A stretch of 58,628 bases of DNA from an uncultured Pseudomonadota bacterium. Lineage in GTDB: Bacteria; Myxococcota_A; UBA796; GCA-2862545. The number at the start of each line of letters is the position of its first letter. The stretch's first letter is position 1. The stretch is from positions 1 through 58,628 of the forward strand of contig CAIOSP010000215.1 of the NCBI GenBank assembly GCA_903861005.1, read 5' to 3'. Below, piece after piece: positions 1 through 58,628 of this stretch. Under the pieces are notes generated by a model. That model did no database searches and was not told the DNA's origin. It was given only the letters and a program-made list of their open reading frames with translations. The position numbers were made by a program, and so were the translations under genes.

Positions 1-1478
1 GCGGCGATCTCGTCCGCGTCGCAGTTCTCGACGGCGTTGGCCCAGAACGGGGCGTCGGGGAACTCGGTGAGCGTGGCGAGGCCGCGCCCCAGCGGGCCCT
101 GGTCCACCGCGCCCTCGGCGGGCCACCACGCGCCGCCGCCCATGCGCGCCAGCACCGCCGCCAGGTCGTAGAGCGTCTGCCCCTGCTCGGCGGGCTGCCG
201 TTCGCGGCCGGGGATCTCGTACTGGCCGGCGTCGACGGCCCCCGCCATCGCCTTGCGCGCGTCGGCATCGCACAGGTAGCGCTCGCCCAGGATGCCCGCG
301 GCGAAGTCCATGTTGTAATTGCTGAAGTTCGACGCGTTCCCAAAGTCGACCAGGTACGCGCGGTCGCGGGCGATCTCGTGCAGGCGACGCTCGGCGATCA
401 GGGTGTCGTTCAGCGCGGCCTCGATCTCCGCGTCCTGCGCGACCATCGACAGCGCGGAAAGGATGCCGAGCGACATCATCGCGTATGGGCCGTTCTGCAC
501 GCCGTCCAGGTAGACGGTGTCGATCGAATTCTCATTGAGCGCGCCGTTCAAGGTCATGCGGCCGTCCGCGTCGCGGACCTCCAGGTCGTAGCCGCTCGCC
601 TGCACGGTCAGCAGGCTGCGCGCGATCGCCGCCGCGTCCGCCTGCATCTGCGCCTTCACCTCGCCTGCGATCGTCGGGTCCTGCGCGATCACCTCCCACG
701 CGCCGCCGTAGCCGAACGCCCAGCCGACGAGCATGTCGCGGCTGCACGAGTCCTCCCACACGTAGTCCGGGTACAGGCCGCCGCTGTTGTCCGCGCGCCA
801 CGTGCCGTTGTTCTTCTCGACCGGGAGCGGCGTGCCCGCGTCGTCGAAGAGCGGGACGGTGTCGACGGTCGAACCGGCGGAGTCCGCGTCGTTGCGCGCG
901 TAGCCGCGCGCGATCACGCCCGGCACGCCGGTGATCGCCGACGCGCGGTGCAGGCCCTCCAGCGCCGCGAGCACCTGTGCGCGCGCTTCATCGACCTCTG
1001 CGCACGGCGCGCCCTCGTCGCGGAGCACGCCGTAGCGGAACGCGTCCGCCGCGATGCCGACGCCCGCGTAGCCGCCCGCGACCTTGGTCCACATGCCCAC
1101 CGTGTCGGTCACCGATCGCCCGGTGACGGCCTCAAAGTCCCAGCCGTCGCCCGCGACGAACGCGTCGATCGCGGCGCGCGCGTTGGCGTCCTCCAGCGGC
1201 ACGGTGAGCTCGCTGTTCACCCCGGTCTGCGCGCTGAACAGCGCGCGGAACAGCCGGTCGTGCCGACGCGCCTTGGCCGCCAGCGGCGCGTCGTAGCCGC
1301 CGTCGCCTTCGCCCGCGATCAGCGCCCCCCGCGCCCGCCCGCCCGTGCCGCACGCGGGCGACGCCTTGAACGTCGTCGGCGCGCAGCCCACGACCGGCGC
1401 CACGTCGGTGTCGGCGTCGCCCGGGTCCGGCGCGCACGCGGCGAGGAAGAGCAGCGTCGACACGAACGAGCGAGGCAT
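1..1478 (-). CDS. Secreted lipoprotein of unknown function (3' end cut by window edge)
   Basis: The frame is open from an ATG at 1478 (minus) to the window edge, giving at least 492 residues; the C terminus is missing. The N terminus is a lipoprotein signal with lipobox LFLAAC (Cys15), followed by a short Asp-rich DADTD linker, so the protein is probably tethered to the envelope. The mature part is rich in Ala, Trp and aromatic residues and has helical, evenly spaced segments such as SRDMLVGWAFGYGGAWEVI. That suggests an alpha/alpha-toroid type fold, but no catalytic signature was recognised. It is divergent from the amino-acid ABC transporter across a 183-bp gap that must hold both promoters. 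The reading frame and lipoprotein call are solid; the function is unknown. Confidence 0.75.
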   Translation of the reverse strand, partial: MPRSFVSTLLFLAACAPDPGDADTDVAPVVGCAPTTFKASPACGTGGRARGALIAGEGDGGYDAPLAAKARRHDRLFRALFSAQTGVNSELTVPLEDANARAAIDAFVAGDGWDFEAVTGRSVTDTVGMWTKVAGGYAGVGIAADAFRYGVLRDEGAPCAEVDEARAQVLAALEGLHRASAITGVPGVIARGYARNDADSAGSTVDTVPLFDDAGTPLPVEKNNGTWRADNSGGLYPDYVWEDSCSRDMLVGWAFGYGGAWEVIAQDPTIAGEVKAQMQADAAAIARSLLTVQASGYDLEVRDADGRMTLNGALNENSIDTVYLDGVQNGPYAMMSLGILSALSMVAQDAEIEAALNDTLIAERRLHEIARDRAYLVDFGNASNFSNYNMDFAAGILGERYLCDADARKAMAGAVDAGQYEIPGRERQPAEQGQTLYDLAAVLARMGGGAWWPAEGAVDQGPLGRGLATLTEFPDAPFWANAVENCDADEIA

Positions 1479-1661
1479 GGGAGCTCCGGGTCCGCAGAGG
1501 ACGCGGCACCGTGGCGGCGTATCGTCCGCGCGCCAGTCGGGCCGCACCCCGGCGTCCGCGACCGGCCCCGGCGACCCATTTTGAGAGGCTTGCCCACTCC
1601 GCGCTTCCCCCACGCCCCCGCTGTGCGATACTCCGCGCGCACTCGCCACCCGGAGGGTCTG

Positions 1662-3242
1662 GTGCGCGCACTCCACCTCGCCGCGACCGCGGCTACCGCG
1701 TGTCTGCTCCTTCCCACCGTCGCCCGCGCGGATGTGCTGGCGGACGTTCGCGCCCGCGGCGAGCTGCAGTGGTGCGCCGACCAGGAAGGCGGCGGCCCTT
1801 ACGTGTACCCGCGTGAGGACGACCCGAACCTGGTGACCGGCTTTGAGTTCGACCTGGCGGCCAAGCTGGCGTCGTACCTGGGCGTGAAGGCCACCTTCGT
1901 GCAGGGCCAGTGGGACAAGCTCCCGGACATGGTCCGCACCGGCAAGTGTGACGTGGTCCTCAACGGCTACGAGTACACGCCCGAGCGCCTGGACGTGCTG
2001 GAAGCCACCGTGCCCTACTACGTGTACGGGCTGCAGATGCTCACCCGCAAGGGCGACACGATCTTCAAGACCTGGGATGACCTGGGCACGCTGCACGACG
2101 AGGTGAAGCCGCGCATCGGCGTGCTCACCGGGTCGGCCGCCGAGACGACGATGATCGACTTCTGCGGCGCCGACAACGCGCGCTGCGAGGCGATCTCCTA
2201 CGACGGCAACACCGACTCCATGCGCGAGGTCGAGACCGGCAAGCTCGACGGCACGCTGCAGGACACGCCCATCGCCAGCTTCTACGCGCCCAACTTCCCC
2301 GGGCTGGTGTTCACCGGCGAGCCGGTCGGGCACGGCTGGTACGTGATGTACGTCGACCACGAGCAGACCGCGCTGCGCGACGCGCTGAACGAGGCGATCA
2401 TCCTGTCGGTGCGCAACGGCGACATCGAGGCGATCGACAAGACCTACGGCATCTGGAACAAGGCGCAGGAGGAGCTGGTCGGCATCACCGAGGCCGGCCG
2501 CTTCTACGGGTTCGAGCGCGCGGTCGACGTGAAGGTCGAGAAGCACGAGACGCCCACCGAGAACACCGTGCGCGAGGACGTCCGCCCGCACGGCTGGGAC
2601 GTGGTCATCCACTACGGCCCGATCCTGGTCCGCTCGGCGGCGCTCACCGTGGTGTTGGCGGTGATCAGCTTCCCCATCGCCATGGCGATCGGGCTGCTGG
2701 TGGCGATCGGCCGCATGTACGGGCCCGCCTGGGCGCGCTGGCCCCTCGCCGCCTACGTCGAGTTCCTGCGCGGCACGCCGCTGATGCTGCAGCTCTACTT
2801 CCTGTTCTTCATGCTGCCTGAGGTGGGCATCGCCATCCCGGCCTTCTGGACGGGCATCATTGGCCTGGCGGTGAACTACTCGGCCTACGAGTCGGAGATC
2901 TACCGCGCGGGCTTGCAGGCCATCCCTCCGGGGCAGATGGAGGCCGCGCTGTCGCTCGGCATGTCGCGCAGCCTGGCCGTGCGACGCATCCTGGTCCCGC
3001 AGGCGGTGCGCATCGTCATCCCGCCGGTAGTGAACGACTTCATCGCGCTGTTCAAGGACACGTCGGTGGTGTCGGTCGTCACGCTGGTGGAGCTGACCAA
3101 GCGCTTCAGCGTGCTGTCGCAGTCCACGCAGGCCACCGTCGAGCTGATGCTCATGACGGCGCTGCTCTACCTGTTGATGAGCTACCCGATGGCCGTGCTG
3201 TCGCGCAGGGTCGAGCGGTCGCTCGGGGTGGTGATCCCATGA
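1662..3242 (+). CDS. Polar amino-acid ABC transporter, fused substrate-binding and permease protein
   Basis: The start is taken as GTG 1662 because GGAGG lies at 1652-1656 and a signal peptide follows directly (RALHLAATAATACLLLPTVARA). A family-3 periplasmic solute-binding domain covers about residues 25-275. A His/Glu-type permease domain covers about 315-520 and carries several membrane helices and the EAA loop (EAALSLGMSRSLAVRRILVPQ), which docks the ATPase. SBP-permease fusions of this kind are known in GlnP-type glutamine/glutamate transporters, where the binding domain stays attached on the outer face of the inner membrane. The stop overlaps the ATPase start by 4 bases (ATGA), so the two are translationally coupled. 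The exact amino acid carried cannot be read from sequence. Confidence 0.9.
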   Translation: MRALHLAATAATACLLLPTVARADVLADVRARGELQWCADQEGGGPYVYPREDDPNLVTGFEFDLAAKLASYLGVKATFVQGQWDKLPDMVRTGKCDVVLNGYEYTPERLDVLEATVPYYVYGLQMLTRKGDTIFKTWDDLGTLHDEVKPRIGVLTGSAAETTMIDFCGADNARCEAISYDGNTDSMREVETGKLDGTLQDTPIASFYAPNFPGLVFTGEPVGHGWYVMYVDHEQTALRDALNEAIILSVRNGDIEAIDKTYGIWNKAQEELVGITEAGRFYGFERAVDVKVEKHETPTENTVREDVRPHGWDVVIHYGPILVRSAALTVVLAVISFPIAMAIGLLVAIGRMYGPAWARWPLAAYVEFLRGTPLMLQLYFLFFMLPEVGIAIPAFWTGIIGLAVNYSAYESEIYRAGLQAIPPGQMEAALSLGMSRSLAVRRILVPQAVRIVIPPVVNDFIALFKDTSVVSVVTLVELTKRFSVLSQSTQATVELMLMTALLYLLMSYPMAVLSRRVERSLGVVIP

Positions 3243-3985
3243 TCTCGGTCCAGGGCTTGGTGAAGAAGCACGGCGACACTGAGGTCCTCAAGGGGATCTC
3301 GCTCGACGTGCCCAAGGGTCAGGTCGACGCGATCTTGGGTCCGTCGGGCGGCGGCAAGAGCACGTTCCTGCGCTGCCTCAACGGCCTGGAGCCGTTCCAG
3401 GGCGGACAGGTGCGCGTCGGCACGCACACGCTCACCGCCGACACGCACGCGCGTCGCGACGCCGACCTGCTGCAGAACGTCCGCAAGACGGTCGGGTTCG
3501 TGTTCCAGCAGTTCAACCTGTTCCCGCACCTCACCGTGATGCAGAACCTGATCGAGGCGCCGATGCATGTGCTCGGCGAGTCGCGCGAGGTTGCGATGGC
3601 GCGCGCCGCGACGCTGCTCGAGCGCGTGGGCCTGGGCCGCAAGATGGACGCGTGGCCCAAGGATCTGTCGGGCGGTCAGCAGCAGCGCGTGGCCATCGCG
3701 CGGACGCTGGTGATGCGGCCCGAGGTCATCCTGTTCGACGAGCCCACGAGCGCGCTCGACCCGGTGATGGCGGGTGAGGTGCTCAAGGTGATGGCCGACC
3801 TGGCGGCCGAGGGCCAGACGATGATCGTCGTCACGCACTCCATGCACTTCGCGCGGCACGTCGCCGACCGCGTGCACGTGTTCGCCGACGGCTACGACGT
3901 CGAGGTCGGACCGCCCGAGCAGGTGTTCGAGGACCCCAAGCACGCCGTGACGCGCTCGTTCCTGCACACCGCCGGCAAGACCTGA
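3239..3985 (+). CDS. Polar amino-acid ABC transporter ATP-binding protein (GlnQ/HisP type)
   Basis: This 248-residue ATPase energises the transporter encoded just upstream, with which it overlaps by 4 bases. Walker A is GPSGGGKST (about residues 34-42), the Q-loop lies in FVFQQFNLFPH, the ABC signature is LSGGQQQRVAIARTL, Walker B with the catalytic Glu is VILFDEPTSALD, and the switch His is in VVTHSM. Length and motif order match the GlnQ/HisP/ArtP family. A gap of about 160 bp separates it from the kinase gene that follows, so that gene may or may not share the transcript. Confidence 0.93.
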   Translation: MISVQGLVKKHGDTEVLKGISLDVPKGQVDAILGPSGGGKSTFLRCLNGLEPFQGGQVRVGTHTLTADTHARRDADLLQNVRKTVGFVFQQFNLFPHLTVMQNLIEAPMHVLGESREVAMARAATLLERVGLGRKMDAWPKDLSGGQQQRVAIARTLVMRPEVILFDEPTSALDPVMAGEVLKVMADLAAEGQTMIVVTHSMHFARHVADRVHVFADGYDVEVGPPEQVFEDPKHAVTRSFLHTAGKT

Positions 3986-4144
3986 TCGGCGACTCGCCAA
4001 CCGAGGTCGGCTCGGCGAGAACATGCCGTTCGAAACCGTGACTACTTCGGACAGGTTCGCGGAAAGTGAAGGTCTTGACGGCCTCCTCGACGTGGGCTGG
4101 AAACGATCGGGCGCACCGAGATAAGCTCGGTTGGGGACCTCTGA

Positions 4145-6673
4145 TTGCTCGATCGCGGCACGCGGCTCGGACGATATGTTCTCGACGCACCGCTCGGCAC
4201 CGGCGCGTCGGGAGAGGTCTGGCGTGCGACGCTGGAGGGCGACCTCGGGTTTCGGCGGGACGTCGCGCTCAAGCTGATCCGCGCCGGCAAGCAGAGCGAG
4301 TCCGACCTGGCCCGCGAGGCGCACCTGGGCGCGGCGCTGCGGCACCCGCACATCGCCACGGTGCTGGAGCTGTTCGTCGCGGACGGCTTCACGGTCATGG
4401 CCATGGAGCTGGTCGACGGCCCTGACCTGATGAGCGTGTTCGACGCGCACCCGCAGGGTCTCCCCGAGGACGTGGTCGCGGCGATCCTGTCGGACCTGGC
4501 GGACGGCTGCGCGTTCGCGCACGAGCTGCGCGACGCGGACGGGCACGCGCTGACCGTGGTGCACCGCGACCTCAAGCCGTCGAACGTACTCATCGACCAC
4601 ACCGGCGTGCTCAAGATTGTCGACTTCGGCATCGCCCGGTCGCGCGTCATGTCCCGCGACACGGCGCCGGGGATGCTGCGCGGCACGCCGTACTACCTGG
4701 CGCCCGAGCTGCTCACCGGCCACGAAGCCACGCCCGCGTCCGATGTGTGGGCGATCGGCGCGATCGCGTACGAGGCGCTGCTCGGCCACAGCCTGATCCC
4801 GGACGGCAGCCTGGCGCAGATCGCCACGTCGATCCGCACGATCTCCTACGACCAGATCGCGCGCGACGTCGCGGCGCGCTCGGAGCGCCTCGCGCCGATC
4901 GTCACCGCGTGCCTGTTTGGCGATCCGTCCGATCGGCCGTCGGCGCGCGCGATCGTCGACGCGCTCGGCGACACCGACGGACGCCCCGCCCTCGCGCGGC
5001 TGGTGGGCGCTGAGACCTCCGGGCCGCGCAACCCGACCCTCACGCTCGAGCAGCCCGAGCCCACCGCGCCGATGGTCCGCAAGCGCTGGGTGGTCGCCTG
5101 CGTCGCGCTCGCCATGCTGGCGTTGTTGGCGTCCCGGGTTCACGTCGTCGTGCCACCCCACGGCGGCGGGGTGCTGCGCATCGCCGACCCGCGCGGACGC
5201 GGCGCGTTCGACCCGTACAACCCCACCAGCACCATGGGCCGGCACGCTTTCGATCTGGTGGTGGAGACCGCCACCCGCATGGGGCCGCACGGCGAGCCCG
5301 AGCCCGGCGTGCTCGCGTCGTGGGGTAGCGACCGCGACTGGATGACCTGGACGCTGCACGTCCGCCCGAACGCGATCTTCCACGCGCACCCGTGCCTGGT
5401 GCACGGTACGCGCCCTGCCGACGCGGAGGACGTCCGCTACTCGCTGCGCCTCGCGATCGAAGCCGGCGCGCTCGACCTACCGCTCGCCGACGGGGACCTG
5501 GACAAGGCGATCACCACCGACGGGGACGCGCTGCGTGTGCAGCTCGACATGCCGTACCCGTTCCTCGCGGAGCGCCTCGCGCGGATCTACGTGATGCCGC
5601 GCGAGCTCGACCACTGCGAGGACATCAAGGCGATCCGGCAACCCGTCGGCACCGGGCCGTTCCGCTTCGACAAGCCGCCGATCGGCGAGACCCTCCACGT
5701 CGTCCGCAACGACACGTGGTGGGGCATGCAGGGCGGCCCCAAGCTGGAAGGCGTGACCTTCGTCACCATCGCGGACCCCGCGCAGGTGCTCGCCGGAATG
5801 CGGGACGGCTCGGTGGACGCGGCCATGCTCCCGGTGGTGGACGGCGTGGTGGACAGCGCGGTCACGCCGCCCGTGCTCGCGCACCCGCTGCCCACCGACA
5901 AGAGCTTCGTCGCCTATGACGGCGGCGACCAGTACACGCTCAAAGGGCTGTACGTCTTCTCGAACCGCCCCGACGGCGTGCTGGACGTGAGGCTGCGCCG
6001 CGCGATCTCGGAGACCATCGACCGAGCCGCCGTGTCCACGGTGAGCGTGAATGTGCGCTACACGCCGACCACGCGCTTCCTCGACCCGAGCTTCCTCGGG
6101 TTTGACGCGTCGGCGCCGCCGTCGGGCTACCCCAACCTGGAACACGCGCGCGCGCTGGTGGCGGAGGTCGGCCGCACGTCGGAGGTCACGATCGGCTCGT
6201 TCCCGAGCGACCGCCCGCTGGTGGACGTGTGGGTCAAGCAGCTCCAGGACATCGGCCTGAACGTGCGCGCCGTGCGCCTGTCGACCGAGTCGCTCCAGCA
6301 GGCGCGCAGCAAGCCGCCCTGCGACCTGGCGCTCATCCAGATCACCGAGCGCGTGTGGGGCGTGGACCCGCTCCCCTTCCTGCTGGCCTTCGTCGAGGAC
6401 CTGGTCCAGCAGGGCACGGCCAGCGAGACCGTCCACACGCGGCTGACGCAGGCCGCGGGCGAGCAGGACCGCGACCGCCGAGCCCAGGACTACTACGCGC
6501 TCATGCGCCAGCTGCGCGAGGAGCTGCCGTTCATCCCCGTCGGCATCGTGAACCCGCCGTACCGCGGCGACACATGGCTGATCTCCAACGCGGTCACCGG
6601 GCTGGCGGTGCCGCAGGCCGGGACGGTGCGCGACGAGCTCTGGACCCACTTCGGCGACGTCGGGTTCAAGTAG
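4145..6673 (+). CDS. Transmembrane Ser/Thr protein kinase with extracytoplasmic family-5 solute-binding domain
   Basis: Begins at TTG 4145, directly before the kinase domain. Residues 8-280 form a Hanks-type kinase: G-loop LGTGASGEV (17-25), ATP-binding Lys in VALK (K43), catalytic HRDLKPSN (D142), DFG (D160) and APE-like LAPEL. All catalytic residues are present, so it should be active. One hydrophobic helix follows basic residues at about 315-331. Residues 341-842 then resemble an OppA/DppA-type (SBP_bac_5) peptide-binding protein: GGVLRIADP, DPYNP, a TWTLHVRPNAIFH segment and GTGPFRF. The expected topology is kinase inside and binding domain outside, making this a candidate receptor kinase for peptides or similar solutes. 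It follows an amino-acid ABC transporter operon on the same strand. Confidence 0.88.
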   Translation: MLDRGTRLGRYVLDAPLGTGASGEVWRATLEGDLGFRRDVALKLIRAGKQSESDLAREAHLGAALRHPHIATVLELFVADGFTVMAMELVDGPDLMSVFDAHPQGLPEDVVAAILSDLADGCAFAHELRDADGHALTVVHRDLKPSNVLIDHTGVLKIVDFGIARSRVMSRDTAPGMLRGTPYYLAPELLTGHEATPASDVWAIGAIAYEALLGHSLIPDGSLAQIATSIRTISYDQIARDVAARSERLAPIVTACLFGDPSDRPSARAIVDALGDTDGRPALARLVGAETSGPRNPTLTLEQPEPTAPMVRKRWVVACVALAMLALLASRVHVVVPPHGGGVLRIADPRGRGAFDPYNPTSTMGRHAFDLVVETATRMGPHGEPEPGVLASWGSDRDWMTWTLHVRPNAIFHAHPCLVHGTRPADAEDVRYSLRLAIEAGALDLPLADGDLDKAITTDGDALRVQLDMPYPFLAERLARIYVMPRELDHCEDIKAIRQPVGTGPFRFDKPPIGETLHVVRNDTWWGMQGGPKLEGVTFVTIADPAQVLAGMRDGSVDAAMLPVVDGVVDSAVTPPVLAHPLPTDKSFVAYDGGDQYTLKGLYVFSNRPDGVLDVRLRRAISETIDRAAVSTVSVNVRYTPTTRFLDPSFLGFDASAPPSGYPNLEHARALVAEVGRTSEVTIGSFPSDRPLVDVWVKQLQDIGLNVRAVRLSTESLQQARSKPPCDLALIQITERVWGVDPLPFLLAFVEDLVQQGTASETVHTRLTQAAGEQDRDRRAQDYYALMRQLREELPFIPVGIVNPPYRGDTWLISNAVTGLAVPQAGTVRDELWTHFGDVGFK

Positions 6674-6726
6674 GCGGCGGACCGCGGCGATCAGGTCGCC
6701 CCACCCGCTCCGTGACGCTCTCTGTC

Positions 6727-6750
6727 GGTCGATCGAGGTGTCGATCAACC
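6727..6750. terminator. Possible terminator hairpin between convergent genes
   Basis: A 10-base stem with one mismatch (GGTCGATCGA, loop GGTG, TCGATCAACC) lies in the 90-bp gap between the kinase fusion and the oppositely oriented dehydrogenase. There is no clear T-run, so intrinsic termination is only possible. Confidence 0.3.
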
Positions 6751-6763
6751 TGAGCGGGCACGT

Positions 6764-7798
6764 CTACGGCAGCAGCACGATCCGACCGTGCAGGCCGCCG
6801 AGCTTCACAGTGCGCTGCGCCTCGTCCGCGCGCTCCAGCGGCAAGGTGCGGTCGATCGCCACCTGGAAGGGCTGACGCGCGTGCTCCGCGAGCATCGCCG
6901 CCATGTCCGAGCGCGTGGCGCCGCCCGCGCCCAGGACCTTGAGGCCCTTCACGACCAGCAGGCCCAGGTTCAGCTCGACGCGCGCCGCGTCCACGTTGCC
7001 GACGATCGCCAGGCGACCGCCCACCGTGAGCGAGCGCAGCGACGCGTTGAAGCACGCGCTGCCCACGTTCTCGATCGCCAGATCGATCGGCGGCAGACCC
7101 GCCTTGTGGAACTGGCCGTCCGCCGACACGACGACGCGCGTGGCGCCCAGCGACTCGACGAACGCGACGTGCTCAGCCGATCGCACGACCGCGACCACCT
7201 CGGACGCGAACCGCGCGGCGATCTGCACCGCCGCCGATCCCACGCCGCCGTTCGCGCCGGTGACCAGCACGCGCTCGCCGCGCGCCAAGCCGCCCACCGT
7301 GACCATGGAGCGCCACGCCGTGCCGAACGTGCAGTGCAGCACCGCCGCCTCAGCCGCGTTCATGCCGTCCGGCAGCGCGAACAGGCCGCTCTCCGGCATG
7401 GTGACGAAGCGCGCGTAGCCGCCGTCCGCCATCAAGCCCAGCACGTGCGCCGCCGCCACACACAGCGACGTGTTCCCGGCGCGGCACGCGGTGCACATCC
7501 CGCAGGCGTCGCGGTGCATGGTGCCGACGCGATCGCCGACCTGGAAGTCGGCCACGTCCGGCCCCACCGCCACCACGCGCCCACAGACCTCATGCCCGGG
7601 CACGATGGGCGTGCGGATGAACGGGATGCGGCCCTCGCGGTCGATCAGATCGCGGAAGCAGACGCCGCAAGCCTCGACGCGCACGAGCACCTCCTCGCCG
7701 ATGGGCGCAGCGGGCTCGTCCGGTCCGAAGTCAAGCGCGAGGTCGCGCTCCCAGCCGGTCTCTTCAAGCCGCGCGGCGCGGCAGGTCGTGGTGCTCAC
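6764..7798 (-). CDS. Zinc-dependent alcohol dehydrogenase, MDR superfamily
   Basis: A 344-residue medium-chain dehydrogenase/reductase. The catalytic zinc site is indicated by CGVCFRD near the N terminus and GHEVCG (the classic GHE motif). A structural zinc site is suggested by CGMCTACRAGNTSLC, a four-cysteine lobe. The NAD(P)-binding Rossmann motif is VLVTGANGGVGSAAVQIA. It probably oxidises an alcohol or reduces an aldehyde or enone in the cytoplasm; the substrate cannot be told. It lies downstream of a lipoprotein gene on the same strand (31-bp gap) and converges with the kinase gene. Confidence 0.9.
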   Translation of the reverse strand: MSTTTCRAARLEETGWERDLALDFGPDEPAAPIGEEVLVRVEACGVCFRDLIDREGRIPFIRTPIVPGHEVCGRVVAVGPDVADFQVGDRVGTMHRDACGMCTACRAGNTSLCVAAAHVLGLMADGGYARFVTMPESGLFALPDGMNAAEAAVLHCTFGTAWRSMVTVGGLARGERVLVTGANGGVGSAAVQIAARFASEVVAVVRSAEHVAFVESLGATRVVVSADGQFHKAGLPPIDLAIENVGSACFNASLRSLTVGGRLAIVGNVDAARVELNLGLLVVKGLKVLGAGGATRSDMAAMLAEHARQPFQVAIDRTLPLERADEAQRTVKLGGLHGRIVLLP

Positions 7799-7829
7799 AG
7801 CGTACTCCCGTCCGGCCGTAGGCCACCGA

Positions 7830-8957
7830 TCACTCGGCGGGCGGCTCGTAGAGGAAGTAGCCGATCGCCTGGTCGTCGAGGTCCTTGTAGTAGTCCGTCA
7901 CCCACAGATGGATGCGGTCGCCCACGACCTGCGCCGCCACCGCCGAGATCTTGCCAGACTCGCTGGCGTAGATGGGCAGGGGGTTGCTCGGGTCCTTGGT
8001 CCAGTGCACGCCGTCCACGCTGGTGGCGAGCGAGACGTTGGCGTCCGTGGCCAGGATCCAGTTGCCCGTGCTCTGCGTCCACTTACGGAAGCCGACGTAG
8101 AACATGTAGAACTTGCCCTTGAACTGCACGACCGCGGCGTCCACCATGCCCTGCTTGTCGTAGGCTTCCGGGCCGGCCTTCACGACAGGGGTGGGGTCGA
8201 TCTTGTACTTGCCGGGGGCGTTCAGGTCCGGCGTGACGAACCGGTAGATCTCGCACTTGTTGGACGACAGCGCGATGCCCGGGGTGGGGCCAGCGCCGAG
8301 GTAGCCGTTGAACTGAGTGCCCGCCGGCTTGTCGAGCGCCAACGGCCAGCAGAGGTTGGGGCCGCCGAGCTGGGCGCCAAAGTCCATGACCGGGCTGTTG
8401 GTGGAGGGCGTCCAGACCATGCCGTCCGGGCTGGTGTACACGCCGAGCTTGCTCTTGCCCGAGGCGATGTTCACGCCCTGGTAGATCAGGTCGTACTGCG
8501 ACGCGTCCGGATCCCAGACGATCCGCACGCCGTCCATGTTGTCCTGGTCCCACACGCCGTCATGCGGGGCCAGGCGGGTGGGGTTGGACGGGTGGTCCTC
8601 CCACGTCACGCCGTCGGAAGACACCGCGTAGTTCAGGGTGTAGGCCGGGTTTCCGCTCGCCGGGTAGAGCGTGTACCACATCTGGAAGAACGGAACGCCC
8701 ATCACCTCTTCCACGTGGAAGCTGGTGCCGCCGAGCGCGCCCTCGGCCGTGATGTCCTCCTTGGAGAACACCGGGTTGCAGTCGTAGCGCGACACCTGTG
8801 TGCCCTCGACCAGGGTGAACCCGCAGTCGGTGACGTCGGCGGGGTTCACGTCGGGCGGGCCCGACGAGATGAACACGTCCTGCGCGCAGGCGCTGGTGAC
8901 CAGCGCCCCGAGCGACGCGACGACGCGCTTACTGAGCACTGGAAACGCCGAACTCAT
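7830..8957 (-). CDS. Lipoprotein with five-bladed beta-propeller (glycosyl-hydrolase-43/130-like) fold
   Basis: A 375-residue protein with a lipoprotein signal (lipobox VTSAC, Cys24). The mature part has repeated motifs of the furanosidase-type five-bladed propeller: FFQMWYTLYPASGNP, LNYAVSSDGVTWEDHPSNP, YDLIYQG, LGVYTSPDGMVWTPSTNSP, GKFYMFYVGFRK and SLATSVDGVHWTKDPSNP. The recurring S-x-DG-x-x-W pattern with D/N-P after it is typical of GH43/GH130-like or related carbohydrate-binding propellers. I could not assign the acid/base pair, so an enzymatic role is inference; it could be a surface glycan-binding protein. The start overlaps the end of the upstream small lipoprotein gene by 29 bases, indicating coupling. 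Confidence 0.75.
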   Translation of the reverse strand: MSSAFPVLSKRVVASLGALVTSACAQDVFISSGPPDVNPADVTDCGFTLVEGTQVSRYDCNPVFSKEDITAEGALGGTSFHVEEVMGVPFFQMWYTLYPASGNPAYTLNYAVSSDGVTWEDHPSNPTRLAPHDGVWDQDNMDGVRIVWDPDASQYDLIYQGVNIASGKSKLGVYTSPDGMVWTPSTNSPVMDFGAQLGGPNLCWPLALDKPAGTQFNGYLGAGPTPGIALSSNKCEIYRFVTPDLNAPGKYKIDPTPVVKAGPEAYDKQGMVDAAVVQFKGKFYMFYVGFRKWTQSTGNWILATDANVSLATSVDGVHWTKDPSNPLPIYASESGKISAVAAQVVGDRIHLWVTDYYKDLDDQAIGYFLYEPPAE

Positions 8958-9195
8958 GCTCGCACTCCAAGATCTGGAAGGTGTTGCACGCCGCGTCCTG
9001 GACGCAGGCCAAGTAACTGTCCACGTTCACACCAGACTCTTCCCAGTAGGCGCAGCCCTGCAGGCAGGTGTCGCGCGTGGGAAAGGCCGGGTAGGCGCAC
9101 GTGGTGACGAGCTCGTTGCACGTGAAGTCACACGACGTGCTGGCGACCTGTTGGGCGCACCCGGCGAGCAGCAGGAGCGAGAGACACAAGCGCAT
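8929..9195 (-). CDS. Small cysteine-rich lipoprotein
   Basis: ATG 9195 is chosen because a typical lipoprotein signal starts there (MRLCLSLLLLAGC); the longer frame upstream gives an unlikely leader. The mature peptide is about 74 residues and carries nine cysteines (counting the lipid-anchor Cys), several in C-x3-C spacing such as CDFTCNELVTTC and CVQDAAC. That suggests a compact disulfide-bonded domain. Its last 29 bases overlap the beta-propeller lipoprotein gene in another frame, so the two are almost certainly co-transcribed and may act together at the cell surface. No family recognised. Confidence 0.65.
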   Translation of the reverse strand: MRLCLSLLLLAGCAQQVASTSCDFTCNELVTTCAYPAFPTRDTCLQGCAYWEESGVNVDSYLACVQDAACNTFQILECEHEFGVSSAQ

Positions 9196-9289
9196 GGAGG
9201 CGTCCGGGGAAGGGGCGGCGTTCGGCACGCTACCTACACTATCCCAAGAAAGGACGAGCCTCCACGGCAATGCGTGAGATCCGTACTCG

Positions 9290-9317
9290 GCGGGCCCCAG
9301 ATCAGACGGGGGCCCGC
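9290..9317. terminator. GC-rich hairpin downstream of typA
   Basis: Perfect 9-bp arms GCGGGCCCC / GGGGCCCGC with a 10-base loop lie just past the typA stop on the minus strand. No T-run follows, but position and stem strength fit a transcription-ending or 3'-stabilising hairpin. Confidence 0.5.
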
Positions 9318-9343
9318 GAGCAGGTGCGGACGCGCCGCGAGCC

Positions 9344-11164
9344 TCAGCCGTCGTCGCGGTCGGTGCGGCGGACGATGGAGCGCAGGTTGCCCTGCAGCAC
9401 GCGCTTGCGGATGCGGACGGCGGCCGGGGTGACCTCGATCAGCTCGTCCTCGTCGATGAAGTCCATCGCGATGTCGAGCGTGATCTGGCGCGGCGGCGGG
9501 AGGACCTGCTTCTCGTCCGCACCGGCGGAGCGGAAGTTGGTCAGGGCCTTGGCGCGGGTGGGATCGACGTTGAGATCGTTCTCGCGAACGTACTCGCCGA
9601 CCACCATGCCCTCGTAAACCATGTCGCCAGGCGACACGAAGAGCGTGCCGCGGGGGAGCAGCTTGTAGAGGGCGTACATGGTGGCCTCACCCGTACGGTC
9701 CGCCACCAGCGCGCCGTTGTGGCGGTGCAGCATGGGGCCGACGTCCGTGTCCCAGCCGTCGAACAGGGCGTTCATGACGCCCAGGCCGCGGGTCTCAGTC
9801 AGGAAGTCCGAGCGGAAGCCGATCAGGCCGCGCGACGGGATGCGGTAGGTCAGGCGCGTACGGCCGCTGCCGTCCGCGACAAGATCCTGCATGTCTCCCG
9901 AGCGGGCCGCGAGCTTCTGGGTCATGGCGCCGACGTTCTCGTCCGGGACGTCCAGCACGACGACCTCGTAGGGCTCGACCTTGCGACCGTCGATCTCCTT
10001 CTTCACGACTTCAGGGCGCGACAGCGTGAGCTCGAAGCCCTCGCGGCGCATCTGCTCGACCAGGATGCCGAGCTGGAGCTCGCCGCGGCCGTAGACTTTG
10101 TAGGACTCGTTGGTGTCCGAGTCTTCGATGCGCAGCGAGACGTTCGACAGCGCCTCACGGTCCAGGCGCTCCTTGATCTGGCGGGCGGTCAGCGACTTGC
10201 CGGACTTGCCGGAGAAGGGGCTGTTGTTGGCCGAGAAGGTCATGCCGATGGTGGGCTCGTCGACCTTGATGCGCGGCAGCGGCGAGGCGTCGTCGCCGGT
10301 GGCGATGGTGTCGCCGACGGTGATGTCCTCGATGCCGGCCACGGCGACGATGTCACCCGGGGTGGCCTCTTCCACTTCATGACGACGCAGGCCCTTCCAG
10401 GTGTAGAGCAGCTGCGCGCGCACGTTGCGCTGGCCGTCTTCACGGAAGTGCACGACGGTCTGGTTGCGCTTGATGGGCGCGTTGAACAGGCGGCCGATGG
10501 CCAGGCGGCCGACGAACGGGTCGTACGCGAGGTTGGTGACCAGCATCTGCGCGCCGCTGGTAGGGACCGGCGACGGACGGGGCGGCGGCACGTGCTCGAC
10601 GATGAGGTCCAGCAGGGGCTTGAGGGTTTCACCGAGGTTGGTGATGTCCTGCGAGGCCTTGCCTTCACGGGCGATGGCGTAGACGACGGGGAACTCGATC
10701 TGCTCGTCGTTGGCGCCCAGATCGATGAACAGCGAGTAGACCTCTTCCAGGACCTGCGCGGCGCGCGCGTCCTGACGGTCGATCTTGTTCACGACCACGA
10801 TGACGGTGAGGCCCGCCTCCATGGCCTTGCGCAGCACGAAGCGCGTCTGGGGCAGCGGGCCTTCCGACGCGTCGACGAGCAGCAGGGCGCCCTCGACCAT
10901 GGAGAGCACGCGCTCAACCTCGCCGCCAAAGTCGGCATGGCCGGGCGTGTCGAGGATGTTGATCTTGGTGTCGCCGTAGAACACAGCGGTGTTCTTCGAC
11001 TGGATGGTGATCCCGCGCTCGCGCTCCAGATCCATCGAGTCCATCACACGGTCGGACAGCGCCTCGTGGGCGGCGAACGTGGAGCACTGACGAAGGATGT
11101 GGTCGACCAGCGTCGTCTTGCCGTGGTCAACGTGAGCGATGATCGCGATGTTGCGGAACTGCAT
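9344..11164 (-). CDS. typA: Translational GTPase TypA/BipA
   Basis: A ribosome-associated GTPase linked to 50S assembly and to stress or low-temperature growth. The start is ATG 11164 because the protein then begins [18 protein letters not shown], the family's N terminus, giving 606 residues, the usual TypA length. G-motifs are [12 protein letters not shown] (G1), RGITI (G2), [12 protein letters not shown] (G3) and NKIDR (G4). The C-terminal half has the characteristic [17 protein letters not shown] segment and the [15 protein letters not shown] region. The last residues ([14 protein letters not shown]) are family-typical. It is 62 bp downstream of the AgmX-like gene on the same strand. Confidence 0.97.
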
Positions 11165-11226
11165 GTGGAAACCCTCGGGGCCGCGCCGAGTAACGCGCGG
11201 GCAGCCCCGGGGGCGAGAAAAGTACG

Positions 11227-12507
11227 CTACTTCTGTGCGAAGGTGTACGTCACAGGACCGCCCTTGGCGCTCGGCGGGAAGCTCATCGACTGGAAGGCGC
11301 CGTCCAGGCAACGCTCCAGGCGGCCTCCGGACAGCTCGGGGTTGCCCACGCGCAGGTTGGTGGCCGAGCCCGACGCCGACAGGTTGAACGTGGTGCGGAC
11401 CTCAAACGGCTTGACCAGCTCCTGCGACACGAGCGCGTCGTAGAAGCAGCGCTTCACCTTCACGTTCGTCGAGACGATCGTGTTGATGACCTCACGCGGG
11501 ACGGTGGCCATCAGGGCCTCGCCGCCGTTGTTGCCGGGCGCGTCTGCGGTGCCGGTGGACGACGTGGGGCGGCTGGTGGACGCCAGGGGCTTGGGCGCGG
11601 GCTCGGGATCGGGCTCGATCGCCGTGGAGCGGGCCGGGGCGGGCGCAGGCGCCGGGGTGCGCGTGGGGGCAGGCGCCGGAGCGCGCGCGGGGGCCGGGGC
11701 AGGCGCAGGGGTGGCCGTGCGCGTGGGCGCAGGCGCGGGCGCCGGGGCAGGAGCGGGCGCAGGCGCGGCCGCAGGGGCCGGGGCGGGCGCGGGCGCAGGC
11801 GCGGCGGCGGGCTGCTGCTTCCAGGCCAGGTCAGGGGTCGAACCCGCAGGCGCGGGGGCAGCGGCGACGTCCACAGGCGCAGGGGCCTCAGTGGGCGCAG
11901 GGGCGACCGCGACAGGCGGCGCCTGTCCGCCGGAGTTCTGCGCGGCGATGTAGTTGGCGCCAAAGATGGCGCCGCCGCCGCCCGCGCAGACCGCGGCGAG
12001 CGCGGCCACCACGATGACCGCGCCCATGCCCATGCCGCTCGCAGGGGCAGGCGCAGGGGCGCGAGCCGGGGCCGCAGACGCGGGACGGACGTACGGAGGG
12101 GGCGCAGGCGCCGCGACGGCCTCGGATGCCGACGCCGGGCCGGACTCAGAGCCCAGAGTGCCCGCGCGCGCCTTGGCGAGCAGGGCGCGGTCGGCACCCG
12201 AGATGGGCGCGCCGACGAGCGCGATGTCGTCTTCCTCGACGATCTTGTTCTTGGTGCGGCGGACGACGGGCACGGTCTTGTCGTCGTCGTTCTCTTCCAC
12301 CGGCGCCACAACGCCCGAGTCCGCGACGCCCGCGGTCACGGGGATGGCCGGGACCACCACGCGCTCGTCAGGGTCCGCGCCCGGCGAGGGCTTGGGGATC
12401 AACAGGCGGCTGTTGCACTGCCGACACGTGGCCTTGTTGATCGGCTTGAGCAGCTTCTCGTTGGGGACCTTGTAGCTAGCAGCGCACTGATCGCAGACGA
12501 CGCGCAT
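11227..12507 (-). CDS. AgmX-like protein: zinc ribbon, membrane helix, Pro/Ala-rich linker, TonB-like C-terminal domain
   Basis: 426 residues in four parts. Residues 1-38 are an MJ0042-type zinc ribbon (Cys5, Cys8, Cys28, Cys31). A variable acidic linker is followed by one hydrophobic helix near 157-180 (AVIVVAALAAVCAGGGGAIF). Next comes an extended Pro/Ala low-complexity stretch at about 200-310, long enough to span a periplasm. The last roughly 95 residues form an AgmX/PglI C-terminal domain with the conserved VKRCFYDAL and late RCLDGAFQSMSFPP segments. In Myxococcus xanthus AgmX/GltJ has comparable parts and serves gliding motility; here the role is inferred only as linking cytoplasm to outer envelope. 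It sits upstream of typA on the same strand, and the same C-terminal domain recurs in the ExbD fusion at 44497-45294. Confidence 0.82.
   Translation of the reverse strand: MRVVCDQCAASYKVPNEKLLKPINKATCRQCNSRLLIPKPSPGADPDERVVVPAIPVTAGVADSGVVAPVEENDDDKTVPVVRRTKNKIVEEDDIALVGAPISGADRALLAKARAGTLGSESGPASASEAVAAPAPPPYVRPASAAPARAPAPAPASGMGMGAVIVVAALAAVCAGGGGAIFGANYIAAQNSGGQAPPVAVAPAPTEAPAPVDVAAAPAPAGSTPDLAWKQQPAAAPAPAPAPAPAAAPAPAPAPAPAPAPTRTATPAPAPAPARAPAPAPTRTPAPAPAPARSTAIEPDPEPAPKPLASTSRPTSSTGTADAPGNNGGEALMATVPREVINTIVSTNVKVKRCFYDALVSQELVKPFEVRTTFNLSASGSATNLRVGNPELSGGRLERCLDGAFQSMSFPPSAKGGPVTYTFAQK
11590..11900 (-). repeat. Pro/Ala-rich low-complexity coding repeat
   Basis: Within the AgmX-like gene the DNA is a run of near-repeats of GCGCCGGC/GGGGCAGGCGC units coding alternating Ala-Pro. 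Such tracts vary in length between strains and can cause assembly errors; here the frame stays open throughout. Confidence 0.7.
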
Positions 12508-12647
12508 CGTTCACATCCGTCCTGAAAGACCGAGCCCGTGTGGGGCGGTGCTTTTGGGTGCCCACCAATACGCGATCTGTGACCGGAACGTCAAGGCGCC
12601 GACCTCCGGGTTGCCGCGTAGGTGGGATTTTCGAGGGATCTGCGCGG

Positions 12648-13262
12648 TCAGCGCAGGAAGCGCTCCATTGCGCGTCGGAAGGCCAGCTGGTCCACCAGAT
12701 CTTCCAGGTAGTCGGCGTTCTCGCTGTCCCAGATCAGCACCGGGCTGGCGTTCCAACCCCCGATCCAGCCCTCATACAGCCCGTTCAAGCTTCGCAGGTA
12801 CTCGAGCGGGATCGCCTGCTCGCTCGGGCGGCCGCGGCGCTTGATCCGGCCGCGGATCGAGCGGACGGAGCAGCGCAGGTAGATCATGAGGTCGGGCGGA
12901 CGCAGGCTGCGACGCATGGCCTCGTAGAGCTCCTTGTAGGTGGCGAAGTCGCGGTCGCTCATGCGCCCCGAGCGGTGCAGGTGCGTCGCGAAGATCTCCG
13001 CGTCCTCGTAGATGGTCCGGTCCTGGATCAGCGTGCCGGGCGTGTGCTCCAGCTCGCGGTGCAGGCGGTACTTGTGCGCCAGGAACCACATCTGGCTGTG
13101 GAACGACCAGCGCTCCATCTCGGCGTAGAAGTCGTCCAAATACGGGTTCGCCAAGTAGGGCTCGAACACCGGCTGGAAGCCGTACTCGCTCGACATGTAC
13201 GAGACGAGGGACGTCTTGCCGACGCCGATGTTGCCTGCGACGGCGATGAACCGGTCGGCCAC
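12648..13262 (-). CDS. Deoxynucleoside kinase (deoxyadenosine/deoxyguanosine kinase family)
   Basis: A 204-residue cytoplasmic kinase that phosphorylates salvaged deoxynucleosides. It begins at GTG 13262 with GGAG upstream. The P-loop is GNIGVGKTS (residues 9-17), the family DR-x motif appears as QDRTIYEDAEIFA, and the lid has RGRIKRRGRPSEQ. PDLMIYLRCSV is the typical strand before the lid. The base specificity cannot be decided from motifs alone. It follows the ceramidase-like gene on the same strand with a strong hairpin between, so it probably has its own promoter. Confidence 0.9.
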   Translation of the reverse strand: MADRFIAVAGNIGVGKTSLVSYMSSEYGFQPVFEPYLANPYLDDFYAEMERWSFHSQMWFLAHKYRLHRELEHTPGTLIQDRTIYEDAEIFATHLHRSGRMSDRDFATYKELYEAMRRSLRPPDLMIYLRCSVRSIRGRIKRRGRPSEQAIPLEYLRSLNGLYEGWIGGWNASPVLIWDSENADYLEDLVDQLAFRRAMERFLR

Positions 13263-13295
13263 GAACGCTCCGAAGGACCAAGCGAGATCAGGACG

Positions 13296-13322
13296 GGGCG
13301 GTCACCACCGTGGCGACCGCCC
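13296..13322. terminator. Hairpin terminator after the ceramidase-like gene
   Basis: Arms GGGCGGTC / GACCGCCC (8 bp, 11-base loop) lie 15 bases past the ceramidase-like stop on the minus strand and before the kinase start. No long T-run is present. Confidence 0.45.
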
Positions 13323-13336
13323 ACACGTCACGAGGA

Positions 13337-15931
13337 TCAGCCGCCGACGACGTTGAAGCTAAAGCTGCCGGTGTTGCCGTACGCGTCGGTCACGATGACC
13401 GAGTAGACGTCCTCGCCGGCCGGGAACGCGATCCAGGTGCGGCCGTTCTGCGGGTCCGGCGCCGCGACGGTGTCGGTGTGCTCGCCTGCGCTGGTGGTCC
13501 AGTCCACGGTCAGGTCGCCGCGGAGGGGGTTGTCACCCTTGGACTGACCGGCGATGTCGATCAGGCGGTAGCCGTGGTCCGGGCCGCGCAGGCTGGTCCA
13601 CAGGCCGCCCGTGTCCGGCGTGATCGTCACGTCGGCGGGGAGGACCTCGAACTCCTTGCTGGTGAACTCGTAGGTGGACGTGGGCCACGGGTAGTGCGTG
13701 GCGCCGCCCGTGTAGCTGTGGCCGTACACGTGCAGGCGGTACATGCCGAGCTCCATGCTGGTGCGATCGCGAACGTCGCCCACGGCCTGGTAGATGGCCC
13801 ACCAGTAGTGGGTCTGCTCGGCGCTCGCGGGGAACAGCGGGTCGGGCGTCCAGCCGATCGCGATCTCCTGGAGGTCGTCGTTGATCTCGCGGCCGGTCGG
13901 CGTGGTCACAGGGGCCCAGTCGCCGCCGTCCGCCTTGTGCTCAAGCACGATGCGCGGGTCGTCCACGCCAGGGTCGCCGCCGATCCAGCCGATCTGGACG
14001 ATGCCGTCCAGGCGCTTGACCTGGTCTGGGATGTCGAGGTCGCGCGTGAACTTGGGCGGGATCCAGTAGTACTCGGGGACCGTGGCGTTGGTCAGCACCG
14101 TGCCGGCGTTCGGCGACAGGTCAGGCGCCTCCGTCTCCAGCGGCCACTCGGGGTAGGCCTGGATGCCGTCGCGGGCCTTGACGAAGGGCTGCGCCTTGTC
14201 GTCCATCAGGCTGCTCTTCACGTACTTCATCATCGACTCGACGATGTACTCAGCGCCCAGCGGACCCCAGATGGAGATGTCCGGCTCGTAGCCGCCGCGC
14301 AGCCAGTCCTCGGCGGGGAGCAGGTAGCCGTCGTGGTGCATCGAGTAGCCGAACGCGACGGTGTCCTCGATGCCGAGCTCCTTGGCGCGGTGCTTCCAGG
14401 TCTCCTCAAGCAGATGGACGGGCTCGCCGGGCAGGAAGCCGAGCAGCACGTTCGACGCGTCGACGTTGGTGCCGTCCGCGCGGTGCACGGGGATGCCGTT
14501 GAGGCTGCTGGCCGCGGTGTAGGTGGCGCGGAAGCCGTCCAGCGGAAGCGAGGTCTGCTCGTCCGACAGCAGGAAGAAGGACTTGAGCAGGATGGTCATG
14601 AACTCCACCTGCATGCAGGTGGTGTACTCGGGCGCGAAGGTGTTCATGCCGCCGACGGGCAGGTCAAAGTCACCGGAGCCGCAGAAGACCGCGCCCCACT
14701 GCGTGTTCCACTCGTCAAGCGGCGAGATGATCTGGCCGTTCTCGTCGTAGACCTTGTCGTCGGAGTACCAGTTCGGGTTGGTCTCGACCTTGGGGTAGAA
14801 CCAGTCGACCGTGCCGTTGCGGGTGACCTTCACGGCGTCGTGGTTCATCTCCACCGGGCGGGAGAGGGTCTCCATCGTGATGGGGCCCTTGGTGGTGGCC
14901 GTCGCCTCGCGCAGCGCCAGGATCGGGTCGCGGGCGTAGATGCCGACCGTCTCCATACGCGCCCAGCCGTCGTCCGAGCCGCCCACGCTGGCGTCGCCCG
15001 CCGCGGTGTTGAGGAACATCGCGATCATCGGCGTGTCGAAGGACTCCTCGAGCTCGCGCTCCACCATGACCGTGGCGTCGCCGGTGGCCATGGAGCTGGA
15101 GTCGTCCTCGACGTAGGGGTGCATGCCCCAGCCGACGACCATCGCGATCGGGTCGGTCGAATCAGCCTTGTCGATGCGGAGCACGTTCAGGTACGGGTCC
15201 TTGGCGCCCTCCTCCGCCGCCGTCATGTCGGAGAAGATGTCCAGGCCTTCAAAGCCGTTGGCCGGATCCGGGTCATTCTCGGGGCGACGGTCATGGTAGA
15301 CCTTGTCCGCGTCCCAGTCCTTGGCGATGCCCATGCCGACCGACGCGGGCTCCAGGTTCTGGTAGGCCTTGTAGGCGACCTGCGCGATCTGCTCGATCAT
15401 GCGGGTCTCGTTCTCCTTGTCGAACTTGTCGTGGCCCAGGAAGAAGCCGGTCGACTGCGAGAAGGTGCCAAAGGAGCTGTGGTTGTGGTTGCCGCTGTGG
15501 GTGACCATGCCGCTCAGCTCTTCGCCGGTCAGCTCCTCGAGGCGGGTGGTGATGCCGTCCACCAGGCCGTCGAACGAGTAGATGACGTCGGTCTTCGTCA
15601 TGACCAGGTGCTGGCCTTGGCCGTTGGTCAGCCACACGACCTTGAGCGCCGGACGAAGGTGCACGCCGGTGCTCTCGACGAACGCCGTGGCGTACTGGCT
15701 GTCGCGGTCGTCCTGCTTGGACATGCTGCCCATACAGCCGCAGCGCGCCGTGTAACCGGAGAGCGGCGTGCCGATCGGGAGGTGGAGCGAGTCCTCAGCG
15801 GCGCCCGCCATCAGCGTGCCGGCCACCAGCGGCGGGGCCTCGACGTCGGTGTCGCCCGCAGGGTCATCCTTGCCATTGCAGCCGGCCGCCAAGAGGCCGA
15901 GCAGACCCACACCCATCAAGTAACGGACCAT
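13337..15931 (-). CDS. Neutral/alkaline ceramidase-like lipoprotein amidase
   Basis: ATG 15931 gives an 864-residue protein with a lipoprotein signal (LLGLLAAGC, Cys18) and an Asp-rich GDTD linker. The body resembles neutral ceramidases, zinc amidases that split ceramide into sphingosine and fatty acid. It has the start motif LPIGTPLSGY, the LVMTKTDVIYSFDGL segment, a His-rich zinc-site-like THSGNHNHSSFG (compare THTHSGPGG) and FLNTAAGDASVGG, at the place of the catalytic-serine motif NxGDVSPN. Both motifs deviate from the classic form, so substrate and activity are uncertain. The C terminus ends in Ig-like beta-rich sequence (VYSVIVTDAYGNTGSFSF). It is divergent from the lipoprotein at 16161 across a 229-bp promoter region. 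Confidence 0.72.
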   Translation of the reverse strand: MVRYLMGVGLLGLLAAGCNGKDDPAGDTDVEAPPLVAGTLMAGAAEDSLHLPIGTPLSGYTARCGCMGSMSKQDDRDSQYATAFVESTGVHLRPALKVVWLTNGQGQHLVMTKTDVIYSFDGLVDGITTRLEELTGEELSGMVTHSGNHNHSSFGTFSQSTGFFLGHDKFDKENETRMIEQIAQVAYKAYQNLEPASVGMGIAKDWDADKVYHDRRPENDPDPANGFEGLDIFSDMTAAEEGAKDPYLNVLRIDKADSTDPIAMVVGWGMHPYVEDDSSSMATGDATVMVERELEESFDTPMIAMFLNTAAGDASVGGSDDGWARMETVGIYARDPILALREATATTKGPITMETLSRPVEMNHDAVKVTRNGTVDWFYPKVETNPNWYSDDKVYDENGQIISPLDEWNTQWGAVFCGSGDFDLPVGGMNTFAPEYTTCMQVEFMTILLKSFFLLSDEQTSLPLDGFRATYTAASSLNGIPVHRADGTNVDASNVLLGFLPGEPVHLLEETWKHRAKELGIEDTVAFGYSMHHDGYLLPAEDWLRGGYEPDISIWGPLGAEYIVESMMKYVKSSLMDDKAQPFVKARDGIQAYPEWPLETEAPDLSPNAGTVLTNATVPEYYWIPPKFTRDLDIPDQVKRLDGIVQIGWIGGDPGVDDPRIVLEHKADGGDWAPVTTPTGREINDDLQEIAIGWTPDPLFPASAEQTHYWWAIYQAVGDVRDRTSMELGMYRLHVYGHSYTGGATHYPWPTSTYEFTSKEFEVLPADVTITPDTGGLWTSLRGPDHGYRLIDIAGQSKGDNPLRGDLTVDWTTSAGEHTDTVAAPDPQNGRTWIAFPAGEDVYSVIVTDAYGNTGSFSFNVVGG

Positions 15932-16160
15932 CGCGCTCTCCACGTTCGGGCTGGTCGTCGGGCCTCGCCTCGGGGCCCACCACGCCAGGACGCAGCAAGG
16001 TACCACAACCGTCCGACGCGCCGCCAGCAGACTTGTGGATCCGGCGTCAGGAACCGGTGAGACCGTAGATGGGCCGCCGCTCCGACAGGCGGAATGCAAG
16101 CCTGTCTTGACGGCAAGCGCCCGAACCTTCTATGTCGCACCCGAACGATGGAGGATCTTC

Positions 16161-17150
16161 ATGACGCGCGCTCTTCGCTTCCTGCCGCTCGCTTTGGCCC
16201 TGGCCTGCTCCAACGGCGGCACCTCAGACAACGGCACCGACACCGACGTGGAGGACCCGAACGCCGGCCTCGACATCGACGCGGTCGGTGACTTCAGCTG
16301 CTTCACCCCGGCCGCCACGTTCGAGGCCACCACCTGGGCCGCGGCGCAGGTCCCCATCGCGAACCCGGGCAACGTCACGGTCGACGGCACGGTCGAGGAC
16401 TTCGAGAAGGCCGAGCCCCGCTCCAGCCGCACCGTGAGCCTGTGGTACGGCGACGCCGTGTCGGGCGAGCCGGACGTGTCGGCTGAGGTCGGCAGCGCCG
16501 CGGGCGACGTGTCGATCGTCTCCCCCGCCTGCCAGCCGATCACCTACCGCACCCAAGAGCTGCCGGGCCTGGGCGAGGCCAAGCCCACGTTCAAGGCTCA
16601 CGCCGTGTTCGGCAAGGGCGAGGGCGGGCACATCGCCGCCACGTTCCAGTCGGTGTCCAACACCACCTACACGCTCATCCCGACCATCGTGTCGATCGAC
16701 ATCGACCCGACCAAGGGCTCGATCGCCGGCACCGCGTACGACTGCTCGCGTGACCCCGACATGCTGCCCGACAACGACACGGGCAAGATCAAGGGCGCGC
16801 GCATGCGCATCTTCGACGCCGACGGCAACCCGCCCGAAGGCGCCGCGATCAAGTACTTCGTGGACGACTTCCCCGACCGCAACCAGCCGTACACCTCCGC
16901 CGACGGCCTGTGGGGCGCGTTCAACGTGCCGCCGGGCGAGTGGACGATCGAGCTGTACGCCAAGGTCGGCGGCGAGGTCGTGGTGCTCGGCCGCACCAAG
17001 GCCAGCGTCTACCCGGACACCATCAACATCGCGAACGTCTGGTCCGGCCACAACAACGGCGTGAAGCTGCCCGCCACCTGCGTGGAAGGCGGCGGCGGCG
17101 GAGACACCGACGTCCCCGCGGACACCGACGTCCCGCCTGCCGCCAACTAG
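16161..17150 (+). CDS. Secreted lipoprotein with carboxypeptidase-regulatory-like domain
   Basis: ATG 16161 is preceded by GGAGG (16150-16154) and opens a lipoprotein signal (LPLALALAC, Cys16), followed by an Asn/Asp/Thr linker (NGTDTDVEDP). The 329-residue protein is beta-rich. Its second half (SIAGTAYDCSRD, GARMRIFDADGNPPEGA, GLWGAFNVPPGEWTIELYA) resembles the carboxypeptidase-regulatory or transthyretin-like fold common in myxobacterial surface proteins. It ends in a second DTDVPADTDVP acidic tail. It lies 65 bp upstream of an outer-membrane barrel gene on the same strand and may form a pair with it. Function unknown. Confidence 0.72.
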   Translation: MTRALRFLPLALALACSNGGTSDNGTDTDVEDPNAGLDIDAVGDFSCFTPAATFEATTWAAAQVPIANPGNVTVDGTVEDFEKAEPRSSRTVSLWYGDAVSGEPDVSAEVGSAAGDVSIVSPACQPITYRTQELPGLGEAKPTFKAHAVFGKGEGGHIAATFQSVSNTTYTLIPTIVSIDIDPTKGSIAGTAYDCSRDPDMLPDNDTGKIKGARMRIFDADGNPPEGAAIKYFVDDFPDRNQPYTSADGLWGAFNVPPGEWTIELYAKVGGEVVVLGRTKASVYPDTINIANVWSGHNNGVKLPATCVEGGGGGDTDVPADTDVPPAAN

Positions 17151-17173
17151 CCCTTTTTCTGCTTGAGCCACGT

Positions 17174-17197
17174 GGCCCGGCGCAAGCGCGTCGGGCC
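17174..17197. terminator. Intergenic hairpin between lipoprotein and porin-like gene
   Basis: Stem GGCCCG / CGGGCC with an inner GCGC/GCGC pairing, followed by TTCG, sits in the 65-bp gap. It could attenuate rather than end transcription into the next gene. Confidence 0.4.
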
Positions 17198-17215
17198 TTC
17201 GTACAGGGGTCCTCC

Positions 17216-19072
17216 ATGCGCATCCTCCGGTTTGCTCCGCTACTTTGGGCCTCCATGGCTTGGGCCGCGCCCGCGCCCGCCCCTGTGGCTCCCCCCGTGG
17301 TCGCGCCGCCGCCCGCCCCCGCTGGCATGACCGACACTGAGCGCGCGACGCTGGAGCAGATGCAGGCGGAGCTCAAGGCGCTGCAAGATCAGGTGGCAGC
17401 TCAAGCCGCCGCCCTAGACAAGCAGAAGGCCGACCTGGAGGAGCAGCGCGCGGGCCTGGCCGCCGATCGCAAGGCGGTCGCGGACAACGAGCCGCCGTTC
17501 AAGCTTGAGGTCACCGGCTACTACCGGGTGCGCGGTCACCTGTTCGGCGCGGGCGGCGAGAAGTCCACGCACGGCGGCCTGTTCGCCGACCAGAAGGGCG
17601 CGGCCACCTACATGGACCAGCGCCTGCGCGTGGGGCTGAAGTTCAACTACAAGAACCTCGCGTCGCTCAACGTGGGCGTGCAGGCGCTCGACGGCGTGCT
17701 GTTCGGCGACAACGCCAGCAAGGAGCGCACGTCGCTGTTCGCGACCGACCCGTCCGACACCGGCCTTTCGGGCGCTGAGGTCCCCAACTTCCAGGTGTTC
17801 CGCGCATGGACCGAGGCGCGCCTGCCGATCGGCCAGATCCGCATCGGCCGCATGACGTCGACATGGGGCCTGGGCATCTTGGCCAACGCCGGCGACGGCT
17901 TCGACGACGACTTCGGCGACAACTACTACGGCAACACCTACGATCGCTTCCTGTTCGGCACCAACCCGGTGAGCATCGTCCAGAAGATCACCAAGAAGGA
18001 GGAGACCAAGGAGATCCCGCTGACGCTGGCCGTCGCGGTCGATCGCTTGGTCGAGGATCCGCTGGTCCAGTACTACGGCTACAAGTGCAACCCCGGCGAC
18101 GTGACCGGCGACGAAGCGTACGACGCACGCTGCGACGCCGACGGCAACGGCACGACCGACCTGGACCACTCGTGGACCGAGAACCGCGACCCGTCACAGC
18201 GCGCGGCCAACTGGTGGGCCGACCCGAACGACGACGTGTGGGAGATGGTCTACGCGCTCATCTACCGCGGCTCAAAGATCAAGTACTTCGGCGGCGTGGG
18301 CGACCTCAACGTCGGCACGTACATCATCCAGCGCCTGCAGAAGGAGACCAAGTCCAACGTCGCGATCGCCGACTTCTACCTGGACGGGAAGGTCCACGGC
18401 GTGAGCCTCGGGTTTGAAGGCGTCGGCATCTTCGGCAACACGCACGCGCTCACGCTCCCCAACAGCGGCGAAGACCCGATCGGCAAGAAGGCCCAGATCG
18501 GCGGCTACGTGCTGCGCGTCGGCTACGAGCAGGCCAAGTGGAAGGTGCTGTGGGAGAACGGCTACGCGTCCGGCGATGACGACGTGACCGACGGCAACTT
18601 CACGGGCCGCGCGCTCTCGCCCGACTACAACGTCGGCCTGCTGCTCTACGAGGAGGTGCTCGCCCGGGTGAGCGCCGCCAAGTGGACCGGCGACGCGTCC
18701 GGCCTGCGCAGCCGCGGCGGCGTGTACAACAGCCACTACATCTTCCCGCGCGTCTACGGCATGCCGATCGACAACCTCCAGGTCATCGGCGGGTTCGTGA
18801 TGGGCTTCGTCGACAAGCCTGACGGCGCCGTCATCCGCTGCTCGGACAAGGACGTCGAGCGCGGCCTGAACTGCACGCCCACGCCCGGCACCAAGGGCCC
18901 GCTCGGCTGGGAGGTCGACGCGGCGGTGAAGTACAAGCTCCAGAAGCACGTGTCGTTCTCGCTCGAAGGCGGCTACGCCCACACCGGCAACCGCATCCCA
19001 GTGGAGAACGTCGGCCTGAACCCGAACGGGAACTTCTTCACGCTGCAGACCCGGCTCGCCTGGGAGTTCTGA
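17216..19072 (+). CDS. Outer-membrane beta-barrel protein, porin-like
   Basis: ATG 17216 gives 618 residues with a signal peptide (LRFAPLLWASMAWA), an Ala/Pro stretch, and a coiled coil at about residues 40-85 (EQMQAELKALQDQVAAQAAALDKQ). Such coiled coils in outer-membrane porins can reach toward peptidoglycan. The rest alternates polar and aromatic residues in barrel-like strands (KLEVTGYYRVRGHLF, DQRLRVGLKFNYK, IRIGRMTSTWGLGI, VLRVGYEQAKWKVLWENGY). It ends in TRLAWEF, the terminal Phe recognised by the barrel-assembly machinery. The layout recalls the large OMP families seen in Myxococcota; transported substrate unknown. Confidence 0.8.
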   Translation: MRILRFAPLLWASMAWAAPAPAPVAPPVVAPPPAPAGMTDTERATLEQMQAELKALQDQVAAQAAALDKQKADLEEQRAGLAADRKAVADNEPPFKLEVTGYYRVRGHLFGAGGEKSTHGGLFADQKGAATYMDQRLRVGLKFNYKNLASLNVGVQALDGVLFGDNASKERTSLFATDPSDTGLSGAEVPNFQVFRAWTEARLPIGQIRIGRMTSTWGLGILANAGDGFDDDFGDNYYGNTYDRFLFGTNPVSIVQKITKKEETKEIPLTLAVAVDRLVEDPLVQYYGYKCNPGDVTGDEAYDARCDADGNGTTDLDHSWTENRDPSQRAANWWADPNDDVWEMVYALIYRGSKIKYFGGVGDLNVGTYIIQRLQKETKSNVAIADFYLDGKVHGVSLGFEGVGIFGNTHALTLPNSGEDPIGKKAQIGGYVLRVGYEQAKWKVLWENGYASGDDDVTDGNFTGRALSPDYNVGLLLYEEVLARVSAAKWTGDASGLRSRGGVYNSHYIFPRVYGMPIDNLQVIGGFVMGFVDKPDGAVIRCSDKDVERGLNCTPTPGTKGPLGWEVDAAVKYKLQKHVSFSLEGGYAHTGNRIPVENVGLNPNGNFFTLQTRLAWEF

Positions 19073-19165
19073 GCGACGTCGCTCGCGCCGGCGCCTGAGC
19101 TCGGCGCGCGGGGCTGGAACCCGGAGCCTCGGCAGGTGAAGCTCCCTCCCCGACCGGAGGCGCGT

Positions 19166-19621
19166 TTGACCGACCTGCGGAGAGAGGCTTGGGGCCCGGA
19201 GGGCGACGTGTCGCGCCGCCTCGCGCTGGAGGTGCTGCGCGCGGCGCTGATCGCGCTGCCGGCCGCGCCCACGGCGACGGAAGGCGGCGGCGTGGCGCTG
19301 CTGGTGAAGCGCCACCCGGACGGCACCCGCACCACCCATGACGACGCGACGCTGTCGGTAGAGGACGGCCTCGTGGGCGACGGCTGGTCGCGACGTGCGC
19401 CGCGCGACGTCGAGGCCCAGGTCGAGGTGACGTCCAAGCCGCACAACGGCTGCTCCAAGTACAAGGCGCGGTTCGGCGCGGACGCGCTCGCGCTGGTCCA
19501 AGACCCCGCCACCCGGAGTCAGAACCTGCGCGGCATCCACTGGCGCGTCGTGACGTCCGGAAGGGTGTGGGTCGGTGCGCCGATCGTGGTCTTCAAGAGC
19601 GCGCCGCGCGCGACGGCGTAA
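19166..19621 (+). CDS. MOSC-domain-like protein, internally short
   Basis: TTG 19166 is preferred over ATG 19136 because GGAGG lies 5 bases before it (19156-19160). The 151-residue product has the beginning (GVALLVKRHPDGTR, SVEDGLVGDGWSRR) and end (TSKPHNGCSKYKARFGADAL, RSQNLRGIHWRVVTSGRVWVGAPI) of MOSC domains. Those domains bind molybdenum cofactor and deliver sulfur through a conserved Cys, here in NGCSKYKARFG. The middle portion expected between the two blocks, about 50-60 residues in typical family members, is missing without a frameshift. It may be a compact variant or a decayed gene. Confidence 0.6.
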   Translation: MTDLRREAWGPEGDVSRRLALEVLRAALIALPAAPTATEGGGVALLVKRHPDGTRTTHDDATLSVEDGLVGDGWSRRAPRDVEAQVEVTSKPHNGCSKYKARFGADALALVQDPATRSQNLRGIHWRVVTSGRVWVGAPIVVFKSAPRATA

Positions 19622-19804
19622 GGTTCGCGCTCCATCGACTCGCCCAAGACCCGTCCCTCTTGGCACGCCGCCCTCCAACTTAGGCGTCCACTTGCCGATA
19701 CGTCCATGCCGTACGGCCCGAACGAGCGTGCTAGTCTCCGCGGTGTCCGCCAAGGATGCGCGAGCGGCCACCATGGGCCGGGTTACGATGCGGTTATGTT
19801 GTAG

Positions 19805-19823
19805 TTAAGCTACGTTTTAAGCT
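19805..19823 (+). promoter_or_regulatory. AT-rich upstream element with repeated TTAAGCT
   Basis: An unusually AT-rich island precedes the hybrid kinase gene. It holds two direct copies of TTAAGCT 12 bases apart and, overlapping the first, the inverted repeat GTAG-TTAAG-CTAC. It may be a promoter or operator for the kinase; weakly supported. Confidence 0.3.
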
Positions 19824-19871
19824 GATTTCAAGAGATTCGATCCAGGAATTGAGGTCCACCCTCGGAGCCAC

Positions 19872-21251
19872 ATGACGACCCGTCGCGCAGGCGAACTCGT
19901 GGACGCGCAGCACCCTGCAACGGAGGAGGGGCACGCAGGTCCGCGGGACGGCCAGGCGGCGGACGCGCAAGGGTCGCTCGTGATCGTGCACAACATGATC
20001 CACCATCACCCGTCGATCATGCTCGTCGTCGACCCGGCGGCCGACGCGATCGTGGACGCGAATGAAGCCGCGCTCCGCGTCTACGGGCTGACGCGCGAGG
20101 CGTTGCTGTCCGCGCCGCTCAGCGAGCGCGTGATCGATCCGGGCACGCACCGCACGGCGAGCGGGGCGCAGCGGCAGGTCGTCGTGCAGGTCGGACCCGT
20201 TCCCACGAGCGGACGCGCGCTGGAGCTGTGGGTGGTCACCGACGTGACCGCGCAGCACTTGGCGAACCAGGACGCGAAGCGCGTCGCGTTCCGCCTCCAG
20301 GAAGCGGAGCGCATGGCCAAGCTCGGCACGTGGGACGCCGAGGTGCCCGACGGGCGCGTGAAGCTCTCCGAGGGCCTCTGCGACATCTACGGCCGTGCTC
20401 CCCTCGACGCGGAGAGCGTGACCGGCTGGTTCCTCCAGGTCACCCACCCGGACGACCGCGCGGAGATGGAGTCCTGGAAGGAGGCGATGGACGGCGGGTA
20501 CGGGCCCAGCGCCCACGCGTTCAGGGTGGTCCGGCCAGACGGATCGATCCGACACGTGCGCGGCAACGCCAGCCTCACCTTCGGGCCAGACGGCTCGCCG
20601 GTCCGCGCGCTCGGCGTGGTCCAGGATGTCACGGCCGAGGTCGAGGGCGTCCAGGCGCTTCGCGACCGCGAGGAGCGCCTGCAGCTCGCGGTGGCCGCCG
20701 GTCGTCACGGGCTCTTCGACCTGGACCTGGTCTCCGGCAAGGCGGTCGTGAACGACGAGTACGCGACCATGCTCGGCTACGACCCGCGCACATTCGAAGA
20801 GACCAACCAGGCGTGGCGCGAGCGCATCCACCCCGACGACCTGGCACGTGTCGGCGTGATCCTGGATGACTACGTCTCCGGCCGAACGTCCGAGTACCAC
20901 GCGGAGCTCAGGCAGCGAACCGCGAGCGGCGACTGGCTCTGGATCTTGTCCACCGGAAAGATCGTGGACCTGGCGCCAGGCGGGACGCCCCAGCGCATGC
21001 TGGGCACGCACACGGACATCTCTGAGCTCAAGCAGAACGAGGAGCGCGTCGCCCGCCACGCGGCCCGCGCGCGCGCTCCTGGAGCTGTCTCAGCTTGCGG
21101 TGGACCGAGGCGAGCAGGCGTTCCTGGTGGAGAGCTTGACGATCGCGGAGAGGCTCACCCAGAGCCAGCTCGCGTTCGCGCACTTCGTCAACGACGACCA
21201 GCAGACGCTGGAGCTGACGGCGTGGTCCAAGTTGACGCTCACCGGGTGTGA
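19872..21251 (+). CDS. Hybrid histidine kinase, N-terminal portion (frameshifted gene)
   Basis: Starts at ATG 19872 with GGAG just upstream. It contains three PAS-type sensor domains: about residues 40-130 (IMLVVDPAADAIVDANEAALRVYG), 145-260 (MAKLGTWDAEVPDGRVKLSEGLCDIYG, with PAC motif) and 270-390 (LAVAAGRHGLFDLDLVSGKAVVNDEYATMLGYD). After the linker SELKQNEERVARHAARARA (near 21075) the frame turns into non-homologous sequence and stops at 21251. Meanwhile the second frame continues smoothly with a GAF domain and the kinase core. The true protein therefore most likely spans 19872-23457, broken at a CG-dinucleotide tract. There is no signal peptide or membrane helix, so the sensor is probably cytoplasmic. 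Confidence 0.8.
   Translation: MTTRRAGELVDAQHPATEEGHAGPRDGQAADAQGSLVIVHNMIHHHPSIMLVVDPAADAIVDANEAALRVYGLTREALLSAPLSERVIDPGTHRTASGAQRQVVVQVGPVPTSGRALELWVVTDVTAQHLANQDAKRVAFRLQEAERMAKLGTWDAEVPDGRVKLSEGLCDIYGRAPLDAESVTGWFLQVTHPDDRAEMESWKEAMDGGYGPSAHAFRVVRPDGSIRHVRGNASLTFGPDGSPVRALGVVQDVTAEVEGVQALRDREERLQLAVAAGRHGLFDLDLVSGKAVVNDEYATMLGYDPRTFEETNQAWRERIHPDDLARVGVILDDYVSGRTSEYHAELRQRTASGDWLWILSTGKIVDLAPGGTPQRMLGTHTDISELKQNEERVARHAARARAPGAVSACGGPRRAGVPGGELDDRGEAHPEPARVRALRQRRPADAGADGVVQVDAHRV
21066..21076 (+). repeat. CG-dinucleotide tract at the frameshift point
   Basis: Five CG units plus C form the place where the coding frame of the hybrid kinase shifts. One additional CG unit would restore a single continuous frame. 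Confidence 0.7.
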
Positions 21252-23457
21252 GGCCGTGACCGATAGCCACTACCCCATCGACACCGCCGGGGTGTGGGCC
21301 GACGCCGTCCGTCACCGCGCGCCGGTGGTGATCAACGACTACCCGACGAACCCCACCAACCAAGGCCTGCCGTCAGGCCACGCGCCCCTGGCGCGGGCGG
21401 TGACCGTCCCCGTGCTCCACGACGGCGGCGTGCGGATGGTGCTCGGGGTGGGGAACCGGTCGACGGACTACGAGCCGTTTGACGTCGAGACCCTCCAACT
21501 GTTGAGCGAACGCATCTGGCAGATCGTGGCGCAGCGTCGCTCCATCGCCGCGGTGGCCGAGGGTGCGCGGTTCAACTCGCTCCTGCTTGAGAACCTGGCC
21601 GAAGGCGTGGTCGCCTGCGACGCGGACGGCCGCCTCAGCGTGTTCAACAAGAGCGCGCGCGCGTGGCACGGCGCCCCACACAATCCCCTGCTCTCCCCGG
21701 AGAGCTGGGCCGCCAGCTACGACCTGTACGAGGAGGACGGGGTCACGCCGCTGGACACGGAGCGCATCCCACTGAAGCGCGCGTTCAACGGCGAGGCGGT
21801 GGTCGACGCCGTGATCTGCATCTTGGCGAAGGGGCAGGCACCCAGGCTCGCGCTGTGCAGCGGCGGACCGATCTTCGACGACGCAGGCGCCAAGGTGGGC
21901 GCGCTCATGGTGCTTCACGACGTCACTGAGATCTCCGCCTCTCGCGCGAGGCAGAGCCTACAGAGCGCGGCGCTGGACGCCGCGGCGAACGCGATCATGA
22001 TCACGGATCGGGACGGTCGAATGGAGTGGGCGAACCCAGCGTTCACCGAGTTGACCGGCTTTGACGTGGACGAGGCGCTGGGCCGCAACCCGCGTGAGCT
22101 TCTCCGTTCGGGCACCCATAATCCTAGCTTCTATGCGGAGATGTGGTCGACGATCGCCGACGGGCGCGTGTGGAGCGGTGAGCTCACCAACCAGCGCAAG
22201 GACGGCACGCTCTACCCCGAGGCGATGACCATCACGCCCGTCCGCGACGCGAGCGGCGAGATCAAGCACTTCATCGCGATCAAGCGCGCGCTGACCGCGG
22301 AGCGTGCGCTCCAGGCGCAGCTGATGCAGGCGCAGAAGATGGAGAGCGTCGGGCGACTGGCCGGCGGCATCGCGCATGACTTCAACAACCTGCTCACCGT
22401 CATCAACGGGACGATCGAGCTCAGCCTGTCGGAGATGACGCGCGACGATCCGCTCTACGAAGACCTGGAGGAGGTGCGCATGGCCGCCGGACGCGCCGCC
22501 GCCCTCACCCGCCAGCTGCTCGCGTTCAGCCGCCAGCAGGTCCTCAAGCGCGAGCCGATCCGTCTGGACGTGGTGATCCGCGATCTGTCCAAGATGTTGC
22601 GGCGCCTGATCGGCGAGGACATCGAGCTGGTGACCTGCTTGGAACCCAGCGGGACCGTGCTCGCGGACGCGGGCCAGATCGAGCAGGTGATCGTCAACCT
22701 GGTGGTCAACGCGCGGGACGCCATGCCGACCGGCGGTCGACTGGAGATCGCCACGCACGACGTCTGCTGGCAGGCCGGCGATCCGCTGCGCGATCCGGCG
22801 ATCGCCCCCGGCTGCTACGTCGAGGTCAAGGTCAGCGACAGCGGCTTTGGCATGGACGCGGCCACCCAGGCGCGCCTGTTCGAGCCGTTCTTCACCACCA
22901 AGGAGCTCGGCAAGGGCACGGGCCTTGGCCTCGCCACCGTCTACGGGATCGTCAGCCAGTCCGGCGGACGGATCGTCGCGACCAGCGAGCGGGGCAAGGG
23001 CACGACGTTCCGCATCCTCCTGCCGCTCGCCGACGCGCCCTCCACGACGACCGCCGCCCCCGCGCCCGCGCCCCAGCCCGCGGCGCGCCGTCACACCGTG
23101 ATGATCGTGGACGACGAGGCCGCCTTGCGCGGCCTCACTGAGCGGATGCTTCTGCGTGAGGGCTACGAGGTCCTCGCGGCGCAGAACGGGTTCGAGGCGC
23201 TGCGGATGATGGACCGGGACGACGCACCCCACATCGACCTGCTGCTGACCGACATCATCATGCCGGGGATGAGCGGCGCGGAGCTCGTGGCGAAGCTGCG
23301 CGTTCGGCGCGCCGATCTCCGCGTGCTGTTCATGTCCGGGTACACGGACGACCGGGTGGTCCGCCATGGCGTGGACCCGCGCGACGACCTGCTGAACAAG
23401 CCGTTCACGGTCGCTGAGCTGACGCAGCGCGTGCGCGCCGCGCTTGATCAGAGCTGA
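21073..23457 (+). CDS. Hybrid histidine kinase, C-terminal portion: GAF, two PAS, HisKA, ATPase, receiver
   Basis: This frame lacks its own good start; it continues the upstream PAS-containing frame. Domains in order: GAF (about 21100-21560), PAS (about 21570-21930), PAS (about 21960-22290; AANAIMITDRDGRMEWANPA), HisKA with phospho-accepting His in GGIAHDFNNLL (near 22375), HATPase with N-box VVNARDAMP, G1 DSGFGMD and G2 GKGTGLGLATVYG, and a receiver domain with acidic pocket MIVDDE, phospho-acceptor Asp in LLLTDIIMPGMSG and Lys in LNKPFT. All phosphorelay residues are present. The stop is 3 bases from the convergent TetR gene end. Confidence 0.88.
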   Translation, partial: ALLELSQLAVDRGEQAFLVESLTIAERLTQSQLAFAHFVNDDQQTLELTAWSKLTLTGCEAVTDSHYPIDTAGVWADAVRHRAPVVINDYPTNPTNQGLPSGHAPLARAVTVPVLHDGGVRMVLGVGNRSTDYEPFDVETLQLLSERIWQIVAQRRSIAAVAEGARFNSLLLENLAEGVVACDADGRLSVFNKSARAWHGAPHNPLLSPESWAASYDLYEEDGVTPLDTERIPLKRAFNGEAVVDAVICILAKGQAPRLALCSGGPIFDDAGAKVGALMVLHDVTEISASRARQSLQSAALDAAANAIMITDRDGRMEWANPAFTELTGFDVDEALGRNPRELLRSGTHNPSFYAEMWSTIADGRVWSGELTNQRKDGTLYPEAMTITPVRDASGEIKHFIAIKRALTAERALQAQLMQAQKMESVGRLAGGIAHDFNNLLTVINGTIELSLSEMTRDDPLYEDLEEVRMAAGRAAALTRQLLAFSRQQVLKREPIRLDVVIRDLSKMLRRLIGEDIELVTCLEPSGTVLADAGQIEQVIVNLVVNARDAMPTGGRLEIATHDVCWQAGDPLRDPAIAPGCYVEVKVSDSGFGMDAATQARLFEPFFTTKELGKGTGLGLATVYGIVSQSGGRIVATSERGKGTTFRILLPLADAPSTTTAAPAPAPQPAARRHTVMIVDDEAALRGLTERMLLREGYEVLAAQNGFEALRMMDRDDAPHIDLLLTDIIMPGMSGAELVAKLRVRRADLRVLFMSGYTDDRVVRHGVDPRDDLLNKPFTVAELTQRVRAALDQS

Positions 23458-23460
23458 TCG

Positions 23461-24015
23461 CTAGGCGGCGGCGGCGATCACCGCGCGGACCGCCACCTCG
23501 AACGACGCGTCGACGTCGCTCGCCAGGCCAAAGCCGTCCGCCAGCTCAAGCAGCACGAACCCGTGGATGGCGGCGCGCAGCGCGCGCGTGAGGTGGATCG
23601 CGCGGTCATCGCCGACGTTCAGGCCGCGCACCCGCTCAAGCACACACGCCACCATCTTGGCGCCCTCGGCGAACACACGCGGGTCGCCGCGAACATGGGT
23701 GCGTGACGCGATCAGGTAGACGCCCGGGTGCGCCTTGGCCCACGTACGCCACGCGTGCGCCACCGCCAGCACGGCGCGCCCCGGATCGGGGTCGGCGGTG
23801 GCGTGGAGCGCGTCGGCCATGGCCGCGTAGGCGCGCAGCGTGAGCGCGGAGCGGACCTCGTCCAGATCGGTGATGTGCTTGTACAGCGAGGGCGCGCGCA
23901 CGCCGCACGCCGCCGCGATCTGCGTGATGGTCAGCGCCTCGACGCCCTGCGCGTCCACCAGCTTGGCCGCCGCGTCGATCACACCTTGGGTGGTCAGACC
24001 TACGCCGCGCGCCAT
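23461..24015 (-). CDS. TetR-family transcriptional regulator
   Basis: 184 residues with an N-terminal helix-turn-helix (LTITQIAAACGVRAPSLYKHI, about residues 27-47) and a C-terminal ligand domain of the WHG type (AIHGFVLLELADGFGL). The start overlaps the end of the alpha/beta hydrolase gene by 16 bases, so both are on one transcript. A near-perfect 30-bp palindrome upstream of that transcript is the obvious candidate operator, which would make this regulator autoregulatory and also control the divergent pirin gene. TetR proteins usually repress and release on ligand binding; the ligand is unknown. Confidence 0.92.
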   Translation of the reverse strand: MARGVGLTTQGVIDAAAKLVDAQGVEALTITQIAAACGVRAPSLYKHITDLDEVRSALTLRAYAAMADALHATADPDPGRAVLAVAHAWRTWAKAHPGVYLIASRTHVRGDPRVFAEGAKMVACVLERVRGLNVGDDRAIHLTRALRAAIHGFVLLELADGFGLASDVDASFEVAVRAVIAAAA

Positions 24016-24806
24016 GAGAGCCTCCCCAAGAACGAGAGCGCCGCGTCGGCCGTGGGCTGGGCTCGCTCCAGGTGGGGGTAGTGCCCGACGCCCTCGAACA
24101 CCAGCGTCTCAGCGCGGAGCGCCTCGCCCAGCCACGCCGCCTCGGCGCGCGCGTCGGGGAAGTCGGGGTCGGCTGAGCCCATGATCACCAGGGTCGGCGC
24201 GCGAACCTCAGCCACGCGCGCCGCGCAAGCGTCCTTGGACTCCATGCCATTCTCCAGCCCGGAGCGCATGCGTCCCGGGCGTCCGAGCGAAGCCTTGAGC
24301 GCCGCGGCGTGCGCCGCGTGATCGTCGGGCACGCCGCCCTTGAACAGGCTGCGGTGCGCCACGGTCCACAGCCAGGCGCCCCATGGCCCCGCGAACAGCC
24401 AGCGGGTCAGCGTCTTGGCCCAACCGGGGAAGCCCGGCTGCTCCCGTACCACCGGGCCGAGGAGCACCAAGTCCGCGACCTGATCGGGCGCCTCGGCCGC
24501 CGCCCACACCGCCGACGCGCCGGCCGCGCTGTTGCCGACCAGCACCGCCGGCCCCCCGCCCAGCGCTTCGATCACCGCCAGGAGGTCCGCACCGACCGCG
24601 GCCGGGCCTACGGTGTCGAAGCTGTTGTCGCTGTCGCCGTGGCCGCGCAGGTCCATCACCGCGACGCGGTAGCCCGCGCTCCCCAGCGCCGGCGCCAGCT
24701 TGCGGTACGACATCGCCAGATCGGCCATGCCCGGCGCGCACACTACCAGCGGCCCCTCACCCTGCACCTGCACCGACAGGCTCCCGCCCGGACGTTCGAC
24801 CCGCAT
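24000..24806 (-). CDS. Alpha/beta-fold hydrolase
   Basis: ATG 24806 (MRVERPGG) is preferred over ATG 24830 because GGAGAG precedes it and because the upstream ATG lies inside the palindrome. The 268-residue protein has the oxyanion/strand segment VVCAPGMADLAMSYRKLAPAL, DLRGHGDSD, a nucleophile elbow GNSAAG, the acid in MGSADPDFP and the catalytic His in GVGHYPHLE. Together these give the Ser-Asp-His triad of this superfamily. It most resembles ester or haloalkane-type hydrolases with a small cap; substrate unknown. Overlap with the TetR gene indicates an operon. Confidence 0.9.
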   Translation of the reverse strand: MRVERPGGSLSVQVQGEGPLVVCAPGMADLAMSYRKLAPALGSAGYRVAVMDLRGHGDSDNSFDTVGPAAVGADLLAVIEALGGGPAVLVGNSAAGASAVWAAAEAPDQVADLVLLGPVVREQPGFPGWAKTLTRWLFAGPWGAWLWTVAHRSLFKGGVPDDHAAHAAALKASLGRPGRMRSGLENGMESKDACAARVAEVRAPTLVIMGSADPDFPDARAEAAWLGEALRAETLVFEGVGHYPHLERAQPTADAALSFLGRLSWRAA

Positions 24807-24818
24807 GACGCTCTCCGT

Positions 24819-24848
24819 GGCTAATGTCATTAGCTAATGTGATTAGCC
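24819..24848. promoter_or_regulatory. 30-bp palindromic operator between hydrolase/tetR and pirin genes
   Basis: Two 15-base arms face each other: left GGCTAATGTCATTAG, right CTAATGTGATTAGCC. They match as inverted repeats at 13 of 15 positions, centred on TTAGCTAA. The element is strikingly AT-rich for this genome. It lies 12 bases upstream of the hydrolase start and 77 bases upstream of the pirin start, so one bound dimer (or two) could control both directions. Confidence 0.75.
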
Positions 24849-24925
24849 GAGGCTGTCCACGTGCTGACGATTCAAGACGCACCGGCGTTCCTGGACCGCG
24901 CAAGAGGGAGATCCTGGAGGCGTTC

Positions 24926-25612
24926 ATGCGCGCACTTCACCCCGCGGCCCTGCGCGGCGTGGCCGATCACGGCTGGCTCAAGTCTCGTCACACCTTCTCG
25001 TTCGGATCCTGGCACGACCCCAGGTTCATGGGCTTTGGCGTGCTGCGGGTGATCAACGAGGACGTCGTGTTGCCGGCGATGGGGTTCGGGACGCACCCGC
25101 ACCGCGACATGGAGATCATCAGCTACGTGGTGTCGGGCAAGCTCGGGCACAAGGACTCGACCGGCGGCGGCGGCGTGATCCGCGCGGGCGAGGTGCAGGT
25201 CATGACCGCGGGCACCGGCGTGACCCACAGCGAGATGAACGGCAGCGCGACGGAGCCGGTGCACTTCCTGCAGATCTGGATCCTCCCGGCCAAGGCGGGC
25301 ACCAAGCCCCGCTACGGTCAGGCCGACTTTGGCCAGAAGCCCGGCGTGGTGCGGGTGGTCAGCCCGGATGGCGCCGACGGCTCGCTGGCGATCGGCCAGG
25401 ACGCCACGCTCGATCGGGTGCTGCTCACGGCGGGCGACACGGTCGATCTCAAGACGACGCGGCGTCGCGGCTGGCTGCAGGTGGTGCGCGGTCGCGTGGA
25501 CGCGGGCGGGCTGATCGCGGGCCCGGGCGACGCGGTGGTCACCGTCGACGAGCCGACGTTGCCGGTGTCCGTGCAAGAGGACGTCGAGGCCCTCTGGTTT
25601 GACCTGCCCTGA
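24926..25612 (+). CDS. Pirin-family cupin protein
   Basis: ATG 24926 has GGAGG 5 bases upstream and yields 228 residues. The N-terminal cupin carries the metal-binding set His57, His59 (GTHPHRDME), His101 and Glu103 (VTHSEMN), at practically the same positions as in characterised pirins, which bind iron. Other family blocks are SFGSWHDPRFMGFG and FLQIWILPA. Bacterial pirins have been reported as quercetin dioxygenases or redox-sensitive partners; the role here is open. It is transcribed away from the TetR/hydrolase operon with the palindrome between them. Confidence 0.93.
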   Translation: MRALHPAALRGVADHGWLKSRHTFSFGSWHDPRFMGFGVLRVINEDVVLPAMGFGTHPHRDMEIISYVVSGKLGHKDSTGGGGVIRAGEVQVMTAGTGVTHSEMNGSATEPVHFLQIWILPAKAGTKPRYGQADFGQKPGVVRVVSPDGADGSLAIGQDATLDRVLLTAGDTVDLKTTRRRGWLQVVRGRVDAGGLIAGPGDAVVTVDEPTLPVSVQEDVEALWFDLP

Positions 25613-25730
25613 TCTGCGCGAAAGTGAGGCCTCGCCGGTCCTCGTGCGGCCGCCCAGACAAGCCGTTGCCGGTTGGCCGATCGCAGTCGAACACACCGCG
25701 TGGTAAGCCCGGCTCCCGGAGAGGGCGACC

Positions 25731-26243
25731 TTGGCGATCACGCGTCGGAACGTTCTGGTGGCGATGGCCGCGGTCACCGTAGGCGCGGCCGTCGTCGGCG
25801 AGGCGGGCGTCCTGCGCTGGTGGAACCACGCGCCGGGTGAGGGCCTGATCGCGCTCGACAAGGAAGAGTACGAGATGGCGCAGGCGCTGGCCGAGGCCTG
25901 GATGCCGCCCGGCGCCGGTCCGCCGGACATCTCGGGCTCCGAAGCCAACTGCGGCAAGTTCCTGGATGAGGTCGTCAGCCGCATGGACGACTTCTCCCGC
26001 AAGGGCCTCAAGGCGCTGCTGCAGATCTTCGACGACATGCCGCTGCTCACCGAGCACAAGCGCTTCACGCAGCTCGACCGGTACGACCGGGCGCGCGTGC
26101 TCAAGTCGTGGATGGAATCGCCGCTCTACCTGGAGCGTCAGGCGATCGGGGCGATCATGATCCTCATCGGCTTTGGCTACGAGGTCCACCCCGAGGTCTC
26201 GAAGGTCTTCTCGCCCTGGTACGGCTGTGGGTTTGGCGCATGA
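25731..26243 (+). CDS. Tat-exported small subunit, gluconate 2-dehydrogenase subunit 3-like
   Basis: Begins at TTG 25731 with a GGAGAGGG ribosome site. The N terminus (ITRRNVLVAMAAVTVGAAVVG) is a twin-arginine type signal, so the protein is exported folded. The remaining helical region (ALAEAWMPPGAGPPDISGSEANCGKFLDEVV, ending VHPEVSKVFSPWYGCGFGA) fits the subunit-3 family that accompanies periplasmic GMC-type dehydrogenases. The 170-residue gene overlaps the oxidoreductase start by 4 bases, and the Tat signal may carry both subunits out, since the large subunit has no signal of its own. Confidence 0.75.
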   Translation: MAITRRNVLVAMAAVTVGAAVVGEAGVLRWWNHAPGEGLIALDKEEYEMAQALAEAWMPPGAGPPDISGSEANCGKFLDEVVSRMDDFSRKGLKALLQIFDDMPLLTEHKRFTQLDRYDRARVLKSWMESPLYLERQAIGAIMILIGFGYEVHPEVSKVFSPWYGCGFGA

Positions 26244-27754
26244 CGGTCTACGGCTGGGAAGACGCCAAGGGCGATCGCAACCTTGAGTGCGACGTGGTCA
26301 TCGTGGGCACCGGCCCCGGCGGCGCCGCCATGGCGCGCGTGCTCGCCGAGGGCGGAAAGCGCGTGATCCTGCTGGAAGAAGGCCCGCATCAGTCCCGATT
26401 CCAGAAGAACCAGGCCAACACGATGCGCTACCACATGCAGGAAGGCGGCGCGATGGTCGCGTTCGGCAGCGCCGCGGTGGGCGTGGCGGCCGGTCGTGGC
26501 GTGGGCGGCGGCAGCCTGGTGAACTCGGCGATCTGCTGGCGCACCAAGGACCACGTGCTGGAGTCGTGGGAGGCGGTCCTCGGCGGCGACAAGCGCTTCG
26601 CGCCCGACGCGATGCTCCCGGTCTACGCCGAGCTGGAGGTGCCGCTCGGCATCATCCAGACCAAGGAGGCGATCGCCGGAGAGAACAACAAGCTCATCGT
26701 GCGCGGCGCCCGCGCGCTCGGCCTCAACGCCGACCTGCTCTGGCGCAACACGCCCGGCTGCGTCGGCTGCGGCGCGTGCAACTACGGCTGCCCCAGCGGC
26801 GGCAAGGCCAGCGTCGACAAGAACCTGATCCCCATGGCGCGCGCGCACGGCGCGATCGTGCAGGGCGACACCAAGGTCGAGCGCATCCTGATCGAGAACG
26901 GCCGCGCCCGCGGCGTGGTCGGCGTGGTCCGCGAGACCGAGTCCGGCCGCGCGGTCGGCTCCACCACCGTGCGCGCCGAGAAGGTCATCCTCTGCGCGGG
27001 CGCCGTCGGCACGCCGCGCTTGATCCAGTACGCGGGCCTGGGCGACACCCTCGGCGACCGCGTGGGCAAGGGCCTGCACCTGCACCCCGGCAACGGCATC
27101 TTCGGCCTGTGCGACACCGAGGTCCGCATGTGGACCGGCGCCACGCAGGGGGCGTACTTCTCGGACCCCAACCTCCCCAACGTCCTCCCCCACACGCTCA
27201 CCCTGCCGCCCGCCGCCCTGCTCATGGCGCTCGGCAACACCGGCGAGGCCGCCAAGCGCGACATCGCGCTCGCGCCGTTCATCGCGGGCTGCCTGGTGAT
27301 GGTGTCGGACAAGGGCTCGGGCACCGTCGGCGTGACCAAGGAGGGCCGCGCGGACCTCAAGTACTGGTTCGCCGACGAGGACATCGTGAACATCAAGGCC
27401 GGCCTGAAGCGCACCTGCGAGGTGCTGATGGCCGGCGGCTGCAAGAAGCTGTTGGTGCCCATCACTGGCGCCGGCTGGACCGAGAACATCAACGACGCGT
27501 TCGCCGCCATCGAGGGCGCCGCGATCACCGACTACAAGGGCCTGTACGCCGCCCACCCCATGGCGACGTGCCGCATGGGCACCGACATCTCCAACTCGGT
27601 GATCGGCCCGAACGGCGAGGCCCACGGCCTCAAGGGCCTCTACATCGCCGACAGCTCGATCTTCCCGACCTCGCTCGGCGTGAACCCGCAGTACACGACC
27701 ATGGCGATGTCGACGATCCTCGGCCGCGGCATCCTGGCGGACTGGGCCGCGTAG
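26240..27754 (+). CDS. GMC-family FAD oxidoreductase, long-chain-alcohol/cholesterol-oxidase-like
   Basis: 504 residues. The FAD-binding Rossmann motif is VVIVGTGPGGAAMARVLAEG (about 19-38), followed by RGVGGGSLVNSAICWR and the GMC C-terminal signature with the catalytic His in HPMATCRMGTD, then GLYIADSSIFPTSLGVNPQ. A cysteine group CVGCGACNYGC (about residues 174-184) matches a conserved segment in long-chain alcohol oxidases and also has iron-sulfur-like spacing. It is coupled to the Tat subunit by an ATGA overlap, so electrons probably leave substrate outside the cytoplasm. The substrate is not defined. Confidence 0.88.
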   Translation: MTVYGWEDAKGDRNLECDVVIVGTGPGGAAMARVLAEGGKRVILLEEGPHQSRFQKNQANTMRYHMQEGGAMVAFGSAAVGVAAGRGVGGGSLVNSAICWRTKDHVLESWEAVLGGDKRFAPDAMLPVYAELEVPLGIIQTKEAIAGENNKLIVRGARALGLNADLLWRNTPGCVGCGACNYGCPSGGKASVDKNLIPMARAHGAIVQGDTKVERILIENGRARGVVGVVRETESGRAVGSTTVRAEKVILCAGAVGTPRLIQYAGLGDTLGDRVGKGLHLHPGNGIFGLCDTEVRMWTGATQGAYFSDPNLPNVLPHTLTLPPAALLMALGNTGEAAKRDIALAPFIAGCLVMVSDKGSGTVGVTKEGRADLKYWFADEDIVNIKAGLKRTCEVLMAGGCKKLLVPITGAGWTENINDAFAAIEGAAITDYKGLYAAHPMATCRMGTDISNSVIGPNGEAHGLKGLYIADSSIFPTSLGVNPQYTTMAMSTILGRGILADWAA

Positions 27755-27998
27755 GGTGTCGGACGCCGACGATCGTCCGACGGTCTGGCGTTCTGACGGT
27801 TTGACGACGATCTTGGGTTGATTCCAGATTCGCGTGGCCTGTCCGATCCTGACGTTCGGGCGGTCGCGGCGTGGGCCAGCGATCGGCGCCTTGTGTCGGT
27901 CAAACCCGCGTAGTCGTGGCACGGAGCCGCTGCGGCCGTAGAGGCACCCGGCGTGACGAGCGCCCGTCGGACCCCTGCTGGGTTCGACGGAGGCGGCG

Positions 27999-30215
27999 AT
28001 GGGTGACGCGGTGATGGAGCGGGTGGCGCGGGTGCCGGAGCTGCCGGAGGTGGAGACGACGTGGGTGCGGTCGGACGCGCTCGGGAACTCGAGGAGGCAG
28101 TCGCAGCTGGGCGGGCCCACGGGGCGGTCGGCATCGCAGGCGATGGACGACGCCAACCACGGCGCGGCCGCTGGGCTGATCCCGGGGTTCCGGCGCAACA
28201 GTGGCTTCAAGGTCACCGTCGACGACGTGAAGGGCTTGATCTGGGTCGAAAACTACGCCACCGCCGACCTGGGCTGGGCCGTCCCGGACATCAAGATGGG
28301 ATTCAACAGGTGGGACCTCGCGGCGGACATTCTGTCCGGCGGGAGCAGCGGTGCAGGTCGCAGCAAGGCCACCACAGTGGCCATCGGGCTCCCGATGTCG
28401 CGGCTGGGCGGCCTCTCCAGCGACGGAGCGGCGTCGACGCCACCCGATGAGGTCGCCGCACTCCTTGGGCTCGACTTCCGCGCGTGGGTGGCGGCCGCTG
28501 CCGTCGCCAAGGGGGATCTCTGGCGCGCGTCCGAACTGCCTGGCGGCGCGATCGTCCGGTCGGCCAACTCGGTGGGCGTACGCGGTGGCGAGGACATGCA
28601 CATCCCGAATCTGGAGTCGGGCCCGGCGTTGAAGCTGGAGCTCGCCGGCGGGTACGCCACGGAGTCCACGGTGCGTCGCGTCGGCGACGTGTGGATCGCC
28701 GACGTCTCGTTGGACCAGCGCGTTGCAGGATCCGCCGGCTTCGGGATGAACTACGGGATCCCTGGCGCAGACTTCGGAGGATCGGGGGGCTGGACCCTGG
28801 GCCAGAAGCGGGCCGTCACCCTGCAGGCGTCGGCGAACGACCCGGACGCCATGATGATGCTGTCGGCCGTGTTGCGACTCGCCGACGGCTCCACGCCCGA
28901 TCCGATCGCCGCCGTACCTGGCGCAGACGCGCTCCGCGTCGAGCGGGAGCGCACCGGCTCGGCGACCACCTCGACTCGGTTTGGAGCGCTGATGAACTCG
29001 CTCACGTTCGACCACGAGTGGGGGACATCGTCGACGCTCCAAGACGGCGTCCAGGGCGACTCGGCCAGCGGATCGAGCCGCACCTCAAACACGGCACGCC
29101 TCGGCTTCGACAACGCGCTCACGAAGGCATTCAATTCAGGCCCATTGGGCCTCGTCGGGGGAATCCAGGGAGAGTTCACCTACAACGCTGTCCACGACCA
29201 GAGCTCCATGCTGATCGACGGCGGCAGCAGGGGCGAGACTTTCGACGTCACGGCGAACCTCACTCAGGTCCGCCTCGGACACGGTGAGCTCGCCGTCATC
29301 CTCCAGGCCGCTCAGTCCGAGGACACGTGGGAGCACTTCGTCGCCGACGTACCGGTGTCCGGGTCGTGGCAGCAGCTGAGGTTGGACCTGCTCGCGGTCC
29401 GAGACCATCCCGCGGCGCACGTCCCCGACCCCGTCCTCGCCGTCCAAATCACCCGCTTGCGCCTGATCGCGTCGTACGTCGCGTCGGACACGGTCGCCGT
29501 CGAGCCGCTCCTCAACCTGCTCGGCCGCGGGAAGCTGGCTCGCGCCGACAAAGCGGTGGGTGTGCTTGAGTGCTGGCCTGAAGGTTCGGAGGCGACGCGG
29601 TCGCTGTACGACTCTCTCGGGCAGTGGATGGAGCTGGTGCCTCGCAACGAGTGGGGCGAGCACGACCCGGTGTACTTGCTCCGCAACCTTGGACAGTGCG
29701 TCGATCGACTCTACGGGCAGATCGAGTCGTTCGCGCGCGTGCCCCAACGCGCGCGCTTGGAGATGCTGGGTCAGGTGTTGGCGTGGCGCGACACGATCGA
29801 CGCCGCGTGGCGCCGCTACGGCTCGCGCGACAGCTCGAACGGCGCCGACGCGTCGCACCGCCCGTCGTCGCGAGAGAGGTTGGAGCACTTGGCTGGGGAG
29901 TGTCGCTCCGAGGCCGCGCCGCACCTATACGTGCTGGAGCCGCTCATCGTTCGGCCGTCCGAGATCAGCGACGAGCAGGAGGACAGCTTCGAGGCGCTAG
30001 CGGGCATCCTCGCCTACTGGAAGGTCGTCGCCACGGACCTGCGACGCGCGTACGCCGACCTCGGGATCGCCGAGTCTTCGTGGCTCCTGCGCCCGGAGCG
30101 GTCGGAGCCCGAGCGGGAGCTCGACCCGCCGTTGCGAACCTGGCGGGCCATACGCAACGCGACGCTCACGACGAGGCGCAGGATCGAGTACGAGTCGACC
30201 TACGCGCTCCTCTGA
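27999..30215 (+). CDS. Protein of no recognised family, 738 residues
   Basis: ATG 27999 has GGAGG exactly 5 bases upstream, giving a confident start. No signal peptide or membrane helix is seen. Residues about 1-100 are of mixed composition and include PELPEVETT at 12-20. The centre (about 100-480) is beta-rich with many Gly/Ser/Asp and jelly-roll-like segments (GPALKLELAGGYATES, ADVPVSGSWQQLRLDLLAV). The C-terminal 250 residues are charged and helical (VYLLRNLGQCVDRLYGQIESFARV, LAYWKVVATDLRRAYADLGI). Codon choice looks less GC3-biased than in neighbours, hinting at different origin. Not assigned; a multidomain cytoplasmic or non-classically secreted protein is possible. Confidence 0.7.
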   Translation: MGDAVMERVARVPELPEVETTWVRSDALGNSRRQSQLGGPTGRSASQAMDDANHGAAAGLIPGFRRNSGFKVTVDDVKGLIWVENYATADLGWAVPDIKMGFNRWDLAADILSGGSSGAGRSKATTVAIGLPMSRLGGLSSDGAASTPPDEVAALLGLDFRAWVAAAAVAKGDLWRASELPGGAIVRSANSVGVRGGEDMHIPNLESGPALKLELAGGYATESTVRRVGDVWIADVSLDQRVAGSAGFGMNYGIPGADFGGSGGWTLGQKRAVTLQASANDPDAMMMLSAVLRLADGSTPDPIAAVPGADALRVERERTGSATTSTRFGALMNSLTFDHEWGTSSTLQDGVQGDSASGSSRTSNTARLGFDNALTKAFNSGPLGLVGGIQGEFTYNAVHDQSSMLIDGGSRGETFDVTANLTQVRLGHGELAVILQAAQSEDTWEHFVADVPVSGSWQQLRLDLLAVRDHPAAHVPDPVLAVQITRLRLIASYVASDTVAVEPLLNLLGRGKLARADKAVGVLECWPEGSEATRSLYDSLGQWMELVPRNEWGEHDPVYLLRNLGQCVDRLYGQIESFARVPQRARLEMLGQVLAWRDTIDAAWRRYGSRDSSNGADASHRPSSRERLEHLAGECRSEAAPHLYVLEPLIVRPSEISDEQEDSFEALAGILAYWKVVATDLRRAYADLGIAESSWLLRPERSEPERELDPPLRTWRAIRNATLTTRRRIEYESTYALL

Positions 30216-30233
30216 AGTCCACTCCACGGACCA

Positions 30234-30269
30234 GCCCCGGACGCACGCAGCGACGCGTACCTCCGGGGC
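30234..30269. terminator. Hairpin between convergent genes
   Basis: Perfect 8-bp arms GCCCCGGA / TCCGGGGC with a 20-base loop occupy the 72-bp space between the orphan gene and the repeat lipoprotein, where a two-way terminator is expected. Confidence 0.5.
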
Positions 30270-30287
30270 CGAGAGAGACGACGCGGC

Positions 30288-31616
30288 CTACGGGCAGGCG
30301 TTGAAGCTCTCGTACTGGATGTTGTCGACCGCCATCGGGGCCTGGGGGCTGCCGCTCCACGTGATCTTGTTGACCTTCGTCCCCGTGAAGTCGACGGTCT
30401 CCACGTGGTAGGCGCCAGTCAAGTGCACGGTGCGCGTCGCGACGACGACGTCGTCCAGGTACGCGGTCAGCTCAAGCGTGGTGTCCCAGTGCGACTGTAG
30501 AAACTGGACGCTGAGCGCGTCCGTCGCGACCGGCACCGTGAGCTGGTAAGGCGAACCCGTCCACATGCCCCACGCGGGGTTCGGGACGTCCCAGTTGCCC
30601 GGGTCGTCGTACAGGTCTCCACCGATCAGGCTGCCACCGCCAGTCATGCCGAGGCCGAACGCGCCGTAGAAATCGTTCACGTCCCACGCCCCCGCGGCCC
30701 ACGCCTCATCGAAGGTGATGGTGCAAGGCTGCGCGACGCCCTTCCACGTGACGCTGGTCCCGTCAGGACACGACATCGTCTTGGAGCCGTCCGTGTTGTC
30801 GGTCACCGAGCAGCCGGTGCCGTCCGAGACAGTCGCTGCGCTGCCGTCCTCGCAGCGGATGGTCGCGGCCCCGAGCTCGCCGTCGTAGCTGACGGTGCAG
30901 CTCGCGCCCGCGGCGCCCGTGGAGCCGTCGTAGATCGTCGCCGACGATCCATCGTCGCACGAGATCAGCTTGCTGCCGTCCACGTTGTCGACCACGGTGC
31001 AGTTGGATCCCGCCGCGCCATCCTGGCCCGCCGCGCCGTCGACGAGCGTGACGGAGGTGCCGTCCTCGCACCCGATCGTGTGGGTGCTGTCTCCGTTGTC
31101 GACCACGGTGCAGCTGGTGCCGGCGGCGCCGGTTGCGCCGTCACTCACCATGACGTGGCTGCCGTCCGCGCAAGAGATGGTCTTCGTTCCATCCTCGTTG
31201 TCGGCCACCGTGCATCCTTCGCCGTTGGCGCCCGCCACGCCGTCGCTGACGACGACGCTGGTGCCGTCCGTACACGCGATGGTCTTCGTACCATCTCCGT
31301 TGTCGGCCACCGTGCAGCTGGTGCCGGCGGCGCCGTCCTGGCCATCCACGCCGTCCTGACCATCACTCACCGTGACCGAGCTGCCGTCGGCGCAGTTGAT
31401 GGTCCGAGTGCCATCGCCGTTGTCGATCGCGGTGCAGGAGGATCCGTCGGTGCCGTTGGCGATGAGCGCGCTGCTCCCATCGTCGCACACGATGAGCGCC
31501 CCGTCGTCCTGAGACTCGACCGTGCATGAGCTGGCCTGCGATAACGGCGGCGAGCACGCGGAAGCGAGCATGCCGATGAGACCCAGGGCAACAGTGGAAG
31601 AGGTGCGGCTGATCAT
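30288..31616 (-). CDS. Lipoprotein with eight tandem two-cysteine repeats and a C-terminal beta domain
   Basis: ATG 31616 has AGGAGGA upstream and opens a lipoprotein signal (LGLIGMLASAC, Cys21), giving 442 residues. Residues about 30-295 are eight repeats of roughly 28-38 residues. Each holds two Cys, a DNGDGT-like calcium-binding-type loop, a DGSSV strand and often collagen-like G-x-y spacers such as GQDGVDGQDGAAG. The C-terminal 140 residues (ITFDEAWAAGAWDV, LTAYLDDVVVATRTVHLTGAY, VDNIQYE) resemble a carbohydrate-binding jelly-roll. A surface adhesin or stalk-like role is inference. Confidence 0.78.
   Translation of the reverse strand: MISRTSSTVALGLIGMLASACSPPLSQASSCTVESQDDGALIVCDDGSSALIANGTDGSSCTAIDNGDGTRTINCADGSSVTVSDGQDGVDGQDGAAGTSCTVADNGDGTKTIACTDGTSVVVSDGVAGANGEGCTVADNEDGTKTISCADGSHVMVSDGATGAAGTSCTVVDNGDSTHTIGCEDGTSVTLVDGAAGQDGAAGSNCTVVDNVDGSKLISCDDGSSATIYDGSTGAAGASCTVSYDGELGAATIRCEDGSAATVSDGTGCSVTDNTDGSKTMSCPDGTSVTWKGVAQPCTITFDEAWAAGAWDVNDFYGAFGLGMTGGGSLIGGDLYDDPGNWDVPNPAWGMWTGSPYQLTVPVATDALSVQFLQSHWDTTLELTAYLDDVVVATRTVHLTGAYHVETVDFTGTKVNKITWSGSPQAPMAVDNIQYESFNACP
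30737..31529 (-). repeat. Eight tandem coding repeats in a lipoprotein
   Basis: The unit reads roughly SCTVxDNxDGTKTIxCxDGTSVxVSDG plus a variable Gly-rich spacer. DNA copies differ at many bases, so the array is diverged rather than recently amplified, but the protein pattern is regular. Confidence 0.85.
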
Positions 31617-31751
31617 GGGATTCCTCCTGAGCGATTCGGTTGCGTGCGTCGGCGTTCGTCGCGGTCGCCGATTGGCCCCCCGTCTTCGCGCGCAGCACCT
31701 CACGCTTTCAGAAAGAACGTCCAACACCACGTCCACAGGCGCGATTGCACC

Positions 31752-31769
31752 CAGGCCGCTCGTGGCCTG
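31752..31769. terminator. Hairpin downstream of the cytochrome gene
   Basis: CAGGCC-GCTCGT-GGCCTG lies about 40 bases beyond the cytochrome stop (minus strand), nested in longer CCACAGGC / GCCTGTGG arms at 31733-31772. Terminator role is likely but no T-run is seen. Confidence 0.35.
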
Positions 31770-31811
31770 TGGTATCGGCGGCGCGACGGATCGTTGAATC
31801 CGACGCCCACC

Positions 31812-32873
31812 CTACTTCGTCGGCTTCGCCGGCAGCGTCTGGAAGAACGCCCACAGCGCGCGCGTCTCATCCGGCGTCGTGTGGCCGAGCATCGGCAGCA
31901 CGTCGGCCATCGGGCGCTGCATGGGCTGTCCGTCCTTGCGGACGCCCGAGCGCACGGCCTTGTCGAACGCCTCGTAGGTCCAGGAGCCGACGCCGGCCTG
32001 CGTCAAGTTGGCCGAGGGCGGCCACGCCGGGTCGCCGCCCTCGATGGGGCCGCCGGTGTAGTCGGCGCCGTGGCAGCCGGTGCAGGTGTGGCTCAGGTGC
32101 TCGCCGAACTCGACCGTGGGGCCCGGGGGCGGCGGGACGGCGAGGTGGGTCGCGATGGAGCCGAAGTCCTGCACGCTGAAGCGAATCTTGCCGAGGGCCG
32201 TCAGCACGTTGAACAGCGGACCGTAGACCGGCAGGGGGACGTCGTTGTCCACCTTGGGCTGCGACTGGATGTAGGCGATGATGTCCGACAGCTCCTGGTC
32301 GGACATGGCCGCGTAGTCCTTGGAAGGCATGGCGACGGGCGTGCCGTCGGGGCGGACGCCGTGGCGAACCAGGCGCTCCCAGTCTGAGGCCTTGAAGTCG
32401 ACGACCGGGCTGCCCTTGCCGCCGGTGAGGTTCAGACCCTTGAAGGTGCCGAGCACGGGGCTGTCGACCATGGTGCCGCCAGAGAAGTCGCCGCCGTGGC
32501 AGATCTGGCAGCCGTAGCGGGCCTCGACCAGGTGCTTGCCGCGAGCGACCGCGTTTTCAAGCGCGAGGGCGTTGAGGTCGACGCCGGCCAGCGGATCGAC
32601 GGCCTGGGCCGGGTCCACGGTCGCCATCGAGGCCAGCGCGACCCCGTCGGCGGGCGGCGCGGCCGTGACGAGCTCAGCCGCCTTCTTGGCCCGCAAGTCC
32701 GCGATCTCCGTCTCGGTCAGCGGGTACGGAACGGCGATGTCGACGGTGTGCACATCGTAGACCTCGGCGCGCATCTGGTGGGTCGTGGAGACCGCCCAGC
32801 CGTAGAAGCCGGCGCCTCCCAGCAGCGCCACACCCAGCAAGCCCCCCACAACCTTCAGCCCCTTGACCACCAT
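31812..32873 (-). CDS. Membrane-anchored dihaem cytochrome c
   Basis: ATG 32873 yields 353 residues with an uncleaved N-terminal helix (VVGGLLGVALLGGAGFYGWAV) anchoring it to the inner membrane and the rest in the periplasm. Two CXXCH haem sites are present: CQICH near residue 127 and CTGCH near 267. Each is followed by a cytochrome-c type domain with a likely axial Met (GTPVAMPSKDYAAMSDQEL and GQPMQRPMADVLPMLG). A linker joins the two domains. Such proteins pass electrons to terminal oxidases or other periplasmic partners. No oxidase gene is next to it, so the partner is unknown. Confidence 0.9.
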   Translation of the reverse strand: MVVKGLKVVGGLLGVALLGGAGFYGWAVSTTHQMRAEVYDVHTVDIAVPYPLTETEIADLRAKKAAELVTAAPPADGVALASMATVDPAQAVDPLAGVDLNALALENAVARGKHLVEARYGCQICHGGDFSGGTMVDSPVLGTFKGLNLTGGKGSPVVDFKASDWERLVRHGVRPDGTPVAMPSKDYAAMSDQELSDIIAYIQSQPKVDNDVPLPVYGPLFNVLTALGKIRFSVQDFGSIATHLAVPPPPGPTVEFGEHLSHTCTGCHGADYTGGPIEGGDPAWPPSANLTQAGVGSWTYEAFDKAVRSGVRKDGQPMQRPMADVLPMLGHTTPDETRALWAFFQTLPAKPTK

Positions 32874-32990
32874 GTCGAATGCTCCAGGTTCGGTTGAACC
32901 GGGGCCATCCTGGCACGTCACGAATGCAAATGAAAGTCAGATACATAGGATTCGTTACAACGCCATTGGGGCAACCACGTAGCGTTGCGC

Positions 32991-34361
32991 CTACAGCGGC
33001 CCGAGGAGGCTGATGCCGACCTGCATGTCGGGCGTGCGCTGTCCACCGAGCGTGTCGGACATCCAGCCCCACGAAAGAAACGGGCGAAGCTCGATCGCTC
33101 CCTGCCAGAGGAGATCGGGCGCCACGCCGACCGAGGGCATCTGGGGGCCCGGCTTGTCGCCGTCGAACAAGAAGCCCGTCTCGGCGAACAGCGACAGGTA
33201 GAAGCCCAGGTCCCAGAAAGGGTGCGAGACGTGCCCCAGCTTGGGGCGGATCTCGAACATGGTGGCGAACACGCCGTCGCCGCGCGGCCGGCTGCGGCCG
33301 TAGCCGGTCAGCATCTGCTCGTAGGCGGACTCGTCGCGGTACTGGCCGCCCAGCCACTCGCCCTCGAAGAAGGGACGCTCGCCCCAGGTCTTGTCGAACA
33401 GGGTGCGCCCGCCGATCACCAGCCACTCGCCCGCGACCGGCCACCAGCCCATGAGCTCGACGTTGGTGCCGACGATCGGGCTGAGCTTGCCGTCCACCGC
33501 GGTCGCGCCACCGCGCACGCTCGCCTCAAACCGGACGCCCCGCTGCGCCATGGGCCAGCGGTCGGTCTCCTGGATGGCGACGCCCGCGGAGAAGTCGAAG
33601 TTCCAGCCTCCATGCACGCCGTAGGGCTGCTCCTTGTCGAGCAAACCGCCGACCTTGGCGCGCACGGTCGTCTGGCGAACGTACGCCTGCGCCCACACCT
33701 GAACCGGCGTGTTGGGGATCGGCAGGATCGCGTTGGCGAGCAGCGACGGCCCGGCGACAAAGTTCCCCGCGGACTCCTTGGGGTCGTCGCGCACCGACAC
33801 CTGCGCGCCGCCGTGCCCGACGTAGAGCATGTCGGACCACATGCGGTACGCGATACGCGCCACGATCATCTGCTTCCCGCGGCGCTCGTACTGCAGGAAG
33901 TTCGACGTGTACGTGCCGCGCGTGGTCCAGAAGGTGTCGAAGGTCAGCAGGTCCTGGTAGCCGTGCTCCAGCCCGCGCTTGCGGTCGAAGATCTGAAAGC
34001 CTGCGCCAAAGCCCAGGCCGTCCGTGGTGTTGTAGTTCACCAGCGGGACGGCGATGCCACCCCACACAAACTTGGACGGTGGCTTGCCCGCGGGGTCGGC
34101 GAGCACGTCGCCGGGGACCGCGGGCGCCAGCACGGGCCCGGCCACCGCGGCGTCCTCGAGGGGGCCCGGGTCGACAGCGGGCGCCGCGTCCGGCGGGGTC
34201 GGGGCCAGCGCGGTTGGCTCGATCGACACCGGCGTGTCCTCAGTGGGCGCCGTCGCGGGCGCGACGCCGTCCCCGGCCGTCGGCTCCTGCGCGAGCGCCT
34301 GGGTCAAGCCCAGTCCAATCCACAGCGCCGCGTGGATCACTTGGCGAAGTAGTCCAGCCAC
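32991..34361 (-). CDS. Omp85-like outer-membrane barrel protein without POTRA domains
   Basis: 456 residues: signal peptide (HAALWIGLGLTQALAQ), a roughly 75-residue Pro/Ala-rich acidic linker, then a barrel of alternating aromatic strands. The opening strand block FVWGGIAVPLVNYNTTDGLGFGAGFQIF and later GVRFEASVRGGATAV, LFAETGFLFDGDKP and AIELRPFLSWGWM resemble the C-terminal bacterial-surface-antigen part of Omp85 proteins. The usual N-terminal POTRA repeats are absent. The start overlaps the prepilin peptidase end by 25 bases, so they form an operon. Transport function is unknown. Confidence 0.7.
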   Translation of the reverse strand: MAGLLRQVIHAALWIGLGLTQALAQEPTAGDGVAPATAPTEDTPVSIEPTALAPTPPDAAPAVDPGPLEDAAVAGPVLAPAVPGDVLADPAGKPPSKFVWGGIAVPLVNYNTTDGLGFGAGFQIFDRKRGLEHGYQDLLTFDTFWTTRGTYTSNFLQYERRGKQMIVARIAYRMWSDMLYVGHGGAQVSVRDDPKESAGNFVAGPSLLANAILPIPNTPVQVWAQAYVRQTTVRAKVGGLLDKEQPYGVHGGWNFDFSAGVAIQETDRWPMAQRGVRFEASVRGGATAVDGKLSPIVGTNVELMGWWPVAGEWLVIGGRTLFDKTWGERPFFEGEWLGGQYRDESAYEQMLTGYGRSRPRGDGVFATMFEIRPKLGHVSHPFWDLGFYLSLFAETGFLFDGDKPGPQMPSVGVAPDLLWQGAIELRPFLSWGWMSDTLGGQRTPDMQVGISLLGPL

Positions 34362-34900
34362 GGAGTGGCGAGCGCGAGCGGGTACGAGAGCGCGATGAGC
34401 GGGCCGAACGGCATGTAGGTGGGCTCGGGGCGCTCACCCATGTCGCGGCCCAGGAAGCCGCCGATGGTCCAGCGCAGCGCCGCGGCGAAGTTCCCCCAGC
34501 GGCCGCGCACCGTGATCGTGATGATGGCGTACGGGAACAGCAGCAGGTAGCGCCACGCCGTCATCTCCAACATCAGGCGCAGCCCCAGCATCGCCGAGAT
34601 GCCCATCATCAGCTTGGCGTCGCCCGCGCCTTCGAGCTTCATCAGGTAGAACGCAAAGTGCAGCGCGAAGGCCACGACAGCGCAAAACATCGCGAACGCG
34701 ACACCCCTCCAGCCGGCCTCCGTTGCCGCCGCGCCGGTCACCCAACTGGCCTCGGTCGCCCACACGCCGTTGAGGACGATGGCCACCAGCAGGAGCGGGC
34801 CGGTCATCCAGTTGGGGATCCGGTTCTTCCACGCGTCGAAGACCGCCGCGATGATGAGGGCGAACCCGACAATGGCGACCTTGACTTGCTCGTGGTCGAT
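34337..34900 (-). CDS. Prepilin peptidase of the CpaA/TadV type (A24 family)
   Basis: The family motif FDAWKNRIPNW lies upstream of the first ATG (34807), so the gene must begin further up. No ATG, GTG or TTG exists in frame before the stop codon above it. The best start is ATC at 34898-34900, with GGAGG exactly 5 bases before it; CTG codons slightly upstream are alternatives. The 187-residue membrane protein keeps both aspartates of aspartic prepilin peptidases: D in FDAWKNRIPN and D in EGAGDAKLMMG (GxGD). It would process type IV or Flp prepilins. No pilin gene is in this window. Confidence 0.75.
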   Translation of the reverse strand: MDHEQVKVAIVGFALIIAAVFDAWKNRIPNWMTGPLLLVAIVLNGVWATEASWVTGAAATEAGWRGVAFAMFCAVVAFALHFAFYLMKLEGAGDAKLMMGISAMLGLRLMLEMTAWRYLLLFPYAIITITVRGRWGNFAAALRWTIGGFLGRDMGERPEPTYMPFGPLIALSYPLALATPWLDYFAK

Positions 34901-35006
34901 AGGAGCCTCCAGCAGGGATCCGACATGTCACACCTGAATCCAGGTGGGACCAGTGGCGTCCCCGGTGCTATACCCAGGCGGCCGCTGGCGCGACCAGGGA
35001 GTCCTC

Positions 35007-36641
35007 GTGGGCCGCAACGAGACCAAGAGACTCGGCAAGTACATGGTGCTCGAACGCGTGGCCGAAGGCCCGCTGACCGAGGTCCTACGTGCACGCCTGG
35101 ACGGAATCGCTGGCTTTTCCAGGATCTTCGCCATCAAGCGGCTGCGCCCGGAGATCGCGCGCCACGCCGACGCGCAGGCTTTGGTGGAGGCGCGCGCGCG
35201 TGAAGCGGCCGTGCTGTCGCACGGAAACATCGTCCAGCTGCTCGATCTTTCTCGCGAGAACGGCGTCCCGTACGTCGTGCTGGAGTGGGTCGACGGCTGG
35301 AGCCTGACCACCCTGCTCGCCCGCGCGGACGAGCTGTCGGTCACCCTACCGATCGGTCACGCCACCTGGATCGGCCTGCAGGTGCTCAAGGCGCTGGAGT
35401 ACGCGCACCATCGCGAGATCGTGCGCGACGGCGCGCCGGTGGTGCTGCGCATGGTGCACGGCGCGGTCGGCACGGACGACGTGCTGATCAGCCGCGGCGG
35501 CGAGGTGAAGGTCACCGACTTTGGCCTGGCGCGCGCCACGGATGAGGTCTCCAAGCTCGACCCGACGTTGATCCCCGCGCGCCCGGAGCGCCGCGCGCCT
35601 GAGCTCGCCACGTCCGGTGAGCCGACCATCGCGTCGGACCTGTGGGGCGCCGCGCGCGTCGTTCGCGCCTGTCTGGTCAGCACGGTGCTGGACGACCTGC
35701 CGTTCGAGCCCCTCCAAGAGCTGCGCCCGGACGTTCCGGAAGCGCTCGCCAAGACGCTCGACGCCGCGCTGTCCGTCGACCCGGCCGACCGCCCCGCGAA
35801 CGCGACCGAGATGAAGGACGCGTTCACCGACCTGCTGCATGACCTGGGCGACGTCACCGACGCCGACACCCTCATCCGCTGGATCACCGACGCCGGCCTG
35901 CCGCCGGTGCCGCCGATCGCCGACGACCTCCCGGACGCCGACCTCCCCTTGTTCGAGCAGACCGACGAGTCCGCCCCGGGGGCCCGCGGCGCCGAAGACG
36001 AGAACACGTCGCCGGTCAGCATGGACGAGCACATCATCCTCGACGAGGACGCGCGCACCCAGGTGCAGTCCGCCGTGCGCCCGGACGGCAAGCCGGCCGC
36101 CAAGTCCACCTGGGAGGAGAACGGCGCCACCCAGGTCAACCCGGAGCTGGCCCGCAAGCTCTCCGAGATGCGCGAGCAGCGCGGCGTGGGCTTTGAAGGC
36201 GCGGCGGATGCCACCCGCATGCGCAACACCCCCGGCGACGTCGACCTGGGTCAGCCCGACGACGCCCCGCCCTCGCAGGCCGCGTGGCGCAGCGGCGTGT
36301 GGGCCGGCGTGGTCACCCTGTGCGTGGGCGTGCTGCTCGGCGGCGTGGGCGCCGCGCTCTGGGGCCGCGCCGCCGGCATCACCGTGAACGACCCCATGCT
36401 CGACGTGCGCACCGCGCCGGAAGTGCAGATGACCGTCACCGTGGACGGCAACACCATTCAGGGCCCCACCACCCTCACGCCGGGCGCGCACCAGCTGCGC
36501 GTCGACGTCGCGGGGGCCGCGCCGTGGCTGGTCGACCTCACGCTCCAGGCTGGCGAGTACCGGCTGATGATGGTCGAGGCGAACCGCGTCACCGTCACGC
36601 CGCCCACCCCGACCGACGCCGCCGCGCCGAGCCCGCAATGA
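35007..36641 (+). CDS. Ser/Thr pseudokinase with membrane helix and PEGA-like domain
   Basis: GTG 35007 has AGGGAG 5 bases upstream; 544 residues. A kinase fold covers about 10-285: FAIK with Lys44, hinge VVLEWVDG, DFG at 171-173. The glycine loop is degenerate (VAEGPLTEV), and the catalytic HRDLKPxN is replaced by HGAVGTDDV (151-159), lacking the catalytic Asp. It is therefore probably inactive and may act as a scaffold or ATP sensor. A charged linker with TQV/ATR-rich segments of possible phospho-acceptor character leads to a helix near 430-455. An extracytoplasmic PEGA-like beta domain (VTVDGNTIQGPTTLTPGAHQLRVDV) follows. It lies 34 bp before the prenyltransferase gene. Confidence 0.82.
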   Translation: MGRNETKRLGKYMVLERVAEGPLTEVLRARLDGIAGFSRIFAIKRLRPEIARHADAQALVEARAREAAVLSHGNIVQLLDLSRENGVPYVVLEWVDGWSLTTLLARADELSVTLPIGHATWIGLQVLKALEYAHHREIVRDGAPVVLRMVHGAVGTDDVLISRGGEVKVTDFGLARATDEVSKLDPTLIPARPERRAPELATSGEPTIASDLWGAARVVRACLVSTVLDDLPFEPLQELRPDVPEALAKTLDAALSVDPADRPANATEMKDAFTDLLHDLGDVTDADTLIRWITDAGLPPVPPIADDLPDADLPLFEQTDESAPGARGAEDENTSPVSMDEHIILDEDARTQVQSAVRPDGKPAAKSTWEENGATQVNPELARKLSEMREQRGVGFEGAADATRMRNTPGDVDLGQPDDAPPSQAAWRSGVWAGVVTLCVGVLLGGVGAALWGRAAGITVNDPMLDVRTAPEVQMTVTVDGNTIQGPTTLTPGAHQLRVDVAGAAPWLVDLTLQAGEYRLMMVEANRVTVTPPTPTDAAAPSPQ

Positions 36642-36675
36642 CGTCCGCGCCCGGCCGCCGATGACTGGAGGAGAC

Positions 36676-37611
36676 GTGCCCTCGTCGTCGCCCGCGCCCA
36701 CGCGCACCCCCGCCTCCATCGTGGTGGCGGCGTTCAAGCAGCTGCGCGCCCGCCAGTGGTCCAAGAACGCGCTGCTGTTCGCTGCGCTGATCTTCTCTGG
36801 CCAGTTCACCGTGCCCGAGTCGGTGGTGAACGCCGTCGCCGCGTTCGTGTCGTTCAGCCTGCTGGCGTCCGCAGGCTACGTGTTCAACGACTACCTGGAC
36901 CGCGCTGCGGACCGCAACCACCCCAAGAAGCGCTTCCGCCCCATCGCGTCCGGCGCGCTGCCTGAGGGCCTGGCGATCGTGCTGATGATCGCGCTGTTGG
37001 TCGCCGGCGTGCTGATCGCGCAGTGGATCGGCGGGCTGTTCGTGTTCGCGGCGCTGGCCTACCTGCTGACCACGCTCGCCTACAGCTTCTTCTTCAAGCA
37101 CATCGTCATCCTTGACGTGATGGTGCTGGCGTCCTGCTACGTGTGGCGCGTCGTCGGCGGCGCGCTCGCCATCACCGTGCACGTCAGCGCGTGGCTGTTC
37201 CTGTGCACCGCGTTCTTGGCGCTGTTCATCGGCTTCAACAAGCGCCGCGCCGAGCTCCGTGAGCTGGGCGACAAGGCCGGCACCCGCAAGAGCCTTGTGC
37301 AGTACAACGGGCGCATGCTGGAAGAATTCCAGAGCATCACCACCGCGAACACCATCGTGTCCTACGCGCTGTACACGGTGCTCGGCGCGCAGACGCCGTG
37401 GATGGCGCTGACCATCCCGTTCGTGCTGTACGCGGTGTTCCGCTACGTGTTCCTGGTCGAGCAGAACGGCGAGGGCGCCGCGCCCGACGAGACGCTGCTG
37501 ACCGACCTCCCGATCCTCGCCACCGCGGTGCTGTACGCGCTGACAGCGGTGACGGTGATCTTGCTGGACCGCAGCGGGATGCTGGCGAACATCCTGCCGC
37601 AGATGCCCTAG
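36676..37611 (+). CDS. UbiA-type prenyltransferase, decaprenyl-phosphate phosphoribosyltransferase-like
   Basis: GTG 36676 is preferred because GGAGGA sits just upstream; ATG 36661 has no ribosome site. The 311-residue membrane protein has about eight helices and the UbiA Asp-rich motif NDYLDRAADRNHPKK followed by RPIASGALPE, which is closest to the DPPR-synthase subgroup. Those enzymes transfer phosphoribose to polyprenyl phosphate, a step toward arabinose-containing envelope glycans. The second motif (KRRAELRELGD) also fits that subgroup. The following intergenic region is unremarkable. Exact substrate is inferred by motif resemblance only. Confidence 0.85.
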   Translation: MPSSSPAPTRTPASIVVAAFKQLRARQWSKNALLFAALIFSGQFTVPESVVNAVAAFVSFSLLASAGYVFNDYLDRAADRNHPKKRFRPIASGALPEGLAIVLMIALLVAGVLIAQWIGGLFVFAALAYLLTTLAYSFFFKHIVILDVMVLASCYVWRVVGGALAITVHVSAWLFLCTAFLALFIGFNKRRAELRELGDKAGTRKSLVQYNGRMLEEFQSITTANTIVSYALYTVLGAQTPWMALTIPFVLYAVFRYVFLVEQNGEGAAPDETLLTDLPILATAVLYALTAVTVILLDRSGMLANILPQMP

Positions 37612-37736
37612 GCGGCGCCGATCCCGCGTCGCGCGTGCTGACGTGCGCTGACGCTGGCTGACTCGATCGGGACAGCGCCGCGCGAGGACGCGTCGTACGT
37701 CCGAGGCAGGGCATGTGGCCCGTCTTGGAGAAGCCG

Positions 37737-38861
37737 ATGCGAGCTCCGTTGATCTGGACCGGTCGATCTGCACCGTCTGCGCTGGTGTGTGCGTGGCTGT
37801 CGCTGTCGTGCGCCGACGGCGGCAGGGACGGCACGTCCGACACAACCACCGACTCGGACGCGGCCGCTGCCGCAGCCGACTTCCTCGGCGCGTTCGACGC
37901 CGACGGCCTGGTCGCGCCGATCACCGAGGAAACGTGCACGCTGTCCTCGGGTGTGGAGACGACCTGCTGGCGCGTCGAGCTTCAGGGCGCGCCCAGCGAC
38001 CACGAGGTGGGCCCGTTCTGCCCGCGCTCGATCGACGACGGCGCGGAGTCGGCGGGCATCTGGATCGAGTCGGGCGACGTGTACGACGTGGACGGCGCCT
38101 TCATCGTCGGCCTGGCCGACCTCTACAACGACCCCGAGTGGCAGCTCTACGACGAGGTCACCGGCCTGGTGAACGTCACCGACTCCGAGGCGTCGTGCAG
38201 CGCCGCGGCGCGACCGGACGTCGACCCGCAGTACAACAACTACTGCGTCGAGTGCTCGCTGGACTACGTCGACGGCGGCGTCGCCACCACGGTGCTCATC
38301 CCCAAGGTGCCCGTGCCGATCGACACGCCGCTGGAGATCGGCGGCGCCGCGCTGGTGGGCGTCGCGCTCAACGGCGTCGCGTTTGACCCGCCCGCGCCGG
38401 TGCAGGCGATCCTGGGCGCGCACACCATCGCCGCGTTCGACGACTGTGGCGGCCACGTGAACCTGATCGCCGGCTACCACTACCACGCGGCCACCGGCTG
38501 CTCGAAGGAGGTGGCGAGCGACGACGGTCACGCCGCGTTGATCGGCTACGCGCTCGACGGCTACGCGATCACCGCGCGGGTCAACGAGGACGGCGAGGAG
38601 CCCGCCGATCTGGACGAGTGCCGCGGTCACACTGACGCCGTGCGCGGGTACCACTACCATGCGGCCTACGCCGGAGAGAACCTGTTTGTGGGCTGCTTCC
38701 ACGGCGACATCGCCGCGTCTGAGGCGGGCGGCGGAGGCCCGGGCGGCGGTGGACAGCCGCCAGTCGCCGACTGCGCGCCCGGCCAGACGTCCATGTGCTG
38801 CGGCGACGGCGTGTGCGACGGGCCAGAGACCGCGGACAACTGCGCGGCGGACTGCGGATGA
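37737..38861 (+). CDS. YHYH-domain lipoprotein
   Basis: ATG 37737 with GGAG upstream gives 374 residues, a lipoprotein signal (LVCAWLSLSC, Cys25) and a Thr/Ser/Asp linker. The main domain contains paired GYHYHA motifs (about residues 246 and 303) with LIGYALDGYAI between them, the hallmark of the YHYH family. Histidines and Cys (DDCGGHVNL, GCSKE) suggest metal binding. A Gly-rich stretch leads to a C-terminal Cys knot (CCGDGVCDGPETADNCAADCG) like the DVC-type repeats in many surface lipoproteins. It overlaps the next small gene by 4 bases (ATGA). Function of the family is not established. Confidence 0.85.
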   Translation: MRAPLIWTGRSAPSALVCAWLSLSCADGGRDGTSDTTTDSDAAAAAADFLGAFDADGLVAPITEETCTLSSGVETTCWRVELQGAPSDHEVGPFCPRSIDDGAESAGIWIESGDVYDVDGAFIVGLADLYNDPEWQLYDEVTGLVNVTDSEASCSAAARPDVDPQYNNYCVECSLDYVDGGVATTVLIPKVPVPIDTPLEIGGAALVGVALNGVAFDPPAPVQAILGAHTIAAFDDCGGHVNLIAGYHYHAATGCSKEVASDDGHAALIGYALDGYAITARVNEDGEEPADLDECRGHTDAVRGYHYHAAYAGENLFVGCFHGDIAASEAGGGGPGGGGQPPVADCAPGQTSMCCGDGVCDGPETADNCAADCG

Positions 38862-39178
38862 GGCGCGCCATCCCGGCGATTTTGCTGTGCGTCAGCCTCG
38901 CGGCGCAGGCGCACGAGGGCCACACCGACCGCGCCCCGTGGGACGCGTGCGCGGCCAGCACGCTCGGCGCGACGTGCGGGTGGGAGACGGCGCAGCATGA
39001 GCGGCATCAGGGGACGTGCAGGCAGATCGGCGGCGCGCTGATGTGCGTGCGGAACAAGCCGGTGCTGCACGCGGCCCACGCGACCCTGCCCGGCTGGAAC
39101 GCATGGGCGAGCGCGGGCGCGCTGAGCCTCGCAGCGATCGGTGCGGCGGTCGGGCTCCGGCGGACCGCGACGGCCTGA
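38858..39178 (+). CDS. Small His/Cys-rich exported membrane protein
   Basis: 106 residues starting on the ATGA overlap with the YHYH gene. It has a signal peptide ending LAAQAHEGH, so a His-containing N terminus (HEGH) would be exposed after cleavage. Four Cys follow in CAAS-x-CGWE and C-x-C spaced segments, and a C-terminal helix (ALSLAAIGAAVGL) precedes a basic tail. The coupling suggests work alongside the YHYH lipoprotein, possibly in metal binding; this is inference. No family recognised. Confidence 0.7.
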   Translation: MRRAIPAILLCVSLAAQAHEGHTDRAPWDACAASTLGATCGWETAQHERHQGTCRQIGGALMCVRNKPVLHAAHATLPGWNAWASAGALSLAAIGAAVGLRRTATA

Positions 39179-39314
39179 GCGGCGACGTGCGCGGGGTGGG
39201 GTCCGTCCTGCGATTGGACCGGTCCTTGCCGGATCCACCACCTCGGCGCGCGCGATTTCGACCCGATCGGCCGAGACCCCGTTAAGGGGACCGTTGGACT
39301 GCCCAGGACCGCCC

Positions 39315-41867
39315 GTGCTCCACCGTTGGTTCATCGCGTTCGCCTTGATCGCCGCGCCTGCGCGGGCCGAGGGCCCGTCGCCGACGGTGTACGATCGCGC
39401 GGTCTACCTGGTGACGCAGGTCTACATGGGCCTGGACGACGTGACGCCGCAGGACCTGCTGGCGCACGCCGCGGACGAGCTGGCCGACAAGCTCGACTGG
39501 CTGGTTGTGGAGCGCACGGCCGACGGCGTGGTGCACCTGTCGCACGGCCTGAAGGGCCCGATCGGCGCGGTGTCGGTGACCACGTGGGGTGATCTGCCCG
39601 GTCGGATGGCCGCGCTTGAGTCGATCATCCGCAACGCAGGCTACCCTCTGCACGACGCGGACCTGCCCAACACCATCCTCACCGGCGCGTCCAAGGCGCT
39701 CGACCGCTACAGCCGCGTGCTGGCGGGCGAGAAGCTGGAGGACTTCGACACGCAGCTGTCGGGCACGCTGGTGGGCATCGGCGCCACGCTGGGCAGCGAC
39801 GAGAGCCGCCTCACCGTGCGCGAGCTGACCCACGGCGGCCCGGCCGAGGGCGGCGGGCTGCGCGTGGGCGACGTGATCGAGCGCATCGACGGCGTGAGCA
39901 CGGTGAACATGCCGGTGTCCGAGGCGTCCCGGCGCGTGCGCGGCGCGGTTGACACCACCGTCGCGCTCGACGTGCTGCGCGAGTCGCGCGCGGTGAACGG
40001 CCCCGGCCGCACCGAGCGCCTGTCGATCAAGCTGACCCGCGCGAACATCGTCGTGTCCAACGTCACGTCGGCGGTGCTTCCCGGTGACGTCGCGTACCTG
40101 GCGATCGACCACGTCAGCCAGAAGACCGTCTACAACCTGCGCCGCGCCATGGCGGACCTGTCGGCGATCGGTGCGCTGTCACGCGGGATCGTGCTCGACC
40201 TGCGCGGGAACACCGGCGGCTCCATGAAGGAGTCGGCGGGCGTGGTCGACCAGTTCGTGAAGTCGGGCCTGCTACTGCTGACGGTCGGCCGCCACGGCGC
40301 GCCGGTGGAGAACCTCACCAGCCGGATTGACGCGCACGACGGCGACGACGAGCCCAACGTGCCGCTGGTGGTGCTGGTCGACGAGCGCACCGCGTCGGGT
40401 GCGGAGATCATCTCCGGCGGCCTGCTGGAGCACGCCCGCGCCGTGCTCGTGGGGCAGCGCACGTTTGGGAAGGGCCAGGTCCAGAAGATCTACGACCTGG
40501 ACCCGAGCCAGCGCTTCAAGATCACCGTCGCCGAGTACGTCCTGGCCAACGACCGCCACGTGATCGGCAACGGGATCATCCCCGACGTCACCGTGGGCGA
40601 CATCAGCTTGGGCGCGCACGGCGCGCGCTACGGCGCCGGGTGGAACCTGGACCGCGAGTCGGTCGCCTGGGACGACGTGCTGCCCAACGTGCACGAGGGC
40701 ACCGACTGGCGCGATCGGCAGTCGCCCGAGGTGGACCTGGCCAAGGAGCTGGCCCGCCGCGCCGTGCTCAGCGCCAAGGACGGCACGCGCGAGCAGACCT
40801 TGATCGCCCTGCGCGCCGCCGCCGCGGACCTGCGCGCCGACCAGCTCGCACACCTGACGGACGCCTACGCCGCGCACGACATCGACTGGTCGCCCGCGGA
40901 CGCGCCCGGCCCGGTGCCCGAGGCCACCGCCACCGTCGACGTGTCGCCCGACCCCACCGACGCCAACCGGCGCATCGTGCATGTGTCGGTCACCAACCAG
41001 GGCAAGAGCGCGCTGCGTCGCACGCTGGTGCGGCTCACCTGCCCCACCTTCCTGCCGTGGGATGATCTGGTGGTGCCGATCGGCCTGATGGGCCCAGGCG
41101 CCACGGGCGAAGGCAGCGTGAAGATCGAGCTGGGCCCAGGCCTGCGCCCGCGCGAGGATCTGGTCGGCATCGAGCTGCGCGCCGACGGCCGCCCCGCGCT
41201 GGCCCTGCCCGAGCAGGCCGTCACCGCCGCGTCGGCGCCCACGCCCCGCCTGGTCGCGCGCGCGCGCCTCACGGGCACGGGCACCGAGCGCAGCGCACAC
41301 GTCACCGTCCGCAACCTCGACGACGTCGGCCTGAACCTGGTCGAGGCGTCCTTCGTCTGGACCGACAACGCGTCGATCGAGCTGATCGACCGCGCGCGGA
41401 GCGTGCCGACGATCGCGCCACGCGCTGAGGCGTCGTTCGACCTGGGCGTGCGCGTGCTCGGCATGGCCCCGCCTGCGCTGCCGCTGGAGCTGCGCCTGGA
41501 CGCGGCCGGCTACAACACCGTGCTCGACTGGGACATGCCCGTGCCGACCAACGGCCAGGACGTCGTGCTGCAGGCCCCGCACATCGACACGTCGGCGCAC
41601 GCCACGTCCGCGCCGGTCGGCGCGTACACCCTGCCCGTCACGATCACCGACGACCGCGACGTGACGTCGGTGGTGGTGATCGCCAACGGCCACAAGGTGC
41701 TCTACGACCCGGGCGGCGTGGCGAACATGGCCCTGCGCGCGCCCATGCGCCTGGACACCGGCTCGAACCGGATCTTGGTGCGCGCGGTGGACGACCAAGG
41801 GCTGGTCAGCGAAGCGTACCTGACGGTGCTGGGCTTGGGCGGCGAGGGCGTGAGCGCGGGCGAGTAG
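39315..41867 (+). CDS. S41 carboxyl-terminal processing protease with extra C-terminal domains
   Basis: GTG 39315 begins an 850-residue exported protein (signal FIAFALIAAPARA). It has the helical N-terminal part of Ctp proteases (ALDRYSRVLAGEKL), a PDZ domain (about 140-215; GPAEGGGLRVGDVIERIDGV) and the S41 core with catalytic Ser361 in RTASGAEI and Lys386 in TFGKGQVQ. After about residue 450 come some 400 more residues that typical CtpA lacks. They have repeating beta-sandwich character (ATVDVSPDPTDANRR, ARLTGTGTERSAHVTVRNLDD, VVVIANGHKVLYDPGG), perhaps for substrate or envelope binding. The stop abuts the convergent DMT gene. Confidence 0.9.
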   Translation: MLHRWFIAFALIAAPARAEGPSPTVYDRAVYLVTQVYMGLDDVTPQDLLAHAADELADKLDWLVVERTADGVVHLSHGLKGPIGAVSVTTWGDLPGRMAALESIIRNAGYPLHDADLPNTILTGASKALDRYSRVLAGEKLEDFDTQLSGTLVGIGATLGSDESRLTVRELTHGGPAEGGGLRVGDVIERIDGVSTVNMPVSEASRRVRGAVDTTVALDVLRESRAVNGPGRTERLSIKLTRANIVVSNVTSAVLPGDVAYLAIDHVSQKTVYNLRRAMADLSAIGALSRGIVLDLRGNTGGSMKESAGVVDQFVKSGLLLLTVGRHGAPVENLTSRIDAHDGDDEPNVPLVVLVDERTASGAEIISGGLLEHARAVLVGQRTFGKGQVQKIYDLDPSQRFKITVAEYVLANDRHVIGNGIIPDVTVGDISLGAHGARYGAGWNLDRESVAWDDVLPNVHEGTDWRDRQSPEVDLAKELARRAVLSAKDGTREQTLIALRAAAADLRADQLAHLTDAYAAHDIDWSPADAPGPVPEATATVDVSPDPTDANRRIVHVSVTNQGKSALRRTLVRLTCPTFLPWDDLVVPIGLMGPGATGEGSVKIELGPGLRPREDLVGIELRADGRPALALPEQAVTAASAPTPRLVARARLTGTGTERSAHVTVRNLDDVGLNLVEASFVWTDNASIELIDRARSVPTIAPRAEASFDLGVRVLGMAPPALPLELRLDAAGYNTVLDWDMPVPTNGQDVVLQAPHIDTSAHATSAPVGAYTLPVTITDDRDVTSVVVIANGHKVLYDPGGVANMALRAPMRLDTGSNRILVRAVDDQGLVSEAYLTVLGLGGEGVSAGE

Positions 41868-42776
41868 CTACCGCCTGTCCCGCGCGACCGTCACCACGCC
41901 CGCCACCACCAGCGCCGCGCCCCCGATCTGCGTCACGCCGATCGGGTCGTGCAGGATCGCCCAGCCGAGCGCGATGGTGATCACCGGGCCCAGCGTCCCG
42001 ATCATCGACACGTGCGACGCACCCAGCCTGCGGATCGCCTCCGACACCCACCACGCCGGCAGCACCGTGCAGAACAGCGCCATCGCCAGCGACAGCGCGT
42101 AGACCTGCCAGGGCAGCGCCAGCGCCGACAGCGGGTGCGTGACGGCGAACTGCGTCAGGCAGCACACCGCCGCGACGGACGTGGCGGTGGACGTCACGCG
42201 CGCCGAGCCCAGGCGGACGACGATCTCGCCGTTGCCCATCAAGTAGATGGCGTAGGACAGCGACGCGCCGAGCACCAAGAGCACGCCGCGCGTCACCTCG
42301 TTCGCCTCTCCGAACGTGCGCAGGTCGTGCGACATCGCGAGCAGGATGCCGGACGTGCACAGCAGGAGCGCCATGATGATCCGCGCGCGGATCGGCTTTC
42401 GCAGCACGATCGTCGACAGCAGCACGACCAGCGCCGGGTACGAGAACAGGACGATGCGCTCGAGCGACGCCGAGATGTGCTGAAGGCCCGCAAAGTCGAG
42501 GATGCTCGCCAGGTAGTAGCCGAAGAAGCCGAGCGCGAGCAGCTGGCCTACGTCTCGGCCGGTCCACGGCGCGGGGCGTCGGCGCGAGTCCGTGAAGCCC
42601 AGCACCAGGAAGAACGGGAGCGCGAAGCCCATGCGCAGCGCGAGCAGCGTCACCGCGTCGACGCCGTACGGGTAGGCGAGCTTGACCAGCACCGCCTTGA
42701 ACGAGAAGCCGACCGCGCTCATCACCGCGAGCAGCACGCCGACGCCGCGGCCGTCGCTCTCGGACGACGCGCTCAT
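41868..42776 (-). CDS. EamA/DMT-family membrane transporter
   Basis: 302 residues with ten hydrophobic helices arranged as two EamA halves (LLAVMSAVGFSFKAVLVKLAY and GVLLVLGASLSYAIYLMGNGEIV), typical of drug/metabolite exporters. The second half carries MALFCTVLPAWWVSEAIRRLGASHVSMIGTLGPVITI, a strong family block. The start overlaps the tlyA end by 4 bases, so it is the last gene of the long minus-strand operon. The stop directly abuts the S41 protease stop with no base between. The substrate is unknown. Confidence 0.9.
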   Translation of the reverse strand: MSASSESDGRGVGVLLAVMSAVGFSFKAVLVKLAYPYGVDAVTLLALRMGFALPFFLVLGFTDSRRRPAPWTGRDVGQLLALGFFGYYLASILDFAGLQHISASLERIVLFSYPALVVLLSTIVLRKPIRARIIMALLLCTSGILLAMSHDLRTFGEANEVTRGVLLVLGASLSYAIYLMGNGEIVVRLGSARVTSTATSVAAVCCLTQFAVTHPLSALALPWQVYALSLAMALFCTVLPAWWVSEAIRRLGASHVSMIGTLGPVITIALGWAILHDPIGVTQIGGAALVVAGVVTVARDRR

Positions 42777-43522
42777 GGCGCGCGCGACACGAGGCGGAGG
42801 TGGAGGAAGTGCTCGACGTTGCCCGCCTTGGCGCCGGGCACCGTGCTGTCCATCGAGCCCAGCACCGCAAAGCCCGCGGCGATGGCGTCGGACGAGACGC
42901 GGGCGATCGCGCGATCGCGGTCGTCGCCGGACTTCACCAGGCCGCCCTTGCCGACGCTGTCGCGACCGACCTCGAACTGCGGCTTCACCAGGACCACCGC
43001 CTCGCCGCCCAGCCGCAGCAGCGACGCCATGCTGGGCAGAATCAGCGCCAGCGAGATGAACGACAGGTCTCCCACCAGCAGGTCGACCAGCTCAGGCAGC
43101 GGGTCCATGGCGCGCGCGTTCACGCCCTCCATGTTCACCACCCGCGGGTCGGTGCGCAGCTTCCACGCGAGCTGACCGCGGCCCACGTCGATCGCGTAGA
43201 CCTTGATGGCGCCGCGCTCGATCAGCACCTCGGTGAAGCCGCCGGTCGACGCGCCCAGGTCGGCCGCGACCTTGCCGCTGGGGTCGACACCAAACGGCCC
43301 AAGCACGCCCAGCAGCTTGAGCGCGCCGCGGCCCACCCAGGCGTAGTCGCCGGAGACCACGGTGACGCCTTGCTCGGGCCGCACCTGCATGGCGAGCTTG
43401 GTCGCGGGCAGGCCGTCGACCCGCACCACTCCCTGCTCGATCAGCTCGCGCGCGCGCTGGCGCGAGGCGGCCAGGCCCTCGTGCACCAGGCGCGCGTCCA
43501 AGCGGACGAACGTGGGGCTCAT
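42773..43522 (-). CDS. tlyA: TlyA-family rRNA 2'-O-methyltransferase (S4 plus FtsJ-like)
   Basis: 249 residues: an N-terminal S4 RNA-binding domain (RLDARLVHEGLAASRQRARELIEQGVVRVDG) and an FtsJ-like methyltransferase with SAM motif AADLGASTGGFTEVLIERGA, DVGRGQLAWKLR, and GDLSFISL. TlyA proteins methylate 16S/23S rRNA (often annotated as haemolysin) and in some bacteria determine capreomycin sensitivity. The position 31 bp after ispA and the overlap with the DMT gene fit a common arrangement in which tlyA follows ispA. Confidence 0.95.
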   Translation of the reverse strand: MSPTFVRLDARLVHEGLAASRQRARELIEQGVVRVDGLPATKLAMQVRPEQGVTVVSGDYAWVGRGALKLLGVLGPFGVDPSGKVAADLGASTGGFTEVLIERGAIKVYAIDVGRGQLAWKLRTDPRVVNMEGVNARAMDPLPELVDLLVGDLSFISLALILPSMASLLRLGGEAVVLVKPQFEVGRDSVGKGGLVKSGDDRDRAIARVSSDAIAAGFAVLGSMDSTVPGAKAGNVEHFLHLRLVSRAP

Positions 43523-43553
43523 GCGGCCACGGTGGGGGTGTGGGCCACGGGCC

Positions 43554-44399
43554 TCACACGTCTCGCTGGACGGTGTAGTTGGCGAGCTCGATCAGCGTCT
43601 TGGGGAACGGCAGCTTCTTCACGGCGGCGATCGCCTCGTCCGCCACGGCGCGGGCGCGGCGGCGCGTCTCGGGCACGCCGAGCAGCTTCACGTAGCTGGG
43701 CGGACCGTTCGGCTTGTCGTCCTGGTCGGCGTCGAGCACGTCGTCGGCGAGCTGGAAGGCCAAGCCCACCTTGGCGCCGTACTCCGACAAGATCGCGCGC
43801 TGGGCGTCGCTCGCGTCACCGGCCATGCCGCCCATCAGCACCGCGGCGCGGATGAGCGCGCCGGTCTTGAGCGCGTGCACGCGCTGCAGCGTGTCGATGT
43901 CCTTGATGGTGGAGCCCAAGGTGACGTCGGCCACCTGACCGCCGACCATGCCGCGCCAGCCCGCCGCGCGCGACAGCTCGAGCACCCACGCCACGCGTGT
44001 CTCGGCGGGCACGTCGGCTTCGGCCAGGATGGCGAAGGCGTCGGTCAGCAGGGCGTCGCCGACCAAGAGCGCCGTGCCCTCGTCGAACGCCTTGTGCACC
44101 GTGGGTCGGCCGCGGCGCATGTCGTCGTTGTCCATGCACGGCATGTCGTCGTGGACGAGGCTGTAGGTGTGGACCAGCTCCACCGCCGCCGCCGCGGGCA
44201 TGGCGAGGTCCATTCGACCACCGACCGACTCACACGCGGCGACCGCCAGCAGCGGGCGCACGCGCTTGCCGCCGCCGAACACCGGGTAGCGCATGGGCGC
44301 CACAAACGACGTGGGCCACGCGTCACGCCAGCGCGGCTCCAAGAAGGCGTCGAAGCGCCGACGGACGATCTCGCTCCACGCGTTCAACTCACCAGCCAT
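43554..44399 (-). CDS. ispA: Polyprenyl (farnesyl/geranyl) diphosphate synthase
   Basis: 281 residues. The first Asp-rich motif is DDMPCMDNDD (the bacterial FPP-synthase form with two extra residues) and the second DDVLDADQDD; GGKRVRP, VHTYSLVHDDMP and the GGQVADV helix are also present. The length and the four residues between Asp pairs indicate short-chain (C15-C20) products. It feeds isoprenoid synthesis such as quinones and undecaprenyl carriers. It is 97 bp after the ExbD fusion gene and 31 bp before tlyA on the same strand. Confidence 0.94.
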   Translation of the reverse strand: MAGELNAWSEIVRRRFDAFLEPRWRDAWPTSFVAPMRYPVFGGGKRVRPLLAVAACESVGGRMDLAMPAAAAVELVHTYSLVHDDMPCMDNDDMRRGRPTVHKAFDEGTALLVGDALLTDAFAILAEADVPAETRVAWVLELSRAAGWRGMVGGQVADVTLGSTIKDIDTLQRVHALKTGALIRAAVLMGGMAGDASDAQRAILSEYGAKVGLAFQLADDVLDADQDDKPNGPPSYVKLLGVPETRRRARAVADEAIAAVKKLPFPKTLIELANYTVQRDV

Positions 44400-44496
44400 G
44401 GCTGCTCCGGGGCGGGCCGACTAACCCGCGGAACCGGGTACCGGGGCTGCAAGTCGCACGCCACATCCGGTCTTGCGGACCGCCGACGCCGCGTGC

Positions 44497-45294
44497 CTAG
44501 CCCGGCGAGAACAACAGCGGGTAGTGGATGCGCGCCGTGTGCTGCTCGCCCAGCGGGGCGTAGCGGACGTTGGGTACCAGCGCGAGGATGCAGGCGTCCA
44601 GCTCAGGCGCCGCCATGGTGCTGGACACGATGCCGTAGTCCATGATCTGACCCTGCGGGCCGACGTCCACGCTGACCAGCAGGCGGCCAGAGGCCAGCGC
44701 CGGGTTGGCGGTGAGCGCCAGGTCGTAGCAGCCGCGCACCTGGCCCATGATGGGCTCGAACGCGTCCGCGGCCTGCTTCTCCGTCATCCACTGGCCGCCG
44801 TCGGCGCCGGCGCTGACGCCGGGGGAGCCGGGACGCACGCCGCGCGGCAGGGCGCCGCTCGCGACCGACGTGGCCCCCGTGGGGCCCTCGGGCTTGAGCT
44901 TGGCGAACGAGACCTTCTCGGCGCCGGCTTCCTTCACGTGGTCGACCATGTCGATCACCACGCCGAAGTTGAGCTTGGCGGCGGCGTCGACGAACACGGT
45001 CTTGTTGGTCATGCCGCGCAGGCGGAGCGTGACCTCGCCAAACAGGCGGTCCTTGTCCATGATCGTGCGGTTGAGCGCGATCGTGTCGTCCTCGTACATG
45101 GCGACGACCAGCTGCTCGGCGTTGGGGTCCGGCGGCGGGGGGTTCTCGACCTTGGCGGGGAGCTTGACGCCCAGCTGCTCCACCTTGATGGGGATGCTCA
45201 CCATCATGATGATGAGCACAACCAACACGATGTCGATCAGCGGGGTCATGTTGATGTCGGAGAAGGAGGCCTTCCCACCAAGCTTGGCGCCCAC
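44497..45294 (-). CDS. ExbD/TolR protein fused to an AgmX-like C-terminal domain
   Basis: GTG 45294, one base past the upstream exbD stop. Residues 1-135 form an ExbD protein: the membrane helix has the proton-channel Asp in MTPLIDIVLVVLIIMMV, then a periplasmic region (ALNRTIMDKDRLFGEV, KVSFAKLKPEG). A linker leads to an additional domain of about 90 residues (AFEPIMGQVRGCYDLALTANPAL to NVRYAPLGEQHTARIHYPLLF). It matches the C-terminal domain of the AgmX-like protein at 11227, with the same CYDxAL and late Cys. Standard ExbD is about 140 residues; this one is 265. The fusion would bring an outer-envelope contact domain directly to the stator. Confidence 0.88.
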   Translation of the reverse strand: MGAKLGGKASFSDINMTPLIDIVLVVLIIMMVSIPIKVEQLGVKLPAKVENPPPPDPNAEQLVVAMYEDDTIALNRTIMDKDRLFGEVTLRLRGMTNKTVFVDAAAKLNFGVVIDMVDHVKEAGAEKVSFAKLKPEGPTGATSVASGALPRGVRPGSPGVSAGADGGQWMTEKQAADAFEPIMGQVRGCYDLALTANPALASGRLLVSVDVGPQGQIMDYGIVSSTMAAPELDACILALVPNVRYAPLGEQHTARIHYPLLFSPG

Positions 45295-45295
45295 G

Positions 45296-45706
45296 TCACT
45301 GCTCCTTGGAGGCGGCGATGAGCACGCTGGTGAAGTGGTTGTCCGCCAACACGTCCATCAACTCCCGGACCTGACCGTACTCCAGGCCCTTGTCGGCCTT
45401 GAGCAGGATGGAGCGCTCCGGGTTCTTTTGGTACTCCGCGTTGATCGCGTCGATGATCGTGTCCTTGTCCACCGACTCGTTCCCCACGTACCAGCCCTTG
45501 GTGAGCGTGGCGGAGATGGTGATGAACTGGCCGTCATCGTTCGACGGGAGGGTCTGCGTGGCCTTGGGGAGGTCAACCGGGAGGCCCGACTGGAGCATCG
45601 GCGTGATGACCATGAAGACCACGAGCAGCACCAGCACCACGTCGATGAGCGGCGTGACGTTGATGTCCGAGATCGGACCGCTGCGTGACCCGAGCTGCGC
45701 GCTCAT
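45296..45706 (-). CDS. ExbD/TolR biopolymer transport protein
   Basis: A 136-residue protein of normal ExbD length. The single helix carries the conserved Asp in VTPLIDVVLVLLVVFMVI, and the periplasmic domain has SILLKADKGLEYGQVRELMDVL, a typical ExbD ending. It lies between the ExbB-like gene (4-base gap) and the ExbD fusion (1-base gap). Two different ExbD subunits with one ExbB is a pattern seen in Myxococcota motor and transport complexes. Confidence 0.93.
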   Translation of the reverse strand: MSAQLGSRSGPISDINVTPLIDVVLVLLVVFMVITPMLQSGLPVDLPKATQTLPSNDDGQFITISATLTKGWYVGNESVDKDTIIDAINAEYQKNPERSILLKADKGLEYGQVRELMDVLADNHFTSVLIAASKEQ

Positions 45707-45710
45707 GGAC

Positions 45711-46451
45711 TTAGGCCTGGCCGCGCTTCTGGAGGAGCTTCTCGGCCCAGTCGATGAAGTCCGCCTCGGAGCTGGCGAGCTCCTCGGTGAACTTGTCGAT
45801 GCGGGTGTTGAAGTAGTTGAAGACCCACACGCCGACGACGGCCACCGCGATGCCGAAGGCGGTGGTGATCAGCGCCTCCGAGATGCCGGCCGAGATGCCT
45901 GCGAGGCCGGCGCCGCCCTGGGTGGCCATGCCGGAGAAGGCGTTGATGACGCCCGTGGTGGTGCCGAACAGGCCGACGAACGGCGCCGTGGAGCCGACAG
46001 TGGCGAGCAGCGACATGCCGCGGCGGAGCTTGGAGACCTCCTGGCCGCTCGCCTTGGAGACCGCGCGGTGCGCGTTCTCGATGCCGTGGCGGTCCGAGCG
46101 CTCGTTCATCTCAACCAGGCCCGCGCGGAGAAGGGCGCCCAGGTACGACGCCTTGTAGGCCTCGTTCTTGGTGACGGTCAGGGCCGCGGCGAGGTCGTTC
46201 TTCTGCAGGTGCGGGACGATCTCAGCGGCCAGCAGGCGCGACTGCGACGTGGCCTTGCCGAACGCGATCATGCGCTCGATGGCGACCAGCACGACCATCA
46301 CCAGCATGACGCCGAGCATGACGATGACGACCTTGGCCACGGGACCAGCGTCGGTCCACATGCCGGACATGCTGAACGTGTGGCTGGCCTCGGGGGCAGC
46401 AGCGGCTGCTTCCTGAGCGATCGCGGTGGTGACGAGCAGGAGGAGGTTCAT
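45711..46451 (-). CDS. MotA/TolQ/ExbB proton channel family protein
   Basis: ATG 46451 gives 246 residues. It has an N-terminal short hydrophobic leader, a helix at about 40-62 (VAKVVIVMLGVMLVMVVLVAI), the cytoplasmic loop with a family-typical GIENAHRAVSKASGQEVSKLRRGMSLLATVGSTAPFVGLFGTTTGVINAF block, and a final helix pair (ALITTAFGIAVAVVGVWVFNYF). It assembles with ExbD to turn proton flow into motion or conformational energy for the TonB-like partner encoded upstream. Confidence 0.93.
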   Translation of the reverse strand: MNLLLLVTTAIAQEAAAAAPEASHTFSMSGMWTDAGPVAKVVIVMLGVMLVMVVLVAIERMIAFGKATSQSRLLAAEIVPHLQKNDLAAALTVTKNEAYKASYLGALLRAGLVEMNERSDRHGIENAHRAVSKASGQEVSKLRRGMSLLATVGSTAPFVGLFGTTTGVINAFSGMATQGGAGLAGISAGISEALITTAFGIAVAVVGVWVFNYFNTRIDKFTEELASSEADFIDWAEKLLQKRGQA

Positions 46452-46622
46452 CGAGCTTCCATCGTTGGTGCTTGCGTCAGGGCAGGAACGTTCAGAGACG
46501 GGGAGGTCGCCGCGATTAACCGGTCCGACCAGGAGATCGAGTCTCGGAGATGTCAGGGTTCGACGCCTTCCAAGGCTCAAAGGATCCGCACGGCCACGCA
46601 GCGCGCGCCGGCGGAGGGGGCA

Positions 46623-47372
46623 TCAGCCGCCGCCGGGCAGCACGTACTTGATCAAGACGACCGTCTGGACCGCGGCCTTGATGCCGTTGTCCTTGTACGG
46701 GTACGTCCGCGACGACATCAGCGCCTCGCGCGTGCCGTCGAAGAAGATCTGGGGGCAGCCGTCCACCGTGACCTTGGTGGGCACGCCGTCTGCGCTGATG
46801 GTGATGATGGCCTTGCAGGACTGGTCGCCCAGGCCCAGGCCGAGCGCGGCCTTGGGGTACTCGGGCTTGACCAGCTTCTTCCACTCGATCTTGGACTGGT
46901 GAACCACCTTGACGCCGTCGCCGCCGAGCTGACCGCCCAGCACGCCGCCAACCACGCCGCCGTTCACGCCGCCGACCACACCGCCCGCCACGCCGCCGAC
47001 CACGCCGCCTTCGACACCGGCGGGCTTCACGTCCGACTTGACCTCGTCCTTGATCTCAGGCTTGAGCTCCTGGGGGTCCTGCATCTCGTCCGGGCTGGGC
47101 GTGGTGTCGTCCTGGCTCTCGTCCTGGGCGCCGGCCGAGGGGGGCGGCGGAGGCGGAGGCGGAGGCGCCTCAAGGCCCGGGTCCTCGGGCAGCTCGACCT
47201 CGACGATCTCGGCGTCCACCGGGGTGGGCGCGACCATCTCTTTGATGGTGTAGAGCGTCTTCACGAACAACGCGCCCGCGATCACGCCGGCGAGCAGGGT
47301 GGCGATGCCAACCGACTGCGCCTGGCGCTTCAGCGCTTCGTCATCGATGTTGCGGCCGACCGAGTCGAACAT
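46623..47372 (-). CDS. TonB-like energy-transducing protein with Gly/Val repeats
   Basis: ATG 47372 yields 249 residues. It has one N-terminal helix (SVGIATLLAGVIAGALFV), a Pro-rich segment (EAPPPPPPPPP), an acidic linker, then about eight GGVVGGVA/N-type repeats near residues 125-155. A TonB C-terminal domain follows (KPEYPKAALGLG, CKAIITISADGVPTKVTVDGCP, PYKDNGIKA). The Cys pair in this domain recurs in myxobacterial relatives. As first gene of the ExbB-ExbD operon it would pass energy to the outer membrane. It is divergent from the helicase gene over a 213-bp promoter region. Confidence 0.85.
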   Translation of the reverse strand: MFDSVGRNIDDEALKRQAQSVGIATLLAGVIAGALFVKTLYTIKEMVAPTPVDAEIVEVELPEDPGLEAPPPPPPPPPSAGAQDESQDDTTPSPDEMQDPQELKPEIKDEVKSDVKPAGVEGGVVGGVAGGVVGGVNGGVVGGVLGGQLGGDGVKVVHQSKIEWKKLVKPEYPKAALGLGLGDQSCKAIITISADGVPTKVTVDGCPQIFFDGTREALMSSRTYPYKDNGIKAAVQTVVLIKYVLPGGG

Positions 47373-47552
47373 GGGGGCTCCCCGCGGGGCGCGCGGATCT
47401 ACTCCGATCGCCTTGGACGCGCCGTACCGCAAGCTGAGAACGACGATTGGACGCAACGCTTACAGGCCCGGATCCAGGCCCGCGCCCCCCCATCACGGCG
47501 TCAACAGCGGGTCGAACGGCAATTTCCAAGTCAGTACGGGGCTTCACACCGA

Positions 47553-47577
47553 AAGGGGGATAGACCCGGCCCCCCTT
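47553..47577 (+). promoter_or_regulatory. 5'-UTR hairpin just upstream of the helicase ribosome site
   Basis: AAGGGGG and CCCCCTT can pair (7 bp, 11-base loop). The structure ends right before GAGG (47578-47581) and ATG 47586. It could influence ribosome access or transcript stability. Confidence 0.4.
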
Positions 47578-47585
47578 GAGGTCCC

Positions 47586-48908
47586 ATGTCCTTCGCCGAC
47601 TTGTCCCTGTCCGAGCCCATCGTCCGCGCCGTGCTCGCTGAGGGCTACACCCAGCCCACCCCCATCCAGCGGGACGCCATCCCCCACGTGCTCGCCGGCA
47701 AGGACCTGTTGGGCATCGCCCAGACCGGCACGGGCAAGACCGCCGCGTTCGCGCTGCCCGTCCTGCACCGCCTGGGCAGCGTCCCCGCGGGCGTTCGTCC
47801 CGTCCGCTGCCTGGTCCTGGCCCCCACCCGTGAGCTGGCCGCCCAGATCGGCGAGAGCTTCGGCACCTACGGCAAGCACACCGGCCTGACCAACACCGTC
47901 ATCTTTGGCGGCGTGGGCCAGGACAGCCAGGTGCGCGCGCTCCGCCGCGGCGTCGACGTCCTCGTCGCCACGCCGGGCCGCCTGATCGACCTGATCAACC
48001 AGCGCCTGGTGGATCTGTCCAAGGTGTCGGTCCTGATCCTGGACGAGGCCGACCGCATGCTCGACATGGGCTTCGTCCGCGACGTCCGCAAGATCGTCGA
48101 GAAGGTGCCCACCGCCCGCCAGACCCTGCTCTTCTCGGCCACCATGCCCGCGGAGATCGTGTCGCTGTCCAAGTCGATCCTCAAGGACCCGGTGCGGGTC
48201 GAGGTCACGCCGGTCGCCACCACCGTGGAGCGCATCCGCCAGCACGTGCTGTTCGTCGAGAAGGAGAACAAGCGCCTGCTGCTGTCGGAGATCCTCAAGC
48301 GCCCCGCCATCAAGCGCGCGATCGTGTTCACGCGCACCAAGCACGGCGCCGACCGCGTGGTCAAGCAGCTGGAGGTCGACGGCGTCACCGCCATGGCCAT
48401 CCACGGCAACAAGTCGCAGAACGCGCGCGAGCGCGCGCTCGGCTCGTTCAAGGCCGGCACCACCAAGGTGCTCGTCGCCACCGACATCGCGGCCCGCGGC
48501 ATCGACATCGACGAGATCAGCCACGTCGTGAACTACGAGCTGCCCAACATCCCCGAGTCCTACGTGCACCGCATCGGCCGCACGGCGCGCGCGGGCGCGG
48601 ACGGCATCGCCCTGTCCTTCTGCGACCGCGAGGAGACCGAGTTCCTGCGCGACATCCAGAAGCTGATCGGCATGAAGATCGAGGTGGTCGAGAACCACCC
48701 TTATCGTGGCACCTTTGACGCCAACACGCGCACGCCCCCTGCCCCCAAGCAGCCGCAGCAGCAGCGCGGTCGCCCGGGCGGCACCAGCCGCACCGGCGGC
48801 GGCGGCGGCGGTCGTCCTGCGGGCGGCGGCGGTCGTCCTGCGGGCGGCGGCGGCGGCGGACGCCCCGGCCACGGCGGGCGCGGCTCGCAGGGCCCTCGCG
48901 GGCGCTAG
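47586..48908 (+). CDS. rhlE: DEAD-box RNA helicase, RhlE type
   Basis: 440 residues with all core motifs in order: Q motif ([26 protein letters not shown]), [24 protein letters not shown] ([13 protein letters not shown]), SAT, the second RecA domain with [11 protein letters not shown] and [10 protein letters not shown]. The tail (after about residue 375) is rich in Gly/Arg/Pro, an RNA-binding feature of RhlE-like enzymes. They unwind short rRNA or mRNA duplexes and are often cold-induced. A hairpin sits before the ribosome site and a shared terminator follows. Confidence 0.93.
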
Positions 48909-48924
48909 CCCCCAAAATGAAGAA

Positions 48925-48955
48925 GGCGCCTGGGACCGCTCGGGTCGCAGGCGCC
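48925..48955. terminator. Bidirectional intrinsic terminator
   Basis: Stem GGCGCCTG-G-GACC / GGTC-G-CAGGCGCC (12 pairs, one mismatch) flanked by AAAATGAAGAA on one side and TGTTTC on the other, placed between convergent helicase and desaturase stops. Both flanks give modest U-runs. Confidence 0.8.
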
Positions 48956-48978
48956 TGTTTCAAGCCGACCGGCTGCCG

Positions 48979-49953
48979 CTAGATGATCGCCGAGTTCACG
49001 CCGGCTTCGGTCGCTTCGACTTCACCGGTGATGGTGGTGGCGAAGGACGGCGGGGCGTCGCTGGGCGGGTCGTACGCGGCGCGGCCGACCTGCTGCGTGC
49101 CGACCGACGGGATGAACGGCGCCACGATGTACTGGCGGAAGCAGAAGGCCCAGAAGCTGTAGTGGACCAGGCGCGGGTCGATGTGGGGCGTCAGGCGGGC
49201 CTGGATCTCAGGCAGCTTGGTCCAGTGGGCGCCGCCAGCCTCGTGGTGCGCCGCGTGCAGGCCGTTGTTGAACAGCATGAAGTTCAGCAGCGGGCTGGTC
49301 CAGCTGCGGCTGTGGTTGGTCTTGGACCACGGGTCCGCGTGGATGTGCTGGATGTAGTTGAAGAACATGATGGTCCACAGCGCGAAGAACGCCGGGATGC
49401 CAAACGCCAGCAACCAGATGCGCAGGCCGACCCAGCCGCCGTACAGCGACACCGCGATGGTGATCATCGTCGCGTGGAAGCCGATCCAGATCGCGTACTG
49501 GGTGACGATCTGCCGGAACAGCTTGGGGTTGGAGGCCCGGGCCTTCTTGATGTAGTCCTGGATGGGCTCGGACTGCCAGTAGCTGGACACGAAGAAGTAC
49601 GTGAACGCGACCGGCCACGTGTGGTTCTTGTTGTAGCGCCAGGTGATGGTCGCATCCCCGGCGCGGTTCACGTAGCGGTGGTGGTTGAGGTTGTGCGTCG
49701 GGACCCACGCGAACGTGGGGTAGCCGTAGAACAAGCTCAGGATGATGCCGAACACCTGGTTCACGCCGCGACTGGTGAAGGTCGGGGTGTGGTTGTGGTT
49801 GTGGGCGATAACGCCCGCGGCGAGCGCGAAGTAGCAACTCACCGGCCACAGCCACCAAGACATGGCGGGGTTGAAGTAGGGCGTGAGCGCGAAGATGAAC
49901 ATCATCGCGACCCACAGCAGGGTCCTTACGTCAGCGGCGTATCGTAGTTTCAT
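48979..49953 (-). CDS. Membrane fatty-acid desaturase
   Basis: ATG 49953 (MKLRYAADVRTL) gives 324 residues with several helices and the three His clusters of diiron membrane desaturases: HNHNH (AHNHNHTP), HNLNHH and HAAHH (GLHAAHHEAG). It would put double bonds into acyl chains, or hydroxylate a lipid, using oxygen and an electron donor; position and substrate cannot be read. It is convergent with the helicase gene across the terminator. The upstream region (49954 on) holds its promoter. Confidence 0.9.
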   Translation of the reverse strand: MKLRYAADVRTLLWVAMMFIFALTPYFNPAMSWWLWPVSCYFALAAGVIAHNHNHTPTFTSRGVNQVFGIILSLFYGYPTFAWVPTHNLNHHRYVNRAGDATITWRYNKNHTWPVAFTYFFVSSYWQSEPIQDYIKKARASNPKLFRQIVTQYAIWIGFHATMITIAVSLYGGWVGLRIWLLAFGIPAFFALWTIMFFNYIQHIHADPWSKTNHSRSWTSPLLNFMLFNNGLHAAHHEAGGAHWTKLPEIQARLTPHIDPRLVHYSFWAFCFRQYIVAPFIPSVGTQQVGRAAYDPPSDAPPSFATTITGEVEATEAGVNSAII

Positions 49954-50543
49954 GGGGCCGCGCTTACCGCAGGTGGAAAGCCGTGGCCAACCCGTCGCGC
50001 CATCGCAGCGCAACTTTGACTCTTCGGCGCCAAACCTACTCTTCGGTCACAATTGCGCGTCGGATCAAATCATGCGAGCAACGCCGATCCCGGCGTGCAA
50101 CGGACCGGCGGCGCGGCTGAAAGCGGCGTTCACAGGCGCCACAAGGGGCGGCAGGACGCGGAGGGGGGAACCGGGGCCTCCAATCGCGGCCGCTGGCGGG
50201 TCACCCGGTGCTGAACATCGCGTCCGGGAGCGCGGGCGCGTCACGCATGTTGCACGCGTCGCCGCGCCGTAGCTGCCTGTCGATGTCCTCCCCCGCCTCG
50301 CCCCGTCACCGAACCGACGAAGTCGCGTTCTTGGTCGGCGATGTGGGCGCTGGGCTGAGCGGTTGGAGCGAACCCCACGCCTTGAGGGGTTGGGTCATGC
50401 CGCGACCTACCCGGTCGGAACGACTCACTCGTCGCGCAGGCGGAAGTCTGGAGCCCTCCCCGCACGCGTCGCGCCGTCCGACGCTACCCGCGTTCACACC
50501 GCATCCGCGCCCCCTGCGGCTCGCGCGCGCGGATGAGGACGCA
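49954..50543. other. Long intergenic region between desaturase and toxin genes
   Basis: 590 bases with no convincing gene. Open frames here show no homologous-looking protein pattern and lack ribosome sites. It must contain the desaturase promoter and probably the toxin-antitoxin promoter; no RNA gene was recognised. Confidence 0.6.
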
Positions 50544-50891
50544 ATGTCGCGACGACGCTGGCGAGACTACGAGACGCGCGCAGGGCGACGGCCAGTACGT
50601 GAGTTCGTGACGCAGCTCTCCGAGGACGCGCGCGTCGAGGTCATCGCGGCGATGAAGGACGTGAAAGACAACGGCCTCGTCGCCGCGCGGCACGTTCGTG
50701 GCGAGATCTACGAGGTGCGCGCAAGCTCCGCAGGCATGGAGTACCGGGTGCTGTTCGCCACGGAAGGCCGGCACCACCATGTGCTCCTCGCGCTCGAGGG
50801 CTTCGACAAGAAGACCCAGAAGACGCCGGTCCATCTGATCGACCTCGCGCTCAAGCGGCTGGCCGACTGGCGTGGTCGAGGTGGGTCGTGA
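50544..50891 (+). CDS. HigB/Gp49-like toxin of the RelE superfamily
   Basis: 115 residues from ATG 50544. The pattern EIYEVRASSAGMEYRVLFATEGRHHHVLLALEGFDKKTQKTP is typical of phage-derived Gp49-like/HigB toxins, ribosome-dependent mRNA nucleases. The C-terminal Lys/Arg (KKTQKTP) lie where catalytic basic residues are expected. It is followed by a helix-turn-helix gene in the toxin-first order usual for HigBA. Toxin activity itself is inferred. Confidence 0.8.
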   Translation: MSRRRWRDYETRAGRRPVREFVTQLSEDARVEVIAAMKDVKDNGLVAARHVRGEIYEVRASSAGMEYRVLFATEGRHHHVLLALEGFDKKTQKTPVHLIDLALKRLADWRGRGGS

Positions 50892-50910
50892 CCACGCGCG
50901 GGTGGTGCGA

Positions 50911-50926
50911 ATACCGAATACGGTAT
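50911..50926. promoter_or_regulatory. Inverted repeat operator between toxin and antitoxin genes
   Basis: ATACCG-AATA-CGGTAT (6-bp arms), followed by TATATCC, stands out as AT-rich in GC-rich surroundings. It is 23 bases before the antitoxin start, suited to binding by the antitoxin dimer and to an internal promoter. Confidence 0.6.
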
Positions 50927-50948
50927 ATCCGTGAGAGGGAGGTGCTTG

Positions 50949-51257
50949 ATGGCGCGAAAGATCGAACCTGACTTCCTCGACGAGATCGTGGAGGAGTCGG
51001 AGCGGACGACGCCGGGCTTCGCGTCCCGCGTCCATGACGCGCTCGACCGTCGCGTGATGGGCCGAGCGCTCGCCGAGCGTCGTCAGGGGCTCGGGCTCTC
51101 CCAGCTGGAGGTTGCTCGACGCATGCAGACCTCGCAGCCGGCGGTGAGTCGGCTGGAAGCGGGTGGCGATGTCCGCGTGTCGACGCTGACCCGCTACCTG
51201 CACGTCCTGGGCATCCCGGCGGACTGGCCGGAGCGGGTGGTGTTGGCGACGTCGTAG
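50949..51257 (+). CDS. HigA-like antitoxin, XRE-family regulator
   Basis: ATG 50949 with GGGAGG upstream gives 102 residues. The Cro/C1-type helix-turn-helix is LGLSQLEVARRMQTSQPAVSRLEAGGDVRVSTLTRYLHVLG (about residues 49-89). The N-terminal helical segment would bind the toxin. It has the size of HigA antitoxins and sits 57 bases after the toxin gene. The inverted repeat just before it is the likely autoregulatory site. Confidence 0.85.
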   Translation: MARKIEPDFLDEIVEESERTTPGFASRVHDALDRRVMGRALAERRQGLGLSQLEVARRMQTSQPAVSRLEAGGDVRVSTLTRYLHVLGIPADWPERVVLATS

Positions 51258-51493
51258 ACGCGCGCCGGAACCCGAGGCGATCAGCTTGGGCGAGACGGAG
51301 CCGATCCCTTTGGCCGAGCTACTCGATCTCAAGGAATCTTTCCCACGGCTCGGACGGTAGGGGGTGCCGCGCCCCGTCGTGCGTCTGTCTCGCGGCCATC
51401 CAACAGCCGAAGGCGACCGAGCCGCCTCATCTGACTTGACCCTTTGAAACTCCACCCGTATACAGTTCACTTGCCAACAGCGAGAAGCCGACG

Positions 51494-52795
51494 ATGTCAA
51501 CCACTCCCATTGGACTGGGACATTTTGCTTGGGGAGTGCGTCGCCAAGCCAGCCCGCCGGTCGGCCGCGCTGCACTGGTCGTGGCCACCCTGAGCGTCGC
51601 GGCGTGCAGTCCCGCCGACCTGACCACGTGCGGTCCGGGCACGCATCTCGACGGGTCGCAGTGCGTGGCAGACCAAGGCAGCGACACCGACGCCAACGGT
51701 GGGAGCGACACGGATTCGAGCAGCGACACCGACGGAGCACTTCCGGAGGATACGGACCTGCCTCCGGGCGATCCGGACGTGTGCGACGACGCCCACGCCG
51801 CGTGGCCCCGACTTCAGCCTGCGGTGGACGCAGCCAAGAATGGCGCCACCCTGTGGGTTTGCCCGGGCACGTATTCCTTCGTCGTGATCGAAGGAAAGAC
51901 GCTCACGCTCCGGTCTACGGAAGGCGCAGATGTGACCACGATCGCGGGGACCACCTCGCACCCAGCGGTGTCCGTAGACACGGCCACGGTCGTGCTTGCC
52001 GGGTTCACGCTGACCGCCACAATCGGCGACGGAAATGATCCCGTGGCCGCGCTGAAGGTGGACGCGTCGACCGTCACCCTCGCTCACTCCAGAGTGGCGA
52101 GCGTGACCTCGGGCGCCTTCGACGTCGACCTTGTCCGCGCCGACCAGTCGAGCCTGACACTGAACGACGTCGTGATGGAGGGGAACCGGTTCCACGGGTA
52201 CTTGCTCGTGAGCCAGTACGGCACGCTGAACGCCCACAAGTCGGTGTTTCGCGACAACGCGAAGGATGCCGGCGCCGCACCTGGTGTCATCCGACTGCTC
52301 GACTCAACGGCCACGATCGAGAACAACCTCGTCGTGAACAACGCGCTGGGCTCGCCTGCGCTGGGGATCGCTGACGACGCGGCAAGCTCGCGTGCGATTC
52401 GTGTCGCCCACAACACGTTCCAAGGCAACGCGTTCACCGGCGCGTTCGGACTGAGCTCGGTGATCCAAGCGGGCCCCCTCGATCCGGAGATCGTTGACAA
52501 CATCGTGGAGGGCAACGACCAAGCGTACGGCATCGTGACGACGGTGCGCGCGCCGTCGAACATCCAGTACAATTTGGCGTACAACAACCACGGCGGCAAG
52601 GACTTCAGCTTCGCGTTGGGCGCGACCCACAACATCTCAGAGGACCCGCTCTTCGTCGATGTCGGAGGCGGGGATTTCCACTTGGATCCGGCGTCCCCTG
52701 CCCGCGACGCGGGCACGCCCGGCGCAGCGGCGAACGACGTGGATGGAACACGCAGCGACATCGGCGCTTACGGAGGGAAGGATGCGAATTGGTAG
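51494..52795 (+). CDS. Beta-helix lipoprotein, paralogue 1 of 3
   Basis: 433 residues from ATG 51494. A lipoprotein signal (VVATLSVAAC) is followed by TCGPGTHLDGSQC and a long SDTD-rich linker. The passenger begins WPRLQPAVDAAKNGATLWVCPGTYSFV, the standard opening of right-handed beta-helix proteins. It runs through TIAGTTSHPAVSVDT, SSLTLNDVVMEGNRFHGYL, NNLVVNNAL and VDNIVEGN rungs to FHLDPASPARDAGTPG and DIGAYGG. Such folds often bind or cleave polysaccharide, but no catalytic set is visible. Its end overlaps the next paralogue by 14 bases. Confidence 0.8.
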   Translation: MSTTPIGLGHFAWGVRRQASPPVGRAALVVATLSVAACSPADLTTCGPGTHLDGSQCVADQGSDTDANGGSDTDSSSDTDGALPEDTDLPPGDPDVCDDAHAAWPRLQPAVDAAKNGATLWVCPGTYSFVVIEGKTLTLRSTEGADVTTIAGTTSHPAVSVDTATVVLAGFTLTATIGDGNDPVAALKVDASTVTLAHSRVASVTSGAFDVDLVRADQSSLTLNDVVMEGNRFHGYLLVSQYGTLNAHKSVFRDNAKDAGAAPGVIRLLDSTATIENNLVVNNALGSPALGIADDAASSRAIRVAHNTFQGNAFTGAFGLSSVIQAGPLDPEIVDNIVEGNDQAYGIVTTVRAPSNIQYNLAYNNHGGKDFSFALGATHNISEDPLFVDVGGGDFHLDPASPARDAGTPGAAANDVDGTRSDIGAYGGKDANW

Positions 52796-54038
52796 CATGC
52801 GGGGAGCTTCGCAGGTGGTCGTCTGCTTGTGCGTGCTCGGAGTTGGTTGCGACGGCGACGGCAAGATCGGCGTCGACGGCACGTCGTGCGGACCTGGCAC
52901 CCATGAGGTCGCGGGTCAGTGCGTACTCGACGGCGCGGACGACACCGACGCCGCGGGAGGGAGCGACACCGACGGCAGCGGCTCTGACACCGATGGGGGC
53001 GCGGACTCAGATGTCCCAGAGGGCGCGATCACGGTCTGTGCGGAGGGCAGCGCGGATTGGTCTGAGCTGCAGGACGCTGTTGACGCCTCCCGGGACGGCG
53101 ACACCATCGCGCTTTGTCCTGGAACCTACGCCTACGTCCAGATCTCTGGAAAGACCCTCACCATCGTAGGGACGGCCGGCCGTTCCCGCACGACCATCGC
53201 GGGCGTCAAGGCGCACCCGGCCGTCCTCGTCGACACGAGCAGGCTGACGCTGAGCGGCGTCTCGCTGACGGGCGTGATCGAGGCGTCGAGCGCGACGGCT
53301 TCGCTTAGCGTGACGTCCGCGACAGTGACCTTCGAGCAGGGCCGTGTAGCAGGAGTTCGCGGTGGCGCCTTCGACGGCACATTGATCGGCGCGTCCGACT
53401 CCGACCTGACGCTTGACGATGTTGTTGTTGAGGACAACAGCTTCCGTGGAGTCGGGCTGTCCCAGGATGCAGGGACGCTGCACGTGTCGCACACGATTTG
53501 GACGGGCACGACGGCGGCGAGCGGCGCCGCTCCAATGATCTTCTACATCTCCAACACGGCGGTGATCATCGCGAACAACCTGATCTACAACAACGAGGTC
53601 GGCTACCACGCGTTCCGCGTGTTGGATCCGGTCGCCGGTTCAAAGATCACGAACAACACGTGGCACGGTGACACGCGCGTGTCCGGGTCCACGGCTCACC
53701 CATTCGAGGTCGATCTGAACGGTGACCCCGTGTTCACGAACAACATCGTGGAGGCGAGCACAAACTGCAGCGGCATCCGAAGCGCGGAAACCCACCCCGT
53801 GAACATGACCTACAACCTCTCCTACGGTCACGACGCGGGCGTCGATTTCAGCTTCGACGGAAGCAGCACGCACAACGTGATCGTCGACCCCAAGTTCGTC
53901 GACGCCGCGCACGGCGATTTCCACCTCGCGCCGGACTCCCCTGCGCGCGGCACCGGCAATCCATCGAACGCGTTCGACAACATCGACGGTTCGCGCAGTG
54001 ATCTCGGCGCGTTCGGCGGGCCAGGGGGTCAGTGGTAA
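52782..54038 (+). CDS. Beta-helix lipoprotein, paralogue 2 of 3
   Basis: ATG 52782 lies inside the end of paralogue 1 and has GGAGG 5 bases upstream; 418 residues. It repeats the same plan: lipobox LGVGC, TSCGPGTHEVAGQC, an acidic SDTDG linker, then WSELQDAVDASRDGDTIALCPGTYAYV and rungs such as TIAGVKAHPAVLVDTSRLTLSGV, SDLTLDDVVVEDNSFRGV, ANNLIYNNEVG, TNNIVEAS and DFHLAPDSPARGTGNP, ending LGAFGGPGGQW. It is more similar to paralogue 1 in the N-terminal and final thirds than in the middle. Confidence 0.8.
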   Translation: MRIGSMRGASQVVVCLCVLGVGCDGDGKIGVDGTSCGPGTHEVAGQCVLDGADDTDAAGGSDTDGSGSDTDGGADSDVPEGAITVCAEGSADWSELQDAVDASRDGDTIALCPGTYAYVQISGKTLTIVGTAGRSRTTIAGVKAHPAVLVDTSRLTLSGVSLTGVIEASSATASLSVTSATVTFEQGRVAGVRGGAFDGTLIGASDSDLTLDDVVVEDNSFRGVGLSQDAGTLHVSHTIWTGTTAASGAAPMIFYISNTAVIIANNLIYNNEVGYHAFRVLDPVAGSKITNNTWHGDTRVSGSTAHPFEVDLNGDPVFTNNIVEASTNCSGIRSAETHPVNMTYNLSYGHDAGVDFSFDGSSTHNVIVDPKFVDAAHGDFHLAPDSPARGTGNPSNAFDNIDGSRSDLGAFGGPGGQW

Positions 54039-55286
54039 ATGCGACACCGGAATGCCCACTGCGCGCTGATCGCGATTGTGACCGTCGCATGCGAGGGCCG
54101 TGGAACGCTCGACCGCACAGACCCGACGTGCGGTCCCGGCACGCACGTCGAGGGCAAGAGCTGCGTTCCTGACGGCACCTTCGATACGGACTCGTCCTCG
54201 GACACGGACGGCGGAGGGTCCTCCGACACAGACGCGGGCGGAACTTCCGACACCGACCCGGCGACGCTCCGGTACGACGTCTGCGACGACGGGGTCGCGC
54301 CGTTTACGACGCTCCAGGACGCCATCGACGCAGCGCAAGACGGCGACGTCATCACGCTCTGTCCAGGCCGTTGGTATCGCGGGACGTTGGAAGGAAGGGA
54401 GCTGACGATCGAGGGCATCGACGGACCCGACCAAACCATCATCGAGGGCAGCGCCACCGCCGCAGCGTTGACGGTGGTCGACAGCACGTTGACGGTACGG
54501 GGTCTCACCCTGACCAATCGCTCGGTCCACAGCTCGGTCCCGACCTGCCTGTCCGCCGAGGGCTCGAACGTCAGCGGCGAGAACTTGGTCCTCACCGGAG
54601 TGCAGGCGGTGACGCTGGACTCCTCGTACCTCCTCAAGCTGAACGACACCGACTCGACCTGGGAACACGTTCACATCCACGACAACAAGCTGGCAGGTAC
54701 GTTGGTCGTGGTCAACGGCGGGTCGTTCGACCTTAGGCACTCGACCTTCGACCACAACACCTCCCCCGGGGGCGGCGGGTCTTTCGACGATCTCAGCGCG
54801 CTGGCGGCCTACACGCTCTCCGGGGAGATCTCGAACAACCTCTTTTACGGCAACACAACCACCGGCAGTCATCCGGACGAGTGGTTCAAGCTCTCCGCGA
54901 AGACCGGCCACTCCCTATTGGTCTCAAACAACGTCTTCCACGAGAACACCGCGCCCTCCAGCTGCGCTCTCGCCACGATTGACCAGTTCGTCGACTTCCG
55001 CAACAACATCGTCAGCCGCAACTGCGGCCCCGTTCGTGGAGAGACCGCCTCGGCGTCGATGCACTACACGTTGAACTTTCAAAACGCCTCGACCTCCCAG
55101 CAGCTGACGGGGACCGGGAATCTCGCCGACGACCCTTTGTTCACGGACCCGGCCCATGGGTTCTTCGCGTTTCCGGCCGGGCGCTCCCCCGCAGAGAACG
55201 CGGGCGATCCCGCTGCGGCGTTCAAGGACGTCGACGGCTCGCGCAACGACATGGGCGCCTACGGCGGTCCAACGGGCGCCTGGTAG
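54039..55286 (+). CDS. Beta-helix lipoprotein, paralogue 3 of 3
   Basis: ATG 54039 directly follows the TAA of paralogue 2; 415 residues. Features: lipobox IVTVAC, TCGPGTHVEGKSC, an SDTDxGG linker, FTTLQDAIDAAQDGDVITLCPGRWYRG, then rungs TIIEGSATAAALTVVDSTLTVRGLTL, GEISNNLFYGN, LVSNNVFHEN and FRNNIVSRN, ending FAFPAGRSPAENAGDP and MGAYGGPTGAW. This copy has the most changed central region. All three share the Cys-bracketed N-terminal tag, suggesting a common anchoring or sorting element. Confidence 0.8.
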   Translation: MRHRNAHCALIAIVTVACEGRGTLDRTDPTCGPGTHVEGKSCVPDGTFDTDSSSDTDGGGSSDTDAGGTSDTDPATLRYDVCDDGVAPFTTLQDAIDAAQDGDVITLCPGRWYRGTLEGRELTIEGIDGPDQTIIEGSATAAALTVVDSTLTVRGLTLTNRSVHSSVPTCLSAEGSNVSGENLVLTGVQAVTLDSSYLLKLNDTDSTWEHVHIHDNKLAGTLVVVNGGSFDLRHSTFDHNTSPGGGGSFDDLSALAAYTLSGEISNNLFYGNTTTGSHPDEWFKLSAKTGHSLLVSNNVFHENTAPSSCALATIDQFVDFRNNIVSRNCGPVRGETASASMHYTLNFQNASTSQQLTGTGNLADDPLFTDPAHGFFAFPAGRSPAENAGDPAAAFKDVDGSRNDMGAYGGPTGAW

Positions 55287-55373
55287 GTTCGCCACGGCGC
55301 CTCCATTCTAGGAATGGGCACACGCGCGCGACCGCTCCGCGGAATCACAGATCGACCGCAACGCGCTGGGCGC

Positions 55374-55583
55374 TCACGCGTCCACCACCCTCGTGTCCGC
55401 GATCAGGTCGTGCACGCACCGCTGCGCCGGCCCGAAGATGAACAGCGCGTCGACGAGCCAGAACAGGTTGCTGGCGCCGTCCCCGAGCGCGCGGGCCAGG
55501 AAGGCCGCGAAGAGCGCCATCACCCCATAGCGCAGCACCTCCGCCCCGGATCTCGCGCCCACGCCCGTGCGCCCGATCCACAC
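55374..55583 (-). pseudogene. RDD-domain membrane protein remnant
   Basis: A 69-residue frame (GTG 55583) shows only the end of an RDD protein: LRYGVMALFAAFLARAL, NLFWLVDALFIFGP, and the typical RCVHDLIADTRVVDA finish. The upstream RDD part is absent and the region before it is unlike a membrane protein, so this looks like a truncated relic rather than a working gene. The rest of the 404-bp gap is otherwise featureless. Confidence 0.45.
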
Positions 55584-55690
55584 CGCCTCCGGATTTCCGC
55601 CTTCCCCCCTCGATCTGCACGATACCGCTGTGATCCGCGCAAGTTGCCGCGCTTCGTGCCGAATTCCTCAGTGGGGAACCGAGGACACAC

Positions 55691-56425
55691 ATGACCACTG
55701 CTGCGCCCGCCGTACGCCAAGCCACCCGCCCGCAGACCGACGTCGCCAACCGCCCGGACAGCCCGCTCGTCCCGGTCGTCGGGGAGAGCGCCGTCGCGCT
55801 GTCTCCGCTGGGGCTCATCCCGATCCGCGTGGCGAACCTGCCGATGGAGGTCCCGGGTCGTCGCTTGGTGCGCGCGCGCCGTGATCGCGTCGGCGCGCTC
55901 GGCGAGTTCCGCGCGATGGTCGTCGAGGACGGCGCGCAGTCGATGCTGACGCTGATGATGATCCCGCAGCCCAGCCTGGACCTGGCCGCGTACTCGATGG
56001 AGATCCTGATCGCCCCCACGCACGCCACCGCGAGCTTCACCATCCACGCGGCCGAGGGCACGTGGTTCGCCGGTCAGCACGCGCACGGGGCCTACCAGCG
56101 CGCGCAAGCCACCCACCCCGAGCTGGTGCCGGACGAGGGCAACCGCTCCGCCCGCGCCCGCGAGCGCGGCTTCACGTTCCAGGTGCGCCTGGCGCGCGAG
56201 GAGCTGCCCCTGCTGGAGCAGCTGCACCGCCGCCTGTGGTCCACCTACATGGAGAGCCTGCGCAACCCGCTGGAGCTCTCGTTCGAGGCCACCGAGCGCC
56301 ACCAGCGCGCCCTGGAGGGCTGGAAGGCCTACCAGCGCACGTTCGCCATGGCCCCGCGCATGCTCGCCGAGCAGCAAGGCGCCGACGAGCTGCTCGCCAT
56401 CCACTCCGACGTGATGACCGCATGA
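55691..56425 (+). CDS. Protein of unknown function, possibly bilin-reductase-like
   Basis: 244 residues from ATG 55691 with CGAGGA upstream; no signal peptide. Sequence around residues 70-105 (LGEFRAMVVEDGAQSMLTLMMIPQPSLDLAAYSMEILIA, written here in parts only as a pattern) and the C-terminal helical ending (HQRALEGWKAYQRTFAMAP) recall ferredoxin-dependent bilin reductases, which share this length. The match was judged by eye and is weak. It is convergent with uvrC with a 28-bp gap. Confidence 0.55.
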   Translation: MTTAAPAVRQATRPQTDVANRPDSPLVPVVGESAVALSPLGLIPIRVANLPMEVPGRRLVRARRDRVGALGEFRAMVVEDGAQSMLTLMMIPQPSLDLAAYSMEILIAPTHATASFTIHAAEGTWFAGQHAHGAYQRAQATHPELVPDEGNRSARARERGFTFQVRLAREELPLLEQLHRRLWSTYMESLRNPLELSFEATERHQRALEGWKAYQRTFAMAPRMLAEQQGADELLAIHSDVMTA

Positions 56426-56453
56426 TCCCCGTTCGCTAGGTCGAACGGCGCCG

Positions 56454-58280
56454 CTAGTCGGCGGACAGCACCGCGTGGATCGTCGACGCCAGCGCGGGCC
56501 CGATGCCGGGCACCGCGGCGATGGTGTCGACGTCCGCGTCGGCCACGCCCTGGATCGATCCCAGCGCACGCAGCAGCGCGCGACGGCGCGTGGGCCCCAC
56601 GCCGGGGATGCCCTCGAGCGCGCTCGCGAGCGTGTTGCGGTTGCGCACCTTGCGCTGAAAGCCGAGCACGTGGTTGTGCGTCTCGTCGCGCAGGTACTGA
56701 AGCATGCGCAGGCCGGGGTGGTGCGCGGAGAGCTTGATCGGGTCCTTCACGTTCGGCAGCACGATCTTGTCGGTGGCCTCGCGGTCGCCGCGCGCGTGCT
56801 CGGTGCGCGGCTTGCTGATGCCCACCACCGGCAGGTCGGTCACGCCCAGATCCGCGAGCACGGCCATGGCGATCGCCACCTGGCCCTTGCCGCCGTCGAT
56901 CACCAGCAGGTCGGGCAGCTCGCCGGACTCCAGGCCGCGCTTGATGCGGCGCGACAGCACCTCGCGCATGCCGGCGTAGTCGTCGCCGCCGGGCGCCACC
57001 TTGAGCTTGTAGCGGCGGTACTCGGCGCGCGCGGGGCGCCCGTTCACGAACACCGCCATGGCCGCCACCGGGTCGGTCCCGCCCAGGTGCGAGTTGTCGA
57101 AGCACTCCATGCGCGTGGGCGGCACGGCCATGCCGATCGCGTCGGCGAGGGCGGTGAGCGACTCCTGCCGCCGCGTGTGCTCGTCGCTCCCCTGCGTGAG
57201 CTTGGCGCCCGCGTTCTCGCGCGCCAGATCGATCAGGCGCACCTTCTGGCCGCGCGCCGGCGTGTGGACCTTGATCTTGCGGCCCGCGCGCTCCGACAGC
57301 AGCTCCTCGATCGCCGCGTGGTCGGTGGGCAGCGTGGGCACCAGGATCTCGTCGGGGATGGCGCTGCCGGACACGTAGGTGCCGTTGAGCCACGACGACA
57401 GCAGCTCCTCATCCTCCTCCACCGCGCCCGTCACCACGCGCGCGAGCGGCTCGCCCATCACGCCCTCGCGCACCGGCAGGATGGCGACCGCCACCGTGTA
57501 GCCGTCGCGCGCGATGCCCCACACGTCGCGGTCGGCGAAGCCCGGGTCGATCACCTTCTGCTTCTCGACCGTCGCCGCGATCGACGCGATCAGGTCGCGC
57601 AGGCGCCCGGCCTCCTCGAACTCCTCGATGTCGGCATGGTGCATCATGCGACCCTTGAGCTGGTCGATCACCGCGCGCGACCGGCCCTCCATCATCGACA
57701 GCGAGTCGACCGCGACCTTCTGGTACGCCTCCTTGTCGACCAGCCCCACGCACGGCGCGGTGCAGCGGTGCATCTGGTGCAGGATGCACGGCCGACGGCG
57801 CGTCTTGAGCGTGGCGTCCGAGCAGGTGCGCAGCGGGAACACGCGCGACAGGTGCGCCAGCGTCTCGCGCGCCTTCTGCGCGCTGGAGAAGGGCCCGAAG
57901 TAGCGCGCGCCGTCGTCGTCGATCTTGCGGACCATGCGGTAGCGCGGCCACGCGCTCTTGAGATCGATCCGCAGGTGCAGGTAGCTGCTGTCGTCCCGGA
58001 ACTGGATGTTGAAGCGCGGCATGTGCTTCTTGATCAGCGTGTTCTCAAGAAGCAGCGCCTCCTTCTCGGTGTGCGTCAGGACGACGTCGATGTCGTGCGA
58101 TGCACGCACCAGGTGCGGCACCATCGGCCGACCGTCGTGCCCGCCCAGGTACTGGCGCACGCGGCTGCGCAGGTTGATCGCCTTGCCCACGTAGAGCACG
58201 CGGCCGCGGCGGTCCTTGAACAGGTACACGCCGGCGGTCGTCGGGAGCTGGGCGGCGCGCTCGTCGAGGCGGGGGGACAT
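56454..58280 (-). CDS. uvrC: Excinuclease ABC subunit C
   Basis: 608 residues. The N-terminal GIY-YIG endonuclease has PTTAGVYLFKDRRGRVLYVGKAINLRSRVRQYL. The Cys-containing region RRPCILHQMHRCTAPCVGLV, UvrB-binding UVR motif (IEEFEEAGRLRDLI), RNase-H-like nuclease with ECFDNSHLGGTDPVAAMAVFVNG and DLLVIDGGKGQV, and two C-terminal helix-hairpin-helix motifs (ALEGIPGVGPTRRRALL, IAAVPGIGPALASTI) follow. All parts are complete. It makes both incisions in nucleotide excision repair with UvrA/UvrB. Confidence 0.97.
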   Translation of the reverse strand: MSPRLDERAAQLPTTAGVYLFKDRRGRVLYVGKAINLRSRVRQYLGGHDGRPMVPHLVRASHDIDVVLTHTEKEALLLENTLIKKHMPRFNIQFRDDSSYLHLRIDLKSAWPRYRMVRKIDDDGARYFGPFSSAQKARETLAHLSRVFPLRTCSDATLKTRRRPCILHQMHRCTAPCVGLVDKEAYQKVAVDSLSMMEGRSRAVIDQLKGRMMHHADIEEFEEAGRLRDLIASIAATVEKQKVIDPGFADRDVWGIARDGYTVAVAILPVREGVMGEPLARVVTGAVEEDEELLSSWLNGTYVSGSAIPDEILVPTLPTDHAAIEELLSERAGRKIKVHTPARGQKVRLIDLARENAGAKLTQGSDEHTRRQESLTALADAIGMAVPPTRMECFDNSHLGGTDPVAAMAVFVNGRPARAEYRRYKLKVAPGGDDYAGMREVLSRRIKRGLESGELPDLLVIDGGKGQVAIAMAVLADLGVTDLPVVGISKPRTEHARGDREATDKIVLPNVKDPIKLSAHHPGLRMLQYLRDETHNHVLGFQRKVRNRNTLASALEGIPGVGPTRRRALLRALGSIQGVADADVDTIAAVPGIGPALASTIHAVLSAD

Positions 58281-58431
58281 GAGGCGCGCTTAACGCGGCG
58301 ATCGCCGGGTCACGCGCATGGCTGACGCACCGCGACGGCGCACGCGGGTCGCGGCGGGCCAGGCGCGGCGACCGACCGCGGAACGCGAAGCGATCGCGGC
58401 GACCCGCTCCAAGGTCACCCCAGAAAGCAAA

Positions 58432-58468
58432 GCGACCGCGGCAGGGCGCGTGGCCCGACCGCGGTCGC
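58432..58468. terminator. Hairpin terminator after the OmpA-family gene
   Basis: Perfect 10-bp arms GCGACCGCGG / CCGCGGTCGC lie 18 bases past the OmpA-like stop. On the minus strand the stem is followed by GCTTTGCTTTC, a broken T-run. Confidence 0.6.
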
Positions 58469-58486
58469 GGGTGACGAAGCGGAACC

Positions 58487-58628
58487 TTACGGCTGGTTCG
58501 CGCCCGCGTCCTTCACCTCAGGCGCGCCCTCCGCCTGCTTCACGATCTTGAACTCCACACGGCGGTTCCGCGCGTAGTCCTCCTCCGTCACAGGCGCCGC
58601 CACGATCGGCATCGTCTCGCCGTACCCA
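58487..58628 (-). CDS. OmpA-family C-terminal peptidoglycan-binding domain (5' part outside window)
   Basis: Only the last 46 codons are in the window. The residues GYGETMPIVAAPVTEEDY followed by ARNRRVEFKIV are the end of an OmpA/MotB-type domain, where the NRRVEF Arg binds peptidoglycan. The protein would tie an outer-membrane or lipoprotein component to the cell wall. The start and full length cannot be seen. Confidence 0.85.
   Translation of the reverse strand, partial: GYGETMPIVAAPVTEEDYARNRRVEFKIVKQAEGAPEVKDAGANQP

Follow-up and report, generated by a model that had tools for sequence, protein, structure and literature searches.

The window, by which we mean the whole stretch of 58,628 nucleotides analysed, carries near its start a gene in which a Ser/Thr kinase and a solute-binding protein (SBP) domain are joined in one chain, directly behind the genes of an amino-acid transporter. 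The features of this locus are given below, with counts over the ten members of the SBP subfamily described further on; G000 is the genome to which the window belongs and G001 a second genome of the same genus.

378..3242, plus strand: open reading frame with an amino-acid-type SBP_bac_3 domain (PF00497, residues 474-690) and a BPD_transp_1 permease domain (PF00528, residues 769-949)
3239..3985, plus strand: ABC ATPase of an amino-acid transporter (TcyN/EhuA/GlnQ-like; PF00005)
4145..6673, plus strand: fused receptor-kinase gene, 842 aa, TTG start, with a 97% identical full-length copy in G001
4178..4960, plus strand: Hanks-type Ser/Thr kinase domain, residues 12-272 (Pfam PF00069)
5072..5146, plus strand: single transmembrane helix, residues ~310-334 (hydropathy scan)
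5153..6661, plus strand: C-terminal family-5 solute-binding domain, residues 337-839 (PF00496; subfamily profile)
5378..5395, plus strand: F-H-A-H-P-C signature, residues 412-417, with C417 in 10/10 members
5615..5617, plus strand: C491, the second invariant cysteine, in 10/10 members

An in-frame TGA stands immediately 5' of the TTG start of the 842-codon frame. The N-terminal part matches the Pfam Pkinase model almost end to end (E 4.2e-43, 148 bits against a cut-off of 31.7, profile positions 2-259 of 263), and its translation contains K43 (VALK), D142 (HRD) and D160 (DFG) in addition to a glycine loop (18) and an APE motif (186). The original prediction of a complete Hanks kinase therefore holds and, judged from the intact domain and these catalytic residues, the kinase is apparently active; the closest solved kinase structure is PknA, and the bacterial ones also include PknB and StkP. 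The hydropathy scan found only one hydrophobic segment between the kinase and SBP halves, as expected if one helix joins them, and the positive-inside charge bias of the protein is weak. Behind the helix, SBP_bac_5 is matched at residues 384-736 (E 3.3e-34, 119 bits against a cut-off of 32.4, profile positions 1-349 of 368), and the subfamily profile extends over 337-839, the length of a full cluster-C SBP of ~500 residues. Both halves of the proposed domain search, Pkinase plus SBP_bac_5, thus scored far over their curated cut-offs, and the family-5 domain has the predicted size. Neither PF00497 (SBP_bac_3, family 3) nor PASTA repeats were matched on the 842-aa protein in Pfam, and the NCBIfam PASTA kinase equivalog NF033483 reached only 133 bits against a cut-off of 450. 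The separate signal peptide or lipobox of an exported importer SBP is likewise absent, the SBP domain being tethered by the helix behind the kinase.

Homologues were sought in 379 genomes of the phylum, using the SBP half as query and then a profile of that half; with the full-length protein as query, mostly other kinases were retrieved. A sharp gap in score separates nine genomes (E 1e-142 to 1e-206) from the next (1e-43). Kinase-fused members among the nine occur in G000, G001, G017, G106, G234 and G157, the gene of G157 running to the contig end. Searches of ten further single genomes added G384 as well as G386, which is apparently the genome already listed as G234. G384, reached via a kinase match, supplied a tenth and divergent member, and in G017, G106, G234, G157 and G384 alike the homologue is a fusion of kinase, helix and SBP. 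Other arrangements are found at three loci, as follows.

G292, L151:6312-8792, minus strand: cyclase fusion, with a guanylate/adenylate cyclase domain (PF00211, E 2e-20), one helix and a Cys-marked SBP_bac_5 domain
G283, L152:2517-4877, plus strand: exported architecture, with a lipobox-like start (LCIGC), ~260 residues without a Pfam match and a Cys-marked SBP domain
G016, L150:9033-11989: split locus, in which the kinase with its helix ends in a new tail and an SBP remnant lies ~500 bases later in another frame

The G292 protein is a possible cyclase receptor sharing the same sensor, while the G016 locus, with a small minus-strand ORF between kinase and SBP remnant, resembles a fusion that has been broken up, or an error of assembly. 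The SBP domain lies only C-terminal to other domains in all ten members, and a helix is found at the equivalent position in every kinase- or cyclase-fused one. Its N-terminal partner is a Ser/Thr kinase in eight genomes (one disrupted), a cyclase in one and a lipoprotein-like N-terminus in one; these eight genomes, from the phylum search plus G384, are those in which the kinase-SBP architecture, whose taxonomic spread had been named as a point to check, was seen. Whole-class searches in the class of G000 (71 genomes) and that of G106 (57 genomes) gave no additional members, and none was found outside the phylum in 346 genomes of a group reached via an Actinomycetes record, with four candidates scored per genome. 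A tblastn search of plasmids returned just weak, ~25% identical ordinary SBPs. Long SBP frames in G307, G336, G364, G011, G270, G273, G061 and G330 appeared fusion-like by frame length and were rejected as candidates; those of G364, G011 and G270 held no second domain in Pfam, and what precedes their SBP looks like a spurious extension of an ordinary protein of this kind.

The ten SBP domains are marked by the signature F-x-x-H-[PKR]-C, which reads HPTC in the divergent G384, and their alignment contains only two conserved cysteine columns, C417 and C491. These two cysteines occur together in every member (10/10) and in none of 103 other distinct SBP_bac_5 sequences, relative to most of which the signature loop is an insertion; H415 is likewise present in 10/10. 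When a tree was built with 60 other SBPs by a quick method, some of its branches being long, the ten members make up one side of a branch with an SH-aLRT of 100. C417 and C491 probably form a disulfide, which would stiffen the loop carrying the signature of the subfamily. An AlphaFold2 single-sequence model of residues 336-842, made without an alignment, had a mean pLDDT of 37 and a pTM of 0.26 and was discarded, and a two-lobed fold of the SBP domain is instead suggested by profile matches. The top solved-structure matches of this half were 8upi (a peptide SBP), NikA, heme-binding protein A and DppA, and these nearest structures do not fix the ligand. Furthermore, the W-G-x-D-P (WxxD) region is two residues shorter than that of NikA in the profile alignment; given this shorter region and the conserved cysteine pair, a canonical oligopeptide ligand or pocket should not be assumed.

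We consider it likely (probability roughly 0.78) that the gene encodes a one-component transmembrane receptor kinase whose periplasmic SBP_bac_5 domain is a sensor not used for import. We infer its topology, coupling and targets as follows: the N-terminal Hanks kinase would be cytoplasmic, one helix would span the inner membrane, and on the periplasmic side the C-terminal SBP_bac_5 domain would sense ligand while staying permanently tethered. When a ligand binds, the two lobes of the SBP would close, and closure would bring about dimerisation or a change of orientation, relayed via the helix, that alters kinase activity towards putative Ser/Thr targets. An extracytoplasmic SBP is supported by the lipobox-like homologue of G283, and the conserved cysteine pair is also consistent with it. 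That the SBP is probably a sensor follows from the occurrence of the Cys-marked group only in receptor-like or exported proteins, and not in importers.

Less probable, yet the strongest of the alternatives, is that the SBP domain takes up no free solute in its cleft and serves as a periplasmic interaction, redox or metal module, with the H-P-C loop and C491 sensing a metal or the thiol state, or providing a docking site for a partner protein. The invariance of H415, C417 and C491, the restriction of the cysteine pair to this subfamily, the lack of any other conserved cysteine and the presence of NikA and heme-binding protein A among the top structural matches all favour such a module; the cysteine pair is, however, explicable by a plain structural disulfide. 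Two neighbouring genes also point in this direction. In G017, 30 nt separate the fusion from a downstream thioredoxin-like gene (L147:5143-5777), and in G016 an NDH-2-type reductase (L150:7735-9036) shares 4 nt with the start of the kinase gene; these may reflect a redox link or chance, and the neighbours vary among loci, which weighs against reading much into them.

The neighbourhood of the gene in the window bears on a further alternative. On the same strand, immediately upstream and across a gap of 159 nt, stands the transporter. As originally described, it is an amino-acid transporter whose binding protein is fused to its permease; the ATPase follows. The permease is EhuD/cystine-permease-like, and the ATPase scored 298 bits with NCBIfam TcyN, under the cut-off of 406. 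The first ~430 codons of the permease frame are without a domain, and its true start is probably well inside. The position of this transporter is what would favour a transceptor, in which an ABC importer would still be supplied by the SBP domain and regulated by the kinase on the same polypeptide. We regard this as improbable, since the transporter already has its own fused SBP_bac_3 and is kept only in G000 and G001, being absent at the other fusion loci, and since family-5 SBPs serve Opp/Dpp permeases. No such permease was recognised beside any member examined, among neighbouring ORFs that were partly Pfam-scanned and with short contigs in G157, G283 and G017. In the 96.7%-complete G000 genome, OppB_N (PF19300) and OppC_N (PF12911) gave 0 matches, with controls positive in 11 of 14 genomes. 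The G000 genome has two SBP_bac_5 proteins, and the second, a stand-alone one (C45:129947-131359), is not beside permease genes and adjoins an FAD amine-oxidase-like gene. Together with the occurrence of the SBP subfamily on a cyclase, the lack of an Opp/Dpp permease nearby and in the genome agrees with the predicted role of the domain as a ligand sensor and not as part of an importer. Of the proposed direct receptor from nutrient to phosphorylation, the sensor reading is supported, whereas the link to a nutrient is no more than plausible, as it relied solely on a transporter neighbour confined to the genus.

The contig comes from a metagenome-assembled genome and the kinase/SBP pair is disrupted in G016, but an assembly chimera or a decaying gene without function is scarcely credible here, as the gene is present in separate genomes, at 97% identity in G001 and at 22-37% in others, with the fusion recurring in diverged genomes, and as the dN/dS between G000 and G001 is about 0.14 for the kinase and about 0.15 for the SBP half (range about 0.14-0.16). 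This conservation at full length and low dN/dS indicate a maintained gene with both halves under purifying selection.

The kinase halves form no single clade in the best tree, in which those of G000, G001, G016 and G017 group together (96) and those of G106/G234, G157 and G384 are placed elsewhere. This tree suggests that the sensor was fused more than once, to separate kinase lineages, but a topology with one kinase clade is not rejected (AU p 0.10); the subfamily is in any case fused to at least two output types, kinase and cyclase. For the congeners G106 and G234, identity is 93% in the kinase, with a dN/dS of 0.16, compared with 59% and 0.71 in the SBP, a pattern that would be expected of a changing ligand with a constant output. 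The SBP divergence could also partly reflect relaxed constraint, given its dN/dS, or recombination.

A broader and more tentative reading, which we put forward as possible, is that an SBP_bac_5 lineage left transport entirely and turned into a portable, Cys-marked periplasmic sensor. In Myxococcota-type bacteria it would have been attached on more than one occasion to different outputs, namely Hanks kinases from more than one lineage, a nucleotide cyclase and a lipoprotein, and its ligand may be metal- or redox-linked and not a peptide. Of this reading, the clade, the cysteine pair, the variety of outputs and the missing permease are observed; the metal- or redox-linked ligand class is speculation.

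Several known systems share part of this design. A Ser/Thr kinase of S. coelicolor (gi|21223285) with a Glu/Gln-type solute-binding domain, for which amino-acid sensing was proposed, and a Nostoc kinase with an ANF-receptor domain were described in 2005 (Krupa and Srinivasan 2005, PMC1262709). Like the protein studied here, they carry a Hanks kinase on the same chain as a solute-binding domain of periplasmic type, but theirs is a Glu/Gln-type (family 3) or ANF-receptor domain, whereas here it is a full-length SBP_bac_5 with the cysteine pair of its subfamily. In the GlnH-GlnX-PknG system of Actinobacteria, an exported SBP for Asp/Glu (GlnH) controls a Ser/Thr kinase according to external solute through GlnX, a membrane relay with four membrane segments (PMC9769921); those are three separate proteins, in contrast to one 842-residue chain with an SBP of another family. 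The transcription factors SgrR and DsvR also use SBP_bac_5 as a sensor-type domain and not for import (PMC13060122), although with an N-terminal HTH output and, as far as reported, no membrane helix between, unlike the membrane-spanning protein with kinase output described here. Kinase-SBP fusions (family 3) have therefore been known since 2005, and the newer part is the sensor-only, Cys-marked subfamily common to a cyclase. In the literature searched, outside which most subscription papers lie, we found no published description of a fusion of Pkinase and SBP_bac_5.

The layout of a cytoplasmic Hanks kinase, one helix and an external sensor is that of the PknB/Stk1 PASTA receptor kinases, with SBP_bac_5 in place of the PASTA repeats. 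By profile, the external domain is nearest among solved structures to the NikA/DppA-type cluster-C binding proteins, which differ in that they are importer subunits, either free or anchored by a lipid, and lack both the HPC insertion and the cysteine pair. For almost every bacterial Hanks receptor kinase other than those of the PASTA group, no external ligand is known. Members of the SBP_bac_5 family are often purified with their ligands, and identification of a ligand is therefore directly testable for a kinase carrying such a domain. The G292 cyclase, which carries this sensor too, provides a second readout for a binding-protein lineage that apparently serves signalling only.

Elsewhere in the window, a second Ser/Thr kinase frame (34944-36641, plus strand, 565 aa) is divergent and matches Pkinase with an E of 8e-17. 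A 920-aa frame at 13337-16099 on the minus strand shows a weak match to the N-terminal domain of neutral/alkaline ceramidase (PF04734, E 1e-8).
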